A stretch of DNA of 64,000 bases from Methanolobus psychrotolerans (lineage in GTDB: Archaea > Halobacteriota > Methanosarcinia > Methanosarcinales > Methanosarcinaceae), in NCBI RefSeq assembly GCF_002243045.1, contig NZ_MBKP01000008.1, forward strand, positions 1 to 64,000, written 5' to 3'. The notes beneath the pieces are model-generated. The model worked only from the letters and a program-made list of their open reading frames with translations. It had not been told where the DNA came from and ran no database searches. Both the position numbers and the translations under genes were made by a program. The stretch's first letter is position 1. Every line of letters starts with the position of its first letter. Below are positions 1 to 64,000 of this stretch, in pieces.

Positions 1-133
1 CAAGCATCTCTTCCAGATGCTTGACACGTTCTTCCAGTTTTTCTATTATCAAAAATAGCTGAGTAACAAGTTCGACGACTGCCTCAGGACCAGCATCATA
101 AACTGCAAGTATTTCTTCCCGTTCTATACAAAT
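1..133 (-). mobile_element. IS66-family transposase, N-terminal fragment (cut by window edge)
   Basis: The minus-strand frame entering the window reads IEREEILAVYDAGPEAVVEL, then a leucine/glutamate-rich coiled coil (EKLEERVKHLEEML). This matches the N-terminal leucine-zipper start of archaeal IS66 TnpC-type transposases. The rest lies to the left of the window. No ATG, GTG or TTG occurs in frame between an upstream TGA (about position 142) and the conserved region, so the start codon may have been lost and the copy may be inactive; a rare start cannot be excluded. No terminal inverted repeat could be identified. The 240 bases up to the next gene are AT-rich and hold no gene I can support. 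Confidence 0.55.
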
Positions 134-378
134 CCCCTCTGATCAATAAAATCTTTTTTCTGAACGTTAAAATGAGGTCATAGTATATTGATTTTTACTT
201 TAGTGCTGGAAGGATGGCTGAATAGTTACAGTAATTCTACCTCTGCTTTGAATTTATCACATTTTAATTTACATAACAGGAATTTATATTTTATGGTTTT
301 ATCCTGGATATATACGGATAATGCCACAAAGCCATCTGTAATTCTATATATTTATATCTTATATTTATTAGATTTGTA

Positions 379-2109
379 TCATTGTCTTGAGATGCCAAGT
401 CTTGAGCATATTTGCTTAAGGCTCATGGCATTTATCACATCATCCGGTTCTACCCATGCCCTTCTTGCAACATCTATTCCAAATGATATATTGTCAAAAT
501 GGTCAATGGCATGTGTGTCAGTGTTAATGGCAAGCATGACTCCATGCTCTTTTGCATTTCTTGCGTTGGTATCATTCAGGTCAAGTCGCCAGGGGGAAGA
601 ATTGATCTCCAGTCCTTTTTCGTTTTCCTTTGCAGCAGTGATTATTTTTTCCATTTCCACGTCATATGCGGGACGCTTGCCGAATTTCCTGCCGGTGGGA
701 TGGGCAAGTATATCCACATGTTCATTCTCAAGGGCGGCAACTATTCTTCTAGTCATCCTGGTTCTGTCCTGTTCAAGTCCTGCATGTACTGCCACAATTA
801 CAATGTCCAGCCTCTCAAGAATATCATTGCTGTAATCAAGCTTCCCGTCTGCCCTGATATCACATTCAGTTCCGGAGAGTATTCTGATGTCATCGAATTC
901 ATCATTGATACGTTCAATTTCACCCATATGTTCAATAAGTTGTTTTTCAGATAACCCGTTAGCGATACCTGTGGAATGGGAATGATCGGTTATCGCAATA
1001 TACTCATACCCTCTTTGTATTGCAGCCTGTGCAAGTTCTTCAATCGTATTAATGCCGTCACTCCATGTGGAATGGACATGTAGATCGCCTTTTATATCTT
1101 TTTTTTCTATAAGTCTGGGAAGGTTACCGGTAAGACTGGCTTCTATTTCTCCCCTGTCTTCTCTGAGTTCAGGTGGCAGATAGTCAAGTCCCAGGAAATC
1201 ATATATGTCTTCTTCCCTGCCACATGGTTTGAGAATACCACTGTTTTCATTTGTAAAGCCATACTCGTTAAGCCTGTAACCTTTTGAGATAGCAAGTCTT
1301 CTCAGGTGGATATTGTGTTCTTTTGAACCTGTGAAATGCTGCAGCATTGAACCTAAATGTTCTCTCTCCACAACTCTCAGGTCTATATGGAAGTTTCCGG
1401 GGTACATAACTGAAGCTTTAGAAGCACCCGCTTCCAGTATCTCTTCCACTTTTTCCATGTTTATAAAGAAGTTGATTGCTTTTTCAGGTTCATCTGAAAC
1501 TACTATAAGGTCAATATCTCCGACAGTATCTTTTTTTCTCCGCAGGCTTCCTGCAATGAATACTTTTTCGATATGCGGGCTGGAACACAATTCCTGCCTG
1601 ATCTCTCTTGCGATCTCTCCGGCAAGTGCTATTGGGTGTCTTCCATAGTCTTTGTCCTGCTGCAATCTTATGATTGACCTGAGTATCTTTTCTTCCAGTT
1701 TCTCACCCATTCTGGGAAGTCTTCGTATCCTGTGTTCTCTTGCAGCTTTGCTAAGTTCATCAATTGATTTGATGCCAAGTTTTTCGTAGAACAATCTTGC
1801 CATTTTGGGGCCGATGCCTGGTACGTCCATTATATCAATGATGCCATGTGGTACTTCCTTTATTGCTTTTTCATAGGCATCGAATGACCCGGTTTCCAGT
1901 ATTTCCACGATCTTACTTTTTAGTACTTCGCCTACTCCCGGTATACTGTCGATTTTCCCGTTCCGGTATAATCCCATAAGCTCTTCATCAAGTCCTTTAA
2001 TGCTCCTCGCAGCATTTGTGTAGGCTCTGGTCTTGAACTGGTTCTCTCCCTTAAATTCCAGGATTCTTGCCATCCGGTTGAACATCTCAGCTATCTGAAC
2101 ATTGTCCAT
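379..2109 (-). CDS. polX: Family X DNA polymerase with C-terminal PHP domain (PolX)
   Basis: A 576-residue PolX of the bacterial/archaeal type. Two helix-hairpin-helix segments (IPGVGEVLKSK near residue 56 and VPGIGPKMARLFYEK near 96) precede the nucleotidyltransferase palm. The palm carries GSLRR at 187-191, GDID at 197-200 (metal-binding D198 and D200) and the third aspartate at D243 in FHIDLRVVE. The C-terminal third is a PHP domain with DLHVHSTWSDG near 342, TDHSHS near 374, HPTGR and NTDTHA, expected to give 3'-5' exonuclease or AP-endonuclease activity. Family members act in gap-filling base-excision repair. All catalytic residues of both domains appear present and the length is typical. 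It stands alone on its strand, 21 bases from the DUF166 gene upstream of it. Confidence 0.93.
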   Translation of the reverse strand: MDNVQIAEMFNRMARILEFKGENQFKTRAYTNAARSIKGLDEELMGLYRNGKIDSIPGVGEVLKSKIVEILETGSFDAYEKAIKEVPHGIIDIMDVPGIGPKMARLFYEKLGIKSIDELSKAAREHRIRRLPRMGEKLEEKILRSIIRLQQDKDYGRHPIALAGEIAREIRQELCSSPHIEKVFIAGSLRRKKDTVGDIDLIVVSDEPEKAINFFINMEKVEEILEAGASKASVMYPGNFHIDLRVVEREHLGSMLQHFTGSKEHNIHLRRLAISKGYRLNEYGFTNENSGILKPCGREEDIYDFLGLDYLPPELREDRGEIEASLTGNLPRLIEKKDIKGDLHVHSTWSDGINTIEELAQAAIQRGYEYIAITDHSHSTGIANGLSEKQLIEHMGEIERINDEFDDIRILSGTECDIRADGKLDYSNDILERLDIVIVAVHAGLEQDRTRMTRRIVAALENEHVDILAHPTGRKFGKRPAYDVEMEKIITAAKENEKGLEINSSPWRLDLNDTNARNAKEHGVMLAINTDTHAIDHFDNISFGIDVARRAWVEPDDVINAMSLKQICSRLGISRQ

Positions 2110-2130
2110 GTTTCACCATTGTTGGGGTCA

Positions 2131-2796
2131 TTATTCTTTTTTTCTTTTGATTGCGTCTTTGACAGCTTTTTTGTGTATCTCGCCGGATTCGTGGATGCCA
2201 CCCATATTTCCCCTGACTGCCCTGCAGGGATATTGCTGTATGAGCAGCCCGGCTCTGGCAGGTGCTTCTTCTACTTTAGTTCCCACAAGTTCTTTTGCCA
2301 TATGCCAGGTACTTCCGCACGGTGCCCCGCATAATACTTTTACAGATCCGATTATGCCTTCATCGATATCGATCTCAAGGACGGGAGTTGAAAGGTACGA
2401 ACAAAGTTCTTTAGTCTCCGGCTTTTCCAGAAGGGTGCAACAGATATCCTCAACTTCAATGAGCATACCGTATTTTTTTGCTATGCCTTCAAGTTCTACT
2501 ACAGGTGCTTTGGAAGCTCCTCCTGGTACAATTAAGGCTTTAACGCCGGATTTTCCTGCAAAGTGTGCTATTGCCACGGTAAGATCGGGGTGAAGTGAAT
2601 AAGTGATTACAATGTCTGACATGAATACGGATCTATCAATATTGAGCCCTTCCAGGAACTCTTCAGGCTCATCAATAAAATCGGGCAGTATCTCAGGTAC
2701 TGAAGTATGTGCTACCTTCATCTCAGTCTTGGAGACAATGGTCTCTATCAGACGGTTCCCATATTTTCCCCGGGTGATTACTCCTATTGTGGTCAT
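2131..2796 (-). CDS. DUF166 family protein
   Basis: A 221-residue cytoplasmic protein of the archaeal DUF166/COG1810 family, sometimes labelled thymidylate-synthase-like in databases without biochemical support that I know of. The N-terminus (TTIGVITRGKYGNRLI) looks like the first strand and loop of an alpha/beta nucleotide-binding fold. Cysteines cluster in EDICCTLLEKP, VLCGAPCGSTWHMAKEL and QQYPCRAVRGNMGG, which could bind metal or an Fe-S cluster; that is inference. The C-terminus is strongly basic (KKAVKDAIKRKKE). It lies 21 bases upstream of polX on the same strand, so the two may be co-transcribed. Confidence 0.75.
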   Translation of the reverse strand: MTTIGVITRGKYGNRLIETIVSKTEMKVAHTSVPEILPDFIDEPEEFLEGLNIDRSVFMSDIVITYSLHPDLTVAIAHFAGKSGVKALIVPGGASKAPVVELEGIAKKYGMLIEVEDICCTLLEKPETKELCSYLSTPVLEIDIDEGIIGSVKVLCGAPCGSTWHMAKELVGTKVEEAPARAGLLIQQYPCRAVRGNMGGIHESGEIHKKAVKDAIKRKKE

Positions 2797-2919
2797 TTTA
2801 TATCCTTCACAGGGTTATTTTCCCTTGCATATATGCTTTGCCAGACATCTTCAGTCTACAATTATACAACCGATTACTATATTTATCATCGCAATTCATA
2901 TTTATTAAGAGGTATGATT

Positions 2920-3048
2920 ATGGACGACTATGATCCTATGAAAGTATATTTCAGATGCAATGTCTGTGACTTCCTGTTTATGGAAAATCCAGAACGTTTC
3001 CCGGTAATGTGCCCTCAGTGTGGCAGCGAGGATGTTTTCAGGACATGA
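2920..3048 (+). CDS. Small rubredoxin-like zinc-ribbon protein
   Basis: A 42-residue protein (44 if the ATG at 2914 is used). I prefer 2920 because AAGAGGT at 2907-2913 is then well spaced. It consists almost only of one zinc knuckle, FRCNVCDFLFMENPERFP followed by CPQCGSEDVF: two CxxC pairs about 19 residues apart. Such mini zinc-ribbon proteins are common in Methanosarcinales and are often annotated rubredoxin-like. No catalytic domain is present, so the role may be metal binding, protein-protein contact or nucleic-acid contact. It precedes tmk by about 60 bases. Confidence 0.6.
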   Translation: MDDYDPMKVYFRCNVCDFLFMENPERFPVMCPQCGSEDVFRT

Positions 3049-3080
3049 TCAAGATCATTGTATTACTCCGGAACAAATAC

Positions 3081-3090
3081 TCTAAATAGT
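3081..3090 (+). promoter_or_regulatory. TATA box of tmk, leaderless start
   Basis: TCTAAATAGT is centred about 26 bases upstream of the ATG at 3112. This is the usual spacing between an archaeal TATA box and the transcription start, so the tmk transcript probably begins at or next to its start codon. No ribosome binding site is visible upstream of 3112, which agrees with a leaderless message. Confidence 0.45.
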
Positions 3091-3111
3091 ATTCCTTTAC
3101 TTTCACTGTTG

Positions 3112-3720
3112 ATGTCAATGAAAGGTAAGCTCATTACTCTGGAAGGTATAGACGGTTCCGGCAAATCAACGATAACGGGGCGCCTGAAATCAAACCCTGT
3201 GTTCTATGAGTTTGTTTTCACAAGAGAACCGACTACCGGATGGATAGGTGAGGCTGTTAACCGTGCCATTCATTCAGATACTGATGACCTTGCAGAGCTT
3301 TTGCTTTTCACAGCAGACCATGCGGAACATATTTCTAAACTAATTATTCCTGCCCTTAAAAGCGGGAAGAATGTAATTTCAGACCGCTATTCAGGAAGTC
3401 GTTATGCTTACCAGGGTATGACACTGAAAAACCGGTTCGCAGATCCTATGAAATGGATCCAGGACATTCACAAGAACTGGACTGTAGATCCGGATCTGAC
3501 AATTCTCTTTGACATAGAACCGGGTATTGCTGTGGAGCGGTGTGGCAATCGCGGGGACAAAACCAAATTTGAGAAGATAAGTTTCCTTGAAGGTGTGAGG
3601 GCAAACTACTTGCGCCTTGCAAGGGAAAATCCGGAAAGGTTTGTGATAATAGATACTCATCGAAGTGTTGATGAGATTGAAGCTGACGTTATAAGTACAA
3701 TTTTTTCACTTTTACGATAA
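3112..3720 (+). CDS. tmk: Thymidylate kinase (dTMP kinase)
   Basis: Phosphorylates dTMP to dTDP in dTTP synthesis. The protein begins MSMKGKLITLEGIDGSGKST, with the P-loop GIDGSGKST about 12 residues in. It also has the DR motif in SDRYSGSRYAYQG and a LID-like segment with RGDKTKFE, and is about 202 residues long, normal for the family. The open frame extends upstream to a TTG at 3058, but the extra residues are unlike the family. A TATA box about 26 bases upstream of 3112 supports a leaderless start there; 3118 is an equally plausible ATG. It stands apart from the following histidine kinase. Confidence 0.9.
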   Translation: MSMKGKLITLEGIDGSGKSTITGRLKSNPVFYEFVFTREPTTGWIGEAVNRAIHSDTDDLAELLLFTADHAEHISKLIIPALKSGKNVISDRYSGSRYAYQGMTLKNRFADPMKWIQDIHKNWTVDPDLTILFDIEPGIAVERCGNRGDKTKFEKISFLEGVRANYLRLARENPERFVIIDTHRSVDEIEADVISTIFSLLR

Positions 3721-3792
3721 AAACAATAATATATCAATTTTTATGCTATGTTTACTTGTAAGCTACTTATTTTTACACAATTGACTCAATAA

Positions 3793-5742
3793 GTGGACAT
3801 GTTTAATCTATTTTTATATATGCTGGAGTCGTATATTACTATACAGCATTTATATTCGCAACCATCCTGCGAAGACCAGGTACGTCAGACAATGCTTGAC
3901 TCAATAATTGTTCGGAATGCGCCAATCGGAATATGTGCTTTTGACAGGAACGATGATTTAATTTTATTTAATAATGCGATGGAATCTATTCTGGGTGTGT
4001 CTGCAGAGGATGTGATCGGAAAGAACCTCTTTTGCAACATTCCTTATCATATGTTTGAGGTCGATCCAGGTTTAAGGGAATTGTACATCAATACTAAGAG
4101 TTCCCTAAAGGAATCCTTTAAACAACGGATGCCTATGACCACTCCTCTGGGTAAACATATTTTCCTTTCTATACGCATGGTGCCTTTTTTCAATGAAAGC
4201 GGGGATTACGAAGGTATTGTTGCTTATATGGAAGAAGTGAGTGAGAATTACTACAAGGAAAAGACTCTCATCGATGAGATCTATAAGTTCAGGAACCTTG
4301 AATCTATCTATAAAAGTATACCTATTATTGCTTTTAACTGGTCAGGCCAACTGGGGTGGCCTGTTAAATACGTGTCTGAAAATATATCTCAGCTTGGATA
4401 CAGTAAAGAGGATTTTGAGTCTGGCAGCCTGAAGTATATTGATATTGTTCATCCGGAAGATGTTGATAAATTGATATCGGACGTAGCTGCATTTGAAAGT
4501 ACTGATCAGATATACCTTTCTGAAGACTATCGGCTGGTAAGTAAATCAGGTGATGTCATTTGGGTAAATGAAATATCTCTGCTCAGTGAGAATGGTGGTG
4601 ACCATCCTTTTCGCTATGACGGCATAATTGTTGACATCACTGATAGAAAAATGAAGGAAAAGGAGCTTGAACAAAGTAAGGCGCACATTGAAAGCATATT
4701 CAGGGCAACACCTGTCGGAATAGGTGTTGTGTCAGACAGGACATTTATAGAGGTTAATGACAAGTTATGCGAAATGCTCGGTTATTCCAGGGAAGAACTC
4801 ATTGGACAAAATTCAAGAATGATATATCCTGATAAAGAATCATATGAATATGTGGGTCTGGAGAAATACGGTCTGATCAGCGAGAAGGGAACAGGTGTGG
4901 TAGAGACAAGGATGGCCTGCAAAAATGGTGTGATTATTGACGTGATTTTGAGTTCGTCTCCTATTTATCCTGAATCGTTGTCAAAAGGTGTTACCTTTGC
5001 AGTGCTTGACATAACGACCATGAAAAACACAGAAAGAGAACTACAAGAGCGCACCGCAGAACTTGAGCAACTGAACCGTCTAAAAGATTTGTTTTCCGAT
5101 ATCATACGTCATGACCTGCTCAGCCCTGCCAGTGCTATAAGTGGTTATACGGAAGCTCTTGAGGAAATTGAAGCAGATGAGATAAAACTTCACTTCTTAC
5201 ACATGATCTCCAGGTGTAACAAAAAGCTTTTCAACCTGCTTGAAAGTGCTTCCAGATATGAGAAACTTAATTCTATCGAAGAAATAGATTACTATACTAT
5301 AGATATTGCTGGAATTTTCAAATGTGTAATATCTGATTTCTCTCAAGAGATCAAAAATAAAGGGATCACTGTGAAGTTCTCTTGCGACAATCCATGTTAT
5401 TCTCGTGTGAATCCTTTTGTCAGTGAAGTTTTTATGAATCTCCTTTCCAATGCTATAAAATACGGACCTGAAAACAGTGTTATAAGTATTGATTTCATTG
5501 ATGAGGGCAATTTCTGGAAAGTCACAGTCACTGACTGTGGGAATGAAATTCCTGATTCAGATAAACCTTTTTTATTCGACCGTTTCAAACGCGCTGATAA
5601 AAAAGGTGTGAAGGGTACAGGCCTTGGGCTTGCCATTGTCAAACGTATCATGGAGTTGCATGATGGTGATTATGGGGTAGAGGCCAATCCGGAAGGAAAA
5701 GGCAATGTTTTCTGGGTAAGTTTTTATAAAATAATGGAGTGA
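3793..5742 (+). CDS. Multi-PAS sensor histidine kinase, apparently soluble
   Basis: A 649-residue kinase; GTG at 3793 or ATG at 3799 could start it. Three PAS domains occupy roughly residues 30-150, 165-290 and 297-410. The second has the GWPVKYVSENI pattern of methanogen PAS domains and ends in a PAC segment (ITDRKMKEKELEQSK). The dimerisation helix carries RHDLLSPASAISGY with the phospho-accepting His, followed by an ATPase domain with NLLSNAIKYGP (N box), VTDCGNEIP (G1), FLFDRFKR (F box) and GTGLGLAIV (G2). There is no clear membrane segment or receiver domain, and no response-regulator gene adjoins it, so it is an orphan kinase whose signal and partner cannot be told from sequence. Confidence 0.88.
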   Translation: MDMFNLFLYMLESYITIQHLYSQPSCEDQVRQTMLDSIIVRNAPIGICAFDRNDDLILFNNAMESILGVSAEDVIGKNLFCNIPYHMFEVDPGLRELYINTKSSLKESFKQRMPMTTPLGKHIFLSIRMVPFFNESGDYEGIVAYMEEVSENYYKEKTLIDEIYKFRNLESIYKSIPIIAFNWSGQLGWPVKYVSENISQLGYSKEDFESGSLKYIDIVHPEDVDKLISDVAAFESTDQIYLSEDYRLVSKSGDVIWVNEISLLSENGGDHPFRYDGIIVDITDRKMKEKELEQSKAHIESIFRATPVGIGVVSDRTFIEVNDKLCEMLGYSREELIGQNSRMIYPDKESYEYVGLEKYGLISEKGTGVVETRMACKNGVIIDVILSSSPIYPESLSKGVTFAVLDITTMKNTERELQERTAELEQLNRLKDLFSDIIRHDLLSPASAISGYTEALEEIEADEIKLHFLHMISRCNKKLFNLLESASRYEKLNSIEEIDYYTIDIAGIFKCVISDFSQEIKNKGITVKFSCDNPCYSRVNPFVSEVFMNLLSNAIKYGPENSVISIDFIDEGNFWKVTVTDCGNEIPDSDKPFLFDRFKRADKKGVKGTGLGLAIVKRIMELHDGDYGVEANPEGKGNVFWVSFYKIME

Positions 5743-5752
5743 CCTTCTCAGA

Positions 5753-5989
5753 TCACTCAAGACTGTTCTGATCCGCAAATTTGATAAGAGCCTCTCCAAG
5801 TATGCGGGCGTATTTAGGATTGAGGTTGAAACGTGCTTTTTTCTGTCCGCCTCTTTCTTTTGCGATCTCTATGTACTCGTTCTCGTATTTCTCACTGGAT
5901 GCAAGGGTAATGGTCAGGAACCATCCTGCTCCCATCTTTATTTCGCCATACTTCTCGCCTATTTCTACAATCTCTTCATTTTCTGCCAT
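5753..5989 (-). CDS. Conserved small protein of unknown function
   Basis: A 78-residue protein preceded by a GGTGAT ribosome binding site 5 bases before its ATG. I do not recognise the family. The sequence is charged and compact: an acidic N-terminus, a hydrophobic core (GAGWFLTITLASSEKY), then GGQKKARFNLNPKYARILGE, which ends in an amphipathic helix. The strand-rich core followed by one helix faintly recalls PC4/whirly-like single-stranded DNA binders, but that is only an impression. It follows the HisA-like gene by 30 bases on the same strand and is probably co-transcribed with it. It converges with the PAS kinase gene. Confidence 0.6.
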   Translation of the reverse strand: MAENEEIVEIGEKYGEIKMGAGWFLTITLASSEKYENEYIEIAKERGGQKKARFNLNPKYARILGEALIKFADQNSLE

Positions 5990-6019
5990 TATATCACCGA
6001 TGAATAAATTATTTTCAGA

Positions 6020-6730
6020 TTATTGCTGCACCATCTGGAGAGGGATTGAACCGTTATGCAGTGCCGTTGCAACAAGTGCGCCTTTTATCCCGATCCCTTC
6101 AAGTATCTCAATGTCTTCCACATTGCGGACACCGCCGCCAAGAAGCACATTATGGTCCGAGATGGAGGCAATCTTACTTAAAAATTGTGAATCCACGCCA
6201 CTTGATGTACCAACCCTGTCAAGGTCCAGGATGATTATGTCATCCAGTTCATAGTCATTCAGAAGTTCCACTATCTTAAAGGGGTCATCAGGCATTGCAG
6301 GGTCGTTTGTGAGTATCTTTCCCTTTCTTTTGTCAATACTGACGTTGATCCTTCCCGGGTATAATGAGCTTACCTGCTTTATGGTGTCAAGAGATGCTGT
6401 CTCGGTGCCAAGGACTACGGACCGGACTATTTCCATAACATCCTCCGTTTCAGAAACAGATGTAACTCCCGGGTCCAGCATTACCTTTGCCTTTTCCGAA
6501 ACGGCCTGTATAATGTCGAAGTTCTTTTCTCTCTTACCTATTTTCTCAAGCATGTTGAGATCTGCGATGTATACTTCTGCCGGTTTTACTGTATCCACGA
6601 TTTTCACGGCATCAGATGTGTTGCATATATGGCTGGAAAAGTGTATGGGCTTGTATTCACTACGGGTACCACCTTGTGCGTGAACTACAGTCCTGTTGAA
6701 TATATCAAGAACGAAAATGATACGAAACAT
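6020..6730 (-). CDS. HisA/HisF-family (beta/alpha)8 barrel protein
   Basis: About 236 residues, starting at the ATG giving MFRIIFVLDIFNRTVVHAQG; an in-frame ATG at 6745 adds five atypical residues. The N-terminal Asp on strand 1 (VLDIFNRTVVHA), the mid-barrel Asp (IILDLDRVGTSSG) and the C-terminal phosphate-binding loop (LLGGGVRNVEDIEIL) follow the HisA/HisF pattern. It is clearly diverged from true HisA and is not in a histidine operon. It is divergently transcribed from mfnB with 45 bases between the starts, so a role in furan/methanofuran or another cofactor pathway is a reasonable guess but unproven. Confidence 0.8.
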   Translation of the reverse strand: MFRIIFVLDIFNRTVVHAQGGTRSEYKPIHFSSHICNTSDAVKIVDTVKPAEVYIADLNMLEKIGKREKNFDIIQAVSEKAKVMLDPGVTSVSETEDVMEIVRSVVLGTETASLDTIKQVSSLYPGRINVSIDKRKGKILTNDPAMPDDPFKIVELLNDYELDDIIILDLDRVGTSSGVDSQFLSKIASISDHNVLLGGGVRNVEDIEILEGIGIKGALVATALHNGSIPLQMVQQ

Positions 6731-6775
6731 ATATAATTGATACATCTGTCATGCTATAAAAAAGAGGTTAATACT

Positions 6776-7474
6776 ATGAAATTACTTATCAGTCCAATCA
6801 GTCCTGAAGAGGCAATTGCGGCACACAAAGGAGGTGCTGACATCATTGATGTGAAAAACCCGAAGGAAGGCTCGCTGGGTGCAAATTTCCCATGGGTCAT
6901 TAAGTCTGTTAAGGAAGCCATCAATTCTGAAAAACCAATAAGTGCCACAATAGGCGATTTTAATTTTAAACCAGGGACCGCTTCCCTTGCAGCTCTTGGA
7001 GCAGCAGTTTCAGGTGCTGATTATGTCAAGGTCGGACTCTATGATATCCAGACAGAGGAACAAGCACTTGAAATGCTTACAAACATCACAAAAGCCGTGA
7101 AGGGCCTTGACCCTGAGAAAAAGGTAGTTGCATCAGGTTATTCTGATTACAAGCGCATCAATTCCATAAATCCTCAACTGCTTCCCGCTGTCGGTGTAAA
7201 GGCAGGCGTGGATGTCGTGATGGTGGATACAGGTATCAAAGACGGTCGTTCTACATTTGAGTTCATGGATGAGGAAGAGCTCATAAGGTTCACAGGGGCT
7301 ATTCGTGAAGTAGGTCTCCTATCAGCAATCGCTGGTTCACTTATTTTTGATGATATTCCTGTGCTCAAGCGCATCCAGCCCGACATCATCGGTGTGCGCG
7401 GCATGGTCTGCGGCGGCGACAGGTCATCCTGCATCCAGGCAGAGCTTGTTGAGAAGTTGAAGAACGAGATGTAA
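6776..7474 (+). CDS. mfnB: (5-formylfuran-3-yl)methyl phosphate synthase
   Basis: Condenses two glyceraldehyde-3-phosphate molecules to 4-(hydroxymethyl)-2-furancarboxaldehyde phosphate, the first furan intermediate of methanofuran, the C1 carrier of methanogenesis. The 232-residue protein belongs to the DUF556/MfnB family. Lysines corresponding to the two active-site lysines described for the Methanocaldococcus enzyme occur at K27 (DIIDVKNPKEGSLG) and K85 (ADYVKVGLYD). The C-terminal phosphate loop is IIGVRGMVCGGDRSSCIQ. The start at 6776 is fixed by AAGAGGT about 9 bases upstream; the open frame back to 6737 lacks family similarity. Confidence 0.92.
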   Translation: MKLLISPISPEEAIAAHKGGADIIDVKNPKEGSLGANFPWVIKSVKEAINSEKPISATIGDFNFKPGTASLAALGAAVSGADYVKVGLYDIQTEEQALEMLTNITKAVKGLDPEKKVVASGYSDYKRINSINPQLLPAVGVKAGVDVVMVDTGIKDGRSTFEFMDEEELIRFTGAIREVGLLSAIAGSLIFDDIPVLKRIQPDIIGVRGMVCGGDRSSCIQAELVEKLKNEM

Positions 7475-7552
7475 CTTCGGTTACGTCTTATCTATTTTTG
7501 ATTTTGCTGTTTTTCATATGTTTATGGAATAACTTCGATTAGATTCTCTTGT

Positions 7553-8692
7553 TTATATTTGAATATATACAATTATTGCTATCAAAATACATGAAATAAT
7601 TATAAATCCTCTGTTTAAATTTAGTTTTTGTTCAGAAATAATATTATTTATTTTATCAAAGTCAATAAGCCGTATTGCATTATATGTTATGATTCCAATG
7701 ATAAACGTTATTGGAATTCCCAAATTTGTGGATATCGATAAAATAAGCAATTGTATTAGTGTTGAAAAATATATACTGTTTTCAACATAGCCTACGTACT
7801 TACTTATTAAAACAACTATGCAGGCAGTGAATAAATTCAGTAAAAAATAGTTTTTTGCTATATATTGCAATCTTTTAGGCACTTCCAAGTAGGGTAGTTC
7901 AACTAGAATATATATGATTATAAAAAAAATTGCAGACATTATGTAAAAATCAGCGAGTATATTGGGGTAATTCGTTTTGAATATTGATTCGTTTTCACTG
8001 ATAAAATATTGACCCGCAGAGATCATAAAGGCAATAAGGGTAACATTAACCATAATCGCATTAGTAACATTCGTATTATCTGATTTTTCTATGTTGTTAT
8101 CTAGATGTTTATTTTTTATCTTCATCTTTGTCATTGATTGTGTGTTTGTTATATTGTTAGCTGCAGCGCCATTACTATCATCTTTACCTTCAATAGAAAG
8201 AACACTATCTTTTCTAATCATTGACCAACCATTGCTTTCATTTAAACAATAGAAAAAAGTCTCATCAAGCTCATATATTAATCGTACTGTTTTGGTAACA
8301 TTTGAATTAGTGTTTATTTCTATAAGTGGGAAGATTGATTTATTTAGTTTAAAACGCTTATATGCACCTAGTAGATAACTAATGAAAAAAATACCTTCTA
8401 AAAAGGCAATAATCATCAGAATTGGCACCAATGTTGCATTAAAATTTGTATCTCTCAAGACAAAATAAGATATAAACATTAATAGCAGCAGTAGAGCACC
8501 AATTGCTATTAAGGATCTACTTACTTGGGTTAACGTATATTCCATACTATTTTTGTGCAAAGAAGGACGTAGGGCAAACTTATAGTAGCCGTTATTGTAC
8601 GAGGTGCTTGCTATGTACCCAACTAAAGTTAATATAAATAGAACTGCACCGGCAGCAGGCAGCAAATCAATAATGTCACAACTTTGAACCAT
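7553..8692 (-). CDS. Orphan polytopic membrane protein, AT-rich
   Basis: A 379-residue protein I do not recognise. Two hydrophobic helices near the N-terminus (around residues 10-30 and 60-80), a third near 90-112, then a hydrophilic middle of about 90 residues rich in Asn, Lys and Ser, and four or five more helices to the C-terminus. The middle may be a cytoplasmic or external domain. Codon use is strikingly AT-rich (many ATA, AAT, TTA) compared with the flanking mfnB and cdc48 genes, and it borders the repeat/Fic patch, so recent horizontal acquisition is likely. No operon partner. Confidence 0.6.
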   Translation of the reverse strand: MVQSCDIIDLLPAAGAVLFILTLVGYIASTSYNNGYYKFALRPSLHKNSMEYTLTQVSRSLIAIGALLLLLMFISYFVLRDTNFNATLVPILMIIAFLEGIFFISYLLGAYKRFKLNKSIFPLIEINTNSNVTKTVRLIYELDETFFYCLNESNGWSMIRKDSVLSIEGKDDSNGAAANNITNTQSMTKMKIKNKHLDNNIEKSDNTNVTNAIMVNVTLIAFMISAGQYFISENESIFKTNYPNILADFYIMSAIFFIIIYILVELPYLEVPKRLQYIAKNYFLLNLFTACIVVLISKYVGYVENSIYFSTLIQLLILSISTNLGIPITFIIGIITYNAIRLIDFDKINNIISEQKLNLNRGFIIISCILIAIIVYIQI

Positions 8693-8770
8693 ATGTATAC
8701 ATTATCATTCGATCATTTAATTTTTTTTGTGATGTCTCTATTCAAAATGCTTTTTAAAACCTGTTCTCTC

Positions 8771-8795
8771 TGATAATTTGAATCTCAAATTATCA
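8771..8795. repeat. Perfect 11-bp inverted repeat
   Basis: TGATAATTTGA, spacer ATC, then TCAAATTATCA: 11-base perfect arms with a 3-base loop. It lies about 80 bases upstream of the orphan membrane-protein gene (start 8692) and just before the cdc48 remnant. It could be an operator or a hairpin terminator; nothing decides between them. Confidence 0.5.
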
Positions 8796-8822
8796 TATTT
8801 CTTCTTCTTCCCCAAAACCCCA

Positions 8823-8970
8823 AAGCGTTAAATCATACTTCTGCTGAATATATTATTGATGACGACCGTCGATACCGTATTTAAAAAAAGTCATGTGGTG
8901 ACATGGCTTGGCAGATGAGATCACTGTAAAAGTAGGTCAGGCTTATCCAAGGATGCAGGCTGCTTGTTAA
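8823..8970 (+). pseudogene. Decayed 5' end of a second cdc48 (promoter region plus about 16 codons)
   Basis: Bases 8823-8952 align without gaps to 10491-10620, exactly 1,668 bases to the right; by eye about 100 of 130 positions agree. The match covers the upstream region of cdc48 (including CTGCTGAATATATTATT) and the start codon TTG (8908 here, 10576 in the intact gene). The remnant reads (M)ADEITVKVGQAYPR where the intact gene reads (M)[14 protein letters not shown]. It then loses one base and stops at TAA 8968-8970. Substitutions in the coding part keep the protein nearly unchanged, so this was probably once a working paralogue rather than a recent partial copy. Confidence 0.8.
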
Positions 8971-9000
8971 GCTAAAAAAAGATATGTTATTTCTTAAGTT

Positions 9001-9250
9001 GTTGTGTATCATATATCTTTTAATTCGGTACGCTACATACTTTGTGTATCATGTATGTTACACTAATATCTTTGTGTACCATATAGTTCCAAATTTGGTA
9101 TGCTACTTGTTTTGTGTATCATATATGTTACACTAATCTCTTTGTGTACCATATAGTTGTGAATTTGATATGCTACTTATTTTGTGTACCATATATGTTA
9201 CACTAACTTCTTTGTGTATCATATAGTTTCAAATTTGATATGCTACTTGT
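9001..9250. repeat. Array of 70-bp direct repeats (three full units plus a partial fourth)
   Basis: Units begin at 9001, 9071, 9141 and 9211, with an exact 70-base period. Each unit contains TTTGTGTAYCATATA twice, at offsets 0 and 40, so the array holds about seven copies of this 15-base core spaced alternately 40 and 30 bases. The part between cores is also conserved (near AAATTTGATATGCTACTTGT and TGTTACACTAA). The last unit breaks down after about 40 bases, next to the fic stop codon at 9263. A 70-base period is not a multiple of three and all frames are interrupted, so it is not coding. It looks like an iteron or multi-site protein-binding array. Confidence 0.85.
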
Positions 9251-9262
9251 TTACTATAGATA

Positions 9263-10366
9263 TCATACATCTTCAGTGATATCCATCAGCCTTCTAAAAG
9301 AATAAATAGCAGGCCGCCTACCACTGCCTTGACGGATTGTGGTAATTAGATCATTATTAGACAATTCTTTTAATATACGTACAGCAGTCATTTTAGGAAT
9401 AGCCGAATTATTCGTAAACATCGTTGTATTAAATATCGGTGTTGAAAAAATAGTATCTATTGCAGAGATTGAATACTGTGAACGGGTAATTTCCGGGACT
9501 GTTTCCTTCATTTCATTGTAAAGGTGAAGAATTTTACTTGCTTTGTCACAGTTATCCTGTGACTGCTCATTCAATGCGGTTAGAAAAAAAGCGATCCAAC
9601 TGTTCCAATCTTCATTTTCGGAAATACCCTGAAGCGCATCGTAATAAGCATCTCTATTCTTTTCAAGGTAGGAACTTAAATAAAAAGCCGGTTTTGATAT
9701 CAAACCCTTTGAATAAAGTATAAGGGGAATTAACATCCTTCCAATCCTTCCATTACCATCTCTAAATGGATGAATTAGTTCAAACTGACCCTTTAACACA
9801 GCGAGCTGAACCAGAGGGTCTTTATCGTCACTATGTAGATAATTCTCCCATTCAGAAAGTGCATCTGGAATTCTGGTTGGAGCTGGTGGTATGAAAGTAG
9901 CTTCTTCGATTGGTGAGCCTGGAGAAGCTATATAATTTTGAATGCGTCTGATGTCACCGGGTTCTTTATCTCTTCCGCGCACGTTCGTGAGTAATATCTT
10001 GTGAAGTGCACGGATCATGTTAACATGAATCGGTCTTTCTTCCAACAATGATTCAGCTCTTAAAAGTGCTTTACGATAATTAAGAACCTCATGGATATCA
10101 TCTCTTCTTTCAAAAAGGCCTGTTTCGTTAGGATCAGCTTCGTATTCAAATACATCTTCAACAGAAGCCTGTGTTCCTTCTATCCTTGAAGAAGAGACCG
10201 CTTCCTTTGTAATAAGGGGCGACAGAAAAACATTTGGATTCACGATTCCTCGCATGATTCCATCATATCTTGCAAGTGAGGCATTTGCTTTTCCAATTAA
10301 ACTGACATGTGCAGCCCAGTCGATACAGTCTAATGGTAGGGCCATGGGCTCATAAGGTTCCAGCAT
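9263..10366 (-). CDS. Fic-domain protein with N-terminal inhibitory motif (probable AMP transferase)
   Basis: A 367-residue protein. The Fic core motif HPFRDGNGRIGR lies at residues 199-210, complete with the catalytic His. The inhibitory helix motif [S/T]xxxE[G/N] is at residues 59-64 (SSRIEG), N-terminal to the core, which defines a class II, self-inhibited Fic enzyme. The C-terminal about 70 residues (KMTAVRILKELSNNDLI, QGSGRRPAIYSF) form a winged-helix DNA-binding domain. Fic enzymes usually transfer AMP to hydroxyl side chains; the target here is unknown. A TATA-like TTATAAGATA about 25 bases upstream of the ATG suggests a leaderless transcript. It sits between the cdc48 remnant plus 70-bp array and intact cdc48, and is probably part of an accessory insertion. 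Confidence 0.9.
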   Translation of the reverse strand: MLEPYEPMALPLDCIDWAAHVSLIGKANASLARYDGIMRGIVNPNVFLSPLITKEAVSSSRIEGTQASVEDVFEYEADPNETGLFERRDDIHEVLNYRKALLRAESLLEERPIHVNMIRALHKILLTNVRGRDKEPGDIRRIQNYIASPGSPIEEATFIPPAPTRIPDALSEWENYLHSDDKDPLVQLAVLKGQFELIHPFRDGNGRIGRMLIPLILYSKGLISKPAFYLSSYLEKNRDAYYDALQGISENEDWNSWIAFFLTALNEQSQDNCDKASKILHLYNEMKETVPEITRSQYSISAIDTIFSTPIFNTTMFTNNSAIPKMTAVRILKELSNNDLITTIRQGSGRRPAIYSFRRLMDITEDV

Positions 10367-10575
10367 TGTGAATCACGCACATCTTTATTATCTTATAATT
10401 TATTAAAGTTAGCAATAACTCGATTTTTTTACAAAATGTCCTTTTTTTAATCAAATTCTAAACTCTCCTTCTCCCTCCCAAAAACCCCAGAAGCGTTAAA
10501 TCCAACCTCTGCTGAATATATTATTAATGAAGACCATCGACCCCGTAATTAAAGAAAACTATCAGGTGAAGCAAC

Positions 10576-12807
10576 TTGACTGAAGAGATCACTGTCAGCG
10601 TTGGTCAGGCATATCCCCGGGATGCAGGCAGGGGAATCGCCAGGCTCGACAAGCCTCTCATGCAGCAGATAGGTGCCATAAGTGGCGATATCATAGAGAT
10701 CAAGAGCAAGGAAAAGTGCTACGCCATCGTATGGCCTGGTTATCTTGAGGATGCGGGTAAGGATCTTGTGAGGATCGATGGTAACCTGCGTAACAATGCC
10801 AAGGTCGGTATCGATGAGAAGGTGACCCTGCGAAAAGTCCAGGTCACAGAAGCCGAGGCTGTGGCACTTGCTCCCACACGCGAGACCCATCTTGTCGGCG
10901 GGGCACGATTTATTCTCAGGATACTTGAAGGTCGTCCGGTAGTAAAAGGACAGAACATCCGTGTTGAGACGGTGAACAATCCCATTTCCTTTGTGGTGCT
11001 TTCCACCAAGCCATCAGGACCTGTGGTTGTTACCCGCAATACCCAGATACAAATAAGGGAGAAGGCTGCACTTGCAGAAAGCACAGCTGGTCAGGTGACC
11101 TATGAAGACATTGGCGGTCTCCAGCGTGAACTCGGACTTGTGCGTGAGATGATAGAGCTCCCGCTCAAGCATCCTGAATTGTTCAATAAACTGGGAATCG
11201 ACCCTCCGAAAGGCGTTCTCCTTTACGGTCCTCCCGGTACTGGCAAGACCATGATAGCAAGAGCGGTTGCGAGTGAGACCGATGCTAATTTCATTTCAGT
11301 CAGCGGACCTGAGATAGTTTCCAAGTATTATGGCGAGAGCGAGCAGAAGCTGCGTCAGATATTCGAGGAGGCGCAGCGCAATGCACCAAGCATTATTTTT
11401 ATCGATGAGGTTGATTCCATAGCTCCTAAACGTGATGAGGTCGTGGGGGAGATGGAGCGCAGGATAGTTGCACAGTTGCTGTCCCTGATGGATGGTCTTG
11501 CTTCCAGGGGAAAGGTTGTAGTTATCGCCGCCACCAATCGTCCGAATTCGATAGATGAGGCCCTGCGTCGTGGTGGAAGGTTCGACCGGGAGATCGAGGT
11601 AGGTATTCCTGATTCCAGCGGCAGGCTGCAGGTGCTTTATGTGCATACAAGAGGTATGCCTCTTGAAGAGGGGCTGAACCTGAAAGAGATAGCTGCAGTA
11701 ACCCACGGTTTTGTGGGTGCTGACCTGTCATCACTATGCAAGGAGGCTGCAATGCATGCTCTGAGGCGTCTTCTTCCGGAATTGAAGATCGATGATGTCG
11801 AAGATGAGATTCCGCCCGAATTCATGGATAAACTGGAAGTCACAAGAAAGGATTTCGACGAGGCGCTGAAAAATATAGAGCCTTCTGCCATGAGAGAGGT
11901 TTTCGTTGAAGTGCCTCATGTAAGCTGGGAGGATATTGGCGGCCTTGAGGGAGCCAAACAGGAGTTGGTTGAGGCTGTTGAGTGGCCTCTGAAGTACCCC
12001 GGACTCTTTGATGCGGTGAGCACCAAGCCGCCTCGTGGTATCATGTTGTTTGGACCACCGGGGACCGGGAAGACCATGCTTGCAAAAGCTGTGGCAACCG
12101 AAAGCGAGGCAAATTTCATAAGTATCAAGGGTCCTGAACTGCTCAGCCGCTATGTGGGAGAGTCTGAGCGTGCAGTGCGTGAGACCTTCCGCAAGGCCAA
12201 GCAGGCGGCACCGACCATAGTTTTCTTTGATGAGATCGATTCTATGGCATCAGAGCGTGGCTCCAGTATAGATGCACACACCACGGAGCGCGTGGTGAGC
12301 CAGATCCTCACTGAAATAGATGGTGTTGAGGAACTGAAGGACGTTGTGATAATCGCAGCCACCAACCGTCCTGATATTGTGGACCCTGCACTGCTGCGTC
12401 CTGGAAGGTTTGACCGTCTTATCTATGTGCGTCCTCCCGACAGGCAGAGCCGTGAAAAGATATTCAACATCCACCTTGCAGATAAACCTCTTGCAGATGA
12501 TGTAAATGTTAATGAGCTTGCAGACATAACCGAAGGCTACGTCGGTGCTGACATCGAATCCATCTGCCGTGAAGCTGCAATGCTGGCCCTGCGTGAGATA
12601 ATCACTCCGGGTTTAAGCCAGGAAGAAGCCATGGAAAAAGCCGCCGGCCTGAAAATAACTGCCGAGCACTTCCTCAAAGCCAAAAAACGTGTCAAGCCAA
12701 CAACTTCCCGAAGTGCCATGAATTTCTACGAACAGGCGGCTGAATCGTTTGCCAGGTATGCGGCTAACGAGGAGGAAAAAGATGTGGATGAAAGGGCGTA
12801 TCAGTGA
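10576..12807 (+). CDS. cdc48: CDC48/VCP/VAT-family AAA+ ATPase
   Basis: A 743-residue homologue of VAT/p97, a hexameric unfoldase that extracts and unfolds proteins, often for the proteasome. Order: CDC48 N double-psi barrel ([20 protein letters not shown]) and second N subdomain to about residue 180; AAA module D1 with Walker A GPPGTGKT near 218 and Walker [11 protein letters not shown]2 with Walker A GPPGTGKT near 493 and IVFFDEIDS. Both have arginine-finger regions ([16 protein letters not shown]). The start is TTG, fixed by AGGTGA at 10564-10569. The last residues, RAYQ, fit the hydrophobic-Tyr-X pattern that lets ATPases dock on the 20S proteasome. A decayed second copy of its 5' end lies upstream at 8823. 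Confidence 0.95.
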
Positions 12808-12826
12808 AATGACATAATTCAAAAGT

Positions 12827-12843
12827 TTCAAATCAAATTTGAA
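12827..12843. terminator. Hairpin between convergent cdc48 and chemoreceptor genes
   Basis: TTCAAAT, spacer CAA, ATTTGAA (7-base perfect arms), located 20 bases after the cdc48 stop and 30 bases from the end of the convergent chemoreceptor gene. A bidirectional terminator is the simplest reading; the stem is AT-rich and weak. Confidence 0.35.
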
Positions 12844-12872
12844 TCAAAAAACAAAAATGTAAAAAGGGACTC

Positions 12873-15020
12873 TTACTTAAGCCCCTTTCCGCTCTTCTCC
12901 ATCTTTGGTGCATCTTTATGCATCACAACGTCCTCTTTGGCAAGGACGAACTGGTTTACCATTTCCTGCATTGCAACAGCCATTCCTGCGAGTTCCTGTG
13001 AGCTTTGTGCCAGTTCCTGCATGGAAGCATTCTGCTGTTCTACAGATGCGGATGTTTCTTCTGTTCCTGCTGCGGTTTCCTGGGAAATTGATGTAACTTC
13101 CTCAACAGAAGCTGTGATCTCTTCAATGGAAGCAGATTGTTCCTGGGCAGCAGCAGCAATGTCCTGTACCATTTCAGCGACTTTGACAGAGCCCTGCACA
13201 ATCTCTCTCATGGCCTTTGCCGTCTCATCAAGAGCTTTTACACCGCTGGAAACTGTGGTGTTGCCTTTCTCAACAGAATTCACCACAACGTTCGTATCTG
13301 TCTGGATCTCGGCAATAAGGCCTGATATCTGCTTTGCGGCACTGCCTGACTCTTCTGCAAGCTTGCGAACCTCGTCAGCGACAACCGCAAAACCACGGCC
13401 ATGTTCACCAGCACGGGCAGCTTCAATTGCGGCATTGAGTGCAAGAAGGTTGGTCTGGTCAGCGATATTAGTAATGAGGTTAACGATCTCTCCGATCCGC
13501 TTGGACTTGGATTCCAGTTCCTTTATTGCATTTACTGAGTCCGTGGATGCCTTCTGGATCTCTTCCATCTGTTTCATCAGTTCCTCTGAGCTGTCACCGA
13601 CGGCTTTTGTCCTTTCGCTTGATTCCATTGCTATCTCGGCAGATCTCTGTGCATTGGTTGCGATATCCTGCACATTTGAAGACATATCACTCATTGCGCG
13701 GGAGATGTCCTCTGCTTTTGAAGATTGTTCATGGGAACCTTTTGCAATACCTCCGATGGTTCTTGAAACCTCTTCAGATGTGGCAGTGACCTCCTCAATA
13801 GCTGCAGACATCTGTTCTGATGTGCTTGCAATGACATTCGAATTCTTGCTTATGTCAGTAATAATATCACTCAGTGATCTTAATATGTCATTCAAGCCTC
13901 TGGGTATCGCTTCAAAATCAATTCCTACCTCTGTGCTTGCCCTTCTGTCAAGTTTACCGCCAAGTGCATCGGTTGATATATGCTTGAAATCATCTACAAT
14001 ATTCTCAATCGGCTTTGTAATGGAACGTGCTATAAGGTAGGCTATTCCTGCCATTGCAATGATGGCGATCAAAGATATGATTATCAACTGGTTCCTGAGC
14101 TCCATCGCACCCGCAAACATCTCTTCTTCAGGAATGCTTAGCACGAAAGCAAAATCCGCAGTTTCTACGGGGTGGTAGATCATAGTCACTTCTTTGCCGG
14201 TTGTAGGGTCAATGACTTCCACATGTCCACTGATCCCATTCTTGATGTCAGATGCCATCGTGTTTATTTCAGGATCATTAAAACCAGCAAGGAATTTAGT
14301 GCCTATCCATCCCTTTTCGGTAGGGTGTGACATGAACATTCCTGAATTGCTTACCATGAATGCGTATCCTGTATCAAATACACTGACCTGTGAAACTTCT
14401 TCATCAATATAATCCAGTGAAACGTCCACACCTGCGATTCCTACGAAATCTCCATCTTTTATTATTGGGGATACGTAGCTGATCATCATTACTCCGTCAT
14501 ACATGAAAGGTTCAAGAATAACATCCTGTTTCAGGGATTTTGGTAACTGGTAATAATCATCTGTCTCATAACCGGCAAGCGGGTCAAGAGCAACAGAACC
14601 ACCGATTCTGCTCCAGTAAGGGATAAATCGCCCGGTAGAGTCATGTCCCTGTGTGTTTGCAAATTCTGCATCATTCCCATCAAAGTCATTGGATTCGTAT
14701 GCAACATATGTTCCCAATAGTCCCTGGTCCTCTTCGAGCAGGCTTTTCAGAATGGCATTTACTTCATTCCTGTTACCTGTTCCATAGTTTTCCATAGTGT
14801 TTGCAAGGGTCTGTGCAAGCAACAAGTTCGACTTCATATCGCTGTCATATTGGTATGCATAACTTTTAGCGACATTTTCAGACTCAGAATATGCCATAGC
14901 CGTTTCCTGTTCTGTCACTTTGTCAACGATGAGGTAGGTACTTAAAATCATCAGTATAGTTACGCTTGTAACGATGTATAAGAGTAATTTTGTTTTAATG
15001 TTCATTTTTTCAAAATTCAT
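12873..15020 (-). CDS. Methyl-accepting chemotaxis protein, dCache type
   Basis: A 715-residue transmembrane chemoreceptor. I start at [11 protein letters not shown] (15020), preceded by a GA-rich stretch (AGAGAGAGAGAAA) that can act as ribosome binding site; the open frame runs 11 residues further upstream without family support. Domains: TM1 at about 12-35, extracellular double-Cache sensor to about 310 ([43 protein letters not shown]), TM2 near 325-345, HAMP to about 400, then the cytoplasmic coiled-coil signalling domain with hairpin tip [20 protein letters not shown]. The Cache domains suggest sensing of small organic molecules. No che or archaellum genes are in the window. Very AT-rich TATA-like sequence lies 60-90 bases upstream. 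Confidence 0.92.
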
Positions 15021-15251
15021 ATTTCTCTCTCTCTCTTGTATAACTATCTCCAAATTGGTGTAACACCGTCACACAAAATATAAATACACGTTTTTTATAT
15101 ATAAAATATACTATATTTATAAGAAAATTGATTTAATATCCTCTACGTGTCTGTTTTTTCCTAACTTCGTGTTGTAATCTACATAAACTATATATTCTGT
15201 AACTTCACTTTCCTTCAGTGGAAAGCGGTAATTATCTGGTACTTATACTGA

Positions 15252-15476
15252 TTGCCGTTCGTTTTTTTCGTTTGCACTATCAGGATATTATTTCTTATTC
15301 TGCTCTTCGTGATCTTACTTTGCATCTTACATACGTGGCTCAAGTATCGCTTTTTACACAGGGATGTTGTTCTTGATGACCTGATCAACGAAATGCTGGT
15401 TAGTCAGGAAGAAGATTACGGTATCTGCCCAGCAGCTTACAGATATTGCAAACATTCTGATAAATGTTGCAGATAG
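15252..15476 (+). CDS. Possible small membrane protein with Cys-rich tail
   Basis: A TTG-started frame of 74 residues in the 520-base gap between the chemoreceptor and the HARP gene. It has one long hydrophobic helix (RILFLILLFVILLCILHTWL), a charged middle (HRDVVLDDLINEMLVSQEED) and a tail with four Cys and two His. The change from membrane helix to acidic domain to Cys-rich end looks protein-like. However, there is no good ribosome binding site and I do not recognise the family. A TATA-like CTATATATTC lies near 15188. The remainder of the gap holds only the AT-rich promoter region of the chemoreceptor. Confidence 0.3.
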   Translation: MPFVFFVCTIRILFLILLFVILLCILHTWLKYRFLHRDVVLDDLINEMLVSQEEDYGICPAAYRYCKHSDKCCR

Positions 15477-15572
15477 TCTAGTTGTTGACTACCAAAAATA
15501 CTTTAACCCAACTATGTACATCTATATATGTAGGGCAAATCAGATTAATTGCCTCAACATGAAGGTAATCAC

Positions 15573-16277
15573 ATGCTAAGACAGCGTTTTGTTCTGGATA
15601 CAACTGCATTGACCGACCTGCAGACAAGAGAGAAACTGGGGAAAGATGGTGTGTGCGAGGGAATGAAGGAGGTACTGGAGCTTATAGCTAACTCCAGGTT
15701 GAAACTTGGTATTAGTTGTTATGTGCCTTTTCCATCGGTTTATAAAGAGTTGCATGAGTTTGCCCAGAATAACGGTTGTGACAGTGATGTCATTGCAAAG
15801 ATCGATACGTGGCTTGTGAAGAAGGCTCCTGATAGGTATAATGTTCAAATTCCTTCCAAGGTTTTCCATGAATATGTATCACATATGCGTGAACGTATCA
15901 ACAAGGGCATGGTCATTGCCGAGGAAACCATATGGGACGCATCCACTGAGTGCCTTCTCATCGATACCAAGGCAGAATCAAAGAAAGACATTGGTTTTGA
16001 TATAGAGAAAAGAGTTATTGGAGGGCATATCGGTAAATTCAGGAACAAATATCGTTCTGCTCTGCGTTATGGTATCCTTGACAGTGCTCCTGATATTGAT
16101 GTTCTTATACTTGCAAAAGAACTCGATGCTGCTGTTGTAGCAAGCGATTTTGGCATACAGAAGTGGGCTGAGGAACTTGGTGTCAGGTTTGTTCCTGCAA
16201 GTACGTTTCCCATGATATTGCAGGAATATCTCAAACATGCACACTCGTTTGTCATGGAATCTTCTGAAAATGAATAG
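15573..16277 (+). CDS. HARP-type protein-only RNase P homologue (PIN_5, UPF0278)
   Basis: A 234-residue PIN-domain protein of the family formerly called RNA ligase partner protein (PF08745), now known as homologues of Aquifex RNase P (HARP), which can cleave the 5' leader of pre-tRNA without RNA. The start at 15573 follows GAAGGT at 15561. Putative metal-binding acids appear in [11 protein letters not shown] (residues 4-14), in the [10 protein letters not shown] region and in [18 protein letters not shown] near the C-terminus. The insert with [20 protein letters not shown] forms the family's helical oligomerisation module. In Methanosarcinales the RNA-based RNase P also exists, so this is an extra enzyme of unsettled role. 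A divergent MAT gene follows. Confidence 0.9.
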
Positions 16278-16342
16278 ATATTAATCCGATACAATTCTTA
16301 TTACATTTACAGATAAGAAAAGTCAGTGCTGGTCAGTGATCC

Positions 16343-17572
16343 TTGGGGGGGGTAGAACTGAGAAACATAACTGTAGATAAATTCAGGGCTGTAAGTGCTC
16401 CTGAACAATACCTTGAGATTGTGGAACGAAAAGGGCTGGGTCATCCTGATAGCATCTGCGATGCAATTATGGATAAGATATCAGTCAACTTGTGTACTGA
16501 ATATCTTGAAAAGTTTGATATGATCTTGCATCACAATATTGACAAATGCCTGCTTGTTGCCGGGGAAACAGCCGGAATCTTTGGAGGAGGTATCGTGGTG
16601 GACCCAATGCTTCTCGTTATTGGCGACCGTGCAACTTTCAAGGTTGAAGAGATCGAAGTGGATGTTGCCAATATAGCAGTGGATACTGCAAGACAGTGGT
16701 TCGATGAGAATCTGCGTTTTGTGCAATCGGACTATGTAGAATATCAGGTTGAGCTCAAACCGGGTTCTGCAGAACTAACGGATATCTTCAGGCGGCAAAA
16801 GGGCATACTGGGCTCCAATGACACGTCAGCTGCTGTAGGTTATGCGCCTCTATCTTTTACGGAACAGGCGATTCTGAGTATGGAGAGACATATGAATTCC
16901 CGTGAGTTCAAGGAGGAATACCCAGAATCTGGAGAAGATGTAAAGGTCATGGGTATAAGGCGAGGAACTAAATTTGACATCACAGTTGCGATGCCGCTTA
17001 TTGATTCTTTTGTGGATTCGGAGCAACATTACTTCAATATGAAAGAAGACATTTTTGGAGCAATGAATGGATTTCTGGCAGATCATATGGAACAAAAAGG
17101 TGTGCAGATGAATGCATCTATCTCCTTCAATAATCTTGATGTGCCGGGCCGTGGCATGGAAGGGATCTACACAAGCGTTACCGGTACATCAGCCGAAGAT
17201 GCGGACTGCGGGCAGGTTGGTCGTGGCAATCGTGTAAATGGCATAATCCCATTGAACCGTCCGGTGAGTAGTGAGGCAGCAGCAGGAAAGAATCCGGTGA
17301 GCCATGTGGGTAAGGTATATAATGTCCTTTCTCATCACATTGCTGGAAAAATAGTGGACAAGGTTCCCGATGTAAAAGAGGCGTATGTATGGCTCTTGAG
17401 TGACATAGGTGTTTCTATTGATAAACCTAAAGTGGCAGCTGCTCAGGTAATAACCGAAAAAGGCTCAGTGGAAGCGGTGGCAAAAGAAGTTGAAGAAGTC
17501 ATTGACTTTGAATTTGAACACATCCGGAATTTCTGCATGCAGCTTGCCAGGGGCATGATAACTATCTGTTGA
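16343..17572 (+). CDS. Archaeal-type S-adenosylmethionine synthetase, divergent
   Basis: About 405-409 residues, aligning along the archaeal MAT family: EIVERKGLGHPDSICDAIMD, MILHHNIDK, FGGG, SNDTSAAVGYAPLS, VKVMGIRRG, VTGTSAE, VGRGNRVNGIIPLNRPV, GKNPVSHVGKVYN. Several otherwise conserved family segments are changed, for example EDADCGQVGRGNR where MATs usually read EMGDDGSVGRGNR, and HHNIDKCLLVAG where HHNTDQ-type sequence is usual. It may therefore be a second, specialised copy. The start is unclear: TTG 16343 overlaps a run of eight G (16345-16352) that would itself be the ribosome binding site, whereas CTG 16358 is correctly spaced and begins the conserved RNITV. No SAM riboswitch is evident. 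Confidence 0.82.
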   Translation: MGGVELRNITVDKFRAVSAPEQYLEIVERKGLGHPDSICDAIMDKISVNLCTEYLEKFDMILHHNIDKCLLVAGETAGIFGGGIVVDPMLLVIGDRATFKVEEIEVDVANIAVDTARQWFDENLRFVQSDYVEYQVELKPGSAELTDIFRRQKGILGSNDTSAAVGYAPLSFTEQAILSMERHMNSREFKEEYPESGEDVKVMGIRRGTKFDITVAMPLIDSFVDSEQHYFNMKEDIFGAMNGFLADHMEQKGVQMNASISFNNLDVPGRGMEGIYTSVTGTSAEDADCGQVGRGNRVNGIIPLNRPVSSEAAAGKNPVSHVGKVYNVLSHHIAGKIVDKVPDVKEAYVWLLSDIGVSIDKPKVAAAQVITEKGSVEAVAKEVEEVIDFEFEHIRNFCMQLARGMITIC

Positions 17573-17574
17573 AT

Positions 17575-18438
17575 TCAGGCTCCTGCAATGAAGGATATGA
17601 GTGCAAAAGCCATTGCCATCTTGAACATTTTAGATGATTTTGCAGGATTTTCCTTCCTAAGTACTTCATAAACAGCAACAGCAAAAAGTATGTCCGCCAT
17701 AGCAACTATGAAGAGATATCGTATGCTCATGAGTGACTGCAGATAAGGCAGGGGGCTTGCCAGCACAGCACCAAGACCTATCAATGATGCTATATATGCA
17801 GCTTTTTTAGGTCCGGTGATTATCGGTAATGTGCGTGCCCCGTCTTCCCTGTCACCTTCTATATCCTCTATATCCTTTACTATCTCTCTGGCTATGGTTG
17901 CCAGGGTTGCCAGCAGGAAGAGGACAAAAACTCCGTTAATGCCATTGTTTTCATAGAAAACAGCTCCCCCAAAAAGGAACGTGGAACCGGTTAGATATCC
18001 TACTGTAATGTTTCCCCAAAGAGCAGTGCGTTTCAGGGTGCTTGCATAGTATACAAGCAGCAGAGAGTTGATCAGGGCAATAGCACCACATATCAGGTTT
18101 ATAGACACCGCAAGAAGTGTGCTGATTGCAAAAAGTGCCAGTGAAAAATATAATGCTGTTTTAAGGGCAATCTTTCCTGAAGGGATGGGTCTTTCAGGCT
18201 TGTTTATTTTATCTATTTCTACATCAAAATAGTCATTTATGGCGTTTCCAGCTCCAGTGACTAAAAATACTACCAGGAACACTTTCAAGGCATCAAAAAA
18301 GGGGAATATAATCAAATGAGAACTGAAATAAGGAATATTAGCTACAACTATGTTATATGCTATAAACACTCCAATGATTGCGGCAATGCCTGCCATGAGG
18401 CAATTGCCTGAACGCATCAGTTTCAGATATGTTTGCAT
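17575..18438 (-). CDS. UbiA prenyltransferase, geranylgeranylglyceryl phosphate geranylgeranyltransferase (DGGGP synthase)
   Basis: An integral membrane protein of about 287 residues that adds the second geranylgeranyl ether chain in archaeal phospholipid synthesis. The two Asp-rich motifs are present: [20 protein letters not shown] and a second in [20 protein letters not shown]. About eight or nine hydrophobic helices are visible. The start [12 protein letters not shown] at 18438 is family-like; the open frame continues 14 residues upstream into nadA. Only 7 bases separate it from the nadA stop codon, so nadX-nadA-UbiA form one operon on the minus strand. Confidence 0.88.
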
Positions 18439-18445
18439 AATGGGC

Positions 18446-19363
18446 TTACCTGGTTCTTTTAATTTCAAGCATCCTGTCAAGTGCTATCCTTGCCTTGGCT
18501 CTGATTTCTTCGGGAACAGTTATTACATGTTGCATATTTTCAAGTGAAAGCAACAATGAATCCAGGTCAATGGCTTTCATCTCCGGGCAAACCGTAAATT
18601 CGGAGGCGTTATAGAATCTCTTCTCCGGATTATCCTTTTCCAGTTTATGCAGGACACCCATTTCAGTTGCAATGATAAATTCATTTCCTGCATCCTTTAC
18701 GTATTCGATCATTCCTGTGGTGCTGAAAACCTTGTCTGACAGATCAATTACATCTCTTCGGCACTCGGGGTGTGCCAGTACTTCTGCAGCAGGATGTATT
18801 TTTTTGGCTTTGAGGATGTCTGTGACGAGTATCTGGTTGTGTGTAGGACAGTATCCTTCCCAGGGAATTATTTTTTTAGTGCTGTACCTGGAAACGTAGT
18901 CAGCAAGGTTCTTATCAGGGACAAATAAAATCTCATCCTCTTTGAGGGAATTGACAACTTCAACGGCGTTTGCTGAGGTGCAACAGATGTCACTCTCTGC
19001 TTTTACATCGGCTGTTGAGTTCACATAACACACGACAGCAGCATCCGGATATTTCTTTTTCTCCTCGCGTAATGCGCTGGCTGTTATCATTGATGCCATG
19101 GGACAACCTGCATACCTCTCGGGTAAAAGTACGGTTTTTTCAGGACTCAGGATGGCTGCACTTTCTGCCATAAAATGCACTCCGCAAAAAACGATCACAT
19201 CTGCTTCTTGTTCCATTGCCTGCCTGCTCAGTCCCAGGGAGTCTCCGGTAAAGTCTGCAATGTCCTGTATCTCTCCTCTTTCATAGTTGTGTGCAAGGAT
19301 AACAGCATTGCGTTCGGTTTTTAATTCAAGTATCCTTTCAATGACATTTTCAATACTCTGCAT
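18446..19363 (-). CDS. nadA: Quinolinate synthase
   Basis: Makes quinolinate from iminoaspartate and dihydroxyacetone phosphate, the second step of de novo NAD synthesis, using a [4Fe-4S] cluster. The three cluster cysteines are recognisable in [26 protein letters not shown] and [13 protein letters not shown]. Substrate motifs include [20 protein letters not shown] and [12 protein letters not shown] prefer the start at 19363 ([11 protein letters not shown], 305 residues), preceded by AAAGGTTATG. An in-frame ATG at 19426 adds 21 residues with no ribosome binding site. It follows nadX on the same strand, so the iminoaspartate producer and user are adjacent. Confidence 0.94.
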
Positions 19364-19446
19364 GGGATCATAACCTTTTGTAACCAACTGTTTTGCCCAA
19401 ACTTCCGAAAATGAAACTTTCCACATACAAGTTGCGGGATGTAGGT

Positions 19447-20262
19447 TTATGTTCCTGTCTGGAATGGGTCAGATATCTTTTTCAGGGTCGCTATTGCAGA
19501 AAGAGATGCAAGATAGCTGCTCTTTGGGTTTGAGGGAGATGGAACGTTCTCAACTCTTGTTGTAAACTCTCCAAATGCACCTTTCACGGATATCTCATGT
19601 ATGTTGCGTGTAAGTGCCGGATTTGCCACTATCTTGACCTTTGTCTTCTCAAAACCAATGCCTGCAATGCTCAGGGTTGCAGCAACATTCACGTTTGCCG
19701 GGAATGCCTTGACTGCTTCACTTGCAGGCCCTTCAAAAATAACGGTTTTCCCGTTTATCTTATCCAGATCGATCTCATTCCTGATAATATATGGTGCTCC
19801 AGCAAGTCCACTTGGTGGTTTTTGTGTTGTAAGTGTGACAGAGTATATGTCCTCAATTGAAGATGATTTAAGTCCGTCAAGACCGACGATGGCTCCGGAG
19901 GGGAGATATACCTTACAGTTGTTATCCTTTGCAAGTCCTCTTATGGTCCTGTACAAATTCTGGTCGGCAAATGCACCTACACTCATGATCATAACGTCAC
20001 AGTGTGCATGCAGAGCTGCAGGTATCACTTCATAGACTGCTTCTTGTGAAGCACATTCAACAAGAATATCTATTTCTGTTATCATTGTGGCAGCTTCCAT
20101 TACCTGAGGCCTGGACCTTTTGAGAGTGGATAATAGTCTGTTCACATCATCCATATTCCTGTCGTAAATGGAAAAAAGTTCTGCTTCAATTGTACCATCA
20201 TCAATGGCTTTGCATATACTGGTTCCGATTGTTCCACAGCCGATAAGTCCTATCTTAAGCAT
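19447..20262 (-). CDS. nadX: L-aspartate dehydrogenase
   Basis: Oxidises L-aspartate to iminoaspartate for NadA, using NAD(P) instead of the FAD-dependent NadB. A 271-residue protein with an N-terminal Rossmann start ([14 protein letters not shown]), the ECASQEAV segment and the family motifs [11 protein letters not shown] and [17 protein letters not shown]. The C-terminus has the conserved [20 protein letters not shown]. It is the first gene of nadX-nadA-UbiA and is divergent from nadC across a 127-base region that contains a perfect palindrome. Confidence 0.93.
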
Positions 20263-20338
20263 TATTTATCCCTGAAAGTTGAGCTGATTGGTTGACTTGT
20301 TGATTACTGCTTATATTGATTAGTTAAGTAGGTTTTGC

Positions 20339-20359
20339 TTATATGCTGAAAGCATATAA
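20339..20359. promoter_or_regulatory. Palindromic operator candidate overlapping the nadC TATA box
   Basis: TTATATGCT-GAA-AGCATATAA has perfect 9-base arms with a 3-base spacer. Its right arm merges into the TATA element CATATAAAT (20353-20361), about 30 bases before the nadC ATG, and it lies in the shared nadX/nadC divergent region. A dimeric repressor bound here would block the nadC promoter. The regulator is not known. Confidence 0.5.
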
Positions 20360-20389
20360 ATCCCTTTACCATAATATCCAGTAGATAAT

Positions 20390-21217
20390 ATGATGTTCGC
20401 ACATGAAATTGAGAGTTTTCTTGAAGAGGATCTTGGATACAACGATATTTCCTGCAAGCTTGTTCCGGAAAGGGATGTAGAAGCTATTATCTTTACTAAA
20501 GAGGATTGTATCGTTGCAGGACTTGAGGTTGCACAATCGTTCTTTGATTATTTCAGGATCCATTATACAACAGACCATACAAACGGTGACAGACTCTTAA
20601 AGGACGATATCTTATTTTCCCTAAGAGGTAGTTCTCTCTCTATTCTCAGGATAGAAAGGCTGGTTCTGAACTTCCTTGGTCACCTGTGCGGAATAGCAAC
20701 AAACACAAGACAATGTGTGGATATAGCCCGTAGATATTCGGATGTGAGAATCGCATGTACCAGGAAGACAACACCGGGGCTTCGCAAATATGAGAAAATG
20801 GCAGTCATAGCCGGTGGCGGTGATCCTCACAGGTTCAGCCTTTCAGATACTATAATGATAAAGGACAACCATGTGAAAATGATGGGTGTCGAAGCCGCTC
20901 TTTTGTCTGCAAAGGAAAAGGCAGGTTTCACCCAGAAAATAGAGATAGAGGTTGAATCTTCTGCTGATGCCCTTAAAGCTGCAAGTGCAGGTGCTGATAT
21001 TATCATGCTTGATAACATGGGGCCATGTGATGTCATCAACACGGTAGAATTGTTAAAGAGGTCTTCAATCCCTGAACACATAATAATTGAGGTTTCAGGT
21101 GGTATTGATATGGGTAATCTGGAAGATTATGCAAAAACCGGGGTAGATGTAATATCCATGGGCTCTCTCATTCATCAGTCCTGCTGGATAGATGTCAGTC
21201 TTGAACTAACTATTTGA
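20390..21217 (+). CDS. nadC: Nicotinate-nucleotide pyrophosphorylase (carboxylating)
   Basis: Converts quinolinate and PRPP to nicotinate mononucleotide, CO2 and pyrophosphate, the third NAD-pathway step after NadX and NadA across the divergent promoter. A 275-residue protein with LEEDLGYNDIS at the N-terminus, the RTxxNFL-like segment LRIERLVLNFLGHLCGIAT, CTRKTTPGLRKYEKMAV with active-site Arg and Lys, IMIKDNHV, and the barrel C-terminus (IIMLDNMGP, VSGGIDMGN, VISMGSL). ATGs at 20390 and 20393 are both possible. The TATA box about 30 bases upstream implies a very short leader. Confidence 0.94.
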   Translation: MMFAHEIESFLEEDLGYNDISCKLVPERDVEAIIFTKEDCIVAGLEVAQSFFDYFRIHYTTDHTNGDRLLKDDILFSLRGSSLSILRIERLVLNFLGHLCGIATNTRQCVDIARRYSDVRIACTRKTTPGLRKYEKMAVIAGGGDPHRFSLSDTIMIKDNHVKMMGVEAALLSAKEKAGFTQKIEIEVESSADALKAASAGADIIMLDNMGPCDVINTVELLKRSSIPEHIIIEVSGGIDMGNLEDYAKTGVDVISMGSLIHQSCWIDVSLELTI

Positions 21218-21349
21218 TGAGGATGTTAGTTTCTAAGAGGCAACAGTTTCGGCGCAAATTTTAAAATCAGGTATAATCATAAGATTTATATCAAAAACTG
21301 TGTATTTTAACTGAAAAACAAAATCAAATTCTGATTTTATGAGGAAAAT

Positions 21350-22612
21350 ATGGTTCGATCTTATCGATTGCTTGTTATTTCTGCGTGTATGGTTTTCTTT
21401 TGTCTTGCATTGGCCGGAAATGCCTCTGCGACAGTAGAATTGTATAATAAGACTATAGAAATGGGGGACGGATACCAGATCAACAATTACGTAATAGATG
21501 TTACGGATGTCTTCTCTGATGCAAACACTGCATCATTCTATGTGTACAATAACAACAATAAAGTAAAAGAATTCCTTCTCAGTACGGGTGATTCATTTGA
21601 ATTTGATTTTGAGGGCGATGCCAAGGTAAAGGTCACACTTTTATCTGTTGGTAGTGGTACTCTTCCTGTGGCCAGGGTTTCAATAGTTATTTCCAATTAC
21701 AAAATTTCAGATATCTATATGAATGATATTGTCGATGGTGGTCATAAGTACGCAACGTATTCTGGGACTCCCAATCTTAAGATCACAAAGACTGTCGATA
21801 AATCCGAGATTGGTGTAGGCGATCTTGTACGCGTCACTGTGACAGTTGAGAATATAGGTGATGATAGGGCAGTGGATGTTATTTTTCAGGATCCGCAACA
21901 GGCAAAATTCGTGTTATATGACACTTTTGTAACTCATACTGGCCAGACAACAGTTAATGTTGGTGAATCCAAGACTCTCTTTGTTTACCAGTTAAAGGCT
22001 ACGGAATCAGGCACGTATCCACTTTTGCCCACAACGGCAAGCTTCTCAAACACAGCAAGCCTGAAATTTCCCCAGGCATCTTCCAATTCCCCCGTTGTTA
22101 CAGTTGGGGCTAGTGAGAGCCTTGTAAGCGCCGAGCTTGAATTTACAACAACCCTCGATAAATATACAGTCAACAGGAATGATGATATTCAGGGTACTAT
22201 CAAGATTAAGAATAACGGTGATACTCCGGCAACGGCAGTTACAGTAAGTATCCTGGTGCCAGATGGACTGGATTTTAAAGGTGGCTCGGGGATAGAAACA
22301 ATTTCCGGTACTCCTACTATATATCTAGAATCTTTTGGTGTTCAGCAGGAAAAAGAAATCTCTTTCACTTTAAAGGCAGCAGATGTAGGCACCTATACTA
22401 TATCTTCCAAGATCAGTTATCTTTTTAACAATGGCGTTGATACTCAATTACAGCAGGTCAGTTCTGATTCAGTTACTAACAGCATATATGTTACTAAAGG
22501 GAAGTACGATTATCTTTTTGAGCAGCCTTTATATATGTACGCGGCACCTTTAATTATAATCGGAGCTATAGCCGGATGGATATTTTACAGGCACAAACAA
22601 TATAAGTTCTGA
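21350..22612 (+). CDS. Secreted, membrane-anchored CARDB/DUF11-repeat protein
   Basis: A 420-residue envelope protein. A signal peptide (residues 1-27, hydrophobic run LLVISACMVFFCLALAGNASA) leads into an N-terminal domain and two beta-sandwich repeats of the CARDB/DUF11 type. The first is near residues 140-240 (ITKTVDKSEIGVGDLVRVTV, VENIGDDRAVDVIF) and the second near 262-375 (FTTTLDKYTVNRNDDIQGTI, IKNNGDTPATAVTV). A single C-terminal membrane helix (YMYAAPLIIIGAIAGWIFY) with a basic tail anchors it, the bulk facing outside. GAGG at 21341 precedes the ATG. Similar in style to the COG1361 proteins of the ABC array but not next to any transporter. Confidence 0.8.
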   Translation: MVRSYRLLVISACMVFFCLALAGNASATVELYNKTIEMGDGYQINNYVIDVTDVFSDANTASFYVYNNNNKVKEFLLSTGDSFEFDFEGDAKVKVTLLSVGSGTLPVARVSIVISNYKISDIYMNDIVDGGHKYATYSGTPNLKITKTVDKSEIGVGDLVRVTVTVENIGDDRAVDVIFQDPQQAKFVLYDTFVTHTGQTTVNVGESKTLFVYQLKATESGTYPLLPTTASFSNTASLKFPQASSNSPVVTVGASESLVSAELEFTTTLDKYTVNRNDDIQGTIKIKNNGDTPATAVTVSILVPDGLDFKGGSGIETISGTPTIYLESFGVQQEKEISFTLKAADVGTYTISSKISYLFNNGVDTQLQQVSSDSVTNSIYVTKGKYDYLFEQPLYMYAAPLIIIGAIAGWIFYRHKQYKF

Positions 22613-22687
22613 TATGAGATTTACACTTAAGGGAACCAATCATAAGATTTATCAGAGTATAATTATATTATCATTCGGAGGAATTAA

Positions 22688-23794
22688 TTGCTCAACATAC
22701 TCATCGTTGGGAATGGCCAATGCGGAAACCGTATACTGGATGCCATTAACAGGGAGGCTTTTGGTAAAAAGAGCCGCTTTGCCAAGTTCTATTCCCAGCA
22801 AAAATACAAAAGCAATGTGCAAACAATTGCTATTAACACTGCAGTGAATGATCTCAGGGAGATGAAATTCACAAAAGCAAAAGACAGGATACACATTCCT
22901 CATCTGCATGGCGTCGGAGCCAACCGGAATGTGGGTAAGCATGTTTTTGATGAAAACAAGACCCACATCATGAGGCAGATTGAGGAAAGAGGTCACTTTG
23001 ATGTATGTTTTGTCATGACATCCGCATCTGGCGGAACCGGTTCTTCTTTCACTCCCATGCTTGTAAAGGAGCTTAAGGAAAAATATGATTATCCGGTTTA
23101 TGCCCTAGTTGTTCTTCCTTTCAGGGAAGAGGGTACACTTTATCTTCAGAATGCTGCCTTCTGCCTCAGGGATATCCGTGAAAGTGGTGCAGACGGTATT
23201 ATACTTGCCGACAATCAGTATCTCAAACAAATGGGGGGCAATGTAGAATCCGCATACAATGGGATCAATGATATGATTGCCAGACGTATCCTTTTCCTGC
23301 TTGATGCACTTGACAGTGAAATGATGATGGTTACTGATCTTGGTGACTTCAAGACTGTCATGAGCGGTGGTGCAGGACTTGCAACTATTGGTTTTTATGA
23401 AGCAGAATCAGAATTGCCAGTCAGAGGTGCTATCCAGAAAGCTCTCTCACCTTCAGGCCTGTTGTTCTCCACCGATGTTTATGAAGAAGCCAGCAGGGCC
23501 ATGATTATTATAAGGGGTGACAGGGAGCGTTTGAGCATTGATGAGATCTCTACAGAAGTAGAAAAATTATCAAGTGCTGTAGGTCACGTATTTAAAGGTA
23601 TTATTGTCAGGGATGGTGAGCTTCCGCAAGTACTGGCAGTACTGACACTTGAATCTGCGTCTGAACTTGAGAGCCTCTATGCGATAGCTGTGGATGCTAT
23701 TAAGCAGGAACGTGATAAGAAGGATCGTGTAGCCAATGTAAAGGAAGTTGATCGTGCATTCTCACAGATTGACGGAATGGACCCATCTTATTGA
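22688..23794 (+). CDS. FtsZ/tubulin-superfamily GTPase, CetZ-like
   Basis: A 368-residue protein started by TTG after an excellent GGAGGA site (22677-22682). The nucleotide-binding loops are NILIVGNGQCGNRI (residues 3-16) and a tubulin signature at 114-120 reading SGGTGSS instead of GGGTGTG. The T7 catalytic loop region VTDLGDFKTVMSGG keeps both aspartates of FtsZ NxDxxD but replaces the Asn. These features place it with archaeal tubulin homologues outside FtsZ1/FtsZ2, near CetZ, which controls cell shape in haloarchaea. A lone gene with no division partner nearby. Function in methanogens is not established. Confidence 0.8.
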   Translation: MLNILIVGNGQCGNRILDAINREAFGKKSRFAKFYSQQKYKSNVQTIAINTAVNDLREMKFTKAKDRIHIPHLHGVGANRNVGKHVFDENKTHIMRQIEERGHFDVCFVMTSASGGTGSSFTPMLVKELKEKYDYPVYALVVLPFREEGTLYLQNAAFCLRDIRESGADGIILADNQYLKQMGGNVESAYNGINDMIARRILFLLDALDSEMMMVTDLGDFKTVMSGGAGLATIGFYEAESELPVRGAIQKALSPSGLLFSTDVYEEASRAMIIIRGDRERLSIDEISTEVEKLSSAVGHVFKGIIVRDGELPQVLAVLTLESASELESLYAIAVDAIKQERDKKDRVANVKEVDRAFSQIDGMDPSY

Positions 23795-24073
23795 AGTCCA
23801 TTTTGTCATATTTTATCAAGCTGAAGTAAGAAGGCCACTGTTTCAAACCCACATCAAATCAAATATTTAATGGGAATTTTCTTTCTTTCAAATGAAACAG
23901 GTGGGTAAATTGCGTCTATTCTACAAAACAAGTCTTTGTATAACTTAATAAAAACTATGATGGCGTAATACAAGGTATTGTTTCTAGATTCACATTGAAT
24001 ACAATGATCATGATCTTAATAATTGATGGTTGATATAAGAAAGTCTCAGCAGATTCTGTAGAATGGTGAATTT

Positions 24074-24520
24074 ATGCAATATAAAAAAGGAAACATCGGA
24101 AGGGTATTTACAGTCCGTCTTGATCATGGGGATGATATTCTCTCAGAGCTTGAAGGGCTGGCTGTTTTAGAAGATATAAGATCAGCTATGTTCATTATGA
24201 TTGGGGCTGTGAAGGAAGCACATCTTGTTGTAGGTCCAAAGACCAATGACGTTCCTCCTGATCCCAGGTGGATACAAATCAACGATGCTCATGAGCTCAT
24301 AGGTATTGGCAATATCTTCCGGGAAGAGGGAAAACCCAAGATACATCTCCATTCCGCTGCAGGAAGGGGTGAATCTGTTAAGGCAGGTTGTTTGCGGGGA
24401 AAAAGTGAAGTTTTCATGGTTGTCGAGATATTCATCATGGAAATATCAGGCATATGCGCAAGCAGGGTATTTGATTCTAAAAGAGGCTTTGCACCGGTCG
24501 TTTTTTCTGATACAAATTAA
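24074..24520 (+). CDS. PPC/DUF296-domain protein
   Basis: A 148-residue protein that is essentially one PPC (plant and prokaryote conserved, DUF296) domain. It starts VFTVRLDHGDDILSELE, continues with FIMIGAVKEAHLVVGP, and contains the histidine-bearing strand PKIHLHSAAGRGE that binds metal in trimeric structures of the family, then GCLRGKSEVFMVVEIFIME. There is no AT-hook, so DNA binding is not implied. Archaeal members are of unknown function. GGTGA lies 6 bases before the ATG. The preceding 280 bases contain only promoter-like AT-rich DNA. Confidence 0.85.
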   Translation: MQYKKGNIGRVFTVRLDHGDDILSELEGLAVLEDIRSAMFIMIGAVKEAHLVVGPKTNDVPPDPRWIQINDAHELIGIGNIFREEGKPKIHLHSAAGRGESVKAGCLRGKSEVFMVVEIFIMEISGICASRVFDSKRGFAPVVFSDTN

Positions 24521-24537
24521 TTTGTATATATGGCAGT

Positions 24538-24924
24538 TCATTGGTTAGTGTTGCTGAGCTCCTTGAGTTGTTCAAGGGCTTCAACCATTTCCATATTTTT
24601 TCTAAGGGCTTTAGATTCAAAATTCTTGACAACTACTTCGAATGGAACAATAAGTTTGTAATATTTCACAGGTCTTCCTTTGTCTGTGTTTTTCTTCTCG
24701 CTCCTCTCTTCGATCCATCCTCTTTCCCTTAAAGGACGCATAGCTATACTGACCTCTGGCTGTCTGAGGCCTGAGGCCTGTTCAATATTTTGTGATGTCA
24801 GTTCTCCTCCGCAGACCAGGCAAGCAATGGATATGGCCTCGGTTCTGGGTACATCCAGTCCTTGCAGAAGTTCGATTATTTCATAACCTTTTCCGCTTAA
24901 AAGATCAATATCAATGCTTTTCAT
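24538..24924 (-). CDS. Winged-helix transcriptional regulator
   Basis: A 128-residue predicted regulator. A winged-helix domain at about residues 20-95 contains ISIACLVCGGELTSQNIEQ and the recognition helix GLRQPEVSIAMRPLRERGWI, with the wing KKNTDKGRPVKYYKLI. A C-terminal helix (NFESKALRKNMEMVEALEQL) probably dimerises. It resembles the TrmB/ArsR-like single-domain regulators common in methanogens. It converges with the PPC gene and is divergent from enolase, which it might control; that is inference from position only. Confidence 0.8.
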   Translation of the reverse strand: MKSIDIDLLSGKGYEIIELLQGLDVPRTEAISIACLVCGGELTSQNIEQASGLRQPEVSIAMRPLRERGWIEERSEKKNTDKGRPVKYYKLIVPFEVVVKNFESKALRKNMEMVEALEQLKELSNTNQ

Positions 24925-24946
24925 TTGATTACTATAATACTTTTAA

Positions 24947-24958
24947 GTTTATATAATT
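24947..24958 (-). promoter_or_regulatory. TATA box of the winged-helix regulator gene, leaderless
   Basis: On the minus strand AATTATATAAAC is centred about 28 bases before the ATG at 24924, and no ribosome binding site precedes that ATG, so the transcript probably starts at the start codon. Confidence 0.4.
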
Positions 24959-25083
24959 TGTGTGGATATATTTCTTTACGTTATTTTGACAGAGTAATTT
25001 TACTTTGATATAAAGATGTGAACGGTAACAATATATACGGTAATTGCAAAGTAGGTGTTATAATAAGCTAAAGGTGGAATAGG

Positions 25084-26358
25084 ATGCCGTATATTGATGA
25101 TGACAATAGTTATAAGATAAGGAAGATTCACGCACGTGAGATTCTGGATTCCAGAGGGAATCCTACAGTTGAAGTGGATGTCTATACTTCATGTGGATTC
25201 GGCAGGGCCAGTGTTCCTTCCGGGGCTTCCACGGGAACTCATGAAGCAATTGAGTTGCGCGATAAAGAAGACCGTTACAGGGGAAAAGGTGTTCTTGATG
25301 CGGTCGACAATGTGAACACCACCATAGAATGCGAATTACTGGGTATTGATGTCAGGAAACAGCGTGATATCGATGGTCTGATGCTGGCTCTGGACGGTAC
25401 TGAGAACAAGATGGAACTTGGTGCGAATGCAATTCTTGGTGTTTCAATGGCAGTTGCCAGGGCTGCTGCAGACTCTATGAACATGCCTCTGTACCGTTAT
25501 CTTGGTGGCATCAATGCATACACACTTCCTGTTCCTACAATGAACGTGCTTAATGGTGGAAAACATGCCGGAAATGATCTTTCCATACAGGAATTCATGA
25601 TACAGCCAAAAGGTGCTGATTCTTATTCTGAGGCTCTGCGAATGGGCACTGAGACGTATCACGTACTTGGCAAGATACTTGAAGCAAAATATGGCGGTTC
25701 AGCAACAAATGTGGGCTATGAGGGTGGCTACGCACCTTCTATTGGAATGACCCACGATGCTCTTGACGCACTTGTAAGTGCAATTGAGGAAGCAGGTTAC
25801 ACAGAAGCCGAGATAAGTATTGGTCTTGACGCTGCAGCTTCAGAGTTCTTTGACGGTCACAATTATTCCATAGATGGAAAATTGTTAAAACCGGCCGAAC
25901 TCATCGATTACTACCTTGAGCTGATAGAAACCTATCCTATCATCCTTATTGAGGATCCATTCCATGAGGAATCTTTTGAGGACTTTGCAACCCTGACCAA
26001 TGATGCATGGGACACTTTTATCGTAGGTGATGACCTTTTTGTTACAAATGTCGATCGTCTGGTAAAAGGTGTGGAAATGGGTGCTGCAAACGCACTTCTA
26101 TTGAAAGTGAATCAGATAGGTTCTCTGTCAGAGGCATTTGATGCAGCTAACATGGCAAACCGCAATGGATACAGTGTTGTAGTAAGCCACCGTTCCGCTG
26201 AGACCGAGGACACAACCATTGCCGATATTTCAGTGGCTATAGGTGCAGACCTCATCAAGACAGGAGCACCGGCAAGAAGTGAACGTACTGCAAAATACAA
26301 CCAGCTCCTCAGGATCGAAGAGGATCTTGGTGAAGCAGCACGTTACATGCAAATTTAA
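25084..26358 (+). CDS. eno: Enolase
   Basis: Interconverts 2-phosphoglycerate and phosphoenolpyruvate in glycolysis/gluconeogenesis. A 424-residue protein with all landmarks: IHAREILDSRGNPTVEVDV, GASTGTHEAIELRD, the LGANAILGVSMAVARAAA segment, NVLNGGKHAGNDLSIQEFM, metal ligands in IGLDAAASEF, IEDPFHEE and VGDDLFVTN, catalytic Lys in ALLLKVNQIGS, and the signature VVSHRSAETEDT. AAAGGTGG lies about 7 bases upstream of the ATG. A strong hairpin overlaps its stop codon. Confidence 0.97.
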   Translation: MPYIDDDNSYKIRKIHAREILDSRGNPTVEVDVYTSCGFGRASVPSGASTGTHEAIELRDKEDRYRGKGVLDAVDNVNTTIECELLGIDVRKQRDIDGLMLALDGTENKMELGANAILGVSMAVARAAADSMNMPLYRYLGGINAYTLPVPTMNVLNGGKHAGNDLSIQEFMIQPKGADSYSEALRMGTETYHVLGKILEAKYGGSATNVGYEGGYAPSIGMTHDALDALVSAIEEAGYTEAEISIGLDAAASEFFDGHNYSIDGKLLKPAELIDYYLELIETYPIILIEDPFHEESFEDFATLTNDAWDTFIVGDDLFVTNVDRLVKGVEMGAANALLLKVNQIGSLSEAFDAANMANRNGYSVVVSHRSAETEDTTIADISVAIGADLIKTGAPARSERTAKYNQLLRIEEDLGEAARYMQI

Positions 26359-26377
26359 AGCTGAATCCAGCTTTAAA
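26354..26377. terminator. Hairpin terminator between enolase and larA
   Basis: TTTAAAGCTG, loop AATC, CAGCTTTAAA: perfect 10-base arms starting at the eno stop codon and followed within a few bases by a T-rich stretch (ACATTTTTATT). The convergent larA gene ends at 26417, so it may work in both directions. Confidence 0.65.
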
Positions 26378-26416
26378 ATCCTACATTTTTATTATCGCAT
26401 AATCAACTTTTATTTT

Positions 26417-27622
26417 TCATTCAAGCAACGGGACAGTCAGGCTTCCTTGTGGCAGGATTACCGCATAAGGCTCCTTTCCCTGTGCTTTGACTTTTTCCAC
26501 TGCCATGTCAAAGGTTTCCTGTATATTCTTACATGGTTGCAGTTTTGCCATTCTGATAGTTTTGTCATCAAGGTCTGATATTGCCCACATTTCCGCATAG
26601 ACACCAATCTGTGCCATCTTGGCAGCTTTGTGGTATCCAAGTTTGTATCCTTCATCTATCTTACACATTACATCCTCGCATGTATTTGCAGAACAGAGCA
26701 GGTTCAGGAACGTATCGTCACCAACACCGTCCCTGCATTTGGACACAAGGATGATCACTCCTCCTTCTTCAAGTGCAAGCTTGCCGTTTTCAAGCGCCTT
26801 CTGGGACTGGTAGAGGTCGATATCCATGGGATATGGTGCGGCAGTAAGTACAATGTTGCCCTTTCGACTGCATTTTGCACAGAATACTTCGTTTGCTTTC
26901 TCTACTGCGATATCGAAGGATTTGAAAAGGTCTCCTGCAACCATGGCATACAGCCCGTGATCTGCTGTCAGGACAGTCTGTATAGAAAATACGTTCAGGT
27001 CTTTAAGGACTTTCATTGCATCTTCCATATCTTCAGCAACAGGATTTCCCTTGATGGCAAGGGGCTGTGCAGCATCGGAGAGTGCATGTTTATGGTTCAT
27101 CTCGATAGTCTTATATGATGCCACGCCTGGCAGGAATGCTTTTCTTCCACCTGTATAGCCTGCAAAATAGTGAGGTTCCACACTTCCGATGACAATAATA
27201 TTCCTGCTTTCGTTCACCATTTTATTGAGGTACATCTCAGTGCCATTTGATGATACTCCAAGGTACTCCATATCCTCATCCCTGCGGGCATCGTGGACGA
27301 ATATCCTGTATTTGAATTCATCATATATTTCCCCGAAGATATACCTGAACTCGTCCTCTGTGGGTCCCCTGTGTGCACCGGTTGCAACAAGGAACTTAAC
27401 ATCGTCATGGTCCCTGAGGATATCAAGCATCTTAACAAGCACCTTTGCAGTGGGTGTCGGTCTGGTTGCATCGTTTACCAGTATCAGGATCTTATCACTG
27501 CTTTTTACAAAATCCTCAAGCGATCCCATTTCCACAGGATTTTTAAAAGCTTCGGTGATAATTTCAGATTCATCTCCAACCTGCACCTGGTTGGGTGCAA
27601 TGACCTCATGGAGTATTTTCAC
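26417..27622 (-). CDS. larA: LarA-family nickel-pincer racemase/epimerase
   Basis: Related to lactate racemase, which uses a nickel-pincer nucleotide cofactor. Landmarks: VNDATRPTPTAKVL, ATGAHRGPT (His), GSVEPHYFAGYTGGRKAFLPG (His and the cofactor-binding Lys), NHKHAL (His). All the ligand and catalytic positions I know of are present. The coordinates use the only canonical start, GTG at 27622 (401 residues). However, the conserved family N-terminus (IQIPYGKEFVDLDV) is encoded in frame further upstream, to about 27667, with a strong GGAGGA at 27674-27679. True initiation is probably at ATT/ATC/ATA near 27661-27673. The actual substrate of archaeal LarA homologues is often not lactate. No larB/C/E genes are nearby. 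Confidence 0.88.
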   Translation of the reverse strand: MKILHEVIAPNQVQVGDESEIITEAFKNPVEMGSLEDFVKSSDKILILVNDATRPTPTAKVLVKMLDILRDHDDVKFLVATGAHRGPTEDEFRYIFGEIYDEFKYRIFVHDARRDEDMEYLGVSSNGTEMYLNKMVNESRNIIVIGSVEPHYFAGYTGGRKAFLPGVASYKTIEMNHKHALSDAAQPLAIKGNPVAEDMEDAMKVLKDLNVFSIQTVLTADHGLYAMVAGDLFKSFDIAVEKANEVFCAKCSRKGNIVLTAAPYPMDIDLYQSQKALENGKLALEEGGVIILVSKCRDGVGDDTFLNLLCSANTCEDVMCKIDEGYKLGYHKAAKMAQIGVYAEMWAISDLDDKTIRMAKLQPCKNIQETFDMAVEKVKAQGKEPYAVILPQGSLTVPLLE

Positions 27623-27813
27623 ATCTAGGTCAACGAATTCTTTTCCATAAGGTATCTGTATTTTGATAATAATTCCTCCGGGAGTGTATCATATAATGTC
27701 TTGTACTGGTTAGTTCATAAATAAGAAGCTTTATTTATAGAATTATGCCTTCATATACAAAATCATCCGAAATTTAACTTTCAAGCTTCAACTATCTGAA
27801 AACAGGTGAGTAA

Positions 27814-28440
27814 TTGATAGAACCGGTACAACTCTTATACTTCATTGCAGCCTCGGTAGCTCTGACACTTTTGCCGGGACCGGATATCATCTTTGTCCTC
27901 ACCATGAGCATATCCCAGGGTATGAAAGCTGGGATGTCAACAGCATCGGGTCTGTGTACAGGATTATTGTTCCACACCACAGCAGCAGCATTAGGTGTTT
28001 CTGCCATATTGTACAGTTCTGCGCTTGCTTTTGCAGCGCTCAAATATGCAGGAGTTATTTATCTACTGTACCTTGCTTATAAGGCAATTCTTGAAGAAGG
28101 CAGTTTTGCTTCCATGGGAACCGTAAAAGAGACAGCTATTTCCCTCCTTTACAGGAGAGGCATCTTCATGAACCTGCTAAATCCCAAAGTTTCACTATTC
28201 TTCCTGGCGTTTTTACCTCAGTTCGTGAATGCAGACGCAGGAAGTGTTCCTATGCAGATGGCGTTTCTTGGGGCTGTGTTTCTGATCCAGGCACTTGTAG
28301 TCTTTTACCTTGTATCTATCTTTGCAGGCTTCATCGGTATGAAGATCATGGCAAGGCCAAACATGAGTAAACATATCAACAGGGTTAAAGCAGTTATATA
28401 CTCATTTATTGCTGTGGAACTTGCATTTTCCCACAAGTGA
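27814..28440 (+). CDS. LysE/RhtB-family amino acid exporter
   Basis: A 208-residue integral membrane protein with six predicted helices. The N-terminal LLYFIAASVALTLLPGPDII holds the LysE signature (LPGP), followed by GMKAGMSTASGLCTGLLFHT and FMNLLNPKVSLFFLAFLPQF, typical of the RhtB branch that exports neutral amino acids or homoserine lactones. TTG start preceded by AGGTGAG at 27804. Single gene, divergent from larA. Confidence 0.88.
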   Translation: MIEPVQLLYFIAASVALTLLPGPDIIFVLTMSISQGMKAGMSTASGLCTGLLFHTTAAALGVSAILYSSALAFAALKYAGVIYLLYLAYKAILEEGSFASMGTVKETAISLLYRRGIFMNLLNPKVSLFFLAFLPQFVNADAGSVPMQMAFLGAVFLIQALVVFYLVSIFAGFIGMKIMARPNMSKHINRVKAVIYSFIAVELAFSHK

Positions 28441-28567
28441 GTGAAGCTTAGTATGGTCGTATATTATTTTGCTATGCCTATCCTCAAGGGTTCATAAGCA
28501 CTTGTTTGAGTGGAGGTTTGAAACGATCGATTATTTAAGGTCTTTCTAACTAAAGTACGATAGTTTG

Positions 28568-28709
28568 TTCGTATACATACGAAAAGTATATATTCTAACA
28601 AGTAGTTTGCACACTTGCGAACGGGTATTTTGCTTGGTCTATACTTAGTACCTCTCCAATACACTCCAATGTCACCATACCTGTGCATTCAACCCCCTGC
28701 CCGTTCGCA
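28568..28709. repeat. Intergenic inverted repeats upstream of the pyrophosphatase-like gene
   Basis: The 309-base gap 28441-28749 contains no gene I can support. It holds a palindrome TTCGTAT-AC-ATACGAA (28568-28583), and 30 bases later a pair of 10-base inverted repeats, TGCGAACGGG (28616-28625) and CCCGTTCGCA (28700-28709), separated by 74 bases. The latter could close a structured RNA or be the ends of a small decayed element; the former looks like an operator. Confidence 0.4.
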
Positions 28710-28749
28710 TCCCCTATGTTTTTTTATGAAGCGGTATTAATAATGTTAC

Positions 28750-29187
28750 ATGAAGATTGTGATCGAGACTCCAAAATACAGTTTTTTCAAATATAACAAA
28801 AAAGGCGCACGTTTTATCAGAGAATTCCTGTCTCCTATACCCACAATATTCAATTATGGTTTTATCGAAGGAAGTCTTGCTGCCGACGGCATGGAACAAG
28901 ATGTGGTTGTTATAGGTTCGCGGATGCCACAGGGTACTGTTCTTGAAGTACCAAAAACGGATGGTGTTGTAATATTCATTGATGATTCTCTTGAGGACAA
29001 TAAAGAAATCGTGTACATAGAGGGCTTTTTCTCAAAACCGGTGTTCTATTTTTATTTTCATTTGTATGCAGCATTCAAGATAATGTATTACCTGTTCCTC
29101 AAAAGAAAGGTATCTGTTTGCAGGTTTAAAGGCATAACCTGGTATAATAGGGAGCATAAAAACCTAAAAACTAAAAACACTCATTAA
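28750..29187 (+). CDS. Inorganic pyrophosphatase-like protein with altered metal site
   Basis: A 145-residue protein with the fold landmarks of soluble class I pyrophosphatase: an N-terminal KIVIETPKYSFFKYNKKG strand pair, then NYGFIEGSLAADGMEQDVVV where true enzymes have YGFIP...DGDPLDVLV. The middle aspartate of the DGDPxD metal motif is Met (DGMEQD), and the C-terminal region is hydrophobic and basic (FHLYAAFKIMYYLFLKRK), unlike the usual enzyme. It is therefore related to pyrophosphatases but may not hydrolyse pyrophosphate. Similar proteins are, as far as I know, annotated as pyrophosphatase-like in other Methanosarcinales. Confidence 0.7.
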   Translation: MKIVIETPKYSFFKYNKKGARFIREFLSPIPTIFNYGFIEGSLAADGMEQDVVVIGSRMPQGTVLEVPKTDGVVIFIDDSLEDNKEIVYIEGFFSKPVFYFYFHLYAAFKIMYYLFLKRKVSVCRFKGITWYNREHKNLKTKNTH

Positions 29188-29197
29188 CGGTTCATTG

Positions 29198-29296
29198 TTA
29201 TCTGGTGGTTATAGCTTTCACCGGGTCAAGGTTGTCAGTTCTCTGTACAGAGTAGATGCCTGCTATGAGGTTCAGCAAAAAGAGAATTAAGGATTC
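29198..29296 (-). pseudogene. Remnant of an FtsX/MacB-type permease C-terminus
   Basis: The minus-strand frame from an in-frame TAG (29297-29299) to a TAA (29198-29200) reads LILFLLNLIAGIYSVQRTDN, then LDPVKAITTR and stop. This matches the last 30 residues of the neighbouring permeases (GVYPARKAARMDPVEALRKE and relatives). Nothing of the other about 370 residues is visible upstream. It marks the decayed end of a further permease gene beside the array of intact ABC modules. The bases 29300-29468 hold nothing else I can identify. Confidence 0.7.
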
Positions 29297-29468
29297 CTAC
29301 AAAGCCTTCTTTTTGAGAGTATTATGTACTAATCTTTTTCATAGATCTCTTATAAATTGTAATAATTGGCAAATACGATTTTATCTATGACTTATGGTAT
29401 AAAATTCTATCAAAAACCATAAACGTATGTGTTTATCTTTAGCAATCATAGTCATTATATATGGATTT

Positions 29469-30656
29469 TTATTCATATCTTAATGCATCCAGAGGTTTCA
29501 TCCTCGAAGCTTTCCATGCCGGATACATACCTCCTACAAGACTTGTGGCTATGCCGAAGAAGAAACCCTCCATCACATAGAACATACTGGATAACGTAAA
29601 GAGGTAAGACGTGTTCTTTACCACCAGAGCCATAACAAGATAGCTGCCTGCGATGGTGAGTATTGCTCCTGCAGTGCTGGCAATCACCCCTAGGAACAAT
29701 GCCTCAAGCAGGAACATCTTCAGGATGTCCTTTCTTGAAGCGCCTACAGCTTTCATTATGCCTATTTCTTTTGTCCGTTCCATGGTTGACATTAGCATCA
29801 CATTGAGTATGCTCACACCTGCAACGAGCAATGATATGGAGCCTATCCCCATGAGGAACAGGGAAATGGACTTGAACACGTCATCCAGGCTTTCAGTTAT
29901 CAGGTTTGTGGCAAAGACCGTGACAAGCTCCTCTTTCTTATTAATGCGTTCTTCTATCTCATCAGCAACTTCATCTATTTTATCTATATCTTTCACGATG
30001 ACTATGACGGTGTCATAACCTTCATCAGCATCGGGGTACAATTTATCGTACATCTCTGCGGAAGTGAACACACCACTGTCGGTATTGATGTCAAATCCGA
30101 GTCCTCTTTCCCTGAGTATGCCAACAACTCTGAGTTTAGTATTATCTATCTCTATCTTCTGTCCGGGAGTAAGCTCCAGGTTACTGGCTATGCTTGCACC
30201 TACAACACAGTCTGTAGAGCCTGGTTTAAAATATCGTCCCTGATCCAGCTTTGCGAGTTTCTCCAGGTCATCCTTTCCAATACTATAGACTGATACATAG
30301 GACATGAACGTGGTCCCGTCTTTCCTGTACTCTATCACTTCCCCGCTGGATGACACAGGTATTATACTCTCGATGTTCCCTACTTTTCGCATCAGGTCTA
30401 CCTGCCGGTCGGTTATATAGTCCTCACCTGGTGCAGGTGAGACCACGAGCTTATCCCCAATATCTGCGAAAGAATCTGTAACAGATAGCTTCAGGCTGTT
30501 ACCCAGGATGCCCATGGAAGATATTGCTATCACTCCTATGATGATTCCGATGGCTGCAAGTATGGTACGCACAGACTGCCTTTTTAGATTACGTTTTGCC
30601 AGCTCAGCATACATATTGTTCTTGAGCATAGAAGGGAGCCTTTCTGTGATCTTCAT
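29469..30656 (-). CDS. MacB/FtsX-type ABC transporter permease (module 1)
   Basis: A 395-residue permease: TM1 near residues 30-50 (ILAAIGIIIGVIAISSMGIL), a large extracytoplasmic MacB_PCD domain to about 265, then three helices (FLMGIGSISLLVAGVSILNV, LLEALFLGVIASTAGAILTI, GFFFGIATSLVGGMYPAWKA) and the family end MKPLDALRYE. In the MacB class such permeases transmit ATP-driven movement to the outer face rather than form a channel. Its ATG overlaps the end of the ATPase gene by 4 bases, so the two are translationally coupled. Last intact gene of the minus-strand operon Yip1-COG1361-ATPase-permease. Confidence 0.9.
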   Translation of the reverse strand: MKITERLPSMLKNNMYAELAKRNLKRQSVRTILAAIGIIIGVIAISSMGILGNSLKLSVTDSFADIGDKLVVSPAPGEDYITDRQVDLMRKVGNIESIIPVSSSGEVIEYRKDGTTFMSYVSVYSIGKDDLEKLAKLDQGRYFKPGSTDCVVGASIASNLELTPGQKIEIDNTKLRVVGILRERGLGFDINTDSGVFTSAEMYDKLYPDADEGYDTVIVIVKDIDKIDEVADEIEERINKKEELVTVFATNLITESLDDVFKSISLFLMGIGSISLLVAGVSILNVMLMSTMERTKEIGIMKAVGASRKDILKMFLLEALFLGVIASTAGAILTIAGSYLVMALVVKNTSYLFTLSSMFYVMEGFFFGIATSLVGGMYPAWKASRMKPLDALRYE

Positions 30657-31384
30657 ATTATGATCTCCCCGTCCTGTATACGTATAGTTGTGTGGGCGTA
30701 CTCTTCCATCTTAGGGTCATGGGTTACCACGATTACGGTCGTTCCTGCAGCATTTAGCTCCTTTAGCAATTCCATGATATTGTGCCCGGTCTTAGTATCA
30801 AGATTACCTGTAGGCTCGTCGGCAAGCAATATCGGAGGGTCGTTTGCCAGTGCTCTTGCAATTGCGACCCTTTGCTGTTGTCCACCTGACATTTCATTGG
30901 GTTTGTGATCTGCAAATTCCAGCGGAAGATCTGCTTTTTTGAGAGCCTCAAGGGCTTTTTTCCTTCTATTATCAGCTGATGCACCGTTGAATATCATGGG
31001 AATCTCAACGTTCTCTATGGCTGTGAGGGTTGGTATGAGGTTGAATTGCTGAAAAATGAAACCAATATTGTTCCTTCGGATGGCTGTAAGGCCATCATCA
31101 TCAAGTTTTGAGAGGTCCACGTTGTTGACCCTCACCTTACCCGAAGTTGGCAGGTCAAGACAACCTATCATATTCAAAAGGGTACTCTTCCCGGAGCCGG
31201 ATGAACCCATGATGGTAACAAAATCACTTTTTTCAATTGAGAAGCTGACCCCGTTAAGAGCATATATTTTGTTATTTCCCAGTGTATATATGCGCTTAAC
31301 GTCCTGCAGTTGTACTATGGGGTATGATTTACGTGCGGAGCCTGTATTACTTTTAGGATGCGGGGAAGATTTTGCCTTTTGCAT
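30653..31384 (-). CDS. ABC transporter ATPase, LolD/MacB class (module 1)
   Basis: A 243-residue ATPase: Walker A MGSSGSGKSTLLNMIG near residue 58, Q-loop FQQFNLIPTLT, signature MSGGQQQRVAIARAL, Walker B PPILLADEPTGNLD and H-loop VIVVTHD. The sequence LADEPTGNLD and the short length are typical of the LolD/MacB/FtsE group that works with FtsX-fold permeases. It carries an N-terminal extension of about 25 basic residues (SSPHKSN-like region) not seen in the ATPases of modules 2 and 3. Placed between its secreted COG1361 partner and its permease. Confidence 0.93.
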   Translation of the reverse strand: MQKAKSSPHPKSNTGSARKSYPIVQLQDVKRIYTLGNNKIYALNGVSFSIEKSDFVTIMGSSGSGKSTLLNMIGCLDLPTSGKVRVNNVDLSKLDDDGLTAIRRNNIGFIFQQFNLIPTLTAIENVEIPMIFNGASADNRRKKALEALKKADLPLEFADHKPNEMSGGQQQRVAIARALANDPPILLADEPTGNLDTKTGHNIMELLKELNAAGTTVIVVTHDPKMEEYAHTTIRIQDGEIII

Positions 31385-31395
31385 GTAAGCACCGT

Positions 31396-32697
31396 TCAGT
31401 CGATAAGGTCGTCCTCATCAGGAGTCTCTTCTCCGTGTTCATCCTCTTGTTCATCGTTTATTTCTGATTCCTTTTCTGCTTCATCCCTGCGCTTTTTCCA
31501 CGAATACCCTATAACAGCTACAATACTGATAGTAATTATCCCCGCTATCAGCCAGATGCCTACAGAACGTTCATCTTCATCACTTTTAGGTGAATAAACT
31601 GTTCCTGTACCCGACCTGATAGATATTTCCTGGGAGGTGGCAGTGTAGGCGTTGTCAGGATCCCTGAACTCGATAAGTATTGGTATTGCAGATATGTTGC
31701 CAGATGTAATCCTGGCACTGAGCTCAAAGCTACTGAAGTCATCAGTTTCCAGTGTCCCGATGAAGTAATTGGCATATGGCTGTACCGGCTCAAGGCCTTC
31801 AAGGGTGCCTACTGACACCATTACATTCTTGGCATCCGTCGTGCCAAAGTTGTTCAGGTCCCCTGAGATGGTGTACTTGTTCCCTGCGCTCTCTATCTCA
31901 ATACCTGTGAATACAAGTGGGGATTGTTTTATTATCCTGACATCCTTTGATGTGTTTTCAGTGTAATGCAGGTTGTCTCCATTAAAATAGGATGCTTCAA
32001 ATGAAACTGTGCTGTATTCCTGTTCACAGGACATGGTGTTCAGGGTAAAAATAGCAGTTGACTTATTTCCCTGGGGGATGCTTCCCACAAAATAATCAGA
32101 TGGTGTGAAGGTCATGCCTTCTGAATGGGGTGTTACGATGACACTTTTAACATCATTTGGCCTTCGGTTTACTACTTCTATGCTGATCTTGGAGACCTCG
32201 TTCATCAGTGTTGAGGGTAAATTGGATACTATGATCTTTAGATTCCTGTCATCCACTTTCACAGGTATACGGTAGTTGAGGTCGTACATGTTGCTGCCGC
32301 CAATGATGGTGAGGTCTGCATAATGCACTCCTGTGGCAACTTTATCTTTAACTTTGACGTTGAATGTGAGTTTAAGATTGTCTCCCGGGCCAAGCATCCC
32401 CACGTTGGTGTAACTTTTGTCGAGGATCTCCAGATTACCGTTGCCGTTGAGGCTTCCACTGGCAATGTAAGCGTTCATGTCCAGTGTCTCATTATCCTCT
32501 TCTACATATATCTCCCCGGTTGCCATGTTCTTCAGAGTGACAGTGATGGTCCCCATGTCACCTGGCATGAATACCTCAGGCTCTATTTCATAGTCAAGGG
32601 AAATTGTAGGTCTGATATTTGTATTTCCGGTCCCGGTAAATGAAAATGTGGTCAGGAGTATCATGCCCACAATCAGTATTTTTGCAATTTCCTTCAC
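31396..32697 (-). CDS. Secreted COG1361 (S-layer-like/CARDB) protein of ABC module 1
   Basis: About 433 residues, starting at the GTG of VKEIAKILIVGM (32697), coupled to the Yip1 stop codon (TAA at 32700-32702) with GGTG just upstream. A signal peptide (AKILIVGMILLTTFSFTGTG) leads to a chain of beta-sandwich repeats: first with PEVFMPGDMGTITVTLKN, second ending YRIPVKVDDRNLKIIVS, third with EVVNRRPNDVKSVIVTP, fourth with ISGDLNNFGTTDAKNVMVSV. One C-terminal helix (GIWLIAGIITISIVAVIGYS) is followed by a very acidic cytoplasmic tail of about 30 residues. Homologous to the secreted proteins of modules 2 and 3; it probably works outside the membrane with the permease. Confidence 0.82.
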   Translation of the reverse strand: MKEIAKILIVGMILLTTFSFTGTGNTNIRPTISLDYEIEPEVFMPGDMGTITVTLKNMATGEIYVEEDNETLDMNAYIASGSLNGNGNLEILDKSYTNVGMLGPGDNLKLTFNVKVKDKVATGVHYADLTIIGGSNMYDLNYRIPVKVDDRNLKIIVSNLPSTLMNEVSKISIEVVNRRPNDVKSVIVTPHSEGMTFTPSDYFVGSIPQGNKSTAIFTLNTMSCEQEYSTVSFEASYFNGDNLHYTENTSKDVRIIKQSPLVFTGIEIESAGNKYTISGDLNNFGTTDAKNVMVSVGTLEGLEPVQPYANYFIGTLETDDFSSFELSARITSGNISAIPILIEFRDPDNAYTATSQEISIRSGTGTVYSPKSDEDERSVGIWLIAGIITISIVAVIGYSWKKRRDEAEKESEINDEQEDEHGEETPDEDDLID

Positions 32698-32699
32698 GC

Positions 32700-33338
32700 T
32701 TATACACCAAATATTCTGAGAGTGTACAATGTGTACAGCACATATATTCCTATGGGGATTCCCACAGTCATTGCTGCGTTCTTGAAACTCAGATTCTTGG
32801 AGTACATGATACCGAAGACCCATATGTTTGCACTCCAGAGCATAAAGATGATTCCAAGTATTCCTGCTATTTTCATGGAAGGATCTGTTAGTATCATTTC
32901 TGTTATCATCGTAGGATCATCCATGTTAAAATCGATGCCTGATAACATTTTGTTGGTGAAGTAGAGACTTACAATAGAGCCGAATATGCTTGGTATAAAG
33001 CCGTAGGATACAAATTCCATAACACGTTTGAAATCTCCCTTTCCATGGAATATCATTGATATTATGTAAAAGACTGCACTGTATAATGCCCATGCGAAAA
33101 CAACGCCAATTATGGCGCCAATAATTCCAAAAACTGCACCAACGCCTGCAAAAGCCGCTGCTTCCTCTGGTAGTGACTCCATTACTTTCATCATTGTTAC
33201 GTAGGCACTTAAAGCACCTATTATTGCATAAACAGCCATGATGATAAGCGGTGTCTTCCACTCTGTTTCTTCGTTAATCTTTCGTTTGAAGAACCCGTTA
33301 GGGTCGGTTAATACTTCCAGCATCCATTCCACATCCAT
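32700..33338 (-). CDS. Yip1-domain membrane protein
   Basis: About 212 residues from MDVEWMLEVLTDPNGFFKRK, the usual Yip1 start (the frame is open 13 residues further up, without a ribosome binding site). Five hydrophobic helices: around LIIMAVYAIIGALSAYVT, AVFGIIGAIIGVVFAWALYS, FVSYGFIPSIFGSIVSLYF, IAGILGIIFMLWSANIWVFG and GIPIGIYVLYTLYTL. Archaeal Yip1 proteins are of unknown role and are often beside envelope transporters. First gene of module 1, its stop codon 2 bases from the start of the secreted protein gene. Divergent from module 2. Confidence 0.8.
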   Translation of the reverse strand: MDVEWMLEVLTDPNGFFKRKINEETEWKTPLIIMAVYAIIGALSAYVTMMKVMESLPEEAAAFAGVGAVFGIIGAIIGVVFAWALYSAVFYIISMIFHGKGDFKRVMEFVSYGFIPSIFGSIVSLYFTNKMLSGIDFNMDDPTMITEMILTDPSMKIAGILGIIFMLWSANIWVFGIMYSKNLSFKNAAMTVGIPIGIYVLYTLYTLRIFGV

Positions 33339-33612
33339 TAAAGTTGTAAATCTGCAAGTCATATGTTTGATAATCAAATCAGTCGATATTTAGTCAAGTA
33401 CTCATATACTCCGCAATATTTATAGTTTATTATTTAAACGTGGAAATTGTTCATTCTGTCTCACGGAACTGTATGGTTTGCGCAAATCCTGTAAAATACA
33501 TTTTTATAAGTTCAGCTCCGAATTACTTTAAAGCCTGAAATGAATATAATTGTAGTATTTATCCAAATGCTGAATAGTAGTATAATTAAGAATGCTTCCG
33601 GGTGGGTAAACA

Positions 33613-34323
33613 ATGGCTGAAGATAATGTCGATAGTCTAAAAGTCCTGGATAATGTTCCTGTAATAGAACTTGTCAGCATCTGCAAGGGTTACCATGTGG
33701 CAGACATGGATGTACCTATACTCAAAAGCGTGGACCTTAGGGTGATGCCTGGGGAGTTCATTGCCATAATGGGTCCTTCTGGTTCTGGAAAGAGCACACT
33801 GATGAATATGATAGGATGTCTGGACAGGCCGAGTTGTGGTCAGGTACTTTTAATGGGTAAGGATGTGAACACCCTCTCTGATCCCGAACTTGCCAAGCTT
33901 CGCGGGCTGGAGATAGGCTTTGTTTTCCAGAATTTCAACCTTGTTCCGCGGCTTACAACGCTCCAGAATGTTGAACTTCCTACATATGCTAATAGAAAAT
34001 CCGGCGTCGATGCCAGGAAAAAGGCAAAGGAACTCGTTGAAATGGTAGGGCTGAAAGATCGTATGAACTACAAGCCATCGGAGATGTCAGGTGGACAGCA
34101 GCAGAGAGTTGCAATAGCAAGGGCAATGATCAACGATCCGTCCCTCATCCTTGCGGATGAGCCTACAGGTAACTTGGATTCTGTAACTGGGGATGATATT
34201 ATGAAGATATTTTCGGCCCTCCACAAAAAAGGAAGGACAATAGTCATGATAACACACGACCAGGACCTTGCGGAATATGCAGACAGGGTCGTACACCTCA
34301 AAGACGGAGTTATTGAGAGCTGA
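33613..34323 (+). CDS. ABC transporter ATPase, LolD/MacB class (module 2)
   Basis: A 236-residue ATPase: Walker A MGPSGSGKSTLMNMIGCLD near residue 56, Q-loop FQNFNLVPRLT, signature MSGGQQQRVAIARAM, Walker B SLILADEPTGNLD, H-loop VMITHD. Very similar to the module 3 ATPase at 38217, pointing to operon duplication. First gene of module 2: ATPase, secreted COG1361 protein, then two permeases in tandem. The upstream 235 bases, shared with the divergent module 1, contain TATA-like elements near 33500 and 33560. Confidence 0.93.
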   Translation: MAEDNVDSLKVLDNVPVIELVSICKGYHVADMDVPILKSVDLRVMPGEFIAIMGPSGSGKSTLMNMIGCLDRPSCGQVLLMGKDVNTLSDPELAKLRGLEIGFVFQNFNLVPRLTTLQNVELPTYANRKSGVDARKKAKELVEMVGLKDRMNYKPSEMSGGQQQRVAIARAMINDPSLILADEPTGNLDSVTGDDIMKIFSALHKKGRTIVMITHDQDLAEYADRVVHLKDGVIES

Positions 34324-34368
34324 AAGGCTAAGGAAATGAAGAAAACTGAGGACAAATGAGGAAAGAGT

Positions 34369-35598
34369 ATGTTGGGGAAAAAGAAGCCTATTTTAGTTTT
34401 TATCGCTTTATTATTTTTATCACTTCTATCACCGCTGAATGCATCAGCAGCAGATGGTGCCGATCTTAAGGTAAGCATCCTTAGGTACGAACCTATCCCG
34501 GCAGAGATCGGGGAATATGTGAGTGTCTGGGTTAAGGTAGAGAACCTGGGATACGCAAAAGCCAGTTCCCTCTCTGTAAGGATGGTCCCTGAGTATCCTT
34601 TTTCAATAAGTTCGGAAACTGCCCAGATCAATATTGGGATACTGACACCCAACAATGCTGCAGTGCATGAATTCCGGCTCTACACTGACGCTGGTGCAAA
34701 ACAGGGCCCAGGTACCTTTGAAGTATGGTATCAGGAGAGTGCCGGAGGCACATGGTTTAAAAAGGAGTTTGAGATAAGGGTCGGTTCTGACACCTTCGAC
34801 AGTAAAGGAACTGTACAGCTTATGGGGGATGCAGTGAAAGAACCCGAGGTCTTCATGCCAGGTGACAGGGGTACTATCTCGTTCACACTCCTCAACAGCG
34901 CCACAGATAATTCCGTCACAATCGGGGGAGAGCAATACGATACTTATGCCAGGATACAATCCGCATCTTTGGATGGGGTAGAAGGTATAAGAGTGACAAC
35001 AGGCACTTACTATGGGAACGGTCTCATTGGTCCCGGCGAGTCAGTGGATCTTACATACAATGTGGAAGTAGCGGAAGATACTCCTGATGGGACATACTAT
35101 CTTGATTTTTCAATTGTTGGCAGTTCTCACTCATACAATAATAACTGGAGAATACCTGTAAAGGTGGATTCATCTTCCATCCGGGTAATCCCCTCAAAGC
35201 CTCTGGTACTTGAGAACGGGGCAGGGACACTTGAGTTCGATGTAGCTAACATCCATCCCAATATGCTTTCCTCTGTCAGTGTAAGACTGGAATCAGAAGG
35301 TATTGAATTCTCCCCAGCTGAATATTTCATAGGCTCTATGGATCCGGATGAGCTTTTCACCATAGAGATCAATGCCAAGGCCCTTGAAAATGATATCTCC
35401 TTTCCTGCAGACCTTGTCATTAACGCGGATTTCAGGAACGGCCTGAATCAGTATACACAGCAGGTAGATGTCCGCCAGTTGAAGCATCAGGTTGTTGAAA
35501 AGGAAAATGGACTGGGTGTCTACATCTTGCTGCTGCTCCTTGTTGCCGCAGGTGCTGGTGCTTACCTCCTCCGCAGGCGTAGGATGAATAAAGAGTAG
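34369..35598 (+). CDS. Secreted COG1361 (S-layer-like/CARDB) protein of ABC module 2
   Basis: A 409-residue protein with signal peptide (ILVFIALLFLSLLSPLNASA), three beta-sandwich domains and a C-terminal anchor (VYILLLLLVAAGAGAYLL) ending RRRRMNKE. Domain 1 starts LKVSILRYEPIPAEIGEYVS, domain 2 contains PEVFMPGDRGTISFTLLNSA, and domain 3 begins IRVIPSKPLVLENGAGTLEF. It is nearly colinear with the module 3 protein at 38933, including the segment SYNNNWRIPVKVDS. GAGGAAAGAG precedes the ATG. The protein probably extends from the outer membrane face and engages the permeases. Confidence 0.83.
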   Translation: MLGKKKPILVFIALLFLSLLSPLNASAADGADLKVSILRYEPIPAEIGEYVSVWVKVENLGYAKASSLSVRMVPEYPFSISSETAQINIGILTPNNAAVHEFRLYTDAGAKQGPGTFEVWYQESAGGTWFKKEFEIRVGSDTFDSKGTVQLMGDAVKEPEVFMPGDRGTISFTLLNSATDNSVTIGGEQYDTYARIQSASLDGVEGIRVTTGTYYGNGLIGPGESVDLTYNVEVAEDTPDGTYYLDFSIVGSSHSYNNNWRIPVKVDSSSIRVIPSKPLVLENGAGTLEFDVANIHPNMLSSVSVRLESEGIEFSPAEYFIGSMDPDELFTIEINAKALENDISFPADLVINADFRNGLNQYTQQVDVRQLKHQVVEKENGLGVYILLLLLVAAGAGAYLLRRRRMNKE

Positions 35599-35625
35599 GA
35601 CTAATCAGGCAGGGATGTACATTCT

Positions 35626-36840
35626 ATGTTAAGTCTGGCTCAGGCTGTAAATATATCCCTGGGTAGCATTGGCAGTTCCAAACTAAGGTCTGCTCTCACT
35701 ACTCTGGGAATTATCATCGGTGTAGCAGCAGTGATAGCTAACGTATCACTAGGGGCCAGTTTCAACCAATATTTCAATGATGAGATAGGTGCGGTTGGAT
35801 CTAACTTCGTGGTCATTTACAGCCAGAATATCGATGTGTTCTTTGAAAAAGATCTGGAAATTATAAAGAACACTCCTGGAGTAGAAGGTGTTTCTCCCAT
35901 AAACCAGCAGATGGCAAAGGTTACTTACATGTCTGTTTCAAGGCAGATCGATATACAGGGGGTTACTGAGGACTATGATGAAGTAGCAAACTTCAAAATG
36001 GATTCAGGAACATTTCTCACAGACAAGGACCAGTATGTTGCAGTCATAGGTGCCGATGTTGCCTACAAGAAGTTTGATAAGAAGATATCTATCAAGAATC
36101 CTATTGATATTACATTCCGGAGGGAGGATGGTGGTGTTGTAACAAAGACTTTCATTGTCAAAGGCGTTATTCAGGATCCTAATACCACTTTTGCACAAAC
36201 CGGGGTAGAACCTGAGATACGTATCTTTATCCCCATAGGGACCATGAATGAGATACTCGGCAGGGACGATTATGGGGGATTTTTTGTAAAGGCCCAGAGC
36301 CTTGATGTTGTCCGGGAGACCGCAGATGAGATAGACAGGCGCCTTGCACGCAGTCTGGGTATTCCGGGCAGGGACCTTGAGAATGATGATGCAAAACCCT
36401 ACGTCATGTTCGACCAAATAGAGATCCTGGAGCAAACCAACCAGCTTTCTGCAGCTCTCACATCACTTCTGACCTCAGTTGCCCTTATCTCACTGATAGT
36501 CGGCTCCATAGGGATAATGAATATCATGCTTGTGACAGTTGCAGAAAGGACACGGGAGATCGGCCTTTTGAAATCGCTTGGGTTTAGTGAAAAGGATGTC
36601 CTTTCACTCTTTATAATAGAATCAATGGCCTTGGGTCTTATAGGTGGGATATTCGGTACTGCTCTTGGGATCGGGGTGGCCTCGATCGCAAATCGTTTTC
36701 TGGGCCTGCAAAACATTTTTCCTGTCAGCCTGATATTGATGGGATTCTTCGTATCCCTTATTGTGGGACTTGTAGCAGGTGTTTACCCTGCAAGAAAGGC
36801 TGCACGTATGGATCCTGTTGAAGCATTGCGGAAGGAGTGA
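35626..36840 (+). CDS. MacB/FtsX-type ABC permease, first of tandem pair (module 2)
   Basis: A 404-residue permease with TM1 at SALTTLGIIIGVAAVIANVS (residues 21-40), a large external domain to about 270, three helices (SVALISLIVGSIGIMNIMLV, then two more) and the end GVYPARKAARMDPVEALRKE. Highly similar along its length to the following gene and to the module 3 permease. Its stop codon is 2 bases before the ATG of the next permease, so the pair is co-translated and may form a heterodimer, unlike the single permease of modules 1 and 3. Confidence 0.92.
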   Translation: MLSLAQAVNISLGSIGSSKLRSALTTLGIIIGVAAVIANVSLGASFNQYFNDEIGAVGSNFVVIYSQNIDVFFEKDLEIIKNTPGVEGVSPINQQMAKVTYMSVSRQIDIQGVTEDYDEVANFKMDSGTFLTDKDQYVAVIGADVAYKKFDKKISIKNPIDITFRREDGGVVTKTFIVKGVIQDPNTTFAQTGVEPEIRIFIPIGTMNEILGRDDYGGFFVKAQSLDVVRETADEIDRRLARSLGIPGRDLENDDAKPYVMFDQIEILEQTNQLSAALTSLLTSVALISLIVGSIGIMNIMLVTVAERTREIGLLKSLGFSEKDVLSLFIIESMALGLIGGIFGTALGIGVASIANRFLGLQNIFPVSLILMGFFVSLIVGLVAGVYPARKAARMDPVEALRKE

Positions 36841-36842
36841 GC

Positions 36843-38057
36843 ATGATAGATCTAAAACATGTGTTTGTTATTGCCCTTGGAAGTATAGGCAGTTCTAAAA
36901 TGCGCTCTACCCTTACAGCTCTTGGTATCATAATAGGTGTTGCTGCTGTTGTAGCAAATGTCTCACTTGGTGCAAGCTTTAACCAGTATTTTACAGATGA
37001 ACTTGGTTCACTTGGTTCCAATTTCATTATCATATACAGCCAGGATGTTAACATTTTTTATGAAAATGAACTGGAACTTATCAGGAACACTCCGGGTATA
37101 GTGGGAGTTTCTCCATTTAACCAGCAAACAGCAGCAGTTTCATATCTGTCGGCTACACGGCAGATAGATGTACAAGGTGTGTCTGAAGATGCTCAATACA
37201 TATCCAACCTCCAGGTTGAAGAGGGTAGTTTTCTCACAGATAAGGATAAATTTGTAGCAATCCTGGGAAACGATGTTGCAGAGGAGAAATTTGAGAAGGA
37301 TATCTCCATCAAGAACTATGTAGACATAACTATCAAACGCCAGGATGGAACAAGTGTGACCCGGAAATTTAGGGTAAAAGGCATACTTGCAGGGGAGGAC
37401 AATACCTTTGTAACGGGTGGTCCAGACCGTGATGTCATAATTTACATCCCTATCGCAACATTAAATGAGATGCTGAATGTTACTGATTACGGAGGTTTTT
37501 CCGCAAAGACCGGAAGTGCCGAATCTGTGAGGGAAGTTTCAGATGAGATTGACAAACGTCTTGCAAGGTCACTGGGTGTACCTTCCAGGGATCTTGACAA
37601 TGATGATGCAAAACCCTACCGCATCTTTAATCAGGCAGAGATAATCGAACAGCTGGATACTCTTGCAAATTCACTTACTATACTCATTACACTTGTAGCA
37701 CTTGTGGCTCTTATTGTAGGCTCAATAGGCATAATGAACATTATGTTGGTCACTGTTACTGAGAGGACACGGGAGATCGGCCTTTTGAAATCATTGGGAT
37801 TTACAAAATCAGGCATTCTTCTGCTCTTTATTGTAGAGTCTATGATAGTGGGGGTAATTGGTGGTATCCTTGGAACTCTTCTGGGGCTGGTGGGTTCCTA
37901 TCTGGTAGAGACCTATCTGAATATCCCGCCTGTGTTCCCGTTCTACCTTATTTTTATGGGTTTTTTCATATCCGTATTTGTCGGATTGGTGGCTGGGGTC
38001 TACCCGGCTAACAAGGCGGCAAACCTGAATCCGGTCGAAGCTCTGCGCCACGAATAA
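36843..38057 (+). CDS. MacB/FtsX-type ABC permease, second of tandem pair (module 2)
   Basis: About 404 residues from the ATG at 36843 (MIDLKHVFVIALGSIGSSKM), preceded by GGAGTGA; a GTG at 36837 is less likely. Same architecture as its neighbour: TM1 STLTALGIIIGVAAVVANVS, external MacB_PCD domain, three C-terminal helices and the end GVYPANKAANLNPVEALRHE. The external domain differs most between the two copies, for example around the threonine/glycine-rich loop VTGGPDRDVIIYIP, as expected if each contacts a different partner surface. Confidence 0.92.
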   Translation: MIDLKHVFVIALGSIGSSKMRSTLTALGIIIGVAAVVANVSLGASFNQYFTDELGSLGSNFIIIYSQDVNIFYENELELIRNTPGIVGVSPFNQQTAAVSYLSATRQIDVQGVSEDAQYISNLQVEEGSFLTDKDKFVAILGNDVAEEKFEKDISIKNYVDITIKRQDGTSVTRKFRVKGILAGEDNTFVTGGPDRDVIIYIPIATLNEMLNVTDYGGFSAKTGSAESVREVSDEIDKRLARSLGVPSRDLDNDDAKPYRIFNQAEIIEQLDTLANSLTILITLVALVALIVGSIGIMNIMLVTVTERTREIGLLKSLGFTKSGILLLFIVESMIVGVIGGILGTLLGLVGSYLVETYLNIPPVFPFYLIFMGFFISVFVGLVAGVYPANKAANLNPVEALRHE

Positions 38058-38167
38058 GATAGTCATGGTGGTGCTACTCTCTTTTTAGAAGGATTTAGTA
38101 TATCTACAATTCTTACTATCCTCGCCGGTCTATGTGTAGAAAGGTTTAAGTATTCTCGTCTCATTGT

Positions 38168-38195
38168 CCAACCTGACGATAAATAGTCAAGTTGG
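38168..38195. promoter_or_regulatory. Inverted repeat in front of module 3
   Basis: CCAACCTGAC, an 8-base spacer, then GTCAAGTTGG: 9 of 10 arm positions pair. It ends 21 bases before the ATG of the module 3 ATPase, just upstream of the ribosome binding site AGAGGTGA. The right part, AGTCAAGT, recurs in the module 1/2 divergent region near 33390. Operator or mRNA hairpin. Confidence 0.35.
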
Positions 38196-38216
38196 TTCAA
38201 TTAGAGGTGAATGTAA

Positions 38217-38921
38217 ATGGCTGGTTACAATGGATACGTTTCTGATGATGACAATGTAATTGATATCTCGGATCTGAAAAAGAGTTATTTTCTGGGTGAT
38301 ATGGAAGTACCTATCCTGCACGGTATAGACATGTGTATTAAAAAAGGAGAGTTCGTTGCAATCATGGGCCCTTCCGGTTCAGGAAAAAGTACCCTGATGA
38401 ATATGATCGGCTGCCTTGACAGACCTAGTACGGGCAAGGTCAGACTCATGGGGAAGGATACAAATTCCATCTCTGATAATGAACTTGCAGAGCTTCGGGG
38501 TTTTGAAATAGGTTTTGTGTTCCAGAATTTTAACCTGATACCACGGCTGAGTGCCTATGAGAATGTGATGCTTCCAACCTATTCCAATGCAAAGAAGGGA
38601 GTAGACACAGCCCAGCGCGGCAGGGATTTGCTGAAACTTGTGGGTCTTGATGATCGTATGGGTCACAGGCCACCTGAACTGTCAGGTGGGCAGCGTCAGA
38701 GAGTTGCAATAGCCCGCTCGCTGATCAACGATCCTTCTCTCATACTTGCTGATGAGCCTACCGGAAATCTGGATTCAAAGACAGGTGAAGAGATCATGAG
38801 AATATTCTCAGACCTGCACAAAAAAGGGCGCACCATAGTTATGATTACGCATGACCCTGAAATGGCACAGTATGTGGACAGGGTTGTTTACATAAAAGAC
38901 GGATATGTAGGAAATAATTGA
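38217..38921 (+). CDS. ABC transporter ATPase, LolD/MacB class (module 3)
   Basis: A 234-residue ATPase with Walker A MGPSGSGKSTLMNMIGCLD, Q-loop FQNFNLIPRLS, signature LSGGQRQRVAIARSL, Walker B SLILADEPTGNLD and H-loop VMITHD. The closest relative in the window is the module 2 ATPase. The strong site AGAGGTGA lies 6 bases before the ATG. First gene of module 3 (ATPase, secreted protein, permease), apparently continuing into a PLDc_N-like protein and a Sensor-domain protein. Confidence 0.93.
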   Translation: MAGYNGYVSDDDNVIDISDLKKSYFLGDMEVPILHGIDMCIKKGEFVAIMGPSGSGKSTLMNMIGCLDRPSTGKVRLMGKDTNSISDNELAELRGFEIGFVFQNFNLIPRLSAYENVMLPTYSNAKKGVDTAQRGRDLLKLVGLDDRMGHRPPELSGGQRQRVAIARSLINDPSLILADEPTGNLDSKTGEEIMRIFSDLHKKGRTIVMITHDPEMAQYVDRVVYIKDGYVGNN

Positions 38922-38932
38922 GGGTGGTTAAA

Positions 38933-40168
38933 ATGAAAATCATTAATGCTTTAAAGAAATCGTTTTACATTTTATTTTGTGTTGCTATGTTAAGTACTTC
39001 TTTCATGGCACCAGTTTCAGCAGCATCTGCTGCTATCATGAAAATAGATATAATCGATTATGCTCCCTTCCCGGCCCAGATAGGTGAATATGTGGACGTA
39101 AGGGTGAAGATCGAGAATACAGGTTACGGCCGGGCGGATTCAGTCTCCTTGAAGCTGGACCCCGAATACCCTTTCTCCCTGGATTCGCAGAATAATGCAG
39201 TCAAGTTCATAGGCATACTTTCTCCGGACCAGGCTGCAGTGCATGAATACCGTCTTTACGTGGATGAGGACGCAAAGGTAGGCACCGGTTCTGTGGATGT
39301 ATATTACCAGTTATACGAAGATGGAGTGTGGTATAAATCATCCTTCAAGCTCAATGTAGGTTCCAGTACATTCAACAGCAAAGGGACTATCGAACTTACT
39401 GATGTTTCCTGCGACCCTGTGATCTTTATGCCGGGAGATTCAGGGACTGTCATTTTTACCCTTACCAACACCGCAACCGAAAGTTCTGTGAACATTGGAG
39501 GTGTTGATTATGATACAAATGCACGTGTGCAGTCCGCGGTGCTAAAAGGTGTTAATGGTATCGATGTCGCAAGCGACAGTTATGCTGGTTCTGGTGTTAT
39601 AGGTCCTGGAGATTCCATAATCCTCAGCTATAATATTGAACTGGAGGATGATGTGACGGATGGAACCTACTACCTGGATCTCTCCATGGTGGGCAATTCC
39701 CATGCTTACAATAATAACTGGAGAATCCCTGTTAAAGTAGATTCTGCTTCTGTCAAGGTCATACCTTCAAAACCACTCGTACTTGCAAATGGTGCTGGAA
39801 CCTTTGAGTTTGACGTTGCCAACATGCATCCAAATGCCTTAAGTTCTGTTAGCGTGAAGCTGAGTGCTGATGGAGTTGCCTTTTCTCCGGAGGAATACTT
39901 TGTAGGTTCCATGGGTAATGATGAACTTTTTACCATAGAGATCAAGGCAAAAAGTGACAGTGAACTATCCTCAGTTCCGGTAACCATCACCGTTGATTAT
40001 AGGAATGGCATAAATCAGCACAGCAGCGAGGTGGCTGTTCGTGAACTTACTCTTGTCACGGAAGAAGAGAGCAATAATGTAGCCACCCTGACAACAGTTA
40101 TTGCTCTTGCATTAATGCTTGGTGTTCCTGCTGTTGTATTCATGAAGCGCAGGAAGCAGAACAACTAA
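38933..40168 (+). CDS. Secreted COG1361 (S-layer-like/CARDB) protein of ABC module 3
   Basis: About 411 residues from the ATG at 38933, preceded by GAGGGTGG. Signal peptide with hydrophobic run FYILFCVAMLSTSFMAPVSA, three beta-sandwich domains and a C-terminal anchor (LTTVIALALMLGVPAVVF) ending KRRKQNN. Domain 1 starts MKIDIIDYAPFPAQIGEYVD, domain 2 has PVIFMPGDSGTVIFTLTNTA, domain 3 VKVIPSKPLVLANGAGTFEF. Colinear with the module 2 protein. Extracellular in orientation. Confidence 0.83.
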   Translation: MKIINALKKSFYILFCVAMLSTSFMAPVSAASAAIMKIDIIDYAPFPAQIGEYVDVRVKIENTGYGRADSVSLKLDPEYPFSLDSQNNAVKFIGILSPDQAAVHEYRLYVDEDAKVGTGSVDVYYQLYEDGVWYKSSFKLNVGSSTFNSKGTIELTDVSCDPVIFMPGDSGTVIFTLTNTATESSVNIGGVDYDTNARVQSAVLKGVNGIDVASDSYAGSGVIGPGDSIILSYNIELEDDVTDGTYYLDLSMVGNSHAYNNNWRIPVKVDSASVKVIPSKPLVLANGAGTFEFDVANMHPNALSSVSVKLSADGVAFSPEEYFVGSMGNDELFTIEIKAKSDSELSSVPVTITVDYRNGINQHSSEVAVRELTLVTEEESNNVATLTTVIALALMLGVPAVVFMKRRKQNN

Positions 40169-40195
40169 GGTGCTAAATCGAAAGAAGTGATATTT

Positions 40196-41410
40196 ATGCT
40201 GAGTCTGAAACATTCCTTTAGGATGGCAATTGCAAGCATTGGCAGCTCAAAGCTGAGGTCTGCATTGACAACACTTGGTATTGTCATAGGCGTTGCAGCT
40301 GTCATTGCCAACGTTTCACTGGGCGCTAGCTTCAGCCAGTACTTCACCGAAGAGATAGGCTCTGTGGGAAACAATTTCATCATAATACAGGGTAAGACTG
40401 CAAACCTTTTCCATGACAGTGAACTAGATATTGTGAAGAATACTCCTGGGATAGTTGGTGTATCTCCTCTAAGCCAGGAGGTGGCCCAGGTCAAGTATAT
40501 TTCCACTACCAGACAGATAGAGGTTCAGGGTGTCTCAGAGGACTATGAGGGAGTAGCCAACATCCAAATGGAAAGCGGGACTTTCATTGATGACAAGGAC
40601 AAGTATATGGCTGTGCTGGGTCATGATGTGGCATACGAGAAGTTCGATCGCAAGATATCTGATAAGAATACTATTGAATTAACCTTTACAAGGGCGGACG
40701 GAAAAACCATTACCCAGCAATTCAAGGTAAAGGGAATCGTAGCCAATCCGGAGACCACATTCGTCCAAAGTGGCATTGAGCCGGATGTACGGATATTCAT
40801 CCCCATCGCCACCATGAACGAGATAATGGGTGAGGACTACTACTGGGGATTTTTTGCAGCCGCGGCGAGTATGGAGTCAATAGATGATGTCACCGATGAG
40901 GTTGACAAGAGGCTTGCAAGGGGCCTTGGTGTTCCTTTCAGGGACCTGGATAACGAAGATGCAAAACCATATCTCCTTGTAAATCAGGGCGAGATATTGG
41001 AGGAAGTTGATAAGCTGTCTGCTGCTCTGGGTTCATTGCTCACATCAGTTGCCTTGATATCTCTTATCGTAGGTTCTATCGGAATCATGAATATCATGCT
41101 GGTGACTGTAACGGAGAGGACAGGAGAGATAGGGATAATGAAGTCCCTTGGGTACAAGAATTATGAGATACTGTCCTTGTTCATGGTGGAATCTATAGTA
41201 GTCGGGCTTTTTGGGGGTATACTGGGAATTATCCTTGGTGTGGCCGGTGCCTATCTTGTAGATAGTGCAATGAACCTCCCTTATGTATTTCCTGTAGATA
41301 TGATCTTCATAGGTATGTTTGTGTCATTGGTAGTTGGTTTGCTTGCCGGTATCTATCCGGCTAACAAGGCTGCCAGAATGAACCCTGTAGATGCTCTTCG
41401 GCATGAATGA
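40196..41410 (+). CDS. MacB/FtsX-type ABC permease (module 3)
   Basis: About 404 residues from the ATG at 40196 (MLSLKHSFRMAIASIGSSKL), with GAAGTGAT upstream; a GTG at 40187 is open but unlikely. TM1 SALTTLGIVIGVAAVIANVS, a large external domain (FVQSGIEPDVRIFIPIATMN), three further helices (SVALISLIVGSIGIMNIMLV, VESIVVGLFGGILGIILGVA, IFIGMFVSLVVGLLAGIYPA) and the end AARMNPVDALRHE. Closest to the first permease of module 2. The only permease of this module, so presumably a homodimer. Confidence 0.92.
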   Translation: MLSLKHSFRMAIASIGSSKLRSALTTLGIVIGVAAVIANVSLGASFSQYFTEEIGSVGNNFIIIQGKTANLFHDSELDIVKNTPGIVGVSPLSQEVAQVKYISTTRQIEVQGVSEDYEGVANIQMESGTFIDDKDKYMAVLGHDVAYEKFDRKISDKNTIELTFTRADGKTITQQFKVKGIVANPETTFVQSGIEPDVRIFIPIATMNEIMGEDYYWGFFAAAASMESIDDVTDEVDKRLARGLGVPFRDLDNEDAKPYLLVNQGEILEEVDKLSAALGSLLTSVALISLIVGSIGIMNIMLVTVTERTGEIGIMKSLGYKNYEILSLFMVESIVVGLFGGILGIILGVAGAYLVDSAMNLPYVFPVDMIFIGMFVSLVVGLLAGIYPANKAARMNPVDALRHE

Positions 41411-41465
41411 TCAAAGTGAATAATAATTACTATGACTGTAAAGATTAATACGCGGAGTGTGTGGT

Positions 41466-41696
41466 ATGTTTGATATGTTCTTTGGATTTTCCTTCCTTAT
41501 GTTCTTCCTTTTTGGAATAGGGCTACTTGGGACTTTGTTCTGGCTTTGGATGCTTATTGATTGTGCTACAAAAGAACCCTCTGAGGGAAATGATAAATTG
41601 ATATGGGTGATCGTTATCATCTTTACTCATCTGTTGGGTGCACTTGTCTACTTCCTTGTCAGAAGGCCAAAACGTATTGAAGAGTATGGTAAGTAG
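41466..41696 (+). CDS. Small PLDc_N-type two-helix membrane protein
   Basis: About 76 residues from the ATG at 41466, with GGAG at 41454-41457; an in-frame GTG at 41457 is less likely. Two membrane helices: FGFSFLMFFLFGIGLLGTLF, continuing into WLWMLIDCATKEP, and LIWVIVIIFTHLLGALVYFL, ending VRRPKRIEEYGK. The pattern W.WMLIDC...E......LIWV.VI......GALVYF.VRRP is that of the phospholipase D N-terminal (PLDc_N) membrane domain, here without any catalytic part. It follows the module 3 permease by 55 bases and may belong to that operon. Confidence 0.75.
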   Translation: MFDMFFGFSFLMFFLFGIGLLGTLFWLWMLIDCATKEPSEGNDKLIWVIVIIFTHLLGALVYFLVRRPKRIEEYGK

Positions 41697-41782
41697 ATTT
41701 CAGTATACAGTAAACATTAGATATTATAAAATAACTTCAGAAAACGGCAGGTATCTGCCAACAGTAAAAACGAGGCGAAGAA

Positions 41783-42427
41783 ATGACTGAAATAGAGACT
41801 GCTCTGAGGGAGTTTGTAAAGGTTGCTTATGAGAAACAGACCTATATGAATATCCTATATTTGTTATTTTCATTCCCTCTTGGCACAGCTTACTTTATAT
41901 TTCTGGTGACAGGTCTGTCCTTGGGTTTCGGACTTTTACTTGTCTGGATAGGTATTCCTGTCCTGTTGCTTGTTTTTCTTGCCTGGTGGGAGATAGCATC
42001 TTTTGAGCGCCAGATGGCCATATGGTTATTAGGTATTGATATCCCCTCCATGTCTTTAAAACCTGTTAACAAAAATAGTATTATTGGCAGGGTCATATGC
42101 AGGGTGAAGAGTCCGGTTACATGGAAAGCTCTTGTATTTCTCGTGGTGAAATTCCCACTTGGTATATTTTCATTGGTCGTTATGACCTTCCTGATAGCAT
42201 TGACTATGGGAATGTTAATTAATCCGCTTCTGTATATCCTGGGAAATGGCTCTGTTGATAGTCTCCAGAAAGCTGTCCTTTTGTCTCTTTCAGGAGTGTT
42301 TGTAGGACTGGCATCCATGCATGTGCTTAATCTGCTTGCATATATTGCAGGAAGTTTTGCAAAAAAGATGTTGGGAGAATCTGAAATACAGGTTGAAGTC
42401 CGTATGATTGATGATCTGGACTCTTAA
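41783..42427 (+). CDS. Stand-alone Sensor-domain (PF13796-type) membrane protein
   Basis: A 214-residue membrane protein that looks like the putative sensor domain found at the N-terminus of actinobacterial and archaeal histidine kinases, but without any kinase part. Two helix pairs: MNILYLLFSFPLGTAYFIFL with GLLLVWIGIPVLLLVFLAWW, and ALVFLVVKFPLGIFSLVVMT with SLSGVFVGLASMHVLNLLAY. The FxxFPLG repeats are characteristic. It follows the ABC array on the same strand and could report on its activity; that is inference. Its stop codon overlaps the end of a convergent HTH gene. Confidence 0.75.
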   Translation: MTEIETALREFVKVAYEKQTYMNILYLLFSFPLGTAYFIFLVTGLSLGFGLLLVWIGIPVLLLVFLAWWEIASFERQMAIWLLGIDIPSMSLKPVNKNSIIGRVICRVKSPVTWKALVFLVVKFPLGIFSLVVMTFLIALTMGMLINPLLYILGNGSVDSLQKAVLLSLSGVFVGLASMHVLNLLAYIAGSFAKKMLGESEIQVEVRMIDDLDS

Positions 42428-42705
42428 TCCTTTATTTTGTTGAGTTTATTATAAAAGTCGAGTATAAGTTTTGTTTTTTCATTATCAAGGTTTAGCCGGA
42501 ATGTTCTTATCTGTTTGCCAAGAGGTTTTTCGATAACAATATTGATCTTGATCAGTGGAGTTATCACTCTTGCAACGCTGGAATGTGAAAGTCCGGTTTC
42601 GTCTGCAATTCCTGAGAGATATGTTGACTCATCCTTGTGTGCAATAAGGTTCTTTAGAACTGTCATTTGGGCAGTTTTTCCAAAAATCTCTTCCAGCGCA
42701 TCCAT
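42424..42705 (-). CDS. Winged-helix DNA-binding protein
   Basis: A 93-residue single-domain regulator: FGKTAQMTVLKNLIAHKDES leads to a helix-turn-helix (YLSGIADETGLSHSSVARVI) and wing (IKINIVIEKPLGKQIRTFRL). No effector domain is visible. It converges with the Sensor-domain gene, sharing four bases including overlapping stop codons (TTAA). It lies just before the response-regulator/kinase pair on the other strand. Targets unknown. Confidence 0.82.
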   Translation of the reverse strand: MDALEEIFGKTAQMTVLKNLIAHKDESTYLSGIADETGLSHSSVARVITPLIKINIVIEKPLGKQIRTFRLNLDNEKTKLILDFYNKLNKIKD

Positions 42706-42855
42706 TTATATCCTTCTTAATTATTCTGTTATGGCTTATAAGATTTTCTTTTATTGGATGATCTGTTTACTAAAACAGAAACTCTCTCATATTTAGAAAG
42801 GTTTTAATAATATCATTCTTCTATATTTTATTAGCTTGTTTCAGGTAGAATTATC

Positions 42856-43371
42856 ATGCATGCAGAAAACATTAGTGGGAAGATTCTTTCACTTCTGGAG
42901 GACAACCCCGGGATAACTATCAGGGAGATCTCTAATAAATTATCCGTTCCCTTGTCCCAGGTAGAAAGTATCTTGAAAAGTATGTCGGATGTAAGGCAGA
43001 AGATCCTGATAGTTGACGATGAGATGGATGCCCTGTTGGCCCTGAAGGTAGCACTGGAAGCCGAAGGATACAATATCGTAGAGGCTAAGGATGGGTATGA
43101 GGCCATAGATAAAGTTCATTCTGAAAAACCAGATGTTATACTGCTTGACCTTATGATTCCTGGTATTGATGGTTTTGAAGTCTGCAGTCAACTAAAATCA
43201 GATCAGCTGTACAGTCATATTCCTGTTATAATGCTCACTGCGCGTGGGGAGATTGACGACAAGGTGGAAGGTATTGAACTGGGCGCAGACGATTATGTGA
43301 CCAAACCATTTAACCTGAAAGAGTTGAAAGCACGCATAAAAATGGTCCTGAGAAGGAATCAGGATATTTAA
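42856..43371 (+). CDS. Response regulator with N-terminal helix-turn-helix
   Basis: A 171-residue two-domain protein in an order opposite to the usual: residues 1-45 are a winged-helix start (ILSLLEDNPGITIREISNKL, SVPLSQVESIL) and 48-168 a receiver domain. The acidic pocket is D54/D55 (LIVDDEM), the phosphorylated Asp is D98 (VILLDLMIPG), with T128 and K150 (YVTKPF). The kinase gene starts 18 bases downstream, so the two form a two-component pair. The short HTH may bind DNA directly or only mediate protein contacts. Confidence 0.88.
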   Translation: MHAENISGKILSLLEDNPGITIREISNKLSVPLSQVESILKSMSDVRQKILIVDDEMDALLALKVALEAEGYNIVEAKDGYEAIDKVHSEKPDVILLDLMIPGIDGFEVCSQLKSDQLYSHIPVIMLTARGEIDDKVEGIELGADDYVTKPFNLKELKARIKMVLRRNQDI

Positions 43372-43389
43372 TCACTTTTTGACAAATAC

Positions 43390-45150
43390 ATGTGGAACCG
43401 GAAAAGCAGATGGAATATAATTCTTTTTGCCGTAGTAGTCCTGCTTTTGATAAGTTCTATATTTTTCCTTTGGATGAAGACGAATATAGATGTCAGATCG
43501 GTCGTTGAGGAGCAATACCAGAATCAACAACTCTTATTGACACGTCAGATATCCAATAGTATAGAACGGTCCCTTAATGAAAAGGTATTGTTGCTTGAGG
43601 TTATTGCAAAAAAGGATACGGGGGTCCCTCCTGATTATTATAAGTCGGATCTTAAAAGTGTATATGATGTTGCAGGCATGTTCTATGTAGTGGAATATGT
43701 TGCAGCGAACGGAACCATAGTGTCAGGCTACCCTGACGAATATGTGCCTTATGGTCTGAATCTTTACGAATCTAATCAACATCGTGCCTTTGAAATGGTA
43801 AAGGCGAGCAAGGATGTTTATATCACAGAGCCCCTGAAACTCATGGAAGGCAATTATGGTTCTTTCATATGGATTCCGGTTTTTGAAGGTGATAAGTTCA
43901 GAGGTGCTTTTATTGCTATTATCCATGAGGCTGACCTTAAAAGCAGATACGTTGTAGAATCTAATTCATCAAGCTATGCATATCTTCTTGATGAACGGGG
44001 CAGGCTGCTATATGATGAATCAGGAAATTATAAGAGAGGCACCAATTATGCTGAGCTACTTGGTTCGGATTCTCCGGGACTGGTTGACATTATTTCAAAA
44101 CAGGTTAATGGAAGTGAGGGGAATGGGAAGTACTTCGTCCTTGATAACGGCAGTGTGGTCGAGGAAAGGCTTGTATCATATTCTCCTATAAACTGGTATA
44201 ACCAGAAGTGGTCACTGGCTATCACCAATCCTTCATCAGAGGTGGACAGATTGATCGTATCTGTTTACCTGAAATTGTTTATTGTGGCGGTTGTCTCGGT
44301 TATCTTTATTGTTTTTGTGAGCTCGTTTGTTGTTGTCATTATTTTCAACTGGAGCAAGAGCCTTGAAAAAGAGGTAGATGAAAAGACCCAGGAGCTTAAG
44401 GAATCAAATAAGTCACTTCTGGAAGTAAACAAGAAGCTCAAGGAGCTTGACAGGTTAAAGACGGAATTCCTTTCAATTGTTTCCCATGAACTTAAGACAC
44501 CTCTGACTGCAATGAAAACATCAAGTGAGTTCTTGCAGGAGAATGATGGATGTGATGTTTCTCTGAGGCATCAGATGCTTGATATTATTATAAGGAACAT
44601 CGATCGCCAGTCCCGGATGGTTGATGACCTTCTTGATATTTCAAGAATTGAATCCAACAGAATGAGATTCCATAGAGAACCAGTTGATATTGAAGAGACT
44701 ATAAAAGTCTCTCTTGAAGTGCTTGACAGTATCATCAAAGAGAAACATATGACTATTTTAGTAGAGGTTCAGGATGACCTTTCTTTGATCAATACTGATA
44801 AGGACAAACTTGTACAGGTGTTTGTGAATCTTTTGAACAATGCTGTAAAGTTCAGTAAGAAAAAAGGTATTATTACAATTACTGTTGAGACTGAGGATGA
44901 CATTGTAAAGATAAGCATAAGTGATAATGGAATTGGTATGAGTTCCGAAGAACTCGAAAGGATATTTGATAAATTTTATCAGATAGACAGTACTTCAACC
45001 CGCAAAGTTGGTGGAAGTGGTCTTGGCCTTTCAATTGTCAAAGGTATTATCGAAGGCCAGGGTGGCACGATAATTGCCAGAAGTGAATTGGGTAAGGGTA
45101 GTACCTTTGTTTTCACGTTGATAAAGCAGGATATTGAGGAATATAAATGA
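43390..45150 (+). CDS. Membrane sensor histidine kinase with dCache-type domain
   Basis: A 586-residue kinase and the partner of the preceding response regulator. TM1 at about 11-29 (ILFAVVVLLLISSIFFLW), an extracellular Cache-like sensor to about 290 (FYVVEYVAANGTIVSGYPDE, YGSFIWIPVFEGDKFRGAFI), TM2 near 297-325, a coiled coil (EKEVDEKTQELKESNKSLLE), HisKA with FLSIVSHELKTPLTAM and phospho-accepting His, and an ATPase domain with NLLNNAVKFSKK, ISDNGIGM, FDKFYQID and GSGLGLSIV. The sensor region resembles those for small ligands. Its stop codon overlaps the start of the YbjQ gene (ATGA). Confidence 0.9.
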   Translation: MWNRKSRWNIILFAVVVLLLISSIFFLWMKTNIDVRSVVEEQYQNQQLLLTRQISNSIERSLNEKVLLLEVIAKKDTGVPPDYYKSDLKSVYDVAGMFYVVEYVAANGTIVSGYPDEYVPYGLNLYESNQHRAFEMVKASKDVYITEPLKLMEGNYGSFIWIPVFEGDKFRGAFIAIIHEADLKSRYVVESNSSSYAYLLDERGRLLYDESGNYKRGTNYAELLGSDSPGLVDIISKQVNGSEGNGKYFVLDNGSVVEERLVSYSPINWYNQKWSLAITNPSSEVDRLIVSVYLKLFIVAVVSVIFIVFVSSFVVVIIFNWSKSLEKEVDEKTQELKESNKSLLEVNKKLKELDRLKTEFLSIVSHELKTPLTAMKTSSEFLQENDGCDVSLRHQMLDIIIRNIDRQSRMVDDLLDISRIESNRMRFHREPVDIEETIKVSLEVLDSIIKEKHMTILVEVQDDLSLINTDKDKLVQVFVNLLNNAVKFSKKKGIITITVETEDDIVKISISDNGIGMSSEELERIFDKFYQIDSTSTRKVGGSGLGLSIVKGIIEGQGGTIIARSELGKGSTFVFTLIKQDIEEYK

Positions 45151-45464
45151 TTGTAACGACAACAGGCAGAATCGATGGAAAAGAACTTGAGATCATTGGC
45201 GTGGTATTTGGGAACACCGTGCGTGCAAAACATATAGGAAGTGATATTGCAGCCGGCCTAAAGAATATCGTTGGCGGGGAATTAAAAGGTTATTCTGATA
45301 TGCTCTCGCAGGCACGAAAGGAGTCATATGATCGAATGGTGGAAAGTGCAGAGAAACTTGGAGCAGATGCAATTGTGAGTGTAAGATTTACGACATCCCA
45401 GACTATGGCTGGTGCAGCCGAGCTGCTTGCTTATGGAACTGCAGTTAAGTTAAAGATGGTCTGA
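45147..45464 (+). CDS. YbjQ/UPF0145 family protein
   Basis: A 105-residue protein of the UPF0145/YbjQ family (putative heavy-metal-binding fold, pentameric in known structures). Signature features: TTTGRIDGKELEIIGVVFGN, then KHIGSDIAAGLKNIVGGELK, and YSDMLSQARKESYDRMVESA, followed by ADAIVSVRFTTSQTM. Translationally coupled to the sensor kinase gene through a 4-base overlap, so it may take part in the same signalling unit. Function of the family is unknown. Confidence 0.88.
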   Translation: MIVTTTGRIDGKELEIIGVVFGNTVRAKHIGSDIAAGLKNIVGGELKGYSDMLSQARKESYDRMVESAEKLGADAIVSVRFTTSQTMAGAAELLAYGTAVKLKMV

Positions 45465-47072
45465 ATGTTTTTCAGGTATCAGGGGAATTACAAAAGTAAA
45501 ATTGCTTCCTTTGTTTATCTCACTTTCAACCTGTATGTTTCCGCAATGCATCTCCACGAATTCCTTCACGATCATAAGTCCAAGACCGGCACCTTCAAAT
45601 TTACGGCTGAGTGAAGAATCAATTTGGGTGAACGGCTGGAATAATTTATCCATATCATATTTTTCAATGCCGATACCTGTGTCTTTGACAGATACTTTTA
45701 ACATTTTTTCATCCTTGGATATGCTAATTTTGATATCTCCGTTTTCAGGGGTGAACTTAATAGCGTTATTTATAAGGTTGTAAAGAATTGTCTTTATTTT
45801 ATTCTTGTCAGCGTGTATTGTTTCTATGTTTTCATCAAGTTCAAATTCCAGGTTAATCTGCTTCTTTTTTGCCATTGGTAAAGTTGAATTTTCTATATCT
45901 TTTATTATTACAGGGGCAGAAAACTCTTTTATATCTATTCTTATGTTTCCTTCTTCAATAGATGAGAGCTCTATCATAGAGTTGATCAAAAGGAGTAGAC
46001 GGTTACCGCTTCGTTTGATAATATCAAGGTATTGTTTCTGACCTTCATTTGTAGTTCCTGCATAATCCTCGTAAAGAAGGTCTGAATATCCGATTATAAG
46101 GTTTAGGGGTGTTCTGAGTTCATGGCTGACATTGGAAAGGAACTGTCGTTTGGTACGATGGACATTGTCGGATATAAATTTGGCAAAAACAAGTGCTTCT
46201 TCAGCCTTTTTCTGTTCTGTGATGTCGTTTCCTGACGAAAGTACGCCTGTAATGTTATCATCATCATCCTTTAGGAATATGTTATGCCAGGCAAAGGTCC
46301 TTATCTCATTTTTAATCAGGACCGGAGCTTCAAAATAAGGGAGAATTTTGATTTTTCCTTCCATCAGGTTTAAATAGTCGTTTTTACCTTTTTCCCGGAA
46401 TTCTTCCGGTAGTGATATGTCAAACCAGTTCTTTGATATAAGCTCATGCTCTTGATACCCAAACAGTTCACATCCCTTATTGTTTATTAGTTTGATTTTT
46501 CCTTCCTTGTCAATGGCAAGGATGATTACTCCCACAATACTGAGGTATTTTTGCGCCTTGTCTCTTTCTTCTTTGAGTTTGAACTCAACTCTTTTCAATC
46601 TGGCAATATCAACCATCAAGCCGTTAATACCCACGAATTTCCCATTTTTGATAAGGGGACGGGATGTTGTATGGACATAACTTATTGTTCCATCCTTTTT
46701 GATGATTCTGAACATATATGGTTTATGTTCTCCAGCAACTGTTTTTATGATGTCTTCAAGTAGTCCGGGAACATCGTCCGGGTGGACATGTTTTGTAAAA
46801 AGAGTTCCAATAACTTCTTCAACATCGTAACCGGTTATGTTCTTTATGGCAGGGTTGATGTATGTGAAATAACCGTCTGCATCTACTGAGAAAAGTACAT
46901 CGTTGAGGTTGTTAAGTCTTTCAGAGTAAAACTCTTCAACATCTCTTAATTTAGATTCAGATGCTTCTAATCTGGCAGTTAACTGTTTTATTGTATCTTT
47001 GAGTTCTTTTTTTGTAGTCTGACAAATCCTGTTATCAGCTTCATTGAATGACTTCTGATCTTCTGTTATCAT
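45450..47072 (-). CDS. PAS-domain sensor histidine kinase, soluble
   Basis: A 540-residue kinase. An N-terminal coiled coil (KKELKDTIKQLTARLEASES), PAS 1 at about 48-165 (LNDVLFSVDADGYFTYINPA, PAC-like IARLKRVEFKLKEERDKAQK), PAS 2 at about 175-290, HisKA with FLSNVSHELRTPLNLIIGYS, and an ATPase domain with NLINNAIKFTPENG, VKDTGIGIEK, FQPFTQIDS and GAGLGLMIV. No membrane helix and no adjacent regulator on its strand. It converges with the YbjQ gene, overlapping by 15 bases. A TATA-like element about 30 bases upstream of the ATG suggests a short or absent leader. The 389-base stretch up to the tRNA has no other gene. Confidence 0.9.
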   Translation of the reverse strand: MITEDQKSFNEADNRICQTTKKELKDTIKQLTARLEASESKLRDVEEFYSERLNNLNDVLFSVDADGYFTYINPAIKNITGYDVEEVIGTLFTKHVHPDDVPGLLEDIIKTVAGEHKPYMFRIIKKDGTISYVHTTSRPLIKNGKFVGINGLMVDIARLKRVEFKLKEERDKAQKYLSIVGVIILAIDKEGKIKLINNKGCELFGYQEHELISKNWFDISLPEEFREKGKNDYLNLMEGKIKILPYFEAPVLIKNEIRTFAWHNIFLKDDDDNITGVLSSGNDITEQKKAEEALVFAKFISDNVHRTKRQFLSNVSHELRTPLNLIIGYSDLLYEDYAGTTNEGQKQYLDIIKRSGNRLLLLINSMIELSSIEEGNIRIDIKEFSAPVIIKDIENSTLPMAKKKQINLEFELDENIETIHADKNKIKTILYNLINNAIKFTPENGDIKISISKDEKMLKVSVKDTGIGIEKYDMDKLFQPFTQIDSSLSRKFEGAGLGLMIVKEFVEMHCGNIQVESEINKGSNFTFVIPLIPEKHSDHL

Positions 47073-47461
47073 TTTCGAGTAGCTCGTTACATGATTATTA
47101 TATTGATTTTACGGGTTATATCCATTTCAGGTTTTTATATTTTGTTCCTGGATAACGGGTGTCTATAATCACAAAGGCTTTTGATGAAATTAGTTAAGTT
47201 TTCATTGTCTGAAAAAAACTTAATTAACATGTGGCAAAGAAAGTATTAAACGCAATATCTGCGTGTTTGTTGATTTAAACCCTATATATTATGAACTGCA
47301 ATTAATATCTGAGACCATTTTTGTTTTAAAAAATTCCCCATGTACCTATCTCCAATGTATTATTTTTATGGGATACTATATAAATTTTTATGTAGATTTG
47401 ATAATAATTACAGGTAATTCAGATTATTCTGCATTAAATAAGAGATGTTTAAGGACAACAC

Positions 47462-47574
47462 GCCGAGGTTGGGATTTGAACCCAAGCACTCCTTCCGGAG
47501 AAACCGGTCTCGAGCCGGTCGCGTATGGACTCCAGCGCAATTGAAACTGGATTAGTCCGCTCTGCCACCTCGGC
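47462..47574 (-). tRNA. tRNA-Ser(CGA), intron-containing
   Basis: Acceptor arms GCCGAGG and CCTCGGC close the gene. The anticodon stem-loop is ACCGG-CTCGAGA-CCGGT with anticodon CGA. A long variable arm (TTCTCCGGAAGGAG) and T arm (TTGGG-TTCAAAT-CCCAA) make it a class II serine tRNA. Total length is 113 bases, but removing 28 bases from the D arm leaves exactly 85 with a normal D loop (GAGCGGACTAA). No CCA is encoded. A TATA-like TTTTAATAGA lies about 33 bases upstream on the minus strand. Confidence 0.88.
47525..47552 (-). other. Putative 28-nt tRNA intron in the D arm
   Basis: On the minus strand the segment between GGACTA and ACGCG is extra relative to any serine tRNA. It folds with its flanks: GACT pairs with AGTC and CCAG with CTGG, leaving AAT as a bulge on the 5' side and CATA on the 3' side, and GCG/CGC can close the base. 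This is a relaxed bulge-helix-bulge, the substrate of archaeal tRNA splicing endonuclease. Splice points are ambiguous by one base (47524-47551 is equivalent). Confidence 0.65.
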
Positions 47575-47628
47575 ACTTGGCACTTTGCTTTGAAGGTCTT
47601 AATCTATTAAAATGTATCGTGGGGATGT

Positions 47629-48849
47629 CTAAAAGTCAAAAAGGGAACTCTGGTTCTTTTTATAGGGTGTGGTATCTACTTTCTGTAATTCTTGTGGTAT
47701 CTCTATGCGGCCGTACTGGCCTCCGCCGCCGGGATGAAGTATCAGTCTCTTTTCCCTGAAAGCAAGTATGGCATTTGTAATACGTTTATCTATAAAATCC
47801 ATCTCGATTATCTCGGCAGTCTGGAGGACGTTCAATTCGTTGCCATATCTTTCCATGAGCTTGTTCCATGCACTTTGCACACCTTTAGTGTTTATGCTTG
47901 CGTGCCCAAGGGCCGTCATGATTACTTCGGATAGGGGCATCAGGTGTACATAAGGCGGCCGGTGTGGCGGGTGTTTTGGCTCATCAAAATCTGCAAGTTC
48001 ATTTACTCTGTCCTTCACGCCTTTTTTGATAAGTCCTCCACAATTGGCACACTTCCAGTTGGTTGAAAGGCATTGTTCAAAACTGTAATGTTTAAAACAT
48101 TTGATGCAGGCGGATTCATTATATTTGCCTTCATGAGGGTAGAATCCTGCATTATATGTGACTCCATAACCCTCTTTTCTCTGGATTGCTTTTCGCAGTC
48201 CTTCAAAGGAAACTTCAGGAACGTTTATTTGATTGAATTCCCGTGCAAGTTTGTTTGACCAGGGGGAATGTGCATCGGAGTTTGAAAGGAAAGTCAGCTT
48301 GTGTAGTTCTTCTATCCTGTCTGCATAGTCACTGTCAGCACTCAGGCCAAGTTCAAGGAACGAAACATAATAAGTCATATCTCCATAACAACTTTCAAGT
48401 GAATCGTGGTACGCATATAATGCAGTCCAGGGAGTGAATGCATGACAGGGCCCAATCATTGCATCTATATCTTTTGCAATCTCTGCGAGTTCACATCCGT
48501 CAAGTTTGACTGTGGGTCTTCCATCCGCCTTCAGATTGGCATATTTGCTTAATCTCTCAACAAGCTCTTCAGCTTTTGAGATGGATGGTAAAAGAAGCAA
48601 GTGGTGTACTCGGTTGTTGTCTTCAACTTCGGTAGTGATTATAAAATTGGTTTTCCCGATGGCTACAGTTTCATCATTTACTGCCGCCTTTTTAATATCC
48701 TTTAACCAATCGGGATATGTACAGTCTCCGGTTGCAATCAGATCGATACCTTTTTTCGCCGCTTCCTCTGCCATTACTGGCAGCTCCATTTTATTCGAGC
48801 AAGCCATAGAATATTTGGAATGCAGGTGAAGATCGGCATTGATCAACAT
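47629..48849 (-). CDS. TIGR00375/EndoQ-type PHP endonuclease
   Basis: A 406-residue homologue of Thermococcales endonuclease Q, which nicks DNA 5' of deaminated bases (uracil, hypoxanthine) and abasic sites. The N-terminal PHP metal site appears in NADLHLHSKYSMACS, LIATGDCTYPDW and LSNSDAHSPWS. A zinc finger follows, with CIKCFKHYSF and WKCANCGGLIKKG. The C-terminal end QSSLFDF resembles a PCNA-interacting PIP box (QxxLxxF). The start lies 7 bases after the pac2 stop codon, so it is the last gene of the priS-gins-...-pac2 cluster, and tRNA-Ser follows. Confidence 0.85.
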   Translation of the reverse strand: MLINADLHLHSKYSMACSNKMELPVMAEEAAKKGIDLIATGDCTYPDWLKDIKKAAVNDETVAIGKTNFIITTEVEDNNRVHHLLLLPSISKAEELVERLSKYANLKADGRPTVKLDGCELAEIAKDIDAMIGPCHAFTPWTALYAYHDSLESCYGDMTYYVSFLELGLSADSDYADRIEELHKLTFLSNSDAHSPWSNKLAREFNQINVPEVSFEGLRKAIQRKEGYGVTYNAGFYPHEGKYNESACIKCFKHYSFEQCLSTNWKCANCGGLIKKGVKDRVNELADFDEPKHPPHRPPYVHLMPLSEVIMTALGHASINTKGVQSAWNKLMERYGNELNVLQTAEIIEMDFIDKRITNAILAFREKRLILHPGGGGQYGRIEIPQELQKVDTTPYKKNQSSLFDF

Positions 48850-48855
48850 TTGATT

Positions 48856-49632
48856 TTAACCAATATACCTTAGATCTTCGTCCCTGGCAGTGCTCATATC
48901 TGGCATTTCTTTTTGTTGCTGTTCCACTTCCTTAAGCCTTGCAACTATCTTTTCCATTTCCTTGGCACGTTCTTCAAGAGGTCCTACATCAATATCTATT
49001 TCAAATATCTTACAGATGACTTTGAGTAGCGATTGTGCACTTTTCGGATCAACAAGGTAGCCGGAAGTAAGTCCCATAAGGCATGCCGCATCAATATTCT
49101 TTAATTTGCTCATGCCAAGCAAAAGTCCGGAAGCACCAACTATTCCTCCTCCGGGCTCGTTTTCCTTGAAATTGATTCCATATTCCTTGAGTTCTTCAAC
49201 AAGTTTTATGTTGTTCACTGCACCGAGTACTTCCTCAGAATATGTTAGTTGTCCGGTTGGGAATCCGCCGAGAGTATATATTCTCTGAACTCCGAATTCC
49301 TGGGCAATATCAAGGTAGAGCGTACAAAGTTTGTAATGTCCTTCTGTGGAGGAACTCTGGTGATCTCCTATGAGTGCCAGTATATCATGCTTTTCCGTCC
49401 TGCATACATACATCTCATTGTTTACCAGGTGGACCTCACTGTTCTCATCCACAAGAACCTGTGGAGGAAAATGATGGGAATATATCTCAAGTATTTTTTC
49501 AGCATCGAGTTCTTCGACCAAGTGTTCAGCAACAAGTTTTCCAACATGTCCTACACCAGGAAGTCCTACGATGAATACTGGATTCTTAAGCTGAACATCT
49601 TCTTTGATGCGAATTACTTCTATTTCCTGCAT
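48856..49632 (-). CDS. PAC2-family protein (proteasome assembly chaperone-like, COG2047)
   Basis: A 258-residue protein of the PAC2 family: NPVFIVGLPGVGHVGKLVAE, then YTLGGFPTGQ, and GGGIVGASGLLLG with CLMGLTSGYLVDPKSA. A C-terminal coiled-coil tail follows (ERAKEMEKIVARLKEVEQQQ). Archaeal members (PbaB type) assist 20S proteasome assembly or act as ATP-independent chaperones. Its ATG lies inside the end of nop10 (overlap of 13 bases), so it is translationally coupled to the ribosome-biogenesis operon. Confidence 0.88.
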   Translation of the reverse strand: MQEIEVIRIKEDVQLKNPVFIVGLPGVGHVGKLVAEHLVEELDAEKILEIYSHHFPPQVLVDENSEVHLVNNEMYVCRTEKHDILALIGDHQSSSTEGHYKLCTLYLDIAQEFGVQRIYTLGGFPTGQLTYSEEVLGAVNNIKLVEELKEYGINFKENEPGGGIVGASGLLLGMSKLKNIDAACLMGLTSGYLVDPKSAQSLLKVICKIFEIDIDVGPLEERAKEMEKIVARLKEVEQQQKEMPDMSTARDEDLRYIG

Positions 49633-49793
49633 AGATCTCCCTCTTTCCTCGCTAACCTGCGATATTTTCCATAAGGGTCTTTGGGAGAAAATCTTGCAGG
49701 CTGTGGTCTAACAGTATTTAATCTACATTTCTGGCAGACGGTCTCCAAAGTATATCTGCCACAGTTCCTGCATCTGAATATATTTTGTCCCAA
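49620..49793 (-). CDS. nop10: H/ACA ribonucleoprotein protein Nop10
   Basis: A 57-residue protein of the H/ACA snoRNP that guides pseudouridylation of rRNA together with Cbf5, Gar1 and L7Ae. It starts with TTG (MGQNIFRCRNCGRYTLETVC) and carries the zinc ribbon C8/C11 and C20/C23 (VCQKCR), then the conserved RPQPARFSPKDPYGKYRRLA that binds Cbf5. It begins 7 bases after the aIF2-alpha stop codon and overlaps pac2 at its end, the classical archaeal order aif2a-nop10-pac2. Confidence 0.93.
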   Translation of the reverse strand: MGQNIFRCRNCGRYTLETVCQKCRLNTVRPQPARFSPKDPYGKYRRLARKEGDLCRK

Positions 49794-49800
49794 AGGAATC

Positions 49801-50598
49801 TCACGCCTTTACGGTATCATTGTGCCTGTGGAATTCGCCTTTTCCACCAAGCTTTTCGATAGTTTCGATGGCTGCTGTTGCAGACTTCTTCAATACGGAT
49901 TCGGCTTTCTTATAGTCAGGAGCTATCACCTTTATGCGATATCTTGGAGCACCGGTATAACTGATGTCTACTCTGATCCCTTCTTCCTCAATGCTATTTC
50001 CAGCTTCAAGGGCTTCCTTAATAATCTCTATCCCATCGGGGAGATAGCAGTTGAGGTCTATGAATCCTGCGATATCTACAAAAGGCAATTTGATGTTGTG
50101 CTGAGCGACCTTGACAATACTGGTGACAAGTTTTTTCTTCATCTTTAATTCATTGAAAGCATCCTCTGCATTAATGACCGCTTCTTCAAATGCGGAATGA
50201 AGACTTCCAAAACTTTCCAGCAACTTGAGCTTGACCTTATCCATCTCTTCTTCGCTGGTTCCAGTTTCCTCTGCAACGAACTGAAGCCATTTGAATGCCT
50301 TCTGCTCGTTCTTCCAGTCCTGTATCTTTGCACGTTTCTGATGCTCGTTAACATCTTTAAGGGACAGATCAATGTGGCGGCGTGAAGTGTCTACATTAAG
50401 AACTTTGCAGACTACTTTCTGACCTTCACGCACATGGTCTCTTACATATTTGACCCATCCGGCCTTAATCTCCGATATGTGGATAAAACCTTCCTTTCCA
50501 TCGAATTCTTCAAGGGTTGTGTATGCACCGAAGTCCGTGACGTTCTTTACGGTACAAACAACAAAATCCCCGCTTTCGGGCCAACTATTGTCATCCAT
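49801..50598 (-). CDS. Translation initiation factor aIF2 subunit alpha
   Basis: A 265-residue subunit of the heterotrimer that brings initiator Met-tRNA to the ribosome. An N-terminal S1 domain (SGDFVVCTVKNVTDFGAYTT, GFIHISEI, DTSRRHIDLSLKDV) is followed by the helical domain (KAFKWLQFVAEETGTSEEEM) and the C-terminal alpha/beta domain that binds the gamma subunit (GIRVDISYTGAPRYRIKVIA). Length and order are standard. Lies between rps27e and nop10 in one operon. Confidence 0.95.
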   Translation of the reverse strand: MDDNSWPESGDFVVCTVKNVTDFGAYTTLEEFDGKEGFIHISEIKAGWVKYVRDHVREGQKVVCKVLNVDTSRRHIDLSLKDVNEHQKRAKIQDWKNEQKAFKWLQFVAEETGTSEEEMDKVKLKLLESFGSLHSAFEEAVINAEDAFNELKMKKKLVTSIVKVAQHNIKLPFVDIAGFIDLNCYLPDGIEIIKEALEAGNSIEEEGIRVDISYTGAPRYRIKVIAPDYKKAESVLKKSATAAIETIEKLGGKGEFHRHNDTVKA

Positions 50599-50614
50599 TA
50601 TAAATCACTTTTAT

Positions 50615-50794
<180 letters not shown>

Positions 50795-50799
50795 TTAAA

Positions 50800-51078
50800 T
50801 CACTCCGAAAAATCAAATTTCTTTGCTCTGAAGCATGGTCTCTGGTGTGCCTTGCCGCATTCTGAGCATCTGTATCTGAGCCATATCCTCTTTGTTGGTT
50901 TATCTCCACCAGGCACCTTTGAGAATTTACCACTGTTTCCAATTCCGCTCTGGCGTTTCTTCTGTCTCTCGATGTGCGTCAGTGACGATGCTTTTCCCTT
51001 CTTTACTCTCTCCACAACATGCTCGGTGTGTTTTTTGCAGGAAGGGCAATGTGTTCTGAATCTCTTTGGAATCTTCAT
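50800..51078 (-). CDS. rpl44e: Large-subunit ribosomal protein eL44 (L44e)
   Basis: A 92-residue ribosomal protein from [20 protein letters not shown], preceded by AAGGTGA; the frame runs three residues further to a GTG overlapping that site. Zinc ligands CPSC and CSECG, and the basic central part [20 protein letters not shown], are typical. Stop codon separated by 5-8 bases from the rps27e start. Confidence 0.95.
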
Positions 51079-51107
51079 TATCTTCACCTTGATAAGTTGG
51101 ATACTTT

Positions 51108-51815
51108 CTATAGGATCATTTGCGCGACGTTCCGTTTGATAAGTCCTTTTGCATTAAGGGCAGGTAAAACGATAACATCTTCGCCATGTAATGTGTAATT
51201 GCGATTATCCATAGCCTTGAAAGTAGGCAGGTCCTCCAGTATTCGCACAACAACGAATTCTTTATTTATATTACTTTTGCCTATTTGCTCTTTACTACTT
51301 CTATCATCCACATGACTGATACCTATCTGCTGGTCACCTTCATAAAGGTCTGCTTGCACATTCTCTTTTTGCTGGGCACCTATATTATTCTTGTCTATGC
51401 CTAGTTTAACATGCTTCGCTTTATTTATCAGTGCCTGTGGATCCAATATCGGCTCAAGTGATTCCTTGCGTGCTGTATTGATGGCTGAAAGTACAGCATC
51501 GTATACTTTTCTTTCTTCAGGCAGCAGCTTGTTCATGTCCTGGGATGGGGACTTGCTGGAAAATGCATTGTTTGTTGCGCGGGTTACTATCTTCTTAAGG
51601 CGGCGTATAAATATCAATTCAACATCTGTGATTGCACTCTGTAATTCATCCTGAAGCATTTTTGACTCAACAGAGCGTGGATTGTTTATATTGACTATCT
51701 CTTCTTCAAGCTCCTTTACGTATTTCTCCACATCCTGAAAAAATCCAGGATGCAGCGACTTGAGTGCTGAGCTGCTTTCTTCTCTAAGTATATTCTTCAG
51801 TTCAGTGCGATCCAT
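51108..51815 (-). CDS. GINS replication complex subunit (Gins51-like)
   Basis: A 235-residue protein from [20 protein letters not shown], preceded by GAGGTG. The helical A domain ([37 protein letters not shown]) comes first and the small beta-rich B domain last ([40 protein letters not shown]). This A-B order is that of Gins51/Sld5-type subunits. A linker of about 70 polar residues in between is probably disordered. It overlaps the end of priS by 14 bases. GINS with MCM and GAN/Cdc45 forms the replicative helicase. Confidence 0.85.
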
Positions 51816-52977
51816 ATTCCGCCACACCTCTGCACATAAGATATACTGCGGCATACTCCGGTACTTCCTGTATGCCTTCCTCAACCATGAGGTCCTCTCC
51901 TTTCATCTGCACAGCAAACGGTTTCATTACTTTTATTTTTACCGACTTGTCACTGAAAACAATTGCATCGTTTAAGGGTTCAAACTCTTCCAGTTCCTGG
52001 ATTGTGAGCGCCGTGACCTTCATCCCCGATTTCCCGTGCAGTGATCCCGGGAGACGTATCAACCGTTTGATATCTGCGGTTACAGGCTCGTCAACACATG
52101 CAGCCATCTGGGCGATACCTTGCTTAACTATTGTTTCCAGTATCTCCTTCTTAAAGTTACCAAGAGCATCCATCTTGCCTTTTCTCATGGATTCAACACG
52201 TGATTCATCCTGAAACAACTCTATGAGTTTCTCCGCCTTCTTCTCCCCAATTCCTTTGAACCCTGTAAGTATCTTAATAGCATCCTCATCTCTGGCAAGG
52301 GATGAGATGTATGATATGAGGTAGCGGTTGATTCTCCCACCCCATCCGCCTTCATCTTCGGATGGAAATACTGCCATTTTTGCAGATTCCGTTCCGGCAT
52401 CCCCTGAAATCTCCTTTTTGGAGAATATCTTTTCAAGGTCAAGGCCTTTGGAACTAACATAATCCACAATTTCTCTTCTCTCTGCACTTCCCAGTGAAAG
52501 CACAGATTCGTCACTTATGTGGAAGTGATACCCCCTACCTCCGGAAAACACGGCATGGACTTCGTTTTCCCTAAATCCGAAATCCCCGGTTAGGAATTCA
52601 AGGAGTTTTAATGTCTCTTTTTTCCCTTTCTCAAGCATATCGGCATATGAATTAATGCTGCCGGGCAGATGGTCTGAATCAATATCAAATATAAGGTCTG
52701 CCTTTAACCAATTTTTTTCCTTCATCTTCGGAGCACCAGGGTACTCATAGTATGCAACAGAATAGTATGCATGTGCGGGGCCTATGCCTCTTAAATAATC
52801 ATGAAGTTCTCCTTCTGATCCAAATGCGCGGTGCCTCTTCATAAAAGTATCCTGCTCACTGGTAAACTCAATGAATCCCCATTCCCTTGAGGCAAATTCA
52901 GGCGGCAGCCTTATGTCTGCCCGGAAATAGTATTTCTGGAATGCAGATACTATATATTGTCTTGTACTCTCATTCAT
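51802..52977 (-). CDS. priS: DNA primase small (catalytic) subunit
   Basis: A 391-residue catalytic primase subunit. Start region RQYIVSAFQKYYFRADIRLP and REWGF are family hallmarks; catalytic aspartates D98 and D100 lie in LIFDIDSDHL; the nucleotide-binding GGRGYHFHI follows, and later the VTADIKRLIRLPGSLHGKSG segment. A helix-hairpin-helix-like stretch (GFKGIGEKKAEKLIELF) is inserted in the middle. PriS makes RNA/DNA primers with PriL, which is not in this window. First gene of the replication/translation cluster, divergent from the NFACT gene. Confidence 0.95.
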   Translation of the reverse strand: MNESTRQYIVSAFQKYYFRADIRLPPEFASREWGFIEFTSEQDTFMKRHRAFGSEGELHDYLRGIGPAHAYYSVAYYEYPGAPKMKEKNWLKADLIFDIDSDHLPGSINSYADMLEKGKKETLKLLEFLTGDFGFRENEVHAVFSGGRGYHFHISDESVLSLGSAERREIVDYVSSKGLDLEKIFSKKEISGDAGTESAKMAVFPSEDEGGWGGRINRYLISYISSLARDEDAIKILTGFKGIGEKKAEKLIELFQDESRVESMRKGKMDALGNFKKEILETIVKQGIAQMAACVDEPVTADIKRLIRLPGSLHGKSGMKVTALTIQELEEFEPLNDAIVFSDKSVKIKVMKPFAVQMKGEDLMVEEGIQEVPEYAAVYLMCRGVAEYGSH

Positions 52978-53074
52978 CTGATGCCTGTATCTCCTCGCTG
53001 GAACTCATGATCTGGTATTAATCTATTTAATGCGTCATAAACCTTATAGTCACCATCTACATTATAGTCCACGC

Positions 53075-55069
53075 ATGAAGAAGGAAATGACAAGTGCTGA
53101 TGTGGCTGCCCTTGCACTTGAGCTTAGCTCTGGTGAGACATCTATCATTGATGCCAAGATAGCTAAAATATACCAGCCAGCAACAGATGAGATCAGGATT
53201 AACCTTTTTGTTTATAATAAAGGCAGGGATAACCTTGTAATCGAGGCCGGAAAGCGAGCCCATATGAGTCAGCATCTCCGTCTCAGTCCTAAGCTTCCGC
53301 AGTCATTCCCGATGCTGCTCAGAAAACACATAATGGCAGGACGCATCACATTTGTCAAACAGTATGACTTTGACAGAATACTGGAGATTGGTATTGTACG
53401 TGGTGGTGTGAACACTGTTCTTGTTGTAGAATTATTCTCTCCGGGAAACATTGTTCTTCTGGATTCGGAACGAAATATTATACTGCCTATGAAGCCTGTG
53501 ACCTTCAAAGGGAGAAGGATACGCAGTGGGGAGGTCTATCAGTATCCTGAAGCCCAGATAAGTCCGGTGGATGCAGGAGTTGAGGACCTTGAAAAAGTAT
53601 TCTCCATCTCAGATGCAGATGTCGTGAGGACCATTGCTACCAGATTCAATCTGGGTGGTGTCCTTGCTGAAGAGGTATGTGCAAGATCAGGTATCAATAA
53701 GGCCCAAGTCGCAAAGGATGTGGGTCCAGATGGTATCGCAGCTATCATTGCCGCATTAAAGGATGTATTCTCACCTCTTCTGTCGGGAACCCTGAAGCCA
53801 TGCGTGGTCAAAAAAGATGTCAAAGGGGAGATGCAGGTATTTGATGTGCTTCCTTTTGAGCTTGGCATTTACAGGGATTATGAAAAAGAGTTTTTTTCCA
53901 CATTCAATGCTGCTCTTGATGCCTCCTTTGGGAAAATGTCCGCGGAATCTGTGCAGGAGCAGGCTACAGCAGTCAAAAAGGAAAAAGTCGATATATTTGA
54001 ACGCAGGCTCCACAAACAGCAGGAAGCAATCGAGAACTTCGGGAAGGATGCTGAGAAGCAGACCCAGGTGGCAGAAAAGATATATGCATATTACGTTGAA
54101 ATCGAATCGATACTCGGTGTTCTTAATCAAGCCCGCTCAAAGGGTTATTCATGGGATGAGATTAAGTCCGTTCTCAAAAAGGCAAAGGACAATGTTCATG
54201 CAGCAAAGTGGATAGTGAGCATTGACTCTGCGGCTGGGAATATTGTCCTTGATCTTGATGGTACAAAAGCTACTATAGACATCAAATTGACCATTCCTCA
54301 GAATGCCCAGGTTTATTATGATAAGGCTAAAAAACTTACCCGGAAAAAGGATGGGGCCCTGAAGGCCATAGAGGATACGAAAATTGCAATGCAAAAGAGG
54401 GAGAAAAAAGTATCAGACAAGAGAAAGGTCAATACAAAGAAATATTGGTACGAGCGCTACAGGTGGTTCATGTCCTCAGATGGCTTCCTGGTGGTTGCAG
54501 GAAGGGATGCTGATAGTAATGAGGAACTTGTGAAGAAATACATGGAAAAGCGTGATGTGGTTTTCCACACGCAGGCCGCAGGTGCTCCTATCACAATTAT
54601 CAAAACCCAGGGCAATGATGTGCCGGAACAGACTCTGCAGGAAACTGCACAGTTTGTGGTGTCTTATTCAAGTGTCTGGAAATCCGGGCAGTTCAGTGGT
54701 GATTGTTACTGGATAAAGCCTGAGCAGGTATCAAAAACACCAGAATCAGGCGAGTATCTTAAAAAAGGTTCCTTCGTTATCCGTGGTGAGCGAAATTACT
54801 TCCGGGATGTGCCAGTAGGTGTGGCCATTGCCCTTCAGCTTGAAGGTAATACTCGGGTTATAGGAGGGCCGTTGTCTGCTGTCAGCAAATATGGGCAACA
54901 TGTTGTGGAGGTGGCTCCGGGCAAGTTCAACCAGAATGACGTAGCGAAAAAGATATACAAAATATACGTCGATAAATTAAAGGAATCCAATTTTGTAAAA
55001 CAAATTGCTTCCCCTGACAAGATATCAATGATGCTCCCACCAGGTGAATCTGATATCAAGGGGCAGTAA
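53075..55069 (+). CDS. NFACT protein (RqcH/Rqc2/NEMF homologue)
   Basis: A 664-residue protein from MKKEMTSADVAALALELSSG; the open frame reaches back to 53030 without family support. NFACT-N at about 1-230 (IYQPATDEIRINLFVYNKGR, HLRLSPKLPQSFPMLLRKHI), helix-hairpin-helix region, a long coiled-coil M domain (about 290-460), then NFACT-R (KYWYERYRWFMSSDGFLVVA, VFHTQAAGAPITIIK). In other organisms it binds split large subunits that carry stalled peptidyl-tRNA and directs C-terminal tail addition. Pelota follows 57 bases downstream. A TATA-like ACCTTATAG about 30 bases upstream suggests a leaderless transcript. Confidence 0.92.
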   Translation: MKKEMTSADVAALALELSSGETSIIDAKIAKIYQPATDEIRINLFVYNKGRDNLVIEAGKRAHMSQHLRLSPKLPQSFPMLLRKHIMAGRITFVKQYDFDRILEIGIVRGGVNTVLVVELFSPGNIVLLDSERNIILPMKPVTFKGRRIRSGEVYQYPEAQISPVDAGVEDLEKVFSISDADVVRTIATRFNLGGVLAEEVCARSGINKAQVAKDVGPDGIAAIIAALKDVFSPLLSGTLKPCVVKKDVKGEMQVFDVLPFELGIYRDYEKEFFSTFNAALDASFGKMSAESVQEQATAVKKEKVDIFERRLHKQQEAIENFGKDAEKQTQVAEKIYAYYVEIESILGVLNQARSKGYSWDEIKSVLKKAKDNVHAAKWIVSIDSAAGNIVLDLDGTKATIDIKLTIPQNAQVYYDKAKKLTRKKDGALKAIEDTKIAMQKREKKVSDKRKVNTKKYWYERYRWFMSSDGFLVVAGRDADSNEELVKKYMEKRDVVFHTQAAGAPITIIKTQGNDVPEQTLQETAQFVVSYSSVWKSGQFSGDCYWIKPEQVSKTPESGEYLKKGSFVIRGERNYFRDVPVGVAIALQLEGNTRVIGGPLSAVSKYGQHVVEVAPGKFNQNDVAKKIYKIYVDKLKESNFVKQIASPDKISMMLPPGESDIKGQ

Positions 55070-55126
55070 TGGACTTTATATTTTATCCGTACACTGAGTA
55101 GAATAAAAATATCCGAAGGTGTTACA

Positions 55127-56167
55127 ATGAGGGTGGTAAAAAGATATTTGAAAGGCAGAGAAGGTGAAATAACACTTGTTCCTGAAACACTGGATGACCT
55201 ATGGCACCTGAAGTATATTATCGAGAAAGGTGACTTCGTTTTTGCCCTGACCAAACGAAAAGCTGATGCTGTTGCTGACAAGCTTAGGCCGGAAAAGGTC
55301 GAGAAAAAGAATGTGAGGCTTGGCATTAGGGTAGAGGAACTTGAGTTTCACAGATTTTCAAATCGCCTGAGAATACACGGTCTTATTGAACAGGGGATGG
55401 ATGCTGGTCATTATCATACTTTCAATGTGGAGGAAGGCCTTGATCTTTCTATTACAAAGACCTGGAAAAAAGACCAGCTCGAACGTATCGATGAAGCAGA
55501 GGCAAGTTCAAAACGCCCGAAAGTTGTCATAGTTGCCATTGAAGAGGGGGATGCAGATATCGGTCTTGTGCGCCACTATGGTATAGAGGTATATTCTCAT
55601 ATAAGTCAGTCCTCTGGAAAGGGCGAAGGCTCTCTCAGGGATGTATTCTTTCAGGAAATTGCCGGGCACCTCATCCATGCGGCATCAGAGTCTGAAGCTA
55701 TTGTAGTTGCAGGTCCTGGATTTACAAAAGAGGATTTCCTTAAATACCTGCAGCCCAAAGAACCAGAGTTGTTCTCAAGAATCGTTACTGAAGATACGTC
55801 TTCCATTGGAATGTCCGGTTTCCAGGAGGTATTGAGGCGCGGGGCAGTTGATCGTATAATGGAAGAATCACGTATTGCCCGTGAGTCCCGTCTGATGGAC
55901 GAGTTACTCAAGCAAATAGCCATAGATGGTAAGGTTGCCTATGGTATCGAAGAAGTAAAAATAGCCCTTGATTATGGCTCTATCGAGACGCTTCTTGTGG
56001 CCGATGAAATGTTGAGGATGGAACGTGAAAAGGGTGGTATTGACTCTTTTTTACAGGAAGTGGAGAATACGCAGGGTAAAATAGTTGTTTTCAGTACAAT
56101 ATTTGAGCCAGGCCAGAAATTGCTTGCACTTGGTGGTATTGCTGCACTGCTGCGTTTCAAGATATAA
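55127..56167 (+). CDS. pelA: Pelota (Dom34) mRNA-surveillance and ribosome-rescue factor
   Basis: A 346-residue protein with the three eRF1-like domains. N-terminal Sm-like domain (MRVVKRYLKGREGEITLVPE, DDLWHLKYIIEKGD, HRFSNRLRIHGLI), central domain (VVIVAIEEGDADIGLVRHYG, VVAGPGFTKEDFL) and C-terminal domain (VAYGIEEVKIALDYGSIETL, VVFSTIFEPGQKLLALGGIA). It lacks the GGQ motif, as expected for Pelota. Pelota with aABCE1 splits ribosomes stalled at mRNA ends, producing the 50S-peptidyl-tRNA that the neighbouring NFACT protein would recognise. Confidence 0.95.
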   Translation: MRVVKRYLKGREGEITLVPETLDDLWHLKYIIEKGDFVFALTKRKADAVADKLRPEKVEKKNVRLGIRVEELEFHRFSNRLRIHGLIEQGMDAGHYHTFNVEEGLDLSITKTWKKDQLERIDEAEASSKRPKVVIVAIEEGDADIGLVRHYGIEVYSHISQSSGKGEGSLRDVFFQEIAGHLIHAASESEAIVVAGPGFTKEDFLKYLQPKEPELFSRIVTEDTSSIGMSGFQEVLRRGAVDRIMEESRIARESRLMDELLKQIAIDGKVAYGIEEVKIALDYGSIETLLVADEMLRMEREKGGIDSFLQEVENTQGKIVVFSTIFEPGQKLLALGGIAALLRFKI

Positions 56168-56358
56168 GTAAGTTTCAAGTAATGTTTCTGATCAGTCGGA
56201 TTTGATACGTTACTTATTTTAAACGAAGGCAACATTATATTCTATGCTGTTATATAATCTTTTCGGGTCTGTTTTGTGTGGTTTGTACACAACAGTTCGA
56301 AAGATTGCTATTTGTGTTTATATATTTGTACTGTAATGAATTTTTAACATCTACTAGG

Positions 56359-56447
56359 TTTTTTTTAGTGTTTTAACACAAAAAAAGGTTTATCTATACT
56401 TTATATCTTTTTTCAAGCTATTTAAACGGTTTATTTCGTAAATAAAC
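56359..56447. repeat. Two inverted repeats upstream of the acetate-transporter promoter region
   Basis: Within the 519-base gap 56168-56686 two hairpins are visible. At 56359-56387, TTTTTTTAGTGTT is followed by TT and AACACAAAAAAAA (one mismatch in 13). At 56429-56447, GTTTATTT-CGT-AAATAAAC has perfect 8-base arms. The first could terminate pelA transcription; the second lies 40 bases upstream of a TATA box (GATATATAC, 56487-56495) and may be an operator. Apart from these and the small ORF at 56528, the gap is plain AT-rich DNA. Confidence 0.45.
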
Positions 56448-56527
56448 TCTCTTTTTTTATTATCCCATTTTGTAATAATCAAAAATGATATATACTTCTA
56501 TTCTAAAGTCCTTATCTGGAGGTGAAA

Positions 56528-56620
56528 TTGGTAACACTTGAAGGAGGTAGCAAGCAGTTACAGTATTTACAAAATTCGATGGAGATAATATTTCTGGCAG
56601 TTTATTTAAAGTCAGTATAA
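56528..56620 (+). CDS. Candidate 30-residue leader/small protein with a perfect ribosome binding site
   Basis: GGAGGTGA at 56518-56525, the strongest Shine-Dalgarno sequence in this part of the window, stands 5 bases (from its GGAGG core) before a TTG that opens a 30-codon frame ending TAA at 56620. The peptide starts MVTLEGGSKQLQYL and has a hydrophobic end (IIFLAVYLKSV). A TATA box at 56487-56495 fits transcription starting right at the ribosome binding site. It could be a leader peptide, a small membrane-active protein, or chance. The transporter gene 66 bases downstream has its own TATA-like element (TATATAAT near 56653). Confidence 0.4.
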   Translation: MVTLEGGSKQLQYLQNSMEIIFLAVYLKSV

Positions 56621-56686
56621 ACAGTTATAATACAATCAAAATTAATTAACAGTTATATAATACTTATATTAGGGAAGTGATATACT

Positions 56687-57247
56687 ATGGAAGGAGAAAT
56701 TACAATTAAAGATACTACTGCAAGTCCTGCCCCACTGGGCTTCTTCGGTCTAGGATTTGCAGCTACATTCCTTGGATTAATGGTAATGGGAATATTCGCT
56801 GATTCTGTAATGGTTGTTTCAACGGCAATATTCCTGGGTGGATTTGCTCAGTTGATTGCCAGCCTTGAACTCTGGAAAAAAGGAGACACTTTTGGTGCAT
56901 CTGCATTCGGTGCATTTGCTCTGTTCTGGTTCTCCTGGGCATTTATCCAGATAGCTACATCAATAGGAATGTTTGGCGGAATAATGCCTGCTATGAGTTC
57001 AGCAGCAGGTTTCTGGTACCTTATAATATGGGGTATCATAGCAACACTATTGACTATCGTAACCTTTAAGATCGGCGTAAAGGCAATAATCTTGACCTTC
57101 ATACTGTTGGACCTTACTTTCTTCAGCATTGCTCTTGTTGGCGGAATGGTTGCAGGGATAATAACCCTTCTCCTTGGTCTTGCTTCACTCTACACTGCAA
57201 TCGCATTGATAATGGATGAAGTCGGTAAGATAAAGCTGCCATACTAA
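56687..57247 (+). CDS. GPR1/FUN34/YaaH (SatP/AceP) family acetate transporter
   Basis: A 186-residue protein with six membrane helices. The family signature NPAPLGL appears near the N-terminus as SPAPLGFFGLGFAATFLG; FGGFAQ-like sequence is FLGGFAQLIASLELWKKGDTF; then GASAFGAFALFWFSWAFIQI and FWYLIIWGIIATLL. Members import acetate or related small acids in bacteria, fungi and methanogens. In a methylotrophic methanogen it may serve acetate assimilation or export. A strong hairpin terminator follows. Confidence 0.9.
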   Translation: MEGEITIKDTTASPAPLGFFGLGFAATFLGLMVMGIFADSVMVVSTAIFLGGFAQLIASLELWKKGDTFGASAFGAFALFWFSWAFIQIATSIGMFGGIMPAMSSAAGFWYLIIWGIIATLLTIVTFKIGVKAIILTFILLDLTFFSIALVGGMVAGIITLLLGLASLYTAIALIMDEVGKIKLPY

Positions 57248-57272
57248 GGACATGAATATTTTAGCATAAAAG

Positions 57273-57299
57273 GCCGGCAATATGCCGGCAAAACTTTTT
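57273..57299 (+). terminator. Intrinsic-type terminator after the acetate transporter gene
   Basis: GCCGGCA-ATA-TGCCGGC (7-base GC-rich perfect stem at 57273-57289) followed by AAAACTTTTT, 25 bases after the stop codon. It is the clearest hairpin plus T-run in the window. Confidence 0.7.
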
Positions 57300-57497
57300 A
57301 GATATTTGTGCAGAATCTATGTATTCTTGTTTAACGGATGCACAAAGCGGCTATATTGAAAAAAAGTTTAATAACTTCAGCCGTGCGATTTTTCAATTAT
57401 CCTATATATCCTTCTGATAGCTTATATTTATTTTAAACCAACGTTCACTTTGCTGATAGACGTGCCTCTCTTTTTATAAATACAGTCTTTTGAATCA

Positions 57498-58370
57498 TTA
57501 ACACATACGTATGGCTCTTTCCGTTGACTCGATATGTATAAGTTCCTTTCCGTCCATGTAGATGTGCATAACTCCTCCAGATTCCGAAACAGTTATTGCA
57601 ATAGAAACCGTATCTCTGGTAATTGCAGCAGCCGATACGTGGCGGCCTCCAAGGCCTTTTTCAACAGAAATGTCTCTTGCGTCTACATCCAGGTATCTTC
57701 CGGCAGCCTCTATTTTCCCTTCTTCCGATATGATAAAAACGCCGTCAAGCTGAGCAAACTCTTTAACGGATTCCCAATTTTTCTTATCCAGTATGTTTCT
57801 GTCTTCATCTTTCTGCCCTGTATATGGATTCAGGATCATCTGGTGTGAGCGTATCATGACTTCTTCAGCATCGCCCACAATGAATGCCGTACCTATCTGT
57901 TTGCTTTCGCGTCCTGTATTTGAAATATCAAAAGCCACTTTTAGTACTGCACGCAGTATGTCTGAAGAGATCCTTTCTTCACACTCCGCCAATTTTTTCA
58001 CAAGATGATTGTCAGCAAGATTGTGGACAATAATAGCATATGAGTCCTTGCTTTCTATTATTCCGACCACTGTGCCTTCTTCAATTTCTTCCATCATAAA
58101 CTCGATAGCTGAGATGTTTTCTACGTATTCTGTTTTCCCTGCAGCCTGCTGACCTATCTTATCCAGTGTTTCTTTGAAATGCTCTTCCTTTGTCTTGCTG
58201 CTTGTCACCAGGTGATCAATAAGGTTCTTTTGCTTGCGGATCGCAAAATATACTGGTATAGATGTCTCTATCTTACCAAAAAACACCTCGCCTGATATTA
58301 TGATGGCCGTAGACTTCAGTCTTTCTGCAAGCCTTACAGCAGCGTTGACTACTAGCTCTGTACTGTCCAA
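57498..58370 (-). CDS. dacZ: Diadenylate cyclase (DacZ-type, c-di-AMP synthase)
   Basis: A 290-residue protein, TTG start with GAGGGGAT upstream. The C-terminal DisA_N domain contains the two catalytic motifs of diadenylate cyclases: DGVFII (usual DGA) and GLGGRHVSAAAITRDT (usual RHRAA or RHxSA). The N-terminal about 120 residues form an alpha/beta pyruvate-kinase-like domain (STAIIISGEVFFGKIETSIP) characteristic of archaeal DacZ. c-di-AMP is used for osmotic control in haloarchaea and other archaea. Downstream cytoplasmic domain MHIYMDGKELIHIES is short. No c-di-AMP phosphodiesterase gene is nearby. Confidence 0.85.
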   Translation of the reverse strand: MDSTELVVNAAVRLAERLKSTAIIISGEVFFGKIETSIPVYFAIRKQKNLIDHLVTSSKTKEEHFKETLDKIGQQAAGKTEYVENISAIEFMMEEIEEGTVVGIIESKDSYAIIVHNLADNHLVKKLAECEERISSDILRAVLKVAFDISNTGRESKQIGTAFIVGDAEEVMIRSHQMILNPYTGQKDEDRNILDKKNWESVKEFAQLDGVFIISEEGKIEAAGRYLDVDARDISVEKGLGGRHVSAAAITRDTVSIAITVSESGGVMHIYMDGKELIHIESTERAIRMC

Positions 58371-58508
58371 ATTATCCCCTCAGTTTTATATCAACGATAA
58401 AACTATTAAAACATAATATATTATATATCACGTTTTTATAAATAAAACTTCTTCAGTAGCGTTATTAATTTAAGTATCCACTATAAATGATAATTGGTGA
58501 TATGTTTG

Positions 58509-59051
58509 GTGCGAGCATTTGTTGCAGTTGATCTCTCTGGTGAGTTACATGATAAAATTGCTGATGTCCAATCAAAGTTCAACGATTTCAAGTTCAAGTT
58601 TGTAGATCCGCATATAGTACATATTACCATGAAGTTTCTGGGTGACGTGCCCGATGATATGATCTCTGGTATTTCCAGTGCCCTTGACCTGGTAAAGTGT
58701 GAACCTTTCGAAGCACATGTCAAAGGAGTTGGTGTTTTTCCAAAGCCGAAGTTCGCCAAGGTCCTATGGTTGGGCTGCAATGGTAATTTTGATAAACTGT
58801 ATGAATCAATCAACAGTTCGCTTTCTTCATTTGATTTCGAACGGAATCTTCATAGTTTCAATGCCCATGCAACGTTAGCCAGGGTAAAGTATCTTCCAAA
58901 AAAGAAAAAAGCAGAGTTTTTGGAGTTGCTCGAAGAACTGGCCGATATAGATATGGGAACTATGACGGTTGATGCCCTGAAGCTAAAAAAGAGCACTCTG
59001 AGTCCATATGGTCCTGTTTACGAGACCCTTCATGAAGTCAGCCTTAAATGA
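58509..59051 (+). CDS. thpR: RNA 2',3'-cyclic phosphodiesterase
   Basis: A 180-residue 2H-phosphoesterase (formerly 2'-5' RNA ligase, LigT/ThpR). The two HxT catalytic motifs are in DPHIVHITMKFLG and FNAHATLARV. The start VRAFVAVDLSGEL at GTG 58509 is well spaced after GGTGATA; TTG codons at 58506 and 58494 are alternatives. It opens 2',3'-cyclic phosphates, for example on tRNA halves. Single gene. Confidence 0.9.
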   Translation: MRAFVAVDLSGELHDKIADVQSKFNDFKFKFVDPHIVHITMKFLGDVPDDMISGISSALDLVKCEPFEAHVKGVGVFPKPKFAKVLWLGCNGNFDKLYESINSSLSSFDFERNLHSFNAHATLARVKYLPKKKKAEFLELLEELADIDMGTMTVDALKLKKSTLSPYGPVYETLHEVSLK

Positions 59052-59066
59052 GTTTCCGGTTTTTGA

Positions 59067-60086
59067 TCAGTTTGTTTCGTAACTGGAAAAACCGCTGGAG
59101 CGCAATATTCTCTTATCCGGCGTGATGATAAGGCATTCTGTTCCATCAAGGTTCTCTATCATATCTATCCCGTCGGTTTCTCCAAGTATGAAAACTGCAG
59201 TGGCAAATGCATCAGCATCTATTGCAGTACCGGCAATCACAGTTGCGCTGATAAGGTTCTGGGAAGGATAACCAGTTCGGGGGTCTGCGATATGTGATAC
59301 TTTTGCAGCATCACTGAAGTATCGTTCATAGTTGCCGCTTGTAGCAACAGCCATATTGCTTATATCCATAATTGTAACGGCCTCTTCACTTTTCCCTGGA
59401 TTCTGTAATCCTACTCTCCACGGGCTGCCATCTGGTTTGGTGCCAATATATCTTCCATCGCCTCCGGCATTAACGAAGCCTGAAATTATGCCATCAGAGG
59501 TCAAAGATTCGATTGCCATATCAACTGCATATCCTTTTGCAACTCCTCCAAGGGTAATCTTCATACCATCGCCAAGAGTGATGTTGTTCCCTTCTATAAT
59601 TATGGCAGAGTTATTCACCAGTGCAAGTGTTTCGTTTATCTCATAAGGTGTGGGGTATTCATAGGTTCCACCAGGGCTATACTTGCTTGCCCACAGGTCT
59701 CGAATAGGTTGTATGGATACATCAAAAGTTCCTTTGCTCATCTGCGAGTAATATTGTGATCTCTTCATCACATAGACAAGTTCCGGGTCTGCATCATGTA
59801 CGTATCCTTTGGTGTCAAGTACACTGAGTTCACTATCATTATCATAGTTGTTCATGAGCTCATCAACATAGTATATCCTGTCAAAAGCATGTTCTATGAC
59901 TTCTGAGGCGTATGTTTCATTGGAGCTTACAACAGATATCGTGACTGTTGTATCCATTATGTTTCTTGTGCTGGAGTAACTGTTTTGTTTAACAGGTTCG
60001 TCAGTATCTTGGTTGATTGCATAATTTATCATGAATAATACTGTGAAAATCGCTATCAGTCCAATGGCAACAGTTTTATACTTCAT
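59067..60086 (-). CDS. apbE: FAD:protein FMN transferase (ApbE), membrane-anchored
   Basis: A 339-residue ApbE from MKYKTVAIGLIAIFTVLFMI, an uncleaved or lipobox-less signal anchor, so the domain lies outside the membrane. Motifs: RNIMDTTVTISVVSS, TFDVSIQPIRDLW, ITLGGVAKGYAVDMAIESL, NAGGDGRYIGTKPDGSPWRV, ATSGNYERYF and SHIADPRTGYPSQNLISATV with GTAIDADAFATAVFILG. It transfers FMN to Thr of RnfG/RnfD-type subunits. It is divergent from the Rnf operon by a 106-base region, which supports that role. The frame is open 53 residues further upstream, but these residues overlap the next gene and are not family-like. Confidence 0.92.
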   Translation of the reverse strand: MKYKTVAIGLIAIFTVLFMINYAINQDTDEPVKQNSYSSTRNIMDTTVTISVVSSNETYASEVIEHAFDRIYYVDELMNNYDNDSELSVLDTKGYVHDADPELVYVMKRSQYYSQMSKGTFDVSIQPIRDLWASKYSPGGTYEYPTPYEINETLALVNNSAIIIEGNNITLGDGMKITLGGVAKGYAVDMAIESLTSDGIISGFVNAGGDGRYIGTKPDGSPWRVGLQNPGKSEEAVTIMDISNMAVATSGNYERYFSDAAKVSHIADPRTGYPSQNLISATVIAGTAIDADAFATAVFILGETDGIDMIENLDGTECLIITPDKRILRSSGFSSYETN

Positions 60087-60192
60087 GCAGTATGAAAAGA
60101 GATAATTAATATTAAACTTATGTACTGCGGTATAGAAGGAAATGAATTTCCTTTTGTTATGGTTATTATATTCATCCGAAGGAAGTAATAGA

Positions 60193-60597
60193 ATGAGCAA
60201 TCCCAGCACAGGATCAGGTACGGGAACCAGTTCAAACAAGGACAAATATCTTGTTGTAGCCCTTCATCAGTTAATGGAAGAGTACGGTTGGAGAGGTATA
60301 GAGAAACACTTTGGTTTTGTGAAACATCATGTTATTTATGTGAAACCAGGTTCACCTCTTGATAAAATTGAACTTAAAGCTAATGTACTTGGCAATCACA
60401 TGGATGTGGACTTTTTAGGAGCAACTCCAAAAAAAGGTCTTCTTGACAAAGTTTTTGATTTTAATGTACGTGTAGTACGCAAGTCTTATGAGATCAATAA
60501 CTACGTATCGAATGACATGAAAATAATAAATGAGCAGAGTTTGAGGAACAGTATTGTAGTTGTCATCAAACAGCTTGAAGAAGCGGCGGAAAAGTGA
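60193..60597 (+). CDS. Protein of unknown function heading the mmcA-rnf operon
   Basis: A 134-residue protein, ATG preceded by GGAAG. I do not recognise a family. The first 15 residues are Ser/Gly/Thr-rich (SNPSTGSGTGTSSNKDK), followed by a mixed alpha/beta domain (YLVVALHQLMEEYGWRGIEK, HHVIYVKPGSPLDKIELKAN) and C-terminal helices (LRNSIVVVIKQLEEAAEK). No signal peptide or membrane helix, so probably cytoplasmic. It is 11 bases upstream of mmcA and surely co-transcribed with it. Not a known Rnf subunit: an assembly, regulatory or peripheral factor is possible. Confidence 0.75.
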   Translation: MSNPSTGSGTGTSSNKDKYLVVALHQLMEEYGWRGIEKHFGFVKHHVIYVKPGSPLDKIELKANVLGNHMDVDFLGATPKKGLLDKVFDFNVRVVRKSYEINNYVSNDMKIINEQSLRNSIVVVIKQLEEAAEK

Positions 60598-60608
60598 GTA
60601 GAGGTAGC

Positions 60609-62186
60609 ATGGCAAAATTGGATTTAATACTGGTTGGAATACTCGTTGTGATGTTCGCAGCATCCGGTGTATATGCTTACATTGGCTACAGTGGTAACGA
60701 AGCTCTCTCTGCTCATTACATGACTGAGCAGAAATGGTCTGACAGTTCATGCGGCGGGTGCCACGCAGGTATGTACGGAGAAGTTGCCATATCATCTCAC
60801 GTAGAGCAGGACTTGAAAAAATGGTCATCCATCATGGAATATGGTGTTGACATTGATAGTATTGATGTTGACACCATGGCTGTAACCTATGGACAGGTTC
60901 ACCCCGGCGGTGGCTACATGGCAGATTATGGCGTTGATATTGATTGCATGATCTGCCACGAGCAAAATGATGGATATGATTTCCAGGCACGTGCGGAAAG
61001 CATAGCCACTGGTGAATTCTCAAACGCCAACGAAGCAGCAATTGAAGAATCCCGGGCCAAGTTGCAGAAAGAACCACTTTATGTGGCAAGTTATATTCTT
61101 GATGTACTGGCGCCTTTACCTCTTGTAACAGAAGTGCACGATAAGGTTAATGCTGCCCCAGGTAAAGCCCTTTGTGGAAGCAACTGTCACACCGGCGATA
61201 TATCTACAACTGCTGTAGCATGGACGCTTGAAGATTCAGCTTCATATGATGTTCATGACAAACTTGATTGTCAGGAGTGCCACGAAACGGAAGAGCACAA
61301 TATCGGAAGCAGGGAATACCTGTTCTCTACAGGGTCCGCACATATGGAATATGAGGCTGGTGTCAAGGATTGTGATTCATCCGGGTGCCACGCTGGCATA
61401 TCACACGGTGGGATGGTTGACGCTCACCTTTCGTTCATAAGCTGTGAATCCTGTCATATTCCTGCCCTTCCTGGTAGCGACATCACAGGAATTCCTGTTG
61501 TCAAGCAATTCAGCTGGGCAAGCGGTGTGCGCGAGGATATTATATATGACTCGGAATTCACACCCACCCTTGGATGGTCTCAAGGAGTATACTATGACCT
61601 GTTGCCAACGGCACAGAATCGGGAAGAGGGTTCTCTCCTAAAACCATTCAATATAATCAGAGGTATCTGGTGGGATGCAGGGGTCGATCAGGCTGTGCTT
61701 GCAGATCCTGACAACAGTCCTTCTATTGGAAACCCTATTGCTTCTGGTGAGGTGCTGAGTGCAGATGCTGATGGCGATGGGATTGTAACTGAAGAGGAGA
61801 TTCGTTCATATGATGGAAACATGGACGGAGTTCCTGATTATCCGAATGCAGTTCTCAGGCATGTAGAGATGTATTACCAGGTAAGCCATAACATTGCCAG
61901 TTCCAGTGTAGGTCTTGCTGACCCACTTGTATGTGCAGATTGTCATGGTGTATCTGCCTCTGAAACACTTCAGAATGTTCACTTTGGGAACGATGTAAGG
62001 GATTGTGATGACTGCCATAGTGTTGTGCCTGTGATCAACTGGAAATCTCTGGGTTATGACAGGGACCCGGCAGAAACAACTCCCCCAACAGATTTTTCGA
62101 CAAAGACAATAGATGTGACCATCCCCGGAGCGAAACCAAAAGAGGTTGTAAGGGAACCAGCATTCTATGGTATCCTTAAGAGGTGA
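60609..62186 (+). CDS. mmcA: Rnf-associated multiheme cytochrome c MmcA
   Basis: A 525-residue exported cytochrome, ATG after GAGGT. Signal anchor at residues 4-25 (LDLILVGILVVMFAASGVYA). Heme sites by motif: CxxCH at 48, 113, 221, 279, 442 and 466, plus CGSNCH (CX3CH) at 189 and CDSSGCH (CX4CH) at 255, so eight candidates. An EF-hand-like loop, DADGDGIVTEEEI, is at residues 386-398. In Methanosarcina acetivorans MmcA passes electrons between the Rnf complex and membrane or extracellular acceptors such as methanophenazine and AQDS. It overlaps the Shine-Dalgarno sequence of rnfC, confirming one operon. Confidence 0.93.
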   Translation: MAKLDLILVGILVVMFAASGVYAYIGYSGNEALSAHYMTEQKWSDSSCGGCHAGMYGEVAISSHVEQDLKKWSSIMEYGVDIDSIDVDTMAVTYGQVHPGGGYMADYGVDIDCMICHEQNDGYDFQARAESIATGEFSNANEAAIEESRAKLQKEPLYVASYILDVLAPLPLVTEVHDKVNAAPGKALCGSNCHTGDISTTAVAWTLEDSASYDVHDKLDCQECHETEEHNIGSREYLFSTGSAHMEYEAGVKDCDSSGCHAGISHGGMVDAHLSFISCESCHIPALPGSDITGIPVVKQFSWASGVREDIIYDSEFTPTLGWSQGVYYDLLPTAQNREEGSLLKPFNIIRGIWWDAGVDQAVLADPDNSPSIGNPIASGEVLSADADGDGIVTEEEIRSYDGNMDGVPDYPNAVLRHVEMYYQVSHNIASSSVGLADPLVCADCHGVSASETLQNVHFGNDVRDCDDCHSVVPVINWKSLGYDRDPAETTPPTDFSTKTIDVTIPGAKPKEVVREPAFYGILKR

Positions 62187-62190
62187 TAAA

Positions 62191-63540
62191 GTGGAAATCA
62201 AGACATTGGACAAATTACCGGAAAAGATAATTATTCCACTAAGGCAGCACAGGGGCATGGTTTGTGAACCCCTTGTTAAGAAAGGTGACAGGGTTCTCAT
62301 TGGCCAAAAGATAGGTGAGAGCAAGGACTATAACTCATCTGCAGTTCATTCAAGTGTCTGCGGCGAGGTCATTGCTATTGAGGAGTCTGCTCATCCTGAT
62401 GGTAACAAAGCAATGAGTATTATCATCCACCCGGAAGAGTGCGATGAAACCGTTGCATTCTCTCCCTGCAAGGACCTCAAGCCTGAAAAACTTGCAGAGC
62501 TCATAAAGGAATCAGGCATCGTAGAGCATTATGGAATGCCAACTCATGTTGTCCTTAAACCCAAAGGCAAGAATATTGACACTGTACTTATAAATGCTAC
62601 ATCCTCCGAATGGATCGGTGGCACATTTAAGACTCCCCGGGATTATGCATCCCAGATGATGGATGCCCTTAAACTGCTCATGAAAGCTGCAGGTGCCAAA
62701 AAAGGAGCCATTGTATTGAGGATTGATGACAAGGAATCAATCGATGCTTTTGAAGGTATTGAGGTTGATAAGAAAAAGCTGAGAGTAGCTCCACTGGTTG
62801 GCAGCCGCAGGATTGGTTATTATTTCAGGGAACAAAGTTCAGACATAGTTGTCGTATCCCAGAAACGCATCTACGGTAAAAAGATACTCAACTTTTTTAC
62901 TTATAATGTAACAGGAAGAAAGGTTGACATTGGTTGTGACCCGACGGATGTGGGTGTTGCTATCTGCAGTATAAAATCCGCAAAGGCTCTTTATGATGCT
63001 GTTCATGAAGGCAAGCCATATTATGAGACCGTGGTTTCTATTGAAGGTTTCTCCGATAATATGGAATATATCCGTGTAAAAATAGGTACTCCTTTCAAAG
63101 ACATAATTGAAGCCTGTGGTTTTACCGGTGAGATAGGCAAGATAATTGCCAATGGTGTAAGGACTGGTGTGGCCCAGTACACGGATCTCGTTCCGGTGAC
63201 CAAAGGAACTACAAGGATATCTATGCAGAAGCCGGAAGAAGTCATCAGGGACGAATCTGTCGCATGTATCCATTGTGCACGTTGCGTGGATGTTTGTCCT
63301 GTGGAACTCATACCAAGCCGTCTTGCTGTTATGGCAGACCAGGGTCGCTTTGATGAATGCAGGGTGCTGCATATCGATAACTGTATCGAATGTGGTGACT
63401 GTGCAGCAGTCTGTCCATCTAAGATTCACATACTTCAGCTTATCAGGTACGCAAAAGATGCAATAGAGATGGCTTATGAAGATATGCCTTCTAAAGAGTC
63501 ATCCAATCTCAAACTCGGTTGTGCCTGCGGAGGTGAGTAA
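62191..63540 (+). CDS. rnfC: Rnf complex subunit RnfC
   Basis: A 449-residue iron-sulfur flavoprotein subunit starting at GTG 62191 after AGAGGTGATAAA. N-terminal barrel-sandwich domain (KIIIPLRQHRGMVCEPLVKK, SSAVHSSVCGEVIAIEE), NADH-dehydrogenase-51K-like middle (PKGKNIDTVLINATSSEW, VVSIEGFSDNMEYIRVKIG) and two C-terminal 4Fe-4S motifs, CIHCARCVDVCPVEL and CIECGDCAAVCPSK. The RnfC of methanogens lacks obvious NADH use; electrons are thought to come from ferredoxin. A Gly-rich C-terminus (CACGGE) follows. rnfD begins one base after its stop codon. Confidence 0.95.
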   Translation: MEIKTLDKLPEKIIIPLRQHRGMVCEPLVKKGDRVLIGQKIGESKDYNSSAVHSSVCGEVIAIEESAHPDGNKAMSIIIHPEECDETVAFSPCKDLKPEKLAELIKESGIVEHYGMPTHVVLKPKGKNIDTVLINATSSEWIGGTFKTPRDYASQMMDALKLLMKAAGAKKGAIVLRIDDKESIDAFEGIEVDKKKLRVAPLVGSRRIGYYFREQSSDIVVVSQKRIYGKKILNFFTYNVTGRKVDIGCDPTDVGVAICSIKSAKALYDAVHEGKPYYETVVSIEGFSDNMEYIRVKIGTPFKDIIEACGFTGEIGKIIANGVRTGVAQYTDLVPVTKGTTRISMQKPEEVIRDESVACIHCARCVDVCPVELIPSRLAVMADQGRFDECRVLHIDNCIECGDCAAVCPSKIHILQLIRYAKDAIEMAYEDMPSKESSNLKLGCACGGE

Positions 63541-63541
63541 A

Positions 63542-64000
63542 ATGACATATACAATTTCAGCTCCCCCTCATAAAAAAGACAAACTTGACTTCAGGTCATT
63601 GAACTTAAGTAAAATACTTGCCCTGCTTCCTCTGTGCCTTGTAGCTATATACTTCTTTGGTGTTCCTGCGTTTGGAATTATCCTTGCATCGGTGTTAGCT
63701 GCAGTTGCAACTGAATTCGGTATACAGACGATGTTGAAGCAGAAGTTAACGATTACTGACGGGCATGCAGCTATGACAGGACTTATGCTTGCTTTACTGA
63801 TTCCTCCTGAAGCTCCTTTATGGATTCCAGTTGTCGGTGGATTCTTTGCCATTGCAGTTGGAAAACATGTTTTCGGAGGAATTGGCTCTTACATATTCAA
63901 TCCTGTTCTTGTAGCATGGGTGTTTATCAGAAGTGCCTGGTCTTCCAACATGATTCCTTTATCGATTCCCCATACAGGTCAGTTCTCCGACCTTATACTT
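63542..64000 (+). CDS. rnfD: Rnf complex subunit RnfD (truncated by window end)
   Basis: The first 153 codons of an integral membrane subunit, ATG preceded by GGAGGTGA at 63529-63536. Visible helices: ILALLPLCLVAIYFFGVPAF, GIILASVLAAVATEFGIQTM and PLWIPVVGGFFAIAVGKHVF, with the conserved DGHAAMTGLMLALLIPPEAP loop and FNPVLVAWVFIRSAW. The FMN-attachment threonine lies beyond the window. RnfD and RnfG are the substrates expected for the ApbE protein at 59067. Confidence 0.95.
   Translation, partial: MTYTISAPPHKKDKLDFRSLNLSKILALLPLCLVAIYFFGVPAFGIILASVLAAVATEFGIQTMLKQKLTITDGHAAMTGLMLALLIPPEAPLWIPVVGGFFAIAVGKHVFGGIGSYIFNPVLVAWVFIRSAWSSNMIPLSIPHTGQFSDLIL

Follow-up and report, generated by a model that had tools for sequence, protein, structure and literature searches.

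In the standard account of archaeal tRNA splicing, the architecture of the splicing endonuclease (EndA) is tied to the intron repertoire, and reviews assign homodimeric EndA a narrow specificity, with a strict motif and introns at position 37/38 only (PMC4033280, PMC4090602, PMC6379350) and the canonical bulge-helix-bulge (BHB) as the only motif cleaved (PMC4033280; PMC6379350 Table 1). PMC8707768 disagrees, stating that homodimers also cleave bulge-helix-loop (BHL)-like motifs, and the Archaeoglobus enzyme excises 37/38 introns of BHL form when the substrate is full-length pre-tRNA (PMC6379350). Non-canonical tRNA introns have been described in ‘three thermophilic euryarchaeal methanogens’ (PMC3218864), and multiple introns are listed for Methanopyrus kandleri and Methanothermobacter thermautotrophicus (PMC4033280). 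A survey of archaeal tRNAs by OTTR-seq includes no Methanosarcinia (PMC12247713).

Here, we describe a 28-nt segment within the D arm of a tRNA-Ser(CGA) gene of the methanogen Methanolobus psychrotolerans that, judged from its sequence and that of its relatives, is very probably an archaeal tRNA intron of the protein-spliced kind, placed at 21/22, a non-canonical position. The literature searched, which did not extend to key older papers and supplementary tables, contains no description of a D-arm intron in tRNA-Ser(CGA); tRNA databases may already include it.

The tRNA-Ser(CGA) gene and its copy number

The gene lies in a 64,000-nt stretch of contig NZ_MBKP01000008.1, analysed in full and referred to as the window. 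A first-pass annotation had proposed a 113-base gene from which removal of 28 bases would leave an 85-base serine tRNA; coordinates and lengths proved correct, and once 47525-47552 is removed ARAGORN calls an 85-nt tRNA-Ser(cga), excision thus restoring a standard tRNA. The features are as follows.

47462..47574 (-), tRNA-Ser(CGA) gene, precursor form, 113 nt (match to RF00005; ARAGORN Ser(cga) once spliced)
47461 (-), discriminator G
47553..47574 (-), 5' exon, 22 nt, ending ...GGACUA at nucleotide 21 (BHL cut rule; same as intron-less orthologues)
47525..47552 (-), intron, 28 nt (AUCC...GUCCAU), position 21/22 (exactly missing in f3, f5 and f6 orthologues; length and loop vary among relatives)
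47462..47524 (-), 3' exon, 63 nt, starting ACGCG at nucleotide 22 (BHL cut rule; same as intron-less orthologues)
47555..47558 (-), central helix, 4 bp, exon strand GGAC, including D-loop G18-G19 (minimum-free-energy fold; 100% of cells paired, n=24 distinct sequences)
47527..47530 (-), central helix, 4 bp, intron strand GUCC (minimum-free-energy fold; comparison of relatives)
47552..47554 (-), 5' bulge UAA, 3 nt, cut UA^A (minimum-free-energy fold; alignment of flanks; cut rule)
47547..47551 (-), intron helix, 5' strand UCCAG (comparison of relatives)
47531..47535 (-), intron helix, 3' strand CUGGA (comparison of relatives)
47524..47526 (-), 3' splice region AUA, cut AU^A; the D stem closes the surrounding loop and there is no outer helix (minimum-free-energy fold; sequence)
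47510..47512 (-), anticodon CGA, in a regular anticodon arm of 5 bp and 7 nt at 47503-47519 (ARAGORN)
47605..47619 (-), probable archaeal promoter made up of a BRE-like CGATACA and the TATA box TTTTAATA, ~31-45 nt upstream of the gene

Base pairing is perfect in the acceptor, anticodon and T arms. The Rfam tRNA model RF00005 matches 47461-47574 with a greatly oversized D loop when a short region is scanned (39.7 bits, E 5.4e-07); the Rfam scan of the whole window at the gathering threshold lists nothing. ARAGORN finds no tRNA in the native window sequence because it permits introns in the anticodon loop only, and the selenocysteine (SeC) call that it makes when such introns are allowed, its sole output for the unspliced gene, is spurious. 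Any tRNA finder restricted in this way will report such genomes as being without tRNA-Ser(CGA). A 93-aa open reading frame runs antisense across the tRNA gene (window 47263-47544 (+), ...RTTRRGWDLNPSTPSGETGLEPVAYGLQRN); it is likely spurious and could be annotated as a protein.

A BRE/TATA-like block similar to that of the window, CGATACC-TTTTTAAGA / TATATAAT, lies upstream of the gene in 27/27 Methanolobus loci, and this conservation suggests that the gene is probably transcribed.

The first-pass annotation had named a second complete tRNA-Ser(CGA) in the genome, with the present copy unexpressed, as evidence that would count against an intron. A search of the organism's own genome lists 39 tRNAs, including Ser(GCT), Ser(GGA) and Ser(TGA), and no other Ser(CGA), in a list that is itself incomplete, as Trp is unlisted and the tRNA-Ser(CGA) gene of the window is also missed. 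Two genome-wide pattern scans, one of the T arm with one mismatch allowed and one running from the Ser(CGA) anticodon to the T arm, each return the window copy as the only Ser(CGA). T-arm-like sites considered as a second copy (L039-L048) turned out to be a tRNA-Pro and fragments at contig ends. The case that the window gene is the only tRNA-Ser(CGA) of the genome is, on these searches, strong rather than absolute.

Distribution and history of the intron

We collected Ser(CGA) genes from relatives with the pattern CTCGAGA...GGTTCRARTCC, to which 52 of 60 related genomes contributed one. The insert stands at the identical site in 27/27 Methanolobus genomes. Across the class Methanosarcinia, the exact intron-start motif is matched in 93 of 238 genomes, and a same-site insert occurs in more than 60 records of the collection of named genomes, a scan of which extends the intron to Methanococcoides, Methanohalophilus, Methanomethylovorans, Methanosalsum and Methanohalobium as well as to ANME-2, Argoarchaeum/GoM-Arc1 and Methanothrix. 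By family, it is present in f1, f2, f4 and part of f7 and absent from f3 and f5. Beyond the class, the motif is matched by two genomes, G285 and G367; the locus of the former (L190), when read, has an intron of 16 nt. Insert length ranges from 16 nt (L124) to 44 nt (L173), and the loop is variable. The intron is thus genus-wide and widespread in Methanosarcinia, and no oddity of one strain. Three exact-motif matches labelled Clostridia, Desulfosporosinus and Bacillota (L107, L150, L165) do not belong to this tRNA.

Several carriers have further peculiarities. L124 and L190 share the shortest D-arm intron and a variable-arm region that, at ~60 nt, is unusually long and may reflect a second insert. 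In Methanothrix and relatives, a second insert of constant length, ~30 nt, lies in the T loop alongside the D-arm intron, TTCAA[AATGG...CAGGAA]AATCCC (L108, L117, L126, L132, L147, L149, L153, L155, L168 and L174), such that the Ser(CGA) gene of this group apparently contains two non-canonical introns in one tRNA. In ANME-2 (f2), a ~60-nt element, TCGAAAATCG...CGATTTTCTTAT...GCCTCAG, breaks Ser(CGA) copies at differing positions (L055, L159, L172, L189) and resembles a small mobile repeat that lands in tRNA genes; one of these archaea (G056) has an element-free copy too (L101).

Broken copies in ANME-2 genomes (L055, L159, L172), together with the failure of ARAGORN on the native gene, could be taken to mean that a 28-nt insertion has likewise left the Methanolobus gene dead or in decay. 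We regard this as extremely improbable, given that the genome searches returned no other Ser(CGA), that the acceptor, anticodon and T arms of the gene pair perfectly, that the promoter is conserved and that the same-site insert is kept throughout the genus.

Within the same order, f3 and f5 have orthologues without the insert, as does f6 elsewhere in the class; in these families the gene reads ...GGACTAAYGCG.... Removal of the 28 nt from the window gene yields the exon junction GGACTAACGCG, identical to that of the intron-less orthologues. One orthologue from f6 (L188, genome G060) lacks the D-arm intron and has an apparent canonical 37/38 intron instead. The Methanosarcina-like genera g7, g11 and g2 (L180-L185, L187) have a different Ser(CGA) gene without an intron, GCCCAGGTAGTCTAG..., and in these the original intron-bearing gene seems to have been replaced, which may explain why Methanosarcina-centred surveys did not stress the intron. 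The assignment of these genera to Methanosarcina is a probable one, in keeping with the lack of that genus in the scan of named genomes.

One old gain, followed by losses in f3 and f5 and by replacement in Methanosarcina, would be a simpler history than several gains. That true introns of similar form arose several times independently at a favoured site would fit the patchy spread (f1, f2 and f4, a subset of f7 and two genomes from beyond the class, with f3 and f5 lacking the intron), and transposition of archaeal tRNA introns has been proposed for Thermoproteales (PMC4090602); with site and terminal motif identical in all carriers, however, we consider independent gains unlikely and prefer a single descent.

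Splice motif and proposed processing

The extra 28 nt had been read in the first-pass annotation as a D-arm intron in a relaxed BHB, with pairings GACT/AGTC and CCAG/CTGG and bulges AAT and CATA. Same-site inserts, intron-less orthologues and covarying helices support the intron itself, and the pairings do exist, but their register is one base off: the exon GGAC of the precursor is paired with GUCC of the intron, the 5' bulge is UAA, the intron helix is UCCAG/CUGGA and the 3' side is AUA. This register is the minimum-free-energy fold of the window precursor (z = -2.38) and fits all relatives, whereas the U-A pair of the earlier register would fail in those with GGACA or GGACC; it also gives the correct junction under the usual cut rule, with cuts at exactly the intron ends first proposed.

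The motif is indeed relaxed, yet is a bulge-helix-loop rather than a bulge-helix-bulge. GAGC and CGCG, outside the central helix, do not pair directly as a strict hBHBh' would require, and the D stem offers the only possible closure for the larger internal loop around the 3' splice site, which therefore lies in a D-stem-closed loop. A central helix, one 3-nt bulge and an intron helix, with the other splice site in a loop, make up the relaxed HBh' form. Archaeal splicing cleaves after the second base of each bulge, a rule obeyed by the canonical intron of the genome's own elongator tRNA-Met (L028; bulges UAG and AUA, read from sequence). Applied to UAA and AUA, it gives cuts at UA^A and AU^A, and hence position 21/22. 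As the repeated A yields the same product, the junction could equally be written 22/23; the motif favours 21/22.

Among 24 distinct flanks from relatives, all 24 have the 4-bp central helix GGAC/GUYY, the 3-nt bulge and the first three intron pairs; the intron helix begins UCC/GGA or UCU/AGA and the bulge is UAA, CAA or AAA. The insert ends are constant, UCY...RGA-GUYY-NNA (start AUCY; end GGA or AGA, GUYY, NN), with a free middle, and all loci fit GUYY even when those four bases are left unconstrained in the search. Standard pairing fills 95.8% of pair cells in these flanks, 13 cells show two-sided changes, and 0/500 shuffles reach the observed pairing or covariation score; in slid registers, pairing drops to 21-59%. 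The intron helix covaries among relatives, and covariation in the central helix is limited to G-C/G-U because its exon side is tRNA sequence and cannot vary. Shuffled inserts yield the motif geometry in ~0.06% of cases, a rarity that, set beside its occurrence in 24/24 flanks, argues against chance. The unconstrained minimum-free-energy fold lacks the BHL motif in 44/61 relatives, and the folding of one sequence by itself would therefore be no proof of it; in every one of these that was evaluated, the BHL fold nevertheless comes no further than 4.5 kcal/mol from the minimum (median cost 1.2, maximum 4.5 kcal/mol; 65 precursors).

The hairpin is stable and belongs to the minimum-free-energy fold of the full-length RNA, as would be expected were the insert kept in the mature molecule as an extended D arm of an unusual 113-nt serine tRNA. 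Such retention appears very unlikely: the hairpin occupies G18-G19, which the tRNA elbow requires, the insert varies from 16 to 44 nt with a free loop and is precisely absent from sister families, its ends match splice-motif geometry in 24/24 distinct flanks, and the Methanothrix genes have another insert within the T loop of the same tRNA. An intron accounts for the 28 nt far better than any alternative, because site and ends are constant while length and loop vary across many genera, and because the gene is single-copy, with precise intron-less orthologues, a conserved promoter and covarying splice-motif helices. We conclude that the intron is probably functional.

Its removal can be proposed as follows. 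In the precursor, exon GGAC would pair with GUCC at the intron end, beside the bulge UAA and the intron helix UCCAG/CUGGA, with the 3' splice site AUA in the internal loop closed by the D stem, in a relaxed BHL motif. With G18-G19 held in the central helix, the precursor presumably cannot form a normal elbow. A homodimeric two-domain EndA would cut UA^A and AU^A, an archaeal RtcB-type ligase would join the exons into the 85-nt tRNA, and splicing would then free G18-G19 for the D-loop/T-loop elbow.

The splicing endonuclease and comparison with known introns

The genome encodes one EndA open reading frame of 363 aa with two PF01974 domains, consistent with the single ~300-370 aa protein with two endonuclease domains that marks the homodimeric (alpha'2) class, and its best PDB matches are the Archaeoglobus-type homodimer entries 1r0v/1rlv, over residues 27-345. 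By sequence, EndA here is of the homodimeric two-domain type, as in nearly all relatives, intron-bearing or not. The tension between this intron and a strict methanogen endonuclease, to which the first-pass annotation had drawn attention, is therefore real.

We think it likely that an ancient relaxed BHL D-arm intron has been maintained across mesophilic Methanosarcinia by homodimeric EndA. If so, relaxed motifs outside the anticodon loop are natural substrates of homodimeric EndA, at odds with the usual rule, which reserves their efficient splicing for (alpha-beta)2 and epsilon2 enzymes; the gene fits the PMC8707768 view of homodimers. A conserved natural BHL substrate in culturable methylotrophic methanogens makes the homodimer question directly testable.

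Three known systems are the closest. The strict hBHBh' intron at 37/38 of the genome's own elongator tRNA-Met likewise has a 4-bp central exon-intron helix and a 3-nt bulge cut after its second nucleotide, has an identical 3' bulge, AUA, and is presumably removed by the same EndA; the Ser(CGA) intron differs from it in its D-arm site, 21/22, and in lacking an outer exon helix. The non-canonical introns of other methanogens (PMC3218864, PMC4033280) are alike in kind, although at least the two named hosts belong to other lineages. The relaxed HBh'/BHL introns of Thermoproteota and Nanoarchaeota (20/21, 22/23, 25/26 and others) share the D-arm site, the relaxed motif and the small size, but are served by a heterotetrameric (alpha-beta)2 EndA, whereas the present intron occurs with a two-domain homodimer-type enzyme in a largely mesophilic methanogen lineage. 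The Ser(CGA) intron, then, belongs to a known kind, but neither its host lineage nor the type of EndA that accompanies it would have led one to expect it.
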